From a virus: a stretch of DNA of 38,983 bases. Position 1 is the first letter of the stretch. Every line of letters begins with the position of its first letter. A program made the translations under genes and the position numbers. Below are positions 1-38,983 of the stretch, in pieces. The stretch spans positions 1-38,983 of the IMG/VR virus record IMGVR_UViG_3300044701_005040. One strand, given 5' to 3'. Under the pieces are notes generated by a model. It had not been told where the DNA came from. It did no database searches and saw only the letters and a program-made list of their open reading frames with translations.

Positions 1-255
1 AAACTCACGATTTTCTTTTAATTTTTGGCTTGCAAATTTAAAAGCATCACCATTTTGCTTAACTGCTACCAAAACCAACTCGGGATCTGCTTGAAACTCG
101 GGGCTTACATATTCTAAAACCAAACCATTTATTTTTAACACTTCCAAAACAAATTCACGATTTTTTTTCAACTCTGGACTTACAAATTGAAAAATAAAGC
201 TATGTTGGAATTTTTTTAAAATGTTAATAAATTGATCTTTGTTTGTATATGTCAT
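1..255 (-). CDS. DUF4116-type repeat protein, 3' end cut by window edge
   Basis: The frame opens with ATG at 253-255 and stays open for 85 codons to base 1, so the C-terminus is missing. It shows the same repeat as its upstream neighbour: blocks of about 25 residues of the form SPEL-x-x-(N/D)xE-(F/L)VLxAVKxNGxxLxxAS. This matches DUF4116, a helical repeat family of unknown role found in bacteria and large viruses. An A/T-rich leader without Shine-Dalgarno precedes it, and its start lies only 11 bases beyond the stop of the 267-908 gene, so the two are probably cotranscribed. Family assignment is by motif only; function is unknown. Confidence 0.75.
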   Translation of the reverse strand, partial: MTYTNKDQFINILKKFQHSFIFQFVSPELKKNREFVLEVLKINGLVLEYVSPEFQADPELVLVAVKQNGDAFKFASQKLKENREF

Positions 256-266
256 ATATTTTTATT

Positions 267-908
267 TTAATTGTTAGTTAATTTTTGCAGTGCCCTAATG
301 GCAATTTGTAAATACGGGCTAGCATATGCTAAAACCTCACCATCTTGTTTAACCGCTGCTAAAACAACCTCTTTATCTCCCCTTAATGGGTCGCTAACAT
401 ATTGTAAAGCCCAGCCATTTCTTTTTACAGCTTCCAAAACCACCTCTATATCGTTTCGCAATTCTTTACTTGCATATTTTAAAGCAAAACCATTGTGCCT
501 GACAGCCTCCATAACTATTTCTTTATCGTTTCGCAATTCCCAGCTAGCATATTTTAAAGCCCAACCATCTTGCTTGACTGCAATTTTTACAATCTCAGGA
601 TCGTCTCGCAATTTATCGCTAACATATTGTAAAGCCTCACCATTTTGCTTAACTGCAATTTCTACAATCTCTCCATTATCTTGTAACCGCTCATTAGCAT
701 CTCTCAAAGCCAAGCCATTTTGTTCGACTGCAATTTTTACAATCTCAAAATCATCTCGTAATGCACCTGGCAAAGTATAACCATTGTGCTTGAAAAACTC
801 CAACACTACTTCTTTATCTGCTTGTAACTCATCACTACACAAAAGAAAAATTTTTGGTTCCTTTTTTATTAATTCTAATGCCTCATTTTTATCTGTTATT
901 ATTTTCAT
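267..908 (-). CDS. DUF4116 repeat protein
   Basis: 213 residues. After an N-terminal segment of about 25 residues come roughly seven tandem copies of a 23-25 residue unit with core (D/N)xEIVxxAVxQNGxALxYAS(x)xLR. These are DUF4116 repeats, predicted helical, without catalytic residues. The protein is probably a binding scaffold, but the ligand is unknown. It follows a TTGACA-N16-TAAAAT promoter and a 10-bp 5' hairpin. A second DUF4116 gene follows immediately, so this is an early two-gene unit. The antisense frame over the same span is a shadow created by the repeats. Confidence 0.88.
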   Translation of the reverse strand: MKIITDKNEALELIKKEPKIFLLCSDELQADKEVVLEFFKHNGYTLPGALRDDFEIVKIAVEQNGLALRDANERLQDNGEIVEIAVKQNGEALQYVSDKLRDDPEIVKIAVKQDGWALKYASWELRNDKEIVMEAVRHNGFALKYASKELRNDIEVVLEAVKRNGWALQYVSDPLRGDKEVVLAAVKQDGEVLAYASPYLQIAIRALQKLTNN

Positions 909-934
909 ATATTATTTTATTTTAAGTTATTAAG

Positions 935-982
935 TTGCCGTTTGGTTTATTTTCAAATCTATTCGTAAATAGCAAACGGCAA
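935..982 (-). promoter_or_regulatory. 5'-terminal mRNA hairpin, promoter P1
   Basis: TTGCCGTTTG (982-973) pairs perfectly with CAAACGGCAA (944-935), a 10-bp stem. Its 28-nt loop holds a second hairpin, CTATT-TACG-AATAG (972-959), whose UACG is a UNCG-type tetraloop. The stem begins 5 bases after the -10 box, essentially at the expected +1. The DUF4116 gene starts 27 bases after the hairpin. Confidence 0.7.
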
Positions 983-987
983 GGTAA

Positions 988-1015
988 ATTTTAATTAGTT
1001 ATTTTTAGTTGTCAA
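988..1015 (-). promoter_or_regulatory. sigma-70 type promoter P1
   Basis: TTGACA (1015-1010), 16-base spacer, TAAAAT (993-988), reading leftward toward the DUF4116 genes. It overlaps the 3' end of the 1005-1193 gene. The -35 is a perfect consensus and the -10 matches 5 of 6. Confidence 0.7.
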
Positions 1016-1193
1016 TATCTTTTTCGTTATTAATGTTTAAATTAAAGCCAAAATATGTAATAATTAAAAAACTATTAAAAATAGTCATTATTGCCACAAA
1101 CATTGCTATGCTGTTAAATGCAAAAGCAAAACATAACATTGTTTCAAAAAATATAATTAGCAAGATTAAGCAAGATTTTATAAGGTATTTCAT
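1005..1193 (-). CDS. small membrane protein
   Basis: 62 residues, almost wholly hydrophobic up to about residue 50, in two likely transmembrane segments (about 5-27 and 30-52) with a polar NNEKDIDN tail. Its ATG overlaps the stop of the 1190-1603 gene by four bases (ATGA), which supports translational coupling. Unrecognised; small two-helix phage membrane proteins have many roles (exclusion, holin-like, inhibitor), and nothing here chooses between them. Confidence 0.55.
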   Translation of the reverse strand: MKYLIKSCLILLIIFFETMLCFAFAFNSIAMFVAIMTIFNSFLIITYFGFNLNINNEKDIDN

Positions 1194-1603
1194 AATTTTT
1201 CGTAAAATTGTTTTGGTTGATAATAATTTTTAGTTTTTATAACCTCCAAGCACCATTTCGGGTATAATTGAAAGCTAATAAAACCATTTTGCAAGACCGA
1301 GTTTTGAAACCAGTCGCTTTTAAATAAAAACATAAAGCAACCGTGATTAACTGGCACTACAATAGAATTGCCAAGTTTATTTAAAATAACTACTTGATGC
1401 AATAAATTTGTTCGCATAAAACCACAAAAGCCATAATCCGATCTGCTATCGTGCCAACCAAACCAACATTCTTTTTTGGCTGTTTCAATAAAAAAATGAT
1501 TTTTTGCATCATTGTAATATTTTAGCATAAGCTCATCAATATGCTTGTATAAATCTTCTTGTAGCCAGAAGTTGTTATTTTGTGTGATTATTCTTTCTTT
1601 CAT
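1190..1603 (-). CDS. hypothetical protein
   Basis: 137 residues, soluble, rich in aromatic residues, with a central Trp/Cys/His-rich stretch (ECWFGWHDSRSDYGFCGF, near residues 45-62) and a C-terminal YPKW. No family recognised. It sits one base after the stop of 1605-2099 and is coupled by ATGA overlap to the small membrane protein downstream. The ATG at 1601-1603 follows the A/T leader shared by other leftward genes. Confidence 0.65.
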   Translation of the reverse strand: MKERIITQNNNFWLQEDLYKHIDELMLKYYNDAKNHFFIETAKKECWFGWHDSRSDYGFCGFMRTNLLHQVVILNKLGNSIVVPVNHGCFMFLFKSDWFQNSVLQNGFISFQLYPKWCLEVIKTKNYYQPKQFYEKL

Positions 1604-1604
1604 A

Positions 1605-2099
1605 TTATTTTGATTTTAAGTTATTGTTAATTTGTTTTATGTATGTTTGTATATTTTTTTGATTTTGTATTGCTTGTTGCCCTTCTAATTGCTTTTTTTC
1701 GCTATTTAGTTGCAACCTTTTTTGATGGTTTTTAATTTCTTGTAAATAATCGTCTGGGTAGTCAAGATAATATCTTACCAATCTAGCTCCGCTAATTTTA
1801 CAAATTTCATATTTACTTTTTTCAATTTTCTTTGGCAAAAAAGATTTTAGCCAGTCTGCAACAGCAGGGCAACCTTGATAACCATAAGCATCATTCCACT
1901 CTTTGGTGGTTGTATTGAGTATGATGTGGCTAGTATGCTCTTGAAACATTTTATTAGTCAATTTATCGGCTAGTGCTTCGTAAATCATTATAATTTTAGC
2001 ATCAGACTCTTCTTTGCTTGCAAAAAAATTATCTTTTATCAAGTTGTAGTTTTGTTTAAAAACTTTATAATCTAAAATTTTCATATTACTGGTTGTCAT
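1605..2099 (-). CDS. possible helicase-loader-like replication protein
   Basis: 164 residues. The middle part (KMFQEHTSHIILNTT, then W, then GYQGCPAVADWLKSFLP) resembles the general layout of phage helicase-loader-type proteins: a helical domain followed by a P-x-x-A-x-W/I segment. The tail (about 120-164) is basic, Gln-rich and probably coiled coil. The gene overlaps the DUF6291 replication protein by 14 bases, the usual place for a loader. The resemblance is weak; an ordinary hypothetical protein is equally possible. Confidence 0.55.
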   Translation of the reverse strand: MTTSNMKILDYKVFKQNYNLIKDNFFASKEESDAKIIMIYEALADKLTNKMFQEHTSHIILNTTTKEWNDAYGYQGCPAVADWLKSFLPKKIEKSKYEICKISGARLVRYYLDYPDDYLQEIKNHQKRLQLNSEKKQLEGQQAIQNQKNIQTYIKQINNNLKSK

Positions 2100-2877
2100 A
2101 AATTTTTGATAAACGTTCCTCTTGCTCTTTTTGTCTATGCTCCAATTGTTGTTGCTTGGTTAAAAAAGTTGGTTTTATCGGTTCGGCATTAACTAGCAAT
2201 ACTTCGTGAGTTTTGAAACCATCTTGCATTGTTTGATTAAGCCAAGTGGCTACATTTTTAGTATATCGGTTATTCTTTTTGCAATCTTTCAAGTATAATT
2301 CTAAACAATCCATTATTTTTTGATGCGAGAATTTAGCTCTTGCTTTGTTATAAGATTTTAAAGCTGTATTTTTACAACCTTTGCTTGTAAAAGTGCCATT
2401 ACTTACAACTACTGGTGTATAGTGTTGCCATAATTCTTGAAAATCATTTTCAAAACCGACATGTATTTCTTTATTAGGTTTATTAGATATAGATATATTT
2501 ATATCTTTATCTTTATCTGTAACACTATCACTATCACTATCACTGTCACTATCGGCTTTTTTGGGTTTGCTTGGGTTATTTTGGGTTCCCAAATATCCCA
2601 GTGGGTTTATTTGGGTTTTTGGTCTACCTCCTTTTGCACCATTGATTTTGTTTCTTTCAACAACATTTTGATATTTTTGCTCGTCTCTTTTAAACTGGTT
2701 TAGGAATGGTTCAAAAATAATAGCTATAAATCTATCTTGTGGCAAAATATTGCTTGTTTGATAATCATAGATAGCTTTAAATAGCTTACCTGCCTCCTCT
2801 TCGGTTAGCTGGTTAAGAATTGATAAACTATCCTTGTGTAGTAAAAAAGACTTATTGATTGTTGTTTGATTTGTCAT
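2086..2877 (-). CDS. DUF6291-type phage replication initiator/organiser
   Basis: 263 residues in three parts. Residues about 10-85 (LHKDSLSILNQLTEEEAGKL through FxxFKRDEQKY) match the DUF6291 N-terminal domain of phage replication proteins. A low-complexity linker with repeated Ser-Asp and Lys-Asp pairs follows (about 105-135). The C-terminal domain (about 145-225) has the ELWxxY...A...YxxA...WLNQ layout of replisome-organiser C-domains. Likely role: origin binding and helicase recruitment. It lies between a small upstream gene (26-base overlap) and a possible loader (14-base overlap), a compact replication operon. A microsatellite-like run encodes the Ser-Asp linker. Confidence 0.75.
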   Translation of the reverse strand: MTNQTTINKSFLLHKDSLSILNQLTEEEAGKLFKAIYDYQTSNILPQDRFIAIIFEPFLNQFKRDEQKYQNVVERNKINGAKGGRPKTQINPLGYLGTQNNPSKPKKADSDSDSDSDSVTDKDKDINISISNKPNKEIHVGFENDFQELWQHYTPVVVSNGTFTSKGCKNTALKSYNKARAKFSHQKIMDCLELYLKDCKKNNRYTKNVATWLNQTMQDGFKTHEVLLVNAEPIKPTFLTKQQQLEHRQKEQEERLSKIYDNQ

Positions 2878-3076
2878 AATTTTGCTTGATTAACTTTTCT
2901 TTTAAATTGTCTTTATAGTTCCATAAAATAGATTTTATATTGATTTTACTAGTCGGTGAAATTTTTTCAGCTTCAAGTATAGGCATAATGTATCCTACAA
3001 GCTTTTTTGTTTCTTCTGTTAGTAAATCTTCTAATAAATCCATAATAACTTCACTTGAATTACTTTGTTTTTGCAT
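2852..3076 (-). CDS. small protein at head of replication operon
   Basis: 74 residues, predicted helical, acidic in the first half (MDLLEDLLTEETKKL) and basic in the second. No family recognised. Unlike most leftward genes it has a clear Shine-Dalgarno, AAGGAG, eight bases before the ATG at 3074-3076. It is the first gene after promoter P2 and its 5' hairpin, and it overlaps the replication gene by 26 bases. It could be a replication accessory or a leader-coupled regulator; the sequence does not say which. Confidence 0.65.
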   Translation of the reverse strand: MQKQSNSSEVIMDLLEDLLTEETKKLVGYIMPILEAEKISPTSKINIKSILWNYKDNLKEKLIKQNYDKSNNNQ

Positions 3077-3091
3077 TACTGCTCCTTTTGT

Positions 3092-3122
3092 TTGGCAGAC
3101 TGGGGATTAAAAAGTCTGCCAA
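3092..3122 (-). promoter_or_regulatory. 5'-terminal mRNA hairpin, promoter P2
   Basis: TTGGCAGAC (3122-3114) pairs perfectly with GTCTGCCAA (3100-3092), 9 bp, around the 13-nt loop TTTTTAATCCCCA. The stem starts five bases after the -10 box. The loop matches that of the hairpin at 4072-4099 although the stems differ. Confidence 0.75.
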
Positions 3123-3127
3123 GGTTA

Positions 3128-3155
3128 ATTTTAAATTATATTTTTTAATTGTCAA
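3128..3155 (-). promoter_or_regulatory. sigma-70 type promoter P2
   Basis: TTGACA (3155-3150), 16-base spacer, TAAAAT (3133-3128), directed at the replication operon. Same spacing and boxes as P1 and P4. Confidence 0.72.
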
Positions 3156-3197
3156 TTTTAAAATGGAAACTCTTTTTTTCTAGTTAATTTTGCCATA

Positions 3198-3500
3198 TTA
3201 CTTTGCTTCAAAAATGTTGCTAATTATTTTTACTATATTATCGTTTTTTACTCTAAAATCAGAAGTAACTGTAAAAGTAAATCCTCGCCCCTTAACAATA
3301 TCTCCCTCATAAATATCGACTCCGTTTATATCTGTATAGCCAGTAAATTGCATATAAGTTAAATGCTCGTCTTGGAATGGATCAAAATCTATCTCATAGC
3401 ACCCGTGAAAATGCCTTAAAACTTGCTCGTGGCTTATCATTTTTTTTGTTAAGTTATCCCAAGCTCTAAATTTTATTGTTTTTTTTAAATCGTTTTTCAT
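3198..3500 (-). CDS. YopX family protein, shortened
   Basis: 100 residues. The YopX signature is clear: KFRAWD (about 10-15) near the N-terminus and YMQFTGYTDINGVDIYEGDIV (about 49-69; first and last parts diagnostic) with the usual IIxNIFE end. YopX proteins are small phage and prophage proteins of unknown function. Members usually run about 120-140 residues. Here only about 20 residues separate EGDIVK from the terminal motif, so part of the C-terminal domain is missing. It starts five bases after the stop of the broken pentapeptide-repeat gene, behind a leader nearly identical to that gene's. Confidence 0.85.
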   Translation of the reverse strand: MKNDLKKTIKFRAWDNLTKKMISHEQVLRHFHGCYEIDFDPFQDEHLTYMQFTGYTDINGVDIYEGDIVKGRGFTFTVTSDFRVKNDNIVKIISNIFEAK

Positions 3501-3504
3501 ATTT

Positions 3505-3734
3505 TTATAATTTTTTGTTAATTAGTTTTTTATTTTCTAAAATGGTACCTTTTAAATTAGTAAATCTTAAATCAGTATATCTAAAATTAGCCACTCTAAA
3601 ATTAGCTCCGCTAAAATAGCACCTTCAAAATCAGCATACTTTAAATTAGCACCTCTAAAATCAGCACCTTGCAAGTTTTGTCCGCTAAAATCTTTGCCTT
3701 GCAAGTTTTGATTACTAAAATCTTTATTTTTCAT
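3505..3734 (-). pseudogene. pentapeptide-repeat protein, frameshifted
   Basis: From ATG at 3732-3734 the frame encodes A(D/N)F/LxG repeats (DFSGQ, NLQGA, DFRGA, NLKYA, DFEGA), then loses the pattern and stops at 3567. In the next frame the repeats resume at once (FSGAN, FRVAN, FRYTD, LRFTN, LKGTI) and stop at 3505-3507. The break lies at 3612-3620, where GCTATTTTAGC lacks one base compared with neighbouring repeats; restoring it gives one 76-residue protein. The single-base loss is in a T/A run, so it may be a real mutation, a sequencing error or, less likely, recoding. Pentapeptide-repeat proteins form a right-handed quadrilateral helix; some mimic DNA and inhibit gyrase. Confidence 0.8.
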
Positions 3735-3755
3735 ATTTTTATAATTTTTTGTTAA

Positions 3756-4046
3756 TTATTTTTTAAAAACATATTGATCGTTAGGGTAATGATGCTTTCC
3801 GTGGTAATATAAACCTAAAAATTCATTAAATAAATTATAATAAATTTTATCTTGCTTCCAGATAAGGCAGTTTTTTATACCATCGAAAATTTCATTTGCC
3901 ACCATAAATTCAAGTTCAAAATAACCTTGGTTTTTTGACTTAATAATGTATTTATAGCCTTCTGCTTGCATTTTATCAATAAAATCTCGGCTTTCTTGGT
4001 TAATGTAAAGATTATCAATAACCGTTGCTTTATAGTAATTATTCAT
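3756..4046 (-). CDS. hypothetical protein
   Basis: 96 residues from ATG at 4044-4046. I prefer this to a TTG 33 bases upstream because that would lie inside the P3 5' hairpin and because ATATATG follows the shared leader. The protein is Tyr/Asn/Lys rich with a His cluster near the C-terminus (YYHGKHHYPNDQY). No family recognised. It is the first gene after promoter P3. Confidence 0.65.
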   Translation of the reverse strand: MNNYYKATVIDNLYINQESRDFIDKMQAEGYKYIIKSKNQGYFELEFMVANEIFDGIKNCLIWKQDKIYYNLFNEFLGLYYHGKHHYPNDQYVFKK

Positions 4047-4071
4047 ATATTTTTTATTTAAGTTATTAAGT

Positions 4072-4099
4072 GACGGCAAGGGGATTAAAAATTGCCGTC
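4072..4099 (-). promoter_or_regulatory. 5'-terminal mRNA hairpin, promoter P3
   Basis: GACGGCAA (4099-4092) pairs perfectly with TTGCCGTC (4079-4072), 8 bp, with the loop TTTTTAATCCCC. It begins six bases after the -10 box, and the ATG lies 25 bases beyond it. Confidence 0.75.
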
Positions 4100-4105
4100 T
4101 TTATA

Positions 4106-4134
4106 ATTTTAAGTTATTAAAAAATAATTGTCAA
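4106..4134 (-). promoter_or_regulatory. sigma-70 type promoter P3
   Basis: TTGACA (4134-4129), 17-base spacer, TAAAAT (4111-4106), in the gap between the 4151-4519 and 3756-4046 genes. Confidence 0.72.
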
Positions 4135-4150
4135 GTACTTTTTAAATAAT

Positions 4151-4519
4151 TTAATCATTTAAAGTAGTATTAATAATGTTTTTGATTATGGTAAATTTTG
4201 CAACATAATTAATCGCCCCCCACGTGTTACCTTCAATTTCGCATATAGCTTGGTTTGTTTGTGTATCAAAAATAAAATCGCCTTCCCTATAAATTGTATT
4301 AGTAAGCTCAAAAAAATTTGTTAATGGAATATCTTTTAAGCTTATGCAATCTTCTAACAAATCAGTCACCAGCTCCGCAAAGCCGTCTTCACCAGGGAAG
4401 CTACTTTTTAAATTAATGCTATAATATTCTATGATTTTTATTAAATTTTTATTTGTTAATTTATTATAAATAAAATCGGTTGTTAATAATACTTTTTTTA
4501 AATTTTGTTCGTATTTCAT
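4151..4519 (-). CDS. hypothetical protein
   Basis: 122 residues, soluble, mixed charge, with an acidic centre (GEDGFAELVTDLLEDC) and a C-terminal hydrophobic helix. No family recognised. ATG at 4517-4519 follows the AATTAAC(A/G)AAAAATTATAAA leader shared with 3500 and 3734. The gene starts four bases after the stop of 4524-4841, so the two are in one unit. Confidence 0.65.
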   Translation of the reverse strand: MKYEQNLKKVLLTTDFIYNKLTNKNLIKIIEYYSINLKSSFPGEDGFAELVTDLLEDCISLKDIPLTNFFELTNTIYREGDFIFDTQTNQAICEIEGNTWGAINYVAKFTIIKNIINTTLND

Positions 4520-4523
4520 ATAT

Positions 4524-4841
4524 TTATAATTTTTCGTTAATTAGTTTAATTATTTCGTTTGATGTTTGGCGAATTTTCCAATTTCTAAATACCTCACCTT
4601 TAATTGGTTTGTTTTGGCAAAAATCTTGCAATGCTTTTATATAAATTCCGTTGTTTCTAGTGTTGCCATAAAATAAATCCATATAACCCTCGCCGTGCAT
4701 TTTAGCAATAATAATATTATAAACTTGTTGCAATAGCTTATTATTGCCTTTAAGGTTATTTTTGTAAGTTTCGCAACAATAGTCGAAAAATAAATTTAAA
4801 GCTTCTTGTCTTTTTTTTGATGGAGATTTTGTTTGTTTCAT
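4524..4841 (-). CDS. hypothetical protein
   Basis: 105 residues, basic N-terminus (KQTKSPSKKRQEA), predicted helical throughout, with an aromatic stretch YMDLFYGNTRNNGIY at about 53-67. No family recognised. The leader reads TTATTAACTAATAACAAG with no Shine-Dalgarno. The layout is like a small nucleic-acid-binding early protein, but nothing proves this. Confidence 0.6.
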   Translation of the reverse strand: MKQTKSPSKKRQEALNLFFDYCCETYKNNLKGNNKLLQQVYNIIIAKMHGEGYMDLFYGNTRNNGIYIKALQDFCQNKPIKGEVFRNWKIRQTSNEIIKLINEKL

Positions 4842-4885
4842 AATTTTACTTGTTATTAGTTAATAAATAAAGTTATTTGTAATGA

Positions 4886-5209
4886 TTAGTTAAATAATTT
4901 TTGTTTTTTGAAAATAAAAAATTTCAAGTTTTTTGTGCCTTGGCTATAAACCTTGTTTGTACCTTGCTTATAAACCTCAATTAGAGTTCCTCCTGTATCT
5001 TTTATAGGCTCTAAAACTTGCTCCTCTTTGCAAGAGCTTAATAAAAATAAAATAGCCATAATTAAAAAAAGACTTATAAAACCGCTAAATTCAATAAGTT
5101 TATTTAAACTTTTGTGCTTTTTTTTGGTAAATGTGCCCGAATGTTCGTGATAAAAAAGAGTTTCAAAAGAAAAGTTGTTTTTATTAAAATAGGTTTTTAT
5201 TTTTTGCAT
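4886..5209 (-). CDS. small membrane-anchored or lipoprotein-like protein
   Basis: 107 residues: a basic N-terminal segment of about 38 residues, a hydrophobic segment (about 41-59) ending in LLSSC, then a polar, Lys-rich tail. LLSSC looks like a lipobox, but the 38 residues ahead of the hydrophobic core are too long for a classical signal peptide. Either translation starts at an internal Met or the protein is simply single-pass. In the tail, (T/S)(x)GT-K occurs several times (VYKQGTNKVYSQGTKNL). Function unknown. It follows C-rich element copy A. Confidence 0.55.
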   Translation of the reverse strand: MQKIKTYFNKNNFSFETLFYHEHSGTFTKKKHKSLNKLIEFSGFISLFLIMAILFLLSSCKEEQVLEPIKDTGGTLIEVYKQGTNKVYSQGTKNLKFFIFKKQKLFN

Positions 5210-5245
5210 ATAATTTTTTATTTAAGTTAATTAAGTTGTTAAAAG

Positions 5246-5273
5246 GGTTTGTTTGTGGTGTGGTGGTGGTTAG
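5246..5273 (-). repeat. C-rich intergenic element, copy A
   Basis: 28 bases directly after the stop codon of the 5274-5615 gene. On the leftward strand it is rich in C and A with no G, starting CTAACCACCACCACACCACA. It matches copy B at 25 of 28 positions. Confidence 0.7.
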
Positions 5274-5615
5274 TTAATCCGCTATGTAAGTTTCTAAACA
5301 TTCAATCAAATTTGCTTCTAAATTGCAATAATTAGTACTTCTATTCTCTTCAAGAAAATCATATAACTCTGTAAAATCAGTATTATAATAATCATTAATT
5401 TGTTGTTTTACCTCTTCAAAAAGATCCTCAAATTTTTCGGCTAAATCTCTTAATTCTTGGCTATATGTCCAGTAGCCATCTGGATCTAAACCGCCAAGTC
5501 CGTGATATGTAAGATTTTCTTCATACTCTTCTGCAGCATTTTGATTTTTTATTAAAAATTCAAGGTTATCAATAAATTCTTTGGTAAAAAGTGTTTTAGT
5601 TGTTTTATTTTTCAT
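5274..5615 (-). CDS. acidic hypothetical protein
   Basis: 113 residues, strongly acidic after the first 30 (repeated E/D with Y, L and F, for example AEKFEDLFEEVKQQINDYY). It has the net negative charge seen in DNA-mimic antirestriction or inhibitor proteins, but no family signature is visible and many small early phage proteins are acidic. First gene after promoter P4 and its AU-rich 5' hairpin; followed by C-rich element copy A. Confidence 0.65.
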   Translation of the reverse strand: MKNKTTKTLFTKEFIDNLEFLIKNQNAAEEYEENLTYHGLGGLDPDGYWTYSQELRDLAEKFEDLFEEVKQQINDYYNTDFTELYDFLEENRSTNYCNLEANLIECLETYIAD

Positions 5616-5637
5616 ATAGTTTTTTAATAAGTTAAAT

Positions 5638-5664
5638 CAAAATCAAAAATGCTTTTTAATTTTG
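5638..5664 (-). promoter_or_regulatory. 5'-terminal mRNA hairpin, promoter P4
   Basis: In the leftward RNA, CAAAAUUAAAAA pairs with UUUUUGAUUUUG around a GCA loop: 12 pairs including one U-G wobble. The hairpin begins eight bases after the -10 box. Confidence 0.6.
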
Positions 5665-5672
5665 TTATGTAT

Positions 5673-5700
5673 ATTTTAATAAGATAAAAATAGTTGTCAA
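5673..5700 (-). promoter_or_regulatory. sigma-70 type promoter P4
   Basis: TTGACA (5700-5695), 16-base spacer, TAAAAT (5678-5673), driving the 5274-5615 gene and those beyond it. Just upstream, 5711-5730 is an AT palindrome (9-bp stem, AACTTTTTT with AAAAAAGTT) that may end the clamp transcript. Confidence 0.68.
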
Positions 5701-5732
5701 GTGTTTTTTTAACTTTTTTTTAAAAAAGTTTT

Positions 5733-5760
5733 GGTTTATTTGTGGTGATGTGGTGGTTAG
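5733..5760 (-). repeat. C-rich intergenic element, copy B
   Basis: 28 bases, four bases after the stop codon of the sliding clamp gene. On the leftward strand it begins CTAACCACCACATCACCACA, with no G. It differs from copy A at three positions. Confidence 0.7.
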
Positions 5761-5764
5761 TTTG

Positions 5765-6961
5765 TTATAATCTTAACGGCATTAAAGTCATTGTAATTGC
5801 TTGATTGCCATCTACACATTCTATTTTTAACGGGGAGTAGGCATCTTGAAAATTTAAAACAATATTACTTTCATTTGTAAAATTTTTATAGGTTTCAATA
5901 AATTTTAATAAAAATTTATTATTTAAACCTATTTTAAAATCGGTTGCATCTTGGCAACTAGCATCCAAAGGGGCTTGAAACATAATAGTGTCTTTATTTT
6001 TTTTAGTTAATAAAAATCTATTATGATTAATTAAATTAAATTCTAATGCATTATGTTTATTATCATTATCAATTTTGTTAGCCATTTTTAAAGTTTCAAT
6101 AAAATTTTTTAAGTCGGTTGTTATTTTAATTTTTATCCATTCCTCCCTTGGTATAACCTTATCCGCTTCAGGGAATTCTGCATCTATTAACCTAGCGTCT
6201 ATTCTAAAATTATCAGAAGTGATTGTAACAGAATATTTTTTAAAAATAATTTTTACATCATTATTTAAAATATCTGCACTACCATTAATTTTTTTACATA
6301 ATTCAGTAGGTAAAATAAAAAAATTGTTATTCGAATTGTCAATAGTACCTAAATTATCAAAATTATTTATTTTTATTAATACATGACCAGTGGTCGCATA
6401 AAAACCAAGCCCATTATCTTTAAATTTTATGGCCACGCCTTGCAAATATGGTCTAGTCTCATCATTACTTACAAAATTTAAGCTATGTTTAATGTTTTTT
6501 ATAAGAAGATCTCCATTAATTTTAAATTCTAATAAATTTTTATTATCTTTAAAGTTGGTAACTCTGCCTATATCAAATGCATCTTGCGCACCATTATCGA
6601 AATCTTGAAACTTCTTAATCGGTATCATAAATGCTCCGATGCCAATAGCCGTTTCGCCTATTGTAAATTCTAAACTATCCATTTTTTTACAACTAGTCAA
6701 AGCACTAAATAATTGTTTTGTTTCAACTAAAAATTCTTCACTTGGCAAAGCAAGATCGGTTTTAATTGTGAAAATGTTTGTCAAAATAGTATCTTGATCG
6801 GTATTTTTTATAGTTAATAATTTTTTATAATAATCAATTATAAAATAAGTTTGTTGCAGAGTAGGTAAATGTTTTTCTTTATTTAAATTGAAAACTTTCA
6901 AAGTGTTTAGAAAATCTTTTTTATTTGTAATTGTTATTTTTTTTATTAATGTAAAGTTCAT
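5765..6961 (-). CDS. dnaN: DNA polymerase III beta subunit-like sliding clamp
   Basis: 398 residues, slightly longer than the usual 365-375. Landmarks of bacterial beta clamps appear in order: SNDETRPYLQGVAIKF (about 165-180, compare ETRPxLxGV), FYATTGHVL (about 187-195, compare ATDGHRL), IDAEFPEADKVIP (about 262-274, compare IDGxFPDYxxVIP), and the C-terminal end ITMTLMPLRL (compare VMPMRL). The first of the three domains is divergent. The product should form a ring on DNA that tethers the host replicative polymerase, since no phage polymerase is present. It stands between the J-domain gene and P4, and its stop is followed by C-rich element copy B. Clamp genes are uncommon in phages of this size. 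Confidence 0.88.
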   Translation of the reverse strand: MNFTLIKKITITNKKDFLNTLKVFNLNKEKHLPTLQQTYFIIDYYKKLLTIKNTDQDTILTNIFTIKTDLALPSEEFLVETKQLFSALTSCKKMDSLEFTIGETAIGIGAFMIPIKKFQDFDNGAQDAFDIGRVTNFKDNKNLLEFKINGDLLIKNIKHSLNFVSNDETRPYLQGVAIKFKDNGLGFYATTGHVLIKINNFDNLGTIDNSNNNFFILPTELCKKINGSADILNNDVKIIFKKYSVTITSDNFRIDARLIDAEFPEADKVIPREEWIKIKITTDLKNFIETLKMANKIDNDNKHNALEFNLINHNRFLLTKKNKDTIMFQAPLDASCQDATDFKIGLNNKFLLKFIETYKNFTNESNIVLNFQDAYSPLKIECVDGNQAITMTLMPLRL

Positions 6962-6987
6962 ATATTTTATTTTTTTTTAAATATTAA

Positions 6988-7464
6988 TTAAGCAAGCTGT
7001 TTTTTGTTTTGTAATTTATCCAGCCCGTAAGTCAATACTATGTCGTGCCAAGGCTTGGCGGCAACTCTTTTTCTTTTTCTTTTTTTAGCTTTTCCAGTGC
7101 AATCAAAATACCACATTTTTTTTGATTTTGACCAAAAGTAGCCAATATCTTTTATTCGCTCAATAACCTCTAAACTGGGCTTCGCTGCAAAATCCAACCA
7201 TAACCATCTCCCAGTGATTAAAATTTCCAAGCCATCATGATCAAATAAAAAGCTTAAATCATCCAAAGCCCCCATGATCTCGGCAGGCTTATCAGATTCA
7301 GGAGTTGCTATATCATTAAAAATAACCTCATATTCATTTTGCATTGCAACAAAAGAAAAATGATCTCCCCCGAGATCGGGATGCATTTTAAAGCATAATT
7401 TTTTATAATCTTTTTTTAGCTCATCTAGGTTTTGATAATGTTTATTAAAAAAGTTTGTTGTCAT
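6988..7464 (-). CDS. J-domain (DnaJ-like) protein
   Basis: 158 residues. Residues about 10-55 form a J domain with the HPD motif at 28-30 (MHPDLGGD), which in this family stimulates the ATPase of DnaK. Residues about 78-120 (LEILITGRWLWLDF, then IGYFWSKSKKMWYF) form a small C-terminal module seen behind J domains in phage proteins. A very basic KKRKRKR patch follows. It probably recruits host DnaK to a phage complex, perhaps in replication given the adjacent clamp; lambda uses host DnaJ in that way. It lies 26 bases upstream of the clamp gene in the same unit. Confidence 0.85.
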   Translation of the reverse strand: MTTNFFNKHYQNLDELKKDYKKLCFKMHPDLGGDHFSFVAMQNEYEVIFNDIATPESDKPAEIMGALDDLSFLFDHDGLEILITGRWLWLDFAAKPSLEVIERIKDIGYFWSKSKKMWYFDCTGKAKKRKRKRVAAKPWHDIVLTYGLDKLQNKKQLA

Positions 7465-7489
7465 ATAATTATTAATTTTAGTTTTTTAG

Positions 7490-7786
7490 TTAGTTAGTTA
7501 AATTTAATCTTGATAAAATAAATTTATCGCCTCCGACGAATTGACTAACAAACGCAAGGTTTTTTTTAGTGTGTTTAATTTCAATATTTTGATATTGTTT
7601 TATAAAGTCATTATAAATTAAATCATCATTAAAAAAATAATATTTATAATCCCAAGATGCCAGCCCCTTTTTTTTGCCATTTTTATAAAAATTTTGTGAT
7701 ATTGTAATAATTTGTAAAGATTGATTAATTTTTATATTTGTTTTATAATCATTATCAAATAAAGTAATTAAATTTTCTGTTTTCAT
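7490..7786 (-). CDS. hypothetical protein
   Basis: 98 residues, Lys/Asn/Tyr rich, mixed beta pattern (LQIITISQNFY, YYFFNDDLIYNDF). No family recognised. It sits between C-rich element copy C upstream and the J-domain gene 25 bases downstream, in the P5 transcription unit. Confidence 0.6.
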   Translation of the reverse strand: MKTENLITLFDNDYKTNIKINQSLQIITISQNFYKNGKKKGLASWDYKYYFFNDDLIYNDFIKQYQNIEIKHTKKNLAFVSQFVGGDKFILSRLNLTN

Positions 7787-7811
7787 ATTTTTTTTTATTA
7801 TTATTAAAAAG

Positions 7812-7834
7812 GTTTGTGTGTGGTGATGTGGTGA
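7812..7834 (-). repeat. C-rich intergenic element, copy C
   Basis: 23 bases immediately after the stop codon of the 7835-8215 gene, matching copy B with two differences (core CACCACATCACCACA on the leftward strand). The outer five bases of the other copies are not conserved here. Confidence 0.65.
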
Positions 7835-8215
7835 CTACTGGTTTATTAGATTAAAAAGCTCTTCAAAATTTATTTTGTATAACTCATCTTTTTGGCGATC
7901 GTTTTGGTGTAAAATATTCGCAAGTGTGCAACTATCAATGTTTTTTATATCGTAACCAAGCCCGGCCGCTAGTTCGACGCTGTTGCGCAAAGTTGGATCA
8001 TTTTCGGTTAAATATTCAATTGCATCATAATAATAAACAAAGGCTTCGCCCGTTAGCTCATCAAAATAACCGGTAAAATAATTTTCTAAATGTTCGCTAT
8101 CTTCCCAAGTATCTTGCAAGCAATAATCCGTTAAACCATCAATTAAGTCAATGCTTATTGATTGGCTTAAAAAATCTTTAATTTGCTGTTTTTTGTTGTT
8201 TTCTATTAATATCAT
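7835..8215 (-). CDS. acidic early protein, first gene of leftward operon
   Basis: 126 residues, very acidic, with YYYDAIEYLTENDPTLRNSVELAAGLGYD at its centre (about 61-89; core YDAIEYL and NDPTL). I recall similar small acidic proteins in phages and plasmids, sometimes linked to antirestriction, but I cannot name the family with confidence. Being the first leftward gene after strong promoter P5 makes it a likely immediate-early product. A DNA-mimic role is only an inference from charge and position. Confidence 0.65.
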   Translation of the reverse strand: MILIENNKKQQIKDFLSQSISIDLIDGLTDYCLQDTWEDSEHLENYFTGYFDELTGEAFVYYYDAIEYLTENDPTLRNSVELAAGLGYDIKNIDSCTLANILHQNDRQKDELYKINFEELFNLINQ

Positions 8216-8239
8216 ATTTTTTTAAGTTAATTAAGTTGC

Positions 8240-8264
8240 AAAATTATTTTATTAGAATAATTTT
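8240..8264 (-). promoter_or_regulatory. 5'-terminal mRNA hairpin, promoter P5
   Basis: AAAATTATT (8264-8256) pairs perfectly with AATAATTTT (8248-8240), 9 bp with a 7-nt loop, starting nine bases after the -10 box. The shared leader AACTTAATTAACTTAAA follows before the ATG at 8215. Confidence 0.65.
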
Positions 8265-8273
8265 ATTAACATA

Positions 8274-8302
8274 ATTTTAAAGCAAAAAAAAATATTTGTC
8301 AA
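8274..8302 (-). promoter_or_regulatory. sigma-70 type promoter P5 (main leftward)
   Basis: TTGACA (8302-8297), 17-base spacer, TAAAAT (8279-8274), in the divergent region between early leftward and late rightward genes. The A/T tracts on both sides could act as UP elements. It drives the operon from 8215 toward the clamp gene. Confidence 0.75.
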
Positions 8303-8384
8303 CAACTTTTTTCACTTTTTTTCACATTATTTTAAAAAAATTTTAAAGCCTTGAAAGTATAAAAAAGGTTGCAATAAAAAAAAA

Positions 8385-8441
8385 TTGACAAATAAAAAAA
8401 AAAAATTAAATTAAAGCGTATATAAGTTATAATCATTATAA
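8385..8441 (+). promoter_or_regulatory. rightward promoter region before terminase
   Basis: TTGACA at 8385-8390 is followed after 16 bases by TAAATT (8407-8412, weak -10). A perfect TATAAT at 8428-8433 lacks a good -35. TTATAA-TCA-TTATAA (8427-8441) is a 6-bp palindrome that could form the 5' hairpin if the first promoter is used. An (AAT)n run at about 8440-8458 follows. Which -10 is used cannot be settled from sequence. Confidence 0.45.
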
Positions 8442-8472
8442 TAATAATAATAATAATTAACTCGCCTGCATA

Positions 8473-8988
8473 ATGCCTAAACAAAATAATAAAGATAATG
8501 CCAGTAATAAGATTAATAGCATTGCAAAACCTTTATCGGTTAAAGATAAGATTATTAATAACATTGATAGCATCATAAAAGATTTAGAAGCTAATAAAAG
8601 TTATAAAGAGATTAGTTTAAAATTAGGGGTTAGCATGGGGTGGTTGTGCGAGGTCTTGAACTCCCCTGAATATCGCGCACGCAAAACCCAAGCTTTACAG
8701 ATTGCAAGCTATCAATTACTCGAAGAAGGGGAGCAGTGCCTAAATGATATTGATGACGGAGCAACGAATGCAAAAGTTCGCAGGCAAGCGGAATTATATC
8801 AACACAAAATCTATTTAGCCAAAACCAAAAACAGGGCTGAACTTGACTTGAACTATAAAGAGCCAGTTTCTGAACAAATAGCCATTAATGTTATAACTCC
8901 AGATTGGCTAAATTGCCTGAAAAATAACAATACTGGCAAAAATGAAATTCTCGCAAATAATTTGCTTGAAAATGCAGAAAAAAAATGA
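8473..8988 (+). CDS. terS: terminase small subunit
   Basis: 171 residues. After a basic N-terminus there is a helix-turn-helix (about 44-62, YKEISLKLGVSMGWLCEVL) and then SPEYRARKTQALQIASYQL followed by RRQAELYQHKIYLAKTKN. This is the layout of Sf6-like small terminases: an N-terminal DNA-binding domain and a helical oligomerisation region. The family recognises the packaging site and regulates the large subunit. Position ahead of the large subunit supports the call. The gene ends with TGA at 8986-8988 after an eight-A run. Confidence 0.8.
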   Translation: MPKQNNKDNASNKINSIAKPLSVKDKIINNIDSIIKDLEANKSYKEISLKLGVSMGWLCEVLNSPEYRARKTQALQIASYQLLEEGEQCLNDIDDGATNAKVRRQAELYQHKIYLAKTKNRAELDLNYKEPVSEQIAINVITPDWLNCLKNNNTGKNEILANNLLENAEKK

Positions 8989-9320
8989 GGGTGTCGCCGC
9001 CGAGCGGATACCTTATTTTGTTGACTTTATGGCATTTTGCAGTTTTGCAATAATTAACTGTTTGGTTGATTGTTGTTTGTTTGGTTGGTTGTTATCTTGT
9101 AAAAAAAAATTTTCCCCTTACGGGGAAGTTCAATTGCTTGATTGCTTACGCAACAAGCAATTTGCAGGGGAAGACACCGAATTTTGTTAACATGTAGTGG
9201 ATTTTATATTTTTTGACTGGGGGGGTCATTTTTAAATTGATGTTTTGTTTTGACTAGGGGGGGGATCGCTTTTTATTTTTTTTTATTTTTTTATATAACA
9301 TTTTTCGAGAGGGCAGAAAT
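8989..9320 (+). other. terS-terL gap with hairpin and two long G runs (candidate packaging site)
   Basis: No convincing gene: a frame of 82 codons overlapping terS has no recognisable domain and poor composition. The stretch has locally high GC (GTGTCGCCGCCGAGCGG near 8990) and a perfect 6-bp hairpin TTCCCC-TTAC-GGGGAA (9112-9127). An inverted ATTGCTT/AAGCAAT pair lies at about 9138-9160. Two TTGACT-plus-G-run motifs follow, with seven and eight Gs, at about 9215-9230 and 9248-9264. In other phages pac or cos sites often lie in or beside terS, so this is a plausible cut site. Confidence 0.4.
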
Positions 9321-10649
9321 TTGAACGAAAAGTTAATTACTATACCATACCTATGGCAACCAAGGGACTATCAACTAGATTTGTTTAAGAAACTAGTGTT
9401 TGAGAACTATAAAAGGGCTATACACATTTGGCACAGAAGAGCAGGAAAAGACCTGTTTGGCTTAAATATACTATTGTTTTTTGCATATTATGGCAAGGTT
9501 GGCACTTACTGGCACATTTTCCCTAAATACTCACAAGGTGAAAAAGCTGTTTGGCAAGAAAGCACTAGTGATGGCAGAAAATATATTGATTATATACCAA
9601 AAGAGTTAATACACAAAATAAATCAAAAAGAATTAAGAATAACTTTAAAAAATGGTAGCATATATCAAATAGTTGGCTCTGACAATACTGATAGTTTAAG
9701 GGGGGCAGGAATTAAAGGTGCAGTATTTAGTGAATATGCAGACCAAGATCCTAGATCGTGGGAAATTATTAAACCAATGATTGAAGCAAATGATGGTTTT
9801 GCTTTATTTAACTTTACTCCAAAAGGACAAAATCATAGTTATCATTTATACAATATGGCAACAAAACTTCCTGAAACTTGGTATACGGAAATTAAAACAA
9901 TAGAAGATACAAGGGCTTTAAGTGCTGAAAAAATAGAAGAAATTAAAAAAGAAATAGCTTTAGAAGGTAAAACATTAGATTTTTTTAAACAAGAATATTA
10001 TTGTAGTTTTACAAATCCTATTGAAGGTGCATATTATGGCGATTGTATGAGAGAATTAACATTAAAAAAACAAATTGGCGATCATGTTCAATATGATAAT
10101 TTGCTACCAGTTTATACTTTTTGGGACTTGGGTGTGGCGGATGCTATGGCAATTTGGTTTGCGCAATTTGTTGGTAATGAAATTAGAATAATTGATTATT
10201 TAGAAGGCACTGGCAAAGGTTTAGATTATTTTATTAGGGAAGTTAAAAACAAAGTTTATGTCTATGCAGATCATTATGCTCCTCACGATATTTTGGTAAG
10301 AGAGTTATCTGATTCAAAAACAAGGTTTGAAAAAGCAGAGTTATTAGGAATTAGATTTCAATTAGCCCCAAATATACCTAGACAAGATGGAATTGATGAA
10401 GTTAGAAAAATTTTACCAAAATGTTATTTTAATGAAAGTAATACAATAACTGGCATAAATTGTTTAACAAATTATAAAAAAGAATTTGACAATAAAAATA
10501 ATGTATTTAAAATAACTCCAAAGCACGACTGGTCTTCAAACGGAGCGGATGCTTTTAGGTATTTAGCTATATGTTACACTCAAAAATTAGCAAATAAACA
10601 AATGGCTAATCAAAGTGTAAAAGCTATTGACAGAAAATATATTTATTAA
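9321..10649 (+). CDS. terL: terminase large subunit
   Basis: 442 residues. The start is TTG at 9321-9323, chosen because GAGAGGG (9307-9313) is a well-placed Shine-Dalgarno and no ATG precedes the conserved IPYLWQPRDYQ. ATPase domain: RRAGKD (39-44) as Walker A and GAVFSEYA (133-140) as Walker B, with Ser where Asp is usual and the catalytic Glu at 138. Nuclease domain: TFWDLGVADAMAIW (about 265-280) and the late acidic motif in HDWSSNGADAFRY (about 408-420). The enzyme translocates DNA through the connector and cuts concatemers. The Walker B substitution is the only irregularity. Confidence 0.93.
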   Translation: MNEKLITIPYLWQPRDYQLDLFKKLVFENYKRAIHIWHRRAGKDLFGLNILLFFAYYGKVGTYWHIFPKYSQGEKAVWQESTSDGRKYIDYIPKELIHKINQKELRITLKNGSIYQIVGSDNTDSLRGAGIKGAVFSEYADQDPRSWEIIKPMIEANDGFALFNFTPKGQNHSYHLYNMATKLPETWYTEIKTIEDTRALSAEKIEEIKKEIALEGKTLDFFKQEYYCSFTNPIEGAYYGDCMRELTLKKQIGDHVQYDNLLPVYTFWDLGVADAMAIWFAQFVGNEIRIIDYLEGTGKGLDYFIREVKNKVYVYADHYAPHDILVRELSDSKTRFEKAELLGIRFQLAPNIPRQDGIDEVRKILPKCYFNESNTITGINCLTNYKKEFDNKNNVFKITPKHDWSSNGADAFRYLAICYTQKLANKQMANQSVKAIDRKYIY

Positions 10650-10652
10650 ATT

Positions 10653-11018
10653 ATGGGTTTTGGAAAAAAGTTTAAAAAAGCTCTTAATAAAACAGGTCTC
10701 ACTAAACCTTTAAAATCTGTTAGTTTAGATTTTGGAGCGTCTGGAATGAGAGCAAGACAAGACGCAAACGAAGCAACAGAAGCGGAAAGGCAGGCTATAG
10801 AAGTAGCAAGGCAGGCAAAAGCAGCGGAAGAAACTAGAATTTTTGCAGAAAACGAAGCAAACAAAGCTATTAAAGCAGAGGAAAATAGAAAGCAAACTTT
10901 ATTTGGCGGAGAAATAGATCAACAATTAAGAGCAAAAAAAGAATTATTGGGAGAGACAGAAGATCCTGAGGAAAAAGCAAGAAAAGAATTTTTAAGAAGA
11001 AAATTATTAGGTATATAA
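10653..11018 (+). CDS. Ala/Glu-rich coiled-coil protein between terL and connector
   Basis: 121 residues. A basic, amphipathic N-terminus (MGFGKKFKKALNKTG) precedes a long Ala/Glu/Lys/Arg helix (about 32-110) that is probably coiled coil. The stop overlaps the connector ATG by one base. Small proteins like this occur at the same place in BPP-1-like podoviruses and may be minor virion components. I do not recognise a defined family. Confidence 0.6.
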   Translation: MGFGKKFKKALNKTGLTKPLKSVSLDFGASGMRARQDANEATEAERQAIEVARQAKAAEETRIFAENEANKAIKAEENRKQTLFGGEIDQQLRAKKELLGETEDPEEKARKEFLRRKLLGI

Positions 11019-12652
11019 TGGAACAAGATAAAAACTTAATTGATGAGTTAAAAACATTAAGCGAACAATTAGATAGTGAAAAAACTTATTATAAAGGTTA
11101 TTGGGAAGATACGGCAAAATATTTTTTACCTGATAAAGCTGGGGTATTTTTTAACACAGATAATTATGTTAGAAATGAAATTTTTGAGTTATACGATTCT
11201 CACTGCATATCTTGTTTAGATAATTTTGCAAATATATTAAATGGCACTTTAACAAATAAAGCCTCTATTTGGTTTAGACTTGTTGCAGAAGACGAAGAAT
11301 TAGCAAGTAATGATAATGTAATAAATTATTTACAAGATACTACAAAAAAAATATGGAATGCAATTTACAATCCTGATTCTAATTTTGAAATTGCCCATTT
11401 TGAAAATTTAAGATTTTTTGCTTGTTTTGGTAATGTTGCAATAAAAATAGAAGAGGGTAAAAATTCTATTTTAAATTTTGAACCTTTGCATATTAAAAAT
11501 TATGTAATTGCTGAAAACGAAGAAGGCAAAATAGATACTTGTGTTATTACCCAATCAATGACGGCAAAACAAATTATTAGTAAATTTGGAATAGATAATG
11601 TTCATGACAATATTAAAAAAGAGTTTAATATAAATAAATTTAAAAAATTAGAAGTAAAATATTTTATTTTTCCTCAAAAAAATAGAGATCCAAGTAAAAT
11701 AGATAGAGAAAATATGCCATATGTTGGTTATTGGCTTGATGCAAATAACGACTATTTAATGAAAAAAGATTTTTTTGAAAGTTACCCTATTGCATTTGGT
11801 AGGGGCACAAAAAATGTTGGTGAAACTTGGGGCACATCAAGGGCATTATTAGCTTTGCCTGATGCTAAAACATTAAATAAAATGGTTCATGACCATATGT
11901 TAGCAAGTGAAAAATCTTTAACTCCTCCTTTTATTCAATTTGTAGATTTTAAAAATCAAATAGATTTGTCTCCGGGCTCTTTAAACAGAATTGATAGCAA
12001 CACTTACACTGGAGAAGCACTTAAACCCTTGTTAAGCAATGTAGATTATAGACCAGTTCTTGAATTAATTTTAGATAAAAAAGAAAGTATTAAAAAAATC
12101 TTTTTTCTTGATAAATTGACTGTTTTAGACGATCCAAGAGCTACTGCTACACAAATTTTAGAATTAAGAGCGGAAAGTTTTAGAATTATGGGCAGTTTAG
12201 CTATATCTTTGCAAGAATATTTAGAGAATATTTTAAATAGAGTTTTTCAAATACTTTGGAAAAGATCATATTCTAATATTACTTTTGAATTAACCGAAGA
12301 TGCAATTCTTGATGAACTTCCAATAGAATTTAATCAGCAATTACCAAAAATTAAAGTTGAATATATTAACCCAATCACTCAATCTCAAAAAAATAACGAA
12401 AACAATGCTATTGATGCGTTTATTTTAAATGTAATGAATTTAGCACAAGTGAACCCTGAAGTTATTGATAAAATTAATTTTGATAAATTAATTGATATAA
12501 AAACTAACTTATTGCAAATTGATAATAGAATTTTAAGAAAAGATGAAGATGTAGAAGAAATTAGAAATGCAAAAAGCCAAAATGCACAACTGCAAATTGA
12601 AAGCGAAAGAAACAATATTGATGCAGACACTTTAAGTAAATTAAATAAATAA
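11018..12652 (+). CDS. head-to-tail connector (portal) protein
   Basis: 544 residues, the usual size for T7-like connectors (about 530-560). Family features: N-terminal LIDELKTLSEQLDSEKTYY, then PDKAG, LDNFANILNGTLTNKASIWFRL (about 68-89; core NGTLTNKASIWF), FGNVAI (about 143), WGTSRALLALPDAKTLNKM (about 280-298), and ATATQILELRAE (about 374-385). It forms the dodecameric ring at the packaging vertex, binding TerL during packaging and the tail afterwards. The C-terminus is Gln/Asn-rich and probably disordered. Confidence 0.92.
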   Translation: MEQDKNLIDELKTLSEQLDSEKTYYKGYWEDTAKYFLPDKAGVFFNTDNYVRNEIFELYDSHCISCLDNFANILNGTLTNKASIWFRLVAEDEELASNDNVINYLQDTTKKIWNAIYNPDSNFEIAHFENLRFFACFGNVAIKIEEGKNSILNFEPLHIKNYVIAENEEGKIDTCVITQSMTAKQIISKFGIDNVHDNIKKEFNINKFKKLEVKYFIFPQKNRDPSKIDRENMPYVGYWLDANNDYLMKKDFFESYPIAFGRGTKNVGETWGTSRALLALPDAKTLNKMVHDHMLASEKSLTPPFIQFVDFKNQIDLSPGSLNRIDSNTYTGEALKPLLSNVDYRPVLELILDKKESIKKIFFLDKLTVLDDPRATATQILELRAESFRIMGSLAISLQEYLENILNRVFQILWKRSYSNITFELTEDAILDELPIEFNQQLPKIKVEYINPITQSQKNNENNAIDAFILNVMNLAQVNPEVIDKINFDKLIDIKTNLLQIDNRILRKDEDVEEIRNAKSQNAQLQIESERNNIDADTLSKLNK

Positions 12653-12655
12653 TAT

Positions 12656-12901
12656 ATGGATTTGAAAGAAAAACAATTAGAACAAATTAGAATAAGTGAA
12701 AAACAAAACCAAATTTTTAACAATGTTTTTTCTACTGAAAGTGGAAAAGAATTGTTAAATTATATAATGAAGGCTTTTTTAATTAATGGAGATTTAATTG
12801 CTAAACAATATACAAAAGACGATGTTTTAGCTTCTCATATACAAATTGGTTTAAAATTGGCTTTTAATTTTATTAACAACAACATTAACAAAAACAATTA
12901 A
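12656..12901 (+). CDS. Bbp19-like small phage protein
   Basis: 81 residues: a charged N-terminal helix, then FNNVFSTESGKELLNYIMKAF and GLKLAFNFINN. This resembles the Bbp19-like domain of BPP-1-type phages, which is encoded at this same position between connector and scaffold. The role is unknown. It starts three bases after the connector stop without a Shine-Dalgarno. Confidence 0.65.
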   Translation: MDLKEKQLEQIRISEKQNQIFNNVFSTESGKELLNYIMKAFLINGDLIAKQYTKDDVLASHIQIGLKLAFNFINNNINKNN

Positions 12902-12904
12902 TTT

Positions 12905-13744
12905 ATGGAAGACAAAATTTTTCAACCAGCAACAGAACAAAATTTTAATCAACAGACTCAACCAGTTGTAGATTATATTGATTTTAACAAATTTTTTCCT
13001 GATGACGTTAGAAGCGATCCTGATTTTGATAAATATTCAAAAAACTTTCCAAAAGATATAAATAGTTTAGCAAAAGATTATTATCATAAAAATAAACAAT
13101 TTGGCAAAGCAAAAGAACTTGCAAAAGCAGAACTTGAAGCAGAATTAAGTAAAGAAAAAAATTATAATTTAGAAGATTATAATTATGAACTTCCAAAAGA
13201 TTACGAGTTAGAAGATAGTATGCTTAATGTAGCCAAAAATAAAGCAAAAGAACTTGGTATCGATCCAAAAATTGCTAAACAATTTGTAGAAGAACTTTTA
13301 AAAACAGATCATCAAGAAGAATTAAAATTAAAACAGCAATTTAAAGAAGACGACCAAAGAAAAGCCGAAGAAATATATAATCAAAATAAAAAAATAAGAG
13401 ATGAATTTAAAGCAGAGTGGGGTTTAGAATATGAAGCAAAAGTAAAAAGTGCAAATGATACATTGCAAAAATTTACAACAGCGGAAGAATTTAACATTCT
13501 TACTGAAAATTTAGATATGAAATCTCAAGTTATTTTATCAAAAATATTTTATAAAATACACGAAAGAATTAGCGAAAGTAATATAGGTATTATTCAAAAA
13601 ATAGTCCCTACTGCACCAATAGATATAACTAAAGAATTAAATAATATTGATAATTTATATCGCCAAGGAAAGTTAAGTTGGAACGAACATATTAGTAAAA
13701 AATCAGAATTAAAACAAAAAGCGCAAAAATCATTAATGTTTTAA
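12905..13744 (+). CDS. capsid scaffold-like protein
   Basis: 279 residues, highly charged and helical, Lys/Glu-rich throughout, with a Gln/Asn-rich N-terminus and a basic C-terminus (KKSELKQKAQKS). Position between connector and capsid, composition and length fit a podovirus scaffold protein, which guides capsid assembly and then leaves. The sequence has no strong family motif, so the call rests on synteny and composition. Confidence 0.7.
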   Translation: MEDKIFQPATEQNFNQQTQPVVDYIDFNKFFPDDVRSDPDFDKYSKNFPKDINSLAKDYYHKNKQFGKAKELAKAELEAELSKEKNYNLEDYNYELPKDYELEDSMLNVAKNKAKELGIDPKIAKQFVEELLKTDHQEELKLKQQFKEDDQRKAEEIYNQNKKIRDEFKAEWGLEYEAKVKSANDTLQKFTTAEEFNILTENLDMKSQVILSKIFYKIHERISESNIGIIQKIVPTAPIDITKELNNIDNLYRQGKLSWNEHISKKSELKQKAQKSLMF

Positions 13745-13753
13745 ACATTATAT

Positions 13754-13782
13754 TTGACAAATAAATTTTTTTATATTAATAT
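13754..13782 (+). promoter_or_regulatory. candidate promoter upstream of capsid gene
   Basis: TTGACA (13754-13759), 17-base spacer, TAATAT (13777-13782, 4 of 6). It lies in the 141-base gap before the capsid gene, the longest gap in the late operon. The rest of the gap holds two imperfect copies of AAAGG(G)TAGC at about 13812 and 13842 and otherwise only A/T-rich sequence. A separate promoter would boost capsid expression. Confidence 0.5.
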
Positions 13783-13885
13783 TAATATTGATGCAATTGT
13801 CCATAAAAATAAAAGGTAGCTAAATATAGTCTTTTAAATAAAGGGTAGCAATAATCAAAATTTTTATAAAATAAATTTTTAAATT

Positions 13886-14893
13886 ATGTCATTAAATTAT
13901 CCAAATCTTGCAATAGCAAACACAATACAATTTAATAGAGAGTTTTACGAAGCCGTTCAATACGATACTTCTCAATTAGAACAAATAGTATCTTCTGCAA
14001 ATAAAAAAACATCAAAAGATAAATTTGGTTTAGTTAATTATATTGGAACAACCGAAATTAATACAAAACAAGGCGAATATGAACAATCACGGCCCGATGC
14101 TTTAACTATTTGGCAAAGAGAATATAAATGGAGTTCATTTACAAAGCAATTGACTTATAGTAGAGATATTGTTTTACAATCTGGGCAAACATTTGGAACT
14201 GAAGCATTTTTTCAAACTCAAAATATGACTGAGCTTAAAAATGCAATTGCAAGAACAAAAGAAAAAGCTATTTTTGATGCTATTGCCGCCCCAACTACAG
14301 ATATTAAAGGCAATAATGTCAAAGCAACATTTGATATTTTAGGAACTGCATCTTCACGAAAAAAATATACAGTTTGGGCGGATGCTGCTGGAGTAGATGT
14401 TGGCACTGCTGAAACAGAAGCAGGGACAAAAACAGGTTTAACAGTAGAAAAAATTTTATTAGCAAAATCTTTAATGAGTTTAAATAATAAAAGTGCTAAT
14501 TTTGGCAAACCTTATCTTCTTATTACTGAAAATGAAAAAATTCAATTACTAAATGATGCAAAAGCAACAAATTTTGATTATACTAGTACAAGAACTTTAG
14601 ATGGAGGCAATATAGAAGAAATAGTCGGTGTTCAACTTATAACATTAGACCCTTTATTTTTTAAAGTAACTGGTTCGGTTGGCAATAAAGTAAGGGATTT
14701 ATATATGATTACCCCTGAAACTATGGCTATAGTAAAACCTGAAGAACCTATATTTAAAACAGCAGAAAATCCTGCCGCATCATTTCAACCGATAGTTCAC
14801 CTAGAATTTAGTTATGGAGCAACTAGAATAAGAGATGAGCAGTTTTTAAGAATTAGAAGCGCCGTTAATCCAAACGAATTGCCATACTCTTAA
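13886..14893 (+). CDS. major capsid protein
   Basis: 335 residues. The pattern fits the BPP-1-like major capsid family: N-terminal FNREFYEAVQYDTSQL, WQREYKWSSFTKQLTYSRDI (about 79-98), LKNAIARTKEKAIFDAI (about 115-131), LYMITPETMAIVKPEEP, and the final FSYGATRIRDEQFLRI (about 308-323). It should have the HK97 fold and form the icosahedral shell. It follows the scaffold-like gene and is probably highly expressed from its own promoter. Confidence 0.87.
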   Translation: MSLNYPNLAIANTIQFNREFYEAVQYDTSQLEQIVSSANKKTSKDKFGLVNYIGTTEINTKQGEYEQSRPDALTIWQREYKWSSFTKQLTYSRDIVLQSGQTFGTEAFFQTQNMTELKNAIARTKEKAIFDAIAAPTTDIKGNNVKATFDILGTASSRKKYTVWADAAGVDVGTAETEAGTKTGLTVEKILLAKSLMSLNNKSANFGKPYLLITENEKIQLLNDAKATNFDYTSTRTLDGGNIEEIVGVQLITLDPLFFKVTGSVGNKVRDLYMITPETMAIVKPEEPIFKTAENPAASFQPIVHLEFSYGATRIRDEQFLRIRSAVNPNELPYS

Positions 14894-14929
14894 AATTGCT
14901 ATATTTTCTAACAATAATTTTATATTTTT

Positions 14930-15436
14930 ATGCCTATCATACACTCAACAGAAACTTTAAATTTTCCATATTTTTTTAATAACAATAAAACAGCTCCTGC
15001 AAATAATAGTGGTGCAAAAGTTAGTGTTATTACTGCATTAGTAAATATTACTGCTACAGATTCCGCTAACTCTACTTGGAAAATAGCAAGAGTTCCTTCT
15101 GCAATTTCTATACATCAAATACATATTGATTGCACTGCAATTACTGGAGGAACGGATTTTAGTTTGGGACTTTATAGCGTTTCTAACGCCGTCAATGTAG
15201 AACCCGATCCAATTTCAGCAACATTATTTGCATCTAGTTTAAATTTTGCAACAGTTCAAAGAAACATAAATGGTTTAACTAATATTACAGTAGCAAATGT
15301 TGGTAAATATTTATGGGAATTAACTGGGGAATCTTTAATAGAAAATCCTAATAAATTATATGATATTGTGTTAAAAGCTAATACAATTGGCACTACTGCT
15401 GGTTCAGTTTCTTTTAAAATTGAATATAAAATTTAA
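14930..15436 (+). CDS. putative capsid decoration/structural protein
   Basis: 168 residues, low in charge, rich in Ser, Thr, Asn and Ala, with a beta-strand pattern throughout. No family recognised by name. Position directly after the capsid gene (37-base gap) and composition suggest a minor head or decoration protein. Its stop overlaps the ATG of the tail adaptor (TAATG). Confidence 0.6.
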   Translation: MPIIHSTETLNFPYFFNNNKTAPANNSGAKVSVITALVNITATDSANSTWKIARVPSAISIHQIHIDCTAITGGTDFSLGLYSVSNAVNVEPDPISATLFASSLNFATVQRNINGLTNITVANVGKYLWELTGESLIENPNKLYDIVLKANTIGTTAGSVSFKIEYKI

Positions 15437-16002
15437 TGACATCAAAAACCGAAATTTGCAATTTAGCATTATTAAAACTAGGTAAAAATAGAATACAAAA
15501 TATTGATACAGACGAAAGTCAGCAAGCTACCACACTTGCTTTAGTTTATGATATTGCTTTAAGAGAATTATTAGGTGAAACGGCTTGGGATTTTGCGGTG
15601 TTTCGACAAGTTCTAAATAAAACAACAGAAACGCCGCTTTATAAGTGGGCTTATAAATTTCAATTACCAACTTATCCAAAATTTATTCGTTTAATAGAAG
15701 TAAATAATAACCCAGAATACGAATTGGAAGGTGAATATATTTTAACAAATGAAAATGAATTAATGATTACTTATATTGGAGAAGTTAGCGATGCAAGTAA
15801 ATTTAGTGTAGATTTTATAAAAACATTTATATCATTATTAGCTTATAAAATTTGTTTTGATTTAACAAACTCAAATGATTTAGAGAATAAATTTTACAAA
15901 GAATACATAATAAATTTAAAAAATGCCATGAATAATATTATTGGTTATAAACAAAAAAAATATATAGAAAATAGTTATTGGATTAATGCTAGAACATTAT
16001 AA
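15436..16002 (+). CDS. tail adaptor (T7 gp11-like tail tubular protein A)
   Basis: 188 residues, near the usual 190-200. The family opening is clear: EICNLALLKLGKNRI, then ALVYDIALRELLGETAWDFA (about 36-55; core RELLGETAWDFA). FIRLIEV and a helical C-terminus follow. In T7-like virions twelve copies form the ring linking connector to nozzle. It lies just ahead of the nozzle gene with a 2-base gap, the canonical order. Confidence 0.85.
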   Translation: MTSKTEICNLALLKLGKNRIQNIDTDESQQATTLALVYDIALRELLGETAWDFAVFRQVLNKTTETPLYKWAYKFQLPTYPKFIRLIEVNNNPEYELEGEYILTNENELMITYIGEVSDASKFSVDFIKTFISLLAYKICFDLTNSNDLENKFYKEYIINLKNAMNNIIGYKQKKYIENSYWINARTL

Positions 16003-16004
16003 AA

Positions 16005-18197
16005 ATGAAAACAAATGAAATACAAACCAAATTTAATGCAGGCGAATTATCTTCAAATATTGACGGATTAGTAGATTACGAGCCGTTTTTTTATGGCGGT
16101 TCTTTTATAGAAAATTTTGATATACACCCACAAGGTTATTTATACCGAAGAAAAGGCACAAGTTATGTAAATGAGGTTTTGTATAGTTCTGTAAAAACAA
16201 GAATTTTAAAATTTATTTTTAATGTAGATGATGTTATTATTATTGAATTAGGGGTTGGTTATTTTAGATTTTACAATAATCAAAGTTTAATTTTATTTAC
16301 ACTTGGAAACACTTTTGTAGAAACAGATTTAGATAATATAAGATATATACAAAAAGATGATGTTATGTATTTATTGCATCCGTTAAAAGGTGTTTTTAAA
16401 TTAGTTAGAATTTCTAATGAAAACTGGACTTTTAATTTATTAGATTTTTTTCGTGGGCCATTTCAAAAAGAAAATACAAATACTTCTTTAACTTGCGCAA
16501 TTAATACTCATGGCGGAGTTGGCACAACTGGTTTATTAACAACTAATTTTGCAATATTTAATGCAAATTATGTAAATTCATTATGGTTAATAAAAGATGG
16601 AACAAATTATGCTTATCTCAAAATAACTGGTTATAATAGCCCAACAAGTGTTAATTATATATCCCAAAGTATTATACAAAGCACAAGCGTAAATAAAAAC
16701 TTATCTACTTGGCGAGCTGGCGAATACGGCTTACATAGAAGCTTTCCAAGGGCATTTACTTTTCACGAACAAAGATTAGTTTTTGCTGGCTCAATTAATT
16801 CTCCTCAAAAAATATGGTTTAGTAAAAGTTTTGATTTTGAAAATTTCGATGAAGATGTTGGCGCTTTAAGTGTAGATGATGCTTTTGATAGAACGATAGC
16901 AAGTAATACAAATGATAGTATTTTATGGCTATTTAGCGATCAAGTTTTAATTATTGGATGTTCCAATTCTATATGGATTGCAAAACCATCTAATAATTCA
17001 AGCGGTCTTTCGAATGCAGATATTGGCTTACAAAAAAATATTGCTTTTGGTTGTGATGCAATAGAGCCAGTTTATTGCGATAATGCTGTTTTTTATTCAC
17101 AAAGAGGTAAAAATAAATTAAGAGTTATTGGTTTTAATGCTAATCAAAATAAATTTTCTTCTTCAAATGTCAATATTAGAAACGATCAAATAACATATAG
17201 CGGTATAAAAAGATTAGATTATCAACAAAACATTACTTCTATTATTTGGGCTTTAAAAGAAAATGGGGAAATAGCAAAATTAAATTTTGAAGCAAGCGAA
17301 GAAGTGCAATCTTGGTGTCGTTTTAAAACAAATGGGATTATTGAAGACATGGTAATAGTTCCATCAAAAAAAGAATACGATCAGATTTATTTAATTGTTA
17401 AAAGAACTATTAATAATAGCACAAAAAGATATATAGAGGTATTGCAACCAAATTTTGAATATGACAATATTAATTATTTGTATAGCGATTGTTGTTTAAC
17501 TTATGATGGAAGAATAAATGCAATATTAACATTAACAGATACTACGGCTTTTTCGTCAGTTGCGGTTTTTAATGCTAATAGCGTTGGTAAAGAAATACAT
17601 AATTTAGAAATTAACGGAAGAGCAAAAATTATAACATATAATAGTCCAACTAGTGTTGGCATTGAAATATTAAGAGATTTTGATAAAACAATATTGCCTG
17701 TTTATTCTTGGGGAATTGCAATTGATAAAATAACTGGTTTAAATCATTTAATTAACACTTCCGTTGTTGTTAATGGAGATGGAGCAACAGATCCGGGAGA
17801 AAAAATAGTAAATAATTTAGGAGAGGTTTTTTTACAAAATTATGCAGTTATTATACATTGCGGCTTAAATTATCAATCTATTTTTACATCAATGCCAATT
17901 GAAAGCAGAAGATTATTCCAACAATTTGGATCTCAACAAAATAAATTATTGCGAATAAATGAAATTGCTGTAAAATTTTTTCAATCAAGAGGCGGTAAAA
18001 TTATTTGCGATAATAATGTTGCAAATGTTATAGCTAGAACTTTTAATGATGAAATTAATAAAGTGCCTAAATTTACAAATGGAATACAAAAAATTTCCAT
18101 AGCTGGAGAATGGGGGTATGATAGAAAATTTTCTATTGTGCAAGACGAACCTCAGGCTTTAAATATTAAAAATATTAATTACGAATTAAATATATAA
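16005..18197 (+). CDS. tail nozzle protein (T7 gp12-like tail tubular protein B)
   Basis: 730 residues. The N-terminus has the typical KFNAGELSSNIDGLVDYEPF followed by HPQGYLYRRKGTSYV (compare FxxGELxPxLxGRxDxxxY and PxGxxxRRPGTxFV). Later landmarks are GEYGLHRSFPRAFTFHEQRLVFAG (about 238-261; core HEQRLVFAG) and SKSFDFENF. The hexameric nozzle forms the distal tail tube and the fibre attachment site. The short sequence NSPTS occurs twice in similar NxxxVG/LxI-YNSPTSV contexts (about 207 and 546), hinting at an internal domain repeat. Confidence 0.87.
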   Translation: MKTNEIQTKFNAGELSSNIDGLVDYEPFFYGGSFIENFDIHPQGYLYRRKGTSYVNEVLYSSVKTRILKFIFNVDDVIIIELGVGYFRFYNNQSLILFTLGNTFVETDLDNIRYIQKDDVMYLLHPLKGVFKLVRISNENWTFNLLDFFRGPFQKENTNTSLTCAINTHGGVGTTGLLTTNFAIFNANYVNSLWLIKDGTNYAYLKITGYNSPTSVNYISQSIIQSTSVNKNLSTWRAGEYGLHRSFPRAFTFHEQRLVFAGSINSPQKIWFSKSFDFENFDEDVGALSVDDAFDRTIASNTNDSILWLFSDQVLIIGCSNSIWIAKPSNNSSGLSNADIGLQKNIAFGCDAIEPVYCDNAVFYSQRGKNKLRVIGFNANQNKFSSSNVNIRNDQITYSGIKRLDYQQNITSIIWALKENGEIAKLNFEASEEVQSWCRFKTNGIIEDMVIVPSKKEYDQIYLIVKRTINNSTKRYIEVLQPNFEYDNINYLYSDCCLTYDGRINAILTLTDTTAFSSVAVFNANSVGKEIHNLEINGRAKIITYNSPTSVGIEILRDFDKTILPVYSWGIAIDKITGLNHLINTSVVVNGDGATDPGEKIVNNLGEVFLQNYAVIIHCGLNYQSIFTSMPIESRRLFQQFGSQQNKLLRINEIAVKFFQSRGGKIICDNNVANVIARTFNDEINKVPKFTNGIQKISIAGEWGYDRKFSIVQDEPQALNIKNINYELNI

Positions 18198-18198
18198 T

Positions 18199-18669
18199 AT
18201 GGTATCACCATTAGTTTTATTTGCCATAGGAACTGGAGTAAATTTAACTGGTTCTTTGCATGAGGCAAATATGCAAAAAAAAGCCGATAAAAGACAAATA
18301 GCTCAACTTACAGAGCAAGCAAGATTAATTGAAGCACAAGGTGAATTTGAAGCTTTGGAAACTGGCAAACAATTTGAAAAATTATTAGGAGAGCAAAAAT
18401 TGAATATTGCAACTAGTGGTGCAGAGCAAGAGGGCTCTGTTATAAATATTCTTGACAAAACATTGCAAGACAAAACTTTAAATATGAAAATGATTAGAGA
18501 TAATGCGAAACAGCAAGCAGATTATTTAAAAAATCAAGCATTTTTATTAAGAAAACAAAGAAAGAAAAGAACAAGAAATGCTTTAATAAGTTCGGCTTTT
18601 AATACAGTTTCTTCTGGCATTAATTTAGCAATGCAACAGGGAATGCAACAGGGAATGCAAAATCAATAG
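18199..18669 (+). CDS. internal virion protein (T7 gp14-like)
   Basis: 156 residues: an N-terminal hydrophobic segment (about 3-18), then a long helical region of the form ADKRQIAQLTEQARLIEAQ, SGAEQEGSVINILD and DNAKQQADYLKNQA, with a basic patch and a Met/Gln-rich tail with MQQG repeated. This is the layout of gp14-type ejection proteins, which enter the outer membrane at infection to start the DNA channel. First of three ejection genes. Confidence 0.78.
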   Translation: MVSPLVLFAIGTGVNLTGSLHEANMQKKADKRQIAQLTEQARLIEAQGEFEALETGKQFEKLLGEQKLNIATSGAEQEGSVINILDKTLQDKTLNMKMIRDNAKQQADYLKNQAFLLRKQRKKRTRNALISSAFNTVSSGINLAMQQGMQQGMQNQ

Positions 18670-18678
18670 TAAAAATTT

Positions 18679-20436
18679 ATGGTAAAAATACCCGAGTCTT
18701 ATGGAACAAAAATAAATTTAGGAACACAACCTACTACGGCAGTTTTGCCAACTCCTGATACAAATCAAGATATTGTTGCGAGTGTTAAAAAATTAGGCGA
18801 TTCTATTATTAATTTTAGTATGGGACAAGCTTTATTAGACAAAAAGGAACTTGCAAAAAAACAATTAGAACACGAACAATTTTTAAAACAAGATAGAAAA
18901 GAATATGAAGATGCAATGTTTTTTGATGCGCAAGCTCAATTACAATCAGTGCAAAATGACGAAAAAATTAAATTTTCACAAATTCCAGCTATAAATGGAA
19001 AAGAAATTGATAATGCAAAAAATAATGCTTTTGCAAATTATGATAAAATAGCCAAATCTTTTGCAAATCAATTTGCAGATGATCCAAAATTATTTGCAAG
19101 AATAAACCAAGAAATTGAAAGCGAAAGAATTCAGTTTAAATATGCCATGGACAATGCCGTTGTATCAAAAAGTAAGGATTATAAAACTAATGTGTTTTAC
19201 CAATCAATAGATAATTATCAAAGACAATTAGAAAAAGGTGCAAATTTTAATAAAATTAATAATCAAATACAAACATTGTATGCATGGGGCTTGCAATCAA
19301 ACATTATTAATCAACAAGATATTAACAGGGAAAATCAAAGAATACAAGCAATTAACATAGAAAGACAAAAACGATTTTTAGAAACACAAGAAATAAATAA
19401 AGTGTTAAGTGGTAGTGTCATTATAGATCCAAGCAATAGCGAGGATAAAAAAATTGCAGAAATAGCGTTTGATAAAGCTATAAAACAAAACTCTAAAAAT
19501 GGAATAGGAATTTTTGCAACTGGCAAAGATTTTATAAAAAAAACAAATTATATTCCTCAAAAATATCAAAGTTTTTTATATTCTAATTTAGTTGCTGGAA
19601 GCGATGAAAATAAAATTCAAGCAGCGCAATTTATAGCTACTTTACCTCCTAAATTACAAACTCAATTTAGTAATGAAAATTTACATTATGCAATAAATTT
19701 AACCAAAAATGTTTCACTAGGAATAGATTTTAAAAAAGCTATTGAATATACAGATGCGCAACAAAATAAAAACAAAACATTAGATTATCAATTAAGATTA
19801 AATACTGGCAAAAATTACATTAAAAGACAATCAAATAATACAGAAGATAACAATGTTTTTAGTTATAAAAATATTGCAGAAAGTTTAAATTTTAATCCGT
19901 CATTTTTTGCAACAGAATATCAACCAGCAACATTAAAATATAAAATAACCGAAAATTTTAAAGATATTTTTTTAAGAGAGTTAGCTAATAATCCAGAAGC
20001 GACTCCTGAAAGTGCTTTGGAAGTTTCAAAAAATATTATTGCAAATAAATATTCGCCAACAAATGTAGGTAGACCAAGAATAATGGAGTATTCTCCTGAA
20101 AGTTATTATAAAAATTTTAATAATGGAAATACAGATTGGATCGCAATGCAATTTGAAAAACTTTTAAACCAAAATAATCCAAAAATTAAAAATAGAAAAA
20201 TTAATGATGAATACACATTAATTCCAATTGACTCTACTACAAAAACTAATAAACCAGCTTATTATATTATATATACTGGAGATGAAGAAAAAGTTGCAAA
20301 TTTTGTTACAAAAAAAAATAGTAATCAAAAGTTAATTTTCGTTCCTGACTTAACAAAAACAGATTTTTATGCTAACGATAAAAAGTTAAATAAAACATTG
20401 TTATTAGAAAAATACAAAGAAGATTATGACATTTAA
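18679..20436 (+). CDS. internal virion protein (T7 gp15-like)
   Basis: 585 residues, helical and charged, with a Pro/Thr-rich N-terminus (PTTAVLPTPDT) and an early coiled coil (about 55-75). Length, order and style match gp15-type core proteins, which form the periplasmic part of the ejection conduit. Sequence identity to known members cannot be judged by eye. It overlaps the next gene by 11 bases. Confidence 0.7.
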   Translation: MVKIPESYGTKINLGTQPTTAVLPTPDTNQDIVASVKKLGDSIINFSMGQALLDKKELAKKQLEHEQFLKQDRKEYEDAMFFDAQAQLQSVQNDEKIKFSQIPAINGKEIDNAKNNAFANYDKIAKSFANQFADDPKLFARINQEIESERIQFKYAMDNAVVSKSKDYKTNVFYQSIDNYQRQLEKGANFNKINNQIQTLYAWGLQSNIINQQDINRENQRIQAINIERQKRFLETQEINKVLSGSVIIDPSNSEDKKIAEIAFDKAIKQNSKNGIGIFATGKDFIKKTNYIPQKYQSFLYSNLVAGSDENKIQAAQFIATLPPKLQTQFSNENLHYAINLTKNVSLGIDFKKAIEYTDAQQNKNKTLDYQLRLNTGKNYIKRQSNNTEDNNVFSYKNIAESLNFNPSFFATEYQPATLKYKITENFKDIFLRELANNPEATPESALEVSKNIIANKYSPTNVGRPRIMEYSPESYYKNFNNGNTDWIAMQFEKLLNQNNPKIKNRKINDEYTLIPIDSTTKTNKPAYYIIYTGDEEKVANFVTKKNSNQKLIFVPDLTKTDFYANDKKLNKTLLLEKYKEDYDI

Positions 20437-23400
20437 TAAACAAGAGCTTTTATCTCCATTGCAAACTAGTAAAGATATTTTTTTACAAAAAGAAAAAGAG
20501 CAAGAAGAATTAGATGCAATATATAGTGCTGCTAAAATGCAAGATGAAGAATTTAAGAAAGATGAAGAACAACAAATATTGCAAAACCAACAAAAACCTA
20601 GTTTTTTAAATAAATTTACAAATGTTGCTGAAAAACAATTAGAAGTTTTTAGCGCTTGGCAAGAAAGAGAAAATGGTTTAATAGGTATAATTAATAAAGC
20701 GGTAGAAAATTATGTATTTCCTGATGACCCTGATAAAGAAGAGCCTGATTTTAATATTGATAATTTTATTAATGAAAGAATCAAAAATACAGAATACGAA
20801 CCTTATGCAAACACATTTTACAATATAAAAAATAGATTAAGTGCGCAAAATAGATTATTAAAAATAGACGAGGAATTAAATAATAAAAGAATACTAGAAG
20901 AAGCTTCTTTGTGGTACACTGTTCCTAGTGCTTTTTTAGGGACAATTACAAATCCAATTTATGCGGCAAATGTAAATTTTGCTGGCGCAGGTTTAGGAAG
21001 TGCTCTTTCAAGAGTAGGTATTGCTTCAGGTCTTGCTGGAATTAGCGAAATTGGTAACGAAGCTTTATTGCAACAAACACAATTAACTAGAAGTCGTAAA
21101 GAAAGTGAATTTAATGTTTTATTTTCAATGGGAATTGGTGGAATTTTTCAAGGAATAGTTGAAGGTTTTAAAGGTATTAAAAGTTCAAAAAAAGCCCAAG
21201 AAGTTTATAATCATGTAAAAGAACAATTTAAAAATGTTCATGATGAATTATTTGATAATCAATTAAAAAAAAATAATGTTAAAATAGAAAATGATGTTGT
21301 TGCTCCTAAAAGTTTAAGCTCTGCCGCAGCTCCACAAATAACAAAAATAAATGAAGAAATTAATGAAATTTTTAATAATCCAAGCGAAGTATTTAGAAGT
21401 TTTCAAAATAAATATGCAGATATTATAAATAGTGGTGACGATCAATTAATAAGAGATAGTTTTGAAAAATTTAAAACAGAGATATCAGCTACTAAACCAA
21501 TTGTAGAAAATAAAACTTTACAAAAAATTTTAAGCCCTTTTTCAAAAACATTTAATAAAATAAGCATAGAAGGCAGAAGTAGAAATTTAATGGTGCCAGA
21601 AGCTCAAGAGTTTTACGAATTTTTATTCCCAACTGCTTCTATAAAAAATAAAGATTTACAAGGCGTAGCAAGAAACAATTCTATACAAGCTAAAAAAGAA
21701 ATTTTAAAAAGTGAAATTAATGTTGATGTTGAAAAACTTTATCAACAAAATTTAGATTATCAAAAAGCGAATTTTGGTAATGAAACAAAATTATCTACAA
21801 AAGAATTTATAGAAAAATTATCTCGCATTGCAAGAAACAATCAAAACTCCACTGATTTACAAACTTTTAGTCAAAACAAAATTAAAAATGATTTTTATAG
21901 ATTGCCAACAAATAAATTAACTACAAATGATAAAAGTTTTTTAGATACTTTGTCAAAAGATTATAGTGATTTTATAAATACAAAAAATATAAAAGAAGAA
22001 GATTTAAGTTTTACTAATTTTGAAGAATTTTTATTAAAAGAACAAGAGCAAATTCTGCAAGAAGCTAAAGAAACAAAAAAAAATCAAAATAATCAAAATA
22101 GAAAAAATTACAATGCCAAAAAACAAGATATAGAAAAAAATTCTGCAACAATAGAACAAAAATTACTAGAAAATAAACTAATAGATGATGAGTTTAAAGA
22201 GGCAAAAAAGAAAATAGAAGAAGAATACCAAAAAAAATTAAAAACAATACAAGATAAAATACAATATAAAAAATTTAATATTAGAAATATAAAAAAGAAA
22301 ATGTATTCTACCCCTGAAGAATATCAAGATTATTTACAAAATTTATCAGAAGAACAAATAGAATATATACAAAAAAATAATATTGATACTAATTTAAACC
22401 AATTAGAAGATTTAGAGCCAATTTTAATTGATTATGCAAATTTAAAAAATGCAAATATAAGCGAAAAACAAAAACCTTATTTTCAATCTGCTTTGCAAAT
22501 AACACAAAATATTTTTAATAAATGGGCCAAAATAAGTAAAGAAACTGGCTTATTAGAAAGTGAAGTTTTTAATTATTTTCCTACTTTTTGGAAGACAGCA
22601 GAAATAAAAAAAAATTCCATAGTTTTTAAAGAAAAATTAAAAGAGCAATACAATAAAGCATTTGCAAAATTTATAAAAGAAGATTTAATTGAGATAAAAA
22701 AATTAGAAAACGAAGTTTTTAAAAAAATAGGTGCAAAAGAAGATGTTAATAAAGTTTTATTTCAAAAGGCTGAAAAAGGAACAAAACAAGGTTCAATGAG
22801 AATATTATCAACCGATAGATTAGTTATTAATAGAAAAGAATTAGATAATGCTATAGCAAAATTTGAAGAAAATTATAATTTTAAATACGAAACAAACGAA
22901 AATATTAATATAAACACAATTATTAAAACAATTACTGAAAATCCAAACGAATTAATTGAAAATAATATAAAACAAAAAATTGATAATATATATGATGCCA
23001 TTGTTGGCAATTCAAGAAACGATTTATCCGATACAAAAGATTTTATTAAAATTACAAAAAGAGGTTCATTTAAAGAAAGAAGTTTAACTTGGGTGGATTA
23101 TGACGAAATGGAGGAATTTTTAGAAAACAATACTTTTAAAATAATTGAACAATACTCTAGAATAGCATCTGCCGATAATGCTGTATATAGCGAATTTGGA
23201 ACATTAGATGTTACTAATAGAACTAAAAATTTAAAATTAAATAAAGTTTTAAAAGCTTACGAACAAAAAGAAATACAATTAAAAGATGATTTAGAAAATC
23301 AATTAATAAAACAAAAATTAAACGATAAAGAAAAAGAAAAATTACAAACATTATATCAAAAACAAATTAATAAATTACAAGACGAAAGAAAGCAATTTGA

Positions 23401-24682
23401 AAATGATTTTACTTCTTATGTAGATTTTTTTAGAGGAATAACAAAAGATGATTACAATGATTTTTTGACAAAAAGCTCTCTTTTAATGAGAAATTATCAA
23501 TATTTAACTAAAATGGGTAGTGCTGTTGTTTCTCAATTAGGAGACACTGCAACTGTTGTTTTAAATTATGGTTTTAAATCTTTTTTAAAAAATTTTCCAA
23601 ATTTATTAGCAACCTTACCAAGCAAAAAATTTCAATTAGAAGGATTAAAATTAAATCAAGAAGAAATGAAATTGGCTGGTTTTTGTATGCAATTAACATT
23701 AAACAATATGATGGGTGGTGTTTCAAATACATTTACTAGAAATGGAGATGCTTTTTTTTCAAATAATCCTTTAAAAAATGTAATTGATGAAGGAGTTAAG
23801 TTTATGAATAAAGTTAACTTTATGTCAAAAGCAGATGATAGCATTAAAAATTGGACTGGGTTAATAATACAAGAACAAGCAATAAAAGCCATTAAAAATT
23901 TTGAAAATTTAAAAAATGGTTCACGAGATTTAATTAATTTAAACAAAAACGGCATAGGGAAAAATAATTATAAAATTATTAAAGAACAATTAGAAAAACA
24001 TTCTTATACAAAAAAAGGGTTTGGCACAAAGATCTATATTCCAAATACTCAATCTTGGGACAATAAAGAGGCGGTTAATTTATACAGAGCTTTTTTAAAT
24101 AATTCTGTTAATTCTGTCACTTTAAATCCTAAAACACAAGATATGCCAATTTGGGGAAATAAAGAATTTGGCAAATTAATATTGCAATTTAAAGGTTTTA
24201 CTTTATCATCTATTAATAAAATTTTAATTCCTGCTTTACAAAAAAAAGATACGGATGTTTTGGCATTTTTAATAACAAGTTTTGCTATGGCTAATACAAT
24301 TATGTATGCAAAAAATACTTTAAAAGGGAAAAAAAACCCAGAAAAAACAAATCAAATAGTAAAAGAAACATTAAAACAAACTTCTTTTACTCCGTTATTT
24401 TTTGATATTAACCAAGTTACTTCAAGTTTAGGAATTGATTTATATGATACAGAAGACGAAAGAAAAAAAAGAGTAGATCCTAAAAATTTTTTAATATCAC
24501 TTGGCGGGCCATCCGTGTCTTCTTTAGCAGATTTTGGAACGGCTGTATCTTCTACGGCAAAAGACGGATCGTTAACTCCTTACGAACAACAAGCAATAAA
24601 AAAATTAATTCCTTATCAAAATCTATTTTATGTGGATAGATTGTTTAATACTATGATTACAAAAGAACAAAAAGATTACTAA
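20426..24682 (+). CDS. large internal virion/ejection protein (T7 gp16-like)
   Basis: 1418 residues, the largest gene. A hydrophobic, Gly/Ala-rich segment at about 165-215 (FAGAGLGSALSRVGIASGLA) could insert in the membrane. A long Lys/Glu/Gln coiled coil follows (about 535-640). The C-terminal third carries LTKMGSAVVSQLGDTATVVL and WGNKEFGKLILQFKGFTLSS, typical of large podovirus ejection proteins. Such proteins build the inner-membrane part of the DNA channel. T7 gp16 has an N-terminal lytic transglycosylase; I see no such catalytic motif here. Confidence 0.78.
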   Translation: MTFNKQELLSPLQTSKDIFLQKEKEQEELDAIYSAAKMQDEEFKKDEEQQILQNQQKPSFLNKFTNVAEKQLEVFSAWQERENGLIGIINKAVENYVFPDDPDKEEPDFNIDNFINERIKNTEYEPYANTFYNIKNRLSAQNRLLKIDEELNNKRILEEASLWYTVPSAFLGTITNPIYAANVNFAGAGLGSALSRVGIASGLAGISEIGNEALLQQTQLTRSRKESEFNVLFSMGIGGIFQGIVEGFKGIKSSKKAQEVYNHVKEQFKNVHDELFDNQLKKNNVKIENDVVAPKSLSSAAAPQITKINEEINEIFNNPSEVFRSFQNKYADIINSGDDQLIRDSFEKFKTEISATKPIVENKTLQKILSPFSKTFNKISIEGRSRNLMVPEAQEFYEFLFPTASIKNKDLQGVARNNSIQAKKEILKSEINVDVEKLYQQNLDYQKANFGNETKLSTKEFIEKLSRIARNNQNSTDLQTFSQNKIKNDFYRLPTNKLTTNDKSFLDTLSKDYSDFINTKNIKEEDLSFTNFEEFLLKEQEQILQEAKETKKNQNNQNRKNYNAKKQDIEKNSATIEQKLLENKLIDDEFKEAKKKIEEEYQKKLKTIQDKIQYKKFNIRNIKKKMYSTPEEYQDYLQNLSEEQIEYIQKNNIDTNLNQLEDLEPILIDYANLKNANISEKQKPYFQSALQITQNIFNKWAKISKETGLLESEVFNYFPTFWKTAEIKKNSIVFKEKLKEQYNKAFAKFIKEDLIEIKKLENEVFKKIGAKEDVNKVLFQKAEKGTKQGSMRILSTDRLVINRKELDNAIAKFEENYNFKYETNENININTIIKTITENPNELIENNIKQKIDNIYDAIVGNSRNDLSDTKDFIKITKRGSFKERSLTWVDYDEMEEFLENNTFKIIEQYSRIASADNAVYSEFGTLDVTNRTKNLKLNKVLKAYEQKEIQLKDDLENQLIKQKLNDKEKEKLQTLYQKQINKLQDERKQFENDFTSYVDFFRGITKDDYNDFLTKSSLLMRNYQYLTKMGSAVVSQLGDTATVVLNYGFKSFLKNFPNLLATLPSKKFQLEGLKLNQEEMKLAGFCMQLTLNNMMGGVSNTFTRNGDAFFSNNPLKNVIDEGVKFMNKVNFMSKADDSIKNWTGLIIQEQAIKAIKNFENLKNGSRDLINLNKNGIGKNNYKIIKEQLEKHSYTKKGFGTKIYIPNTQSWDNKEAVNLYRAFLNNSVNSVTLNPKTQDMPIWGNKEFGKLILQFKGFTLSSINKILIPALQKKDTDVLAFLITSFAMANTIMYAKNTLKGKKNPEKTNQIVKETLKQTSFTPLFFDINQVTSSLGIDLYDTEDERKKRVDPKNFLISLGGPSVSSLADFGTAVSSTAKDGSLTPYEQQAIKKLIPYQNLFYVDRLFNTMITKEQKDY

Positions 24683-24683
24683 T

Positions 24684-26231
24684 ATGACAATTTCAAATCA
24701 AACTATTTTAAGAAACGATTATATAGCAAATGGAACAAATACTATTTTTGCTTTTAATTTTCCAATATTTTATGAACCTAGTGAGGCAATAAAATTTTCA
24801 ATACAAGTTATAATTACAAATGAACTTGGTGTAGAAACAATAAAAACAGAGAATATTGATTACACAATTACTTATGATGCTTTAAACATAGATAATAATG
24901 TTATTAATCAAGGTAATGTAGTATTTACAACCGCCCCTGCAAATTTATATAGAGTTTCATTATTAAGAAAATTAAATTTAACACAAAATACAAATTTAAC
25001 AAACAAAGGAACAGATAAATTTTCAGGAGCAAATGTAGAGGCTTCTCTTGATAAATTAACTTTAATTAATTTAGAAAATAAAGAAATTTTTAATAGATGT
25101 GTTTTATTGCCAAAATCAACAAATTTATCTTCAATAGAATTGCCAATTAATTTAGAAAATGCAAATAAAGTAATAACAGTTAATAGTGCTGGTGATAATT
25201 TAACCACCAAAAATTTAGCAGATATTAATCTTGCTACTCTTACTAATTTTGCCAAAACGTTAATGGATGATAACAATGCGAGTGAAGCAAGGGCAACTCT
25301 TGATGCGCAACAATTAAATGCTAATTTAACTGCTTTATCTAATTTAATCTCTGTATCTAATTTAACTGCTTTATCTAATTTAATCTCTGTATCTAATTTA
25401 ACTGCTCTAGCTGGTTTAACTGGTGCCTCAAATAAATTGCCTTATTTTACTGGTGCAGGCACAATGGCAGTGCAAGATTTAATAGCAACCGCAACAAATC
25501 CTGGTATTTTACCAATTATTACTGGTCCAATAGTTTTTGGTATTAATGCAATTGATCCTAACAACGATGTAGATTTTTTTGCTAATAGTTTTTATTTTCA
25601 AGATAACAGCGGTTTTGCTACATTAACAAGCAATTTAACAAAACGGCTTGATGCTAACTGGGTGGCAGGTAATAATCAAGGTGGCTTAGACACGGGCACA
25701 AAACAAGTTAATACTCCATATTATGGCTATGCTATTTACAATCCAACAACATTAGTTGCCGATATTATTTTTAGTGCAAGCCCTACAAACCCTACATTGC
25801 CGAGTGGTTTTACTAAATATAGACGAATTAAAAGTGCATTTTTTTTAACAAATGCAAGTGGCAATATTCGTGGTTTTTTTTATCTTCCAGATAGTGGATA
25901 TTATTTATGGAGCACTCCAATTACTGTCCATTTTTCGCAAAATACTAGCGGAAGTGGAACTAACGATGTTAGTGTGCCAAGAATATATGGAATGGTTGCT
26001 CTTGTGCAAGTGCAAGGAGTTAATGATGCATTTAATGCTTATTCATTTACTACTATTTCGTCTGGTTCAATGACTATTGATTCAGGTAATGCTGACACTG
26101 GTTTTTCAATAAATGATGGGCAATTGCCTATACTAAACAATACATCAAGTGCCAGTATTACTTGGGGTGGTAATGCTGCTAGACGAAATTATGTTTACGC
26201 TTATGGTTTTATTGACACAACACATTATTAA
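24684..26231 (+). CDS. tail fibre with T7-type N-terminal domain
   Basis: 515 residues. Residues 1-about 130 have the T7 fibre N-terminal pattern (NDYIANGTNTIFAFNFPIF, DYTITYD, GNVVFTTAPANLYRVSLLRKL, ASLDKLTLI), which anchors fibres to the tail. A linker with tandem TALSNLISVSNL units (about 214-241) leads to a beta-rich C-terminal region with GNARRNY-like end (GGNAARRNYVYAYGF), likely receptor binding. It follows the ejection genes directly. Confidence 0.85.
   Translation: MTISNQTILRNDYIANGTNTIFAFNFPIFYEPSEAIKFSIQVIITNELGVETIKTENIDYTITYDALNIDNNVINQGNVVFTTAPANLYRVSLLRKLNLTQNTNLTNKGTDKFSGANVEASLDKLTLINLENKEIFNRCVLLPKSTNLSSIELPINLENANKVITVNSAGDNLTTKNLADINLATLTNFAKTLMDDNNASEARATLDAQQLNANLTALSNLISVSNLTALSNLISVSNLTALAGLTGASNKLPYFTGAGTMAVQDLIATATNPGILPIITGPIVFGINAIDPNNDVDFFANSFYFQDNSGFATLTSNLTKRLDANWVAGNNQGGLDTGTKQVNTPYYGYAIYNPTTLVADIIFSASPTNPTLPSGFTKYRRIKSAFFLTNASGNIRGFFYLPDSGYYLWSTPITVHFSQNTSGSGTNDVSVPRIYGMVALVQVQGVNDAFNAYSFTTISSGSMTIDSGNADTGFSINDGQLPILNNTSSASITWGGNAARRNYVYAYGFIDTTHY
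25323..25406 (+). repeat. 36-bp tandem repeat in tail fibre
   Basis: Two identical 36-bp units plus 12 bases, each made of two related 18-bp halves (AATTTAACTGCTTTATCT and AATTTAATCTCTGTATCT), adding 12 residues per unit. Copy number could change by slippage and alter fibre length. Confidence 0.8.
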
Positions 26232-26234
26232 TTT

Positions 26235-26711
26235 ATGATCTATTTACAAAATACAACAACAAAAGAAATTGCAGAATTTATCAACGAAGATACTATTGGT
26301 TTAAATTATGTTATTGGTTGGCAACCTGCAACCAAGGAAGAAATAACCGCTTTTCTTTTTAAAAAAGGCAAACAATCTAAACTTGCCGAAATAAAAGCAA
26401 AAAGAGATGAAATTTTAAATAAAACCGAAAGTATTATTTTTGATGGTAAAACATATAAAATAAATGATAATATAAGAAGACTATACCAAGATAAATATAA
26501 TATTGGTGTATTTCCTATCGACTGGCGGTGTATCGACGATATAACTTGGGTATCTTTAATTAATACAAAAGCATTACAATTATTAAATTCTTTTATTGAT
26601 TTTTGCGAAAATAAAAACACTACAATCTATCAAAAAGAAACTACTTTTATTATAGCTTTAAATAATGCTAAAAGCCCTGACGATATTAATAAAATTATTG
26701 TAAATTACTAA
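26235..26711 (+). CDS. DUF4376-type fibre-associated protein
   Basis: 158 residues. The C-terminal about 110 residues fit DUF4376: KLAEIKAKRDEILNKTESIIFDGKTYKI (about 49-76; core KAKRDEILN, IFDGKTY), then DWRCIDDITWVSL, LNSFIDFCENK, and a helical end. DUF4376 domains occur in tail fibre assembly proteins and next to fibre genes. Position between the two fibre genes agrees. Whether it is a chaperone or a virion protein is unknown. Confidence 0.72.
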   Translation: MIYLQNTTTKEIAEFINEDTIGLNYVIGWQPATKEEITAFLFKKGKQSKLAEIKAKRDEILNKTESIIFDGKTYKINDNIRRLYQDKYNIGVFPIDWRCIDDITWVSLINTKALQLLNSFIDFCENKNTTIYQKETTFIIALNNAKSPDDINKIIVNY

Positions 26712-26712
26712 T

Positions 26713-27321
26713 ATGTTATCTACAACTCTTACAAACAATAGAATTATTAATGGAGCGGTTGTAAAGTATAAAACCGAGGGTAATGTTTTAACTTTACAAA
26801 TAGAAGGCAACCATCTTATTGCACTTAATACTTATTGTAAAATAAATATTACTGGTTTAGATATTGTTAATGATTATCAATCTTTAAATAATGGTTATAT
26901 TTTAACAGATATTTTTAATGGCATAAAAACATTTTATGCTATAAACGATACTTTACTTGAAACTACAATTAATGTAAAAAATTATCACAATTCAGTTGCC
27001 ACACAAGTTATTAGCGGAACTCCTATTGTAACTACTGCAAATGAAAGTTGGGCTATTAATGTATCTAATATAACAAAATTTAATTTTCAATTAATAGAAT
27101 CTAATATTGTTAACTTTAACACTGCAAAAATAGAAATTACACCATTTAAAGAAAATGGTACAGAAATGATAAGTGATGTTTATGATGATGGGAGCGGAGT
27201 AAATTATAGTTTGCACGAACAAAAATTAGATTTTAAAAATTATGATTATTTTGTTTTATCTTTAAAAGATAGCCCAAGTTCAGCAACAAATATACCAATA
27301 ATTATTACACATATTTTATGA
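26713..27321 (+). CDS. hypothetical tail/fibre-region protein
   Basis: 202 residues, predicted all-beta, rich in Asn, Ile and Thr, with no recognised family. It starts one base after the stop of the DUF4376 gene, and its stop overlaps the next ATG (ATGA), so the four fibre-region genes are one block. Likely structural or an assembly partner, from position and composition only. Confidence 0.6.
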   Translation: MLSTTLTNNRIINGAVVKYKTEGNVLTLQIEGNHLIALNTYCKINITGLDIVNDYQSLNNGYILTDIFNGIKTFYAINDTLLETTINVKNYHNSVATQVISGTPIVTTANESWAINVSNITKFNFQLIESNIVNFNTAKIEITPFKENGTEMISDVYDDGSGVNYSLHEQKLDFKNYDYFVLSLKDSPSSATNIPIIITHIL

Positions 27322-29909
27322 CAAAAGGATATTTTGAGTTTGAATATTTAAAAAGAAGAGATTTAAAAGATGAAGTGCAAAAAGTCGTGCAAAATTACCT
27401 TAATATTTATAATTCTGTTTCAGGAACAGTAGATTATTTTGCTGATTTACCAAATGCATCTTTAAATAATGCAAAAATTTATTTAGTAAGATATCAAACT
27501 ACTGTTTTAGGTATTATTACAAAACAGTCAGGTTTATATATAAGTGAAGAGGGTGGTTGGCGATGGATGACTAGTTTAGATGAAAAAGCAAACAAAAATA
27601 TAACAATAAGTGCTGGAAGTGGTTTAATTGGCGGTGGTAGTATAGCGACAAATAGAACAATTTCTCATGCCGATACATCATCGCAAGCTAATATAGTAAA
27701 TACTGGCGGTAATGTTATACAATCTGCAAACCTTGACGATTTTGGGCATATTACAAGTTTTTCAAGTATTGATTTAGATAACAGATACATTACAACAAGT
27801 GGTGCTTATGCTAACCCTACTTGGATTACTAGTTTAGATGCTAATAAATTAACTGGCACTATACCTAGTAATGTTTTAGGTGCATCAACTCTTTATATTG
27901 GCACAACTGAAATTGCTTTAAATAGAGCAAGTGGCAATCAAGCATTGACTGGAATTAGCAGTGTGCAATTTACTGGTGCAACTAGTGGAACCGCTACTTT
28001 ACAAGCCCCTGCTATTGCTGGAACTACTACCTTCACTTTACCTGCAACTAGTGGCAATTTAATTGGAAGTAATGATACAACTGTAAATAATTGGAATACA
28101 TCATATAATAGAAGCCCTACTGCATTATCTGTCGCTGGCACCACAACAAAAACAATTACTTTAACAAAGCAAGATGGCACAACATTAAGTGCCAACTGGA
28201 CTGATTTAAGTGGTGGAAATGTTACTTCGGTTTTTGGTAGAACTGGGGCAGTAGTAGCAACCGAAGGTGATTATTCATTAAATTTGTTAAGCGATACAAC
28301 AATCGCAACTCCAACTACAAATCAATTATTACGATACGATGGCACAAATTGGGTTAACTGGACTGCTAATTATTTAACATTAACAAGTTTATCTGCAACC
28401 AGTCCTTTAAATTATAATAATACAACTGGTGTTTTTAGCATTGATCAATCTAATACTACAACAAACGGTTTTTTATCTAGTGTTGATTGGAACACTTTTA
28501 ATAATAAACAAAATGCAATTACTTTAACTACAACTGGCAATAGTGGGGCATCTAGTTTTGTTTCTAATGTTTTAAATATACCTAACTATACACTTGCTGG
28601 TTTGGGAGGTCAACCTTTATTAAGTGGAACTGGTTTTGTCAAAGCTAACGGAACTGTAATAAGTTATGATAACTCAACTTATTTAACTACAAATCAAACA
28701 ATTACATTAACTGGAGATATAACTGGTTCAGGCACAACTGCAATTACAACTGCACTTGCGAATAGCGGTGTTGTTGCTGGAACTTATCAAGATTCAACTA
28801 CAATAAGCCCTTTAACTATTGATGCAAAAGGTAGAATTACAAGCACTGGCACTGCCGTTACAATAGCACCTTTATTTAGTAGTATTGCAAGCAAGCCAAC
28901 AACTATTAGTGGCTATGGTATTACTGATGGTGCAACATTAACAGGAACCGAAACATTAACAAACAAAACATTAACCGATAACACAACATTTTTTCAAGAT
29001 CATTCAGACAATACTAAAAAGGCACAGTTTGAATTATCAAGTATAACAACAGCAACTACTAGAACTTATACTTTACCAAATAATGATGGAACTTTAATAA
29101 CGCATCAACAATATACAGCTACGGATGTATTAAATAAAATTAAAACCGTAGATGGAACAGGGTCAGGGCTAGATGCAGACACATTGCAAGGTTTAACCTT
29201 GTCGTCAACAGCGGCAAGTGGTCCCAATTATAATTCAATCCCGTATATAACAGCTGGTGGAGTAATAGAAATTGGAAGATACATTGATTTCCACGCATCT
29301 TCATCCGATGGGAACGATTACACCGCACGCCTTGACGCAGGGTCAGCGGCAACTTCAAGGACTTTGTCTCTCCCTACAAGCTCCGGCACCTTGATATCTA
29401 CTGGTGGAAATGGTGTGGTGACTAATACGATGTTAGCTCAAATTACTGCAGCCAATAAAGTTGCCAACACAGCCACGACAGCAACAGCTTTAGGTAGTAC
29501 ATCAACGATTGTTGCAAGGAATGCTAATAATGCTTTTGCTTGTGCGAATATAGCACTGACTGGTATTGTTTATGAGGGTAATAGTGGCTACTCAAATATA
29601 AATACTACTAGCTCAATCACAATTGCTAATATACTCAATTTAGTAATACAGAGCACCCCTACATCAAATATAACATTAACTTTACCAACTGGAATATTAG
29701 TAGAAGGTGGTGTTATTCAAAATCCAGTTATGGCAAATAATTCAAGTTTTATCTGGTCTATTGTTAACATTGCAACTGGCTTTACAATCACATTAGCTGG
29801 GGCAACTGGTCATACATATATTGGCAATATAACTATTTCGGCAGATGCATCAGCAACTTTTCGCACACAACGAACTGCAACCAACGTTTATAAAACCGTA
29901 AGAATATAA
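27318..29909 (+). CDS. large tail fibre / receptor-binding protein
   Basis: 863 residues, rich in Thr, Ser, Asn and Gly. A short N-terminal domain (about 1-95) precedes phage-fibre modules: GSGLIGGGSIATNRTISHAD (about 100-119), TSVFGRTGAVVATEGDYS (about 301-318), GTETLTNKTLTDNT, GLDADTLQGLTL and IDFHASSSDGNDYTARLD (about 656-673). These are widely exchanged trimeric fibre segments. About 29150-29410 has roughly 50% GC by hand count of two lines, against about 28% nearby, with different codon use, suggesting a recently acquired module. The C-terminal beta domain (about 770-863) is the likely tip. Confidence 0.85.
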   Translation: MTKGYFEFEYLKRRDLKDEVQKVVQNYLNIYNSVSGTVDYFADLPNASLNNAKIYLVRYQTTVLGIITKQSGLYISEEGGWRWMTSLDEKANKNITISAGSGLIGGGSIATNRTISHADTSSQANIVNTGGNVIQSANLDDFGHITSFSSIDLDNRYITTSGAYANPTWITSLDANKLTGTIPSNVLGASTLYIGTTEIALNRASGNQALTGISSVQFTGATSGTATLQAPAIAGTTTFTLPATSGNLIGSNDTTVNNWNTSYNRSPTALSVAGTTTKTITLTKQDGTTLSANWTDLSGGNVTSVFGRTGAVVATEGDYSLNLLSDTTIATPTTNQLLRYDGTNWVNWTANYLTLTSLSATSPLNYNNTTGVFSIDQSNTTTNGFLSSVDWNTFNNKQNAITLTTTGNSGASSFVSNVLNIPNYTLAGLGGQPLLSGTGFVKANGTVISYDNSTYLTTNQTITLTGDITGSGTTAITTALANSGVVAGTYQDSTTISPLTIDAKGRITSTGTAVTIAPLFSSIASKPTTISGYGITDGATLTGTETLTNKTLTDNTTFFQDHSDNTKKAQFELSSITTATTRTYTLPNNDGTLITHQQYTATDVLNKIKTVDGTGSGLDADTLQGLTLSSTAASGPNYNSIPYITAGGVIEIGRYIDFHASSSDGNDYTARLDAGSAATSRTLSLPTSSGTLISTGGNGVVTNTMLAQITAANKVANTATTATALGSTSTIVARNANNAFACANIALTGIVYEGNSGYSNINTTSSITIANILNLVIQSTPTSNITLTLPTGILVEGGVIQNPVMANNSSFIWSIVNIATGFTITLAGATGHTYIGNITISADASATFRTQRTATNVYKTVRI

Positions 29910-29910
29910 T

Positions 29911-30507
29911 ATGAAAGCATTTTACATTGACGATATAATAACTGAATATAAACCACTTGATTTTGAAGGTCAAGGTGATTTTATAATTATTACCGAACAA
30001 GAATATCAAGATGCTTTAACGAATACAGAGCAAATGGTAAATATTGATGGTAAAATAGAACCGTATTCTAAATTATTAGAGTATTATAAAAATTATAAGC
30101 GAGGCGAAATTGAAGCTAATTTATATCAAGCTAATCTTCGCCCTGCAATACATAGTGCTAATTTAATTGTAAATAATGTTATAACAGAAGAGATTGTCGA
30201 TTTTTCTTTTAAAGTTATGGAAACTGGTTTATCGGTTATAAACCCTTGCATTATTTTATTAACTACAATTATTTTAGAAGATAATCAATATAAAACAAAT
30301 TATTATTATTCAACAAAAAAAGTTGTAGATAATGTTATAACAAAAGAAGATATTATCGTTCGTCTTAATAAAAATTTAGCATTATCAATTTTGGGACATC
30401 TTGCAAATCGAACAAATAAATTAAATCAAGTTATGTCAAAATATTTATTGCAACTTAATGAATGCAAAAAAATTGACGAAGTAAAAGCAATTAAACCAAT
30501 TTTTTAG
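29911..30507 (+). CDS. hypothetical protein, possible fibre assembly protein
   Basis: 198 residues. The N-terminus (MKAFYIDDIITEYKPLDFEG, then FIIITEQEYQDAL) resembles openings of tail fibre assembly proteins, and the gene starts one base after the large fibre stop. The rest is helical (LYQANLRPAIHSANLIV, then a hydrophobic stretch NPCIILLTTIIL at about 108-119) and not recognised. The assignment is tentative. Confidence 0.55.
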   Translation: MKAFYIDDIITEYKPLDFEGQGDFIIITEQEYQDALTNTEQMVNIDGKIEPYSKLLEYYKNYKRGEIEANLYQANLRPAIHSANLIVNNVITEEIVDFSFKVMETGLSVINPCIILLTTIILEDNQYKTNYYYSTKKVVDNVITKEDIIVRLNKNLALSILGHLANRTNKLNQVMSKYLLQLNECKKIDEVKAIKPIF

Positions 30508-30510
30508 ATT

Positions 30511-31077
30511 ATGGAATTACCTACTGGCACAATTATTTTTTATTCAACAAGAGATAGTTTTTATCGTTTATTTACTGCACCTGTTCGAGGTATAATACAA
30601 AAAACAACTGGTGGCTTTTGGGAGCATTGTGGTATTATTATAAACAATAAATATTATGAAGTTAATTCAAAAAATGGTTTAATTGAGATTGAATGGGATA
30701 TACACAAGGAGTTTTTAGAAGGTAAAAAAGATGTTATGATTACAGCATATTCTAAACCACAATATCAAACAAGTATTCTTAAATTTCAAAACGATATAAA
30801 CGAGCAACTAGGTATCAAACCTAAATACTCACAAATTAGAGCTTTTTTTTCGGCAATAGATAATATCAAAATTATAAAAAAACTTGCTATATGGTTAATC
30901 AAAAAACAACCGATTAGCAAAGCAACATTTTGCAGTAAATTTATTTTAAAAACTTTACAAACTCAACCATATCTTGGTGAATTGTATAATATTGATACAA
31001 ACACAATTTCGCCTAATGAATTAAAAAAGATTTTGATTGACAATAAAAAACTCTATTCTAATTTAATTATTTTATAA
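30511..31077 (+). CDS. permuted papain-like (YiiX/NlpC-P60 type) protein
   Basis: 188 residues. The order fits circularly permuted papain folds: GTIIFYS (6-12), then WEHCGIIIN with His39, YEV with Glu50, and much later ATFCSKFI with Cys141 as the likely nucleophile. The family includes peptidoglycan amidases and lipid-modifying enzymes. It opens the lysis region, one base overlapping the holin-like gene, so an endolysin or accessory lysis role is plausible. No signal peptide is seen. A distant paralogue lies at 31336-31938. Confidence 0.68.
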   Translation: MELPTGTIIFYSTRDSFYRLFTAPVRGIIQKTTGGFWEHCGIIINNKYYEVNSKNGLIEIEWDIHKEFLEGKKDVMITAYSKPQYQTSILKFQNDINEQLGIKPKYSQIRAFFSAIDNIKIIKKLAIWLIKKQPISKATFCSKFILKTLQTQPYLGELYNIDTNTISPNELKKILIDNKKLYSNLIIL

Positions 31078-31346
31078 TGTCAAAAATAGAATTTATATAC
31101 AACATTTTTAAATCAACTTTTTTAAGCCCAAAGGGGACATTATCAAGCAAAAGATTAGTCGGTTTTTTAATGGTAACAGAAGCTGGCTTTTTAATTGCAT
31201 ATGCCGTGTTTATGAAACTACATTTTGGCAAAACACTTGACGATTATTTAGTTAGCTTGTTAAACACTTTACTATTAACAGGCTCTGGTTTAATTGGCTC
31301 AACTATTTTTGAAAAAAAATTTAAAAAAATAAAAAATGCAAAATAA
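31077..31346 (+). CDS. holin-like small membrane protein
   Basis: 89 residues with GTLSSKRLVGFLMV (about 20-33), a motif I associate with a family of small phage membrane proteins near lysis genes. It has two hydrophobic segments (about 28-48 and 58-78) and a basic tail KKFKKIKNAK. Two transmembrane helices, a charged tail and position between candidate lysis enzymes fit a class II holin. Its start overlaps the previous stop (TAATG), and its end overlaps the next gene by 11 bases. Confidence 0.65.
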   Translation: MSKIEFIYNIFKSTFLSPKGTLSSKRLVGFLMVTEAGFLIAYAVFMKLHFGKTLDDYLVSLLNTLLLTGSGLIGSTIFEKKFKKIKNAK

Positions 31347-31938
31347 TTTAGAAAATATTTTTAATCATTTAAAAGACGGCGATTGTTTGGCTTTTTATCG
31401 CAAAGCTTGGTATTTACAAATTATACCATTTTTTACAAAAGAAAAAGGCGATAAAGAAGCTCCGCAACATGTTGGTATTTGTTATGAAGTAAAAAAAAAT
31501 AACAATATACTTAGTTTTAAATTAAGCGAACAAACTTTTGAAGGTGGTAAATATAGATTAGTTGTAATATATAAAGATTATGCAAATAATTTTGAAACCA
31601 GTGATTCATATTTTAACAAGCAAAATAAAATTGCATTGTTAAGCCTGAAACAACCACTTACAGCACAGCAAATAGAAAATGGTATTTTTGATGCTAAAAG
31701 TCAAAAAGATAAAACTTACGGCTATTTATCTTTACCGTTTGGAGGAGAGTTTTTAGAAAAATTATTACCAAACTGGTTAAAAGCAAAAATATTAAAAATA
31801 CAAAATTCGCAACAAAAAAGACATTGTGCTTTACATATTCGCTGGAACTTAAAAAAAATGGGAGTTTATGATTTTAAAGATTTTAATCCTAGCCCTCTCG
31901 AAATAACTAAATTACCTATTTTTAATGTTCTTGTTTGA
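31336..31938 (+). CDS. second permuted papain-like protein
   Basis: 200 residues. DGDCLAFYRKAW (about 14-25) is followed by PQHVGICYEV with His45, a Glu65 in LSEQTFEGG, GYLSLPFG, and RHCALHIRWNL with Cys164. This is the same His-first, Cys-last order as the gene at 30511, with little overall similarity. Such proteins act as cysteine peptidases or amidases, or as structural enzymes in phages. It may share lysis duty with the first copy or act on entry. Confidence 0.62.
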   Translation: MQNNLENIFNHLKDGDCLAFYRKAWYLQIIPFFTKEKGDKEAPQHVGICYEVKKNNNILSFKLSEQTFEGGKYRLVVIYKDYANNFETSDSYFNKQNKIALLSLKQPLTAQQIENGIFDAKSQKDKTYGYLSLPFGGEFLEKLLPNWLKAKILKIQNSQQKRHCALHIRWNLKKMGVYDFKDFNPSPLEITKLPIFNVLV

Positions 31939-32596
31939 TATTTTATCTAAAATCAATGCTATTAATGGTTTTTTTAAACTAATAAAATCTTTTAATAAGA
32001 TTTTGTTGATTGTTATTTTACTAGCAACTACAATTGCAATCAGTGGTTTTTTTATCATAAAAAAACATTATGATAATTCTATTTATGTTGATGCTATACA
32101 AGATGAAAGAATTAAAAAAGAGATACAAAATATTTTAAGAAAATGCGGTGATAAAAATGCAATTGCTGTAAGTGTTATTAGTAGCGAAATTACTAGCAAT
32201 TATTATGGTAAATTTAAAGAGTTTTGGGCTTGTGATAAAAATTTTAGTCAAGAGTGTTTATTAGATTTAACTTTGCAAGAAAAATATAGAAGTGATTATA
32301 ATGTAGACCCTGAAACATATAAATTATTAAAAGATATTGCTATTGAAAATGAAACAAAAGAATTAAATTTAGAAACTTTTAATATTGAAAAATATTCGAC
32401 AATTTATGAAATATTAAAACAATCCCCTAACTTTGATAATATACATACATTATGGTTAAGCGGTGTAATAAATACTGAAAAAAAAGTTATTTATGCCATC
32501 TCAATGACAAGTTGGAACAATAAATATTGTGAAAATGCAATTTTTTATTTAGATAAATTAAAACAAAAACTACCAATATCAAAACTATGGAAATAA
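31925..32596 (+). CDS. membrane-anchored hypothetical protein
   Basis: 223 residues with one N-terminal transmembrane segment (about 27-49, LLIVILLATTIAISGFFII) and a polar domain with several Cys (KCGDKN, WACDKN, QECLLD, NKYCEN) that could form disulfides in the periplasm. Overlaps the papain-like gene by 14 bases. No family recognised; position suggests lysis or superinfection functions. Confidence 0.6.
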   Translation: MFLFDILSKINAINGFFKLIKSFNKILLIVILLATTIAISGFFIIKKHYDNSIYVDAIQDERIKKEIQNILRKCGDKNAIAVSVISSEITSNYYGKFKEFWACDKNFSQECLLDLTLQEKYRSDYNVDPETYKLLKDIAIENETKELNLETFNIEKYSTIYEILKQSPNFDNIHTLWLSGVINTEKKVIYAISMTSWNNKYCENAIFYLDKLKQKLPISKLWK

Positions 32597-32760
32597 TTTA
32601 TTTAATAATAACATCAGTTGTTAATATGATTTTAACGGTAAGCTCAATAGTTTATTTTCATTGCAAGCTTAATAAAATGGATTTAAGAATAGAACACGAA
32701 ATTAAAAACCAAAAACATACTCAAAATTTATTAAAAGAATTAAATATTAAAAATGATTAA
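32587..32760 (+). CDS. small single-pass membrane protein
   Basis: 57 residues from ATG at 32587-32589 to TAA at 32758-32760. An N-terminal hydrophobic helix (about 3-24, IIYLIITSVVNMILTVSSIV) is followed by a charged helical tail. It overlaps both neighbours, the previous gene by 10 bases and the spanin by 8. Possible second holin, antiholin or a piece of the spanin system. It is the sort of short gene easily missed. Confidence 0.6.
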   Translation: MEIIYLIITSVVNMILTVSSIVYFHCKLNKMDLRIEHEIKNQKHTQNLLKELNIKND

Positions 32761-33025
32761 AATTATCGGCACTGTGTTTATTGCAGTATATATCTTAACG
32801 ATTGGCTTTATGAAACAACAAACAAAAAATGCAGTTGTTAGAGCAAGAGAAGAAGAGCGAATTGTTTGCGAAAATTTAATTGCTAATACTAACTTAGAAA
32901 ACGAACAAAAAACAACCAAAACCATTATTAAATATGAAAAAGTTAAAAATAATATTGTTAATTATGATATTAATCAGCGGAGTAAGTTGCTCCAACAAAT
33001 TGAAGACTTTAACTTTGCTGACTAG
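32753..33025 (+). CDS. inner-membrane spanin subunit (Rz-like)
   Basis: 90 residues: a type II N-terminal membrane anchor (about 2-20), then a charged helical periplasmic domain (VVRAREEERIVCENL to the end). The decisive evidence is context: a second gene, encoding a small lipoprotein, begins inside this gene in another frame at 32934. This is the classical Rz/Rz1 layout. The pair fuses inner and outer membranes as the last step of Gram-negative lysis. Confidence 0.75.
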   Translation: MIKIIGTVFIAVYILTIGFMKQQTKNAVVRAREEERIVCENLIANTNLENEQKTTKTIIKYEKVKNNIVNYDINQRSKLLQQIEDFNFAD

Positions 33026-33206
33026 TAATAAAAATTGTTGTGAAATGATACCAAGTTTAGATATAAAAGAGATTGTCAAACAAAATAATGTTTTAAGTGA
33101 GCCAGTATTTACTCATCTTATTCTTGTTATGGCAGTAAAAAAATGCGGTTGCTTGCCAGATGAAGAGGCAAAAGAAAAATGTTTTAATCAATTTAAGTTA
33201 AAATAA
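32934..33206 (+). CDS. outer-membrane spanin lipoprotein (Rz1-like)
   Basis: 90 residues, starting 92 bases before the Rz-like stop in another frame. A lipoprotein signal MKKLKIILLIMILISGVSC places the lipidated Cys at 19. The mature part has further Cys residues (NCCE, KKCGC, EKCF), more than usual, and lacks the strong Pro-richness of enterobacterial Rz1. Partner of the 32753 gene. Two bases separate it from the DUF5675 gene. Confidence 0.72.
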   Translation: MKKLKIILLIMILISGVSCSNKLKTLTLLTSNKNCCEMIPSLDIKEIVKQNNVLSEPVFTHLILVMAVKKCGCLPDEEAKEKCFNQFKLK

Positions 33207-33207
33207 T

Positions 33208-33726
33208 ATGGATATACTTTTAAAAAGATATTATCACAAAAACGGCGACGGTGCTACTCTTGGATATTTTACAACACAAGATAAAGAAGCAATTAATTTT
33301 GACCCTATATGTTATACTCTTGAAAGACCGTTGTTTTATAAAGGAGTTAGTAATAAAAGAGACGATAAAAACACTCAATTAAATGAAAGCTGTTGCATTC
33401 CTGCTGGCAAATACTCGGTAGAAAAAACATTTTCGACTAAATTTAAAGTTCCGTTATTTTTAATTTTAAAAGTAGAAAATAGAGATGGTATAAGAATACA
33501 TCAAGCTAACTGGATAGAGCAATTACACGGCTGTATTGCTCCTGCAAAATGGCTAATAACTGATGCAAAAGTTAAAAGTGAAATAAGAGGTTTAGATAGC
33601 CAAGAGATGCTTAATAAGTTTCATAATGCAATTGGTGGCAACAAGTTTAATTTAACTATTATTGATAATGAAGGAGACTTGGTTATGAAAAAAATATCAA
33701 CAAAAAATACTCAATTAAAATTATGA
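33208..33726 (+). CDS. DUF5675 family protein (possible peptidoglycan-acting enzyme)
   Basis: 172 residues. Family signature: TLERPLFYKG, CCIPAGKYSVE (about 61-71), then IRIHQANWIEQLHGCIAPAK (about 95-114). The last motif, a His followed about 13 residues on by GC(I/V), recalls the YkuD L,D-transpeptidase active site, so a cysteine enzyme acting on cell wall is possible. DUF5675 genes often sit near phage lysis genes, as here. It overlaps the next gene by four bases (ATGA). Confidence 0.78.
   Translation: MDILLKRYYHKNGDGATLGYFTTQDKEAINFDPICYTLERPLFYKGVSNKRDDKNTQLNESCCIPAGKYSVEKTFSTKFKVPLFLILKVENRDGIRIHQANWIEQLHGCIAPAKWLITDAKVKSEIRGLDSQEMLNKFHNAIGGNKFNLTIIDNEGDLVMKKISTKNTQLKL

Positions 33727-38983: not shown

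Follow-up and report, generated by a model that had tools for sequence, protein, structure and literature searches.

Stem-loops at the predicted start of early transcripts in a phage group that probably infects Rickettsiales

Stem-loops at the 5′ end are known as mRNA stabilisers from ompA and papA of E. coli (Emory 1992, Bouvet & Belasco 1992 and Bricker & Belasco 1999, as cited in PMC3997798). RppH and RNase E depend on single-stranded 5′ ends, so that structures at the 5′ end stabilise mRNA (PMC3997798). In phage HK022, putL is found shortly downstream of an early promoter, and its RNA forms stem-loops (PMC9378689). Single 5′ stem-loops stabilising individual bacterial mRNAs are known. Late (class III) transcripts of phage T7, e.g. 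the gene 10 leader, carry a 5′ hairpin followed by an A/U-rich leader. T4-like phages reportedly possess promoter-early stem-loops (PeSLs), small mobile cassettes attributed to Arbiol 2010 and Comeau 2014; in papers citing this work, the stem-loops are said to be terminators, and 'promoter-terminator motifs' reportedly stands in the title of Comeau 2014.

The window analysed here is the whole stretch of 38,983 bases (27.5% GC) of the virus record IMGVR_UViG_3300044701_005040 in IMG/VR. Five leftward promoters of the form TTGACA-N16/17-TAAAAT, named in a sequence-only reading of this DNA, were recovered on the minus strand at exactly the coordinates it had given. P1 (988-1015), P2 (3128-3155) and P4 (5673-5700) have an N16 spacer, and P3 (4106-4134) and P5 (8274-8302) an N17 spacer. 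In a consensus scan of positions 900-8500 they were the only sites with 11/12 sigma-70 matches, the total of 62 promoter-like sites being close to chance (49.5±6.9 in shuffles). A sixth perfect promoter match (10486-10513, plus strand) falls within the terminase gene, has no stem of the kind seen at P1-P5 and probably reflects chance in the coding sequence. Megablast of the early arm against named phages gave no match. An early regulon of the five promoters is plausible, given how the genes are ordered and that no conserved hairpin occurs at the rightward promoter.

A stem of 8-12 bp had been proposed soon after each -10 element, and such a stem was present in P1-P5 at an offset of 5-8 nt (5 nt in P1 and P2, 6 nt in P3, 8 nt in P4 and P5). 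The predicted transcript 5′ ends were folded as RNA and compared with dinucleotide shuffles, yielding the z values given below for the hairpins, all on the minus strand. The P1 hairpin (935-982, z -5.4) consists of 10 bp, TTGCCGTTTG/CAAACGGCAA, and a 28-nt loop containing an inner stem. The P2 hairpin (3092-3122, z -3.5) consists of 10 bp, TTGGCAGACT/AGTCTGCCAA, and the 11-nt loop TTTTAATCCCC, and the P3 hairpin (4072-4099, z -4.9) of 8 bp, GACGGCAA/TTGCCGTC, and the 12-nt loop TTTTTAATCCCC. At P4 (5638-5664, z -3.0) 12 bp including one G-U pair, CAAAATTAAAAA/TTTTTGATTTTG, enclose 3 nt, and at P5 (8239-8265, z -1.3) 10 bp with a terminal G-U pair, TAAAATTATT/AATAATTTTG, enclose 7 nt. Leader shuffles gave p = 0.019 for P5 and, for each of P1-P4, the lowest value that the test can return, p = 0.001. 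The P5 fold is weak (-3.3 kcal/mol), and its z value makes P5 alone non-significant by the folding test. P1-P4 are far above chance singly, and P5 is credible mainly by the company it keeps. None of the five hairpins has a T-run, and an Rfam search returned no match.

Behind the stems an A/T leader and ATG had been described, and these were seen as A/U-rich stretches of 22-26 nt, usually without a Shine-Dalgarno sequence. The P5 leader, which lacks one, extends from hairpin to ATG at 8216-8238, and further such leaders are located at 909-934, 4047-4071 and 5616-5637 (all on the minus strand). Among the promoter leaders of the window, that of P2 alone has a Shine-Dalgarno-like AAGGAG. The genes served are likewise on the minus strand: a DUF4116 repeat protein behind P1 (267-908; Pfam PF13475, E 4e-76), a 74-aa protein (2852-3076) and a DUF6291 / replication-initiation-like protein (2086-2877) behind P2 (2086-3076 together), and a gene without family match behind P3 (3756-4046). 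The products behind P4 (5274-5615, 113 aa) and P5 (7835-8215, 126 aa) have no assigned function; orthologues of the former occur in three of the related contigs introduced below (89, 61 and 49% in G003, G002 and G001).

Six related contigs were obtained by terminase and DNA-pattern searches: G001 (records L087/L098/L115/L116), G002 (L089), G003 (L094/L117/L118), G004 (L095), G005 (L096/L119/L120) and G010 (L112/L146/L147); L088 is the window's own virus. The P2/P3 loop sequence first led to G001 and G002, which the promoter plus leader pattern then matched again. As the search patterns demanded only a promoter and a leader, whether or not a hairpin was present, G003, G004, G005 and G010, which they retrieved, constitute an unbiased test. 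A DnaN query for relatives returned the same virus only, and two early proteins used as queries gave no further members of the clade.

Promoters of the seven contigs were listed as TTGACA-N15–18-TA[ACGT]AAT followed by an open reading frame, and a stem was counted at a score ≥14 and a start 0–9 nt after the -10. Stems were found at 22 of the 27 non-redundant early promoters, against 3.8 expected from leader-by-leader dinucleotide shuffles. With each distinct type of stem or of hairpin-less leader counted once, 17 of 20 had a stem (3.35±1.5 expected; maximum 9 in 1000 simulations), and at the stricter score threshold of 18 there were 10 distinct types with a stem against 0.55 expected. In a scan of 160 nt on both sides, strong stems peaked solely in the 0–9 nt bin (19/27); the remaining bins held 0–9 of 27, the highest being the adjoining 10–19 bin. 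The median stem start is 6 nt past the -10, which is the predicted +1, since sigma-70 transcription normally starts about 6 nt past this element. Stem length across the clade is about 6-13 bp, and several AU-rich stems in the relatives fold with just -3 to -6 kcal/mol. The promoter-hairpin observation is confirmed, and not for the window alone: the cassette postulated from five copies recurs across the seven contigs, and relatives without conserved pairing at the promoter positions, which would have spoken against it, were not what this comparison found.

RNAalifold on a MAFFT alignment of 15 leaders predicted no pairs, because stems of unlike sequence and length do not align. The stems are anchored on the -10 instead, so that the evidence is one of conserved architecture and not of column-by-column covariation. 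A comparison of G-U with A-C mismatches did not separate selection on RNA from a DNA palindrome. Among distinct stems, pair 1 occurs as six pair types and pairs 2–6 as three to five each. The P4 gene illustrates this turnover. Its hairpin reads CAAAATTAAAAA-gca-TTTTTGATTTTG in the window; G001 and G003 have TTAACAAAATA-attt-TATTTTGTTAA at this gene, and G002 has AACAAAAT-aaaaaaag-ATTTTGTT. Between window and G003, 24 bases through the ATG of this gene are identical and the promoter and hairpin differ; the unit has thus been replaced and the architecture retained.

Units also recur at other genes. In G001 and G002 the P3 promoter and hairpin recur at 97–100% identity before unrelated genes; around this unit, identity to the window is 34–38% in the upstream flanks and 38–48% in the coding starts. 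A P1-type unit is present in G001 and G005 with other genes behind it, 93–97% identical between the two, with flank identities of 30–34% (upstream) and 42% (coding). G002 contains one unit twice, with different genes behind. The window's P4-type unit precedes another gene in G002 and G003, and the window orthologue of that gene (4524–4841) has no P4-type promoter. In P4-type units the loop changes (gca, gta, gcg) and the 24 stem bases are invariant. Variants of the P2 hairpin occur in G001 and G004. These comparisons indicate that the architecture, not the sequence, is conserved and that the promoter-hairpin unit is exchanged whole. The proposal that structure and position persist while stems are unlike therefore held across the seven contigs, except that P2 and P3 have the loop TTTTTAATCCCC in common, so that the cassettes are not all unrelated.

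Same-class promoters without a hairpin were found in G001 (31754, 35844) and G005 (18639, 15532). The untranslated region at G005 15532 is a leader of about 24 nt, A/U-rich, alone, which suggests that the hairpin is a module placed between +1 and an otherwise standard leader. Two other hairpin-less promoters have the CA-rich stretch ACCACAAACACACCACA where the hairpin would sit. The rightward promoter of G001, G003 and G010 has the identical core TTGACACTTTAATTGATGCTTGTAAAAT, and no conserved stem was found there. Outside the clade, stems were present at 0 of 6 promoters of TerL relatives at about 61% identity, at 1 of 11 in relatives at 37–47% and at 0 of 1 in three named phages; these are small numbers, and few promoters of the three sets match the consensus. 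In two presumed host genomes, 4 of 21 promoters of matching motif had a stem, which is near chance.

The presumed host was approached through the terminase, for which four genome contigs were found; the two closest (96 and 62%) are part of Rickettsiales MAGs. One of these MAGs contains 23 stretches that match the DUF4116 repeat family of the window and the other contains 4; 14 control genomes had none. This freshwater phage group probably infects Rickettsiales, a binning error being possible. RNase E/G (PF10150) and RppH (NF001938) were detected above curated cut-offs in both MAGs.

We favour, slightly above even confidence, a dispersed and swappable early-expression cassette whose 5′-terminal stem-loop would block RppH and RNase E. 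In the sequence it comprises three modules: a near-consensus sigma-70 promoter, a stem-loop of about 6-13 bp from the predicted +1, and an unstructured A/U-rich leader of 22-26 nt, usually without Shine-Dalgarno sequence, ending at the ATG. Host RNA polymerase would start where the stem begins; with its 5′ end base-paired, the transcript would withhold the unpaired 5′ nucleotides required by RppH and shut out 5′-end entry of RNase E. The bare A/U-rich leader, which on its own would be a typical target of RNase E, would then persist long enough for translation. With a stem at +1 in front of such a leader, free sequence and fixed position are predicted, matching what was observed; hairpin sequence would matter little, and unrelated hairpins could replace one another. 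The weak folds of P5 and of several AU-rich stems in relatives, the hairpin-less promoters of the same class, the mismatch comparison that did not separate RNA from DNA palindrome, and a host assigned by inference count against this reading. The wider claim, that nearly all early transcripts of a phage lineage of (probably) Rickettsiales bear an encoded, largely sequence-independent 5′ hairpin cap moving with its promoter as one unit, in a modular genome-wide strategy against host mRNA decay, is put forward tentatively, at somewhat less than even confidence.

Between stem end and ATG the spacing varies little (median 23.5 nt, mostly 19-27), and Shine-Dalgarno sequences are missing from nearly all window genes, early and late. 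Both would suit a role in translation, in which the hairpin would serve as a boundary or standby element: lying some 23 nt before the AUG, where the 30S footprint ends, it would insulate or position the leader. The tight spacing keeps this alternative alive. However, operon-internal genes have similar A/U leaders without a hairpin, the 24-nt leader of G005 15532 seems sufficient on its own, and the stem is anchored as tightly to the -10 as to the ATG. A translational role is considered unlikely.

Inverted repeats over +1 occupy a classical operator position, and the sequence-only reading had allowed for a protein target, either a DNA operator or an RNA-binding site through which a phage or host protein would control early promoters. 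The common loop of P2 and P3 fits this idea, as do three promoters of G004 with equal arms (ATCAAG/CTTGAT), through which an operator stays alive in that contig. Against it, arms differ at orthologous promoters. An operator as main function was rejected for the window, where the arms TTGCCGTTTG, TTGGCAGACT, GACGGCAA, CAAAATTAAAAA and TAAAATTATT and loops of 28, 11, 12, 3 and 7 nt (P1 to P5) show no common half-site and no fixed spacing, G004 being a partial exception. A protein target is accordingly disfavoured and rated as quite improbable.

The identical units before unrelated genes, their double occurrence in one genome and the replaced unit with retained leader at the P4 orthologue would also be expected of recombination cassettes, whose repeats serve gene shuffling, as reportedly proposed for T4 PeSLs, the hairpin having no expression role of its own. 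Recombination requires shared sequence, yet unlike stems are kept at one place, fixed relative to the -10, and this explanation appears very unlikely. Action of the nascent hairpin on RNA polymerase, in promoter escape, pausing or antitermination, is the least probable of the four, with only a slim chance of being correct: the hairpins head early operons as putL does, but they are single, short and unlike in sequence, and the early arm has hardly any terminator-like sites (4 against 2.6 expected). A terminator as main function was rejected, as none of the five hairpins coincided with a terminator-like site in the scan of this arm.

The clade provides a natural library in which to study how much 5′ structure lets mRNA escape RppH and RNase E; insulated expression parts for systems that are AT-rich and poor in Shine-Dalgarno sequences could also be drawn from it. 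It further supplies candidate phages of free-water Rickettsiales, for which, to our knowledge, few phages are known. In the limited literature searched, no description of a phage-wide use of sequence-divergent +1 hairpins was found; here most early promoters of the clade retain a stem-loop of changing sequence, and promoter and hairpin pass together from gene to gene.

Among the described systems, T7 class III leaders have phage-polymerase promoters, near-constant sequence and a Shine-Dalgarno sequence, whereas the promoters here are of host type and the stems divergent. The T4 PeSLs, as citing papers present them, share a strong early sigma-70 promoter with a stem-loop in a mobile cassette associated with gene shuffling, and this combination was found here as well; their stem-loop is an intrinsic terminator, whereas the present stem runs from +1 and lacks a T-run. 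HK022 put also places structured RNA at, or close to, the beginning of early phage transcripts, but comprises about 70 nt with two stem-loops of conserved sequence (PMC9378689), in contrast to one stem of 6-13 bp with unrelated arms. A further likeness is to ompA and papA, with a stem-loop at the predicted 5′ end and an unpaired leader next to it, expected to hinder RppH and RNase E. The stem lies within a few nt of the predicted 5′ end (median 6 nt after the -10), and both enzymes are encoded in the presumed-host MAGs. Whereas ompA and papA are single host genes, most early promoters of a phage clade are concerned here, with unrelated stems that move with the promoter. Most likely, a known 5′ stabiliser has been turned into a modular, phage-wide early-promoter cassette.

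The loop (T)TTTTAATCCCC was common to hairpins of differing stems, namely those behind the leftward early promoters P2 (window 3092-3122, minus strand) and P3 (window 4072-4099, minus strand) and one hairpin of the related phage contig G010 (L147 8316-8460; stem TGTGTAGGCA/TGCCTACACA, loop TTCAATCCCC). The occurrence of one loop on different stems may reflect a role for the loop or an exchange of stems.

The CA-rich element ACCACNNCACCACANA was found in three copies on the minus strand of the window (5252-5267, 5739-5754 and 7817-7832), versus 0.02 expected, each positioned immediately upstream of an operon-internal leader. Among the relatives, this element replaces the hairpin right behind two promoters (L098 4364-4395; G005 18639, L120), and it may serve as an alternative 5' leader element. 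Almost all genes of the early arm and of window 9000-34500 (plus strand) lacked a Shine-Dalgarno sequence, and A/U-rich stretches were located upstream of the gene starts.

A phage-encoded, DnaN-like sliding-clamp protein is specified by window 5765-6961 (minus strand); the related contig G002 carries a 388-aa gene with a similar beginning and the same kind of promoter. Upstream of thyX (window 38200-38285, minus strand), a promoter-like TTGACA-N16-TAGAAT precedes GGTTCAAATCC, a stretch resembling the T-arm of a tRNA, and a T-run; ARAGORN predicted no tRNA there.

The terminase was 96% and 62% identical to matches on contigs of two Rickettsiales MAGs (L121 and L122), and a DUF4116 repeat gene (window 267-908) was common to the phage and the same two MAGs. 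Together, these sequence matches point to Rickettsiales as the host of this podovirus-like phage.
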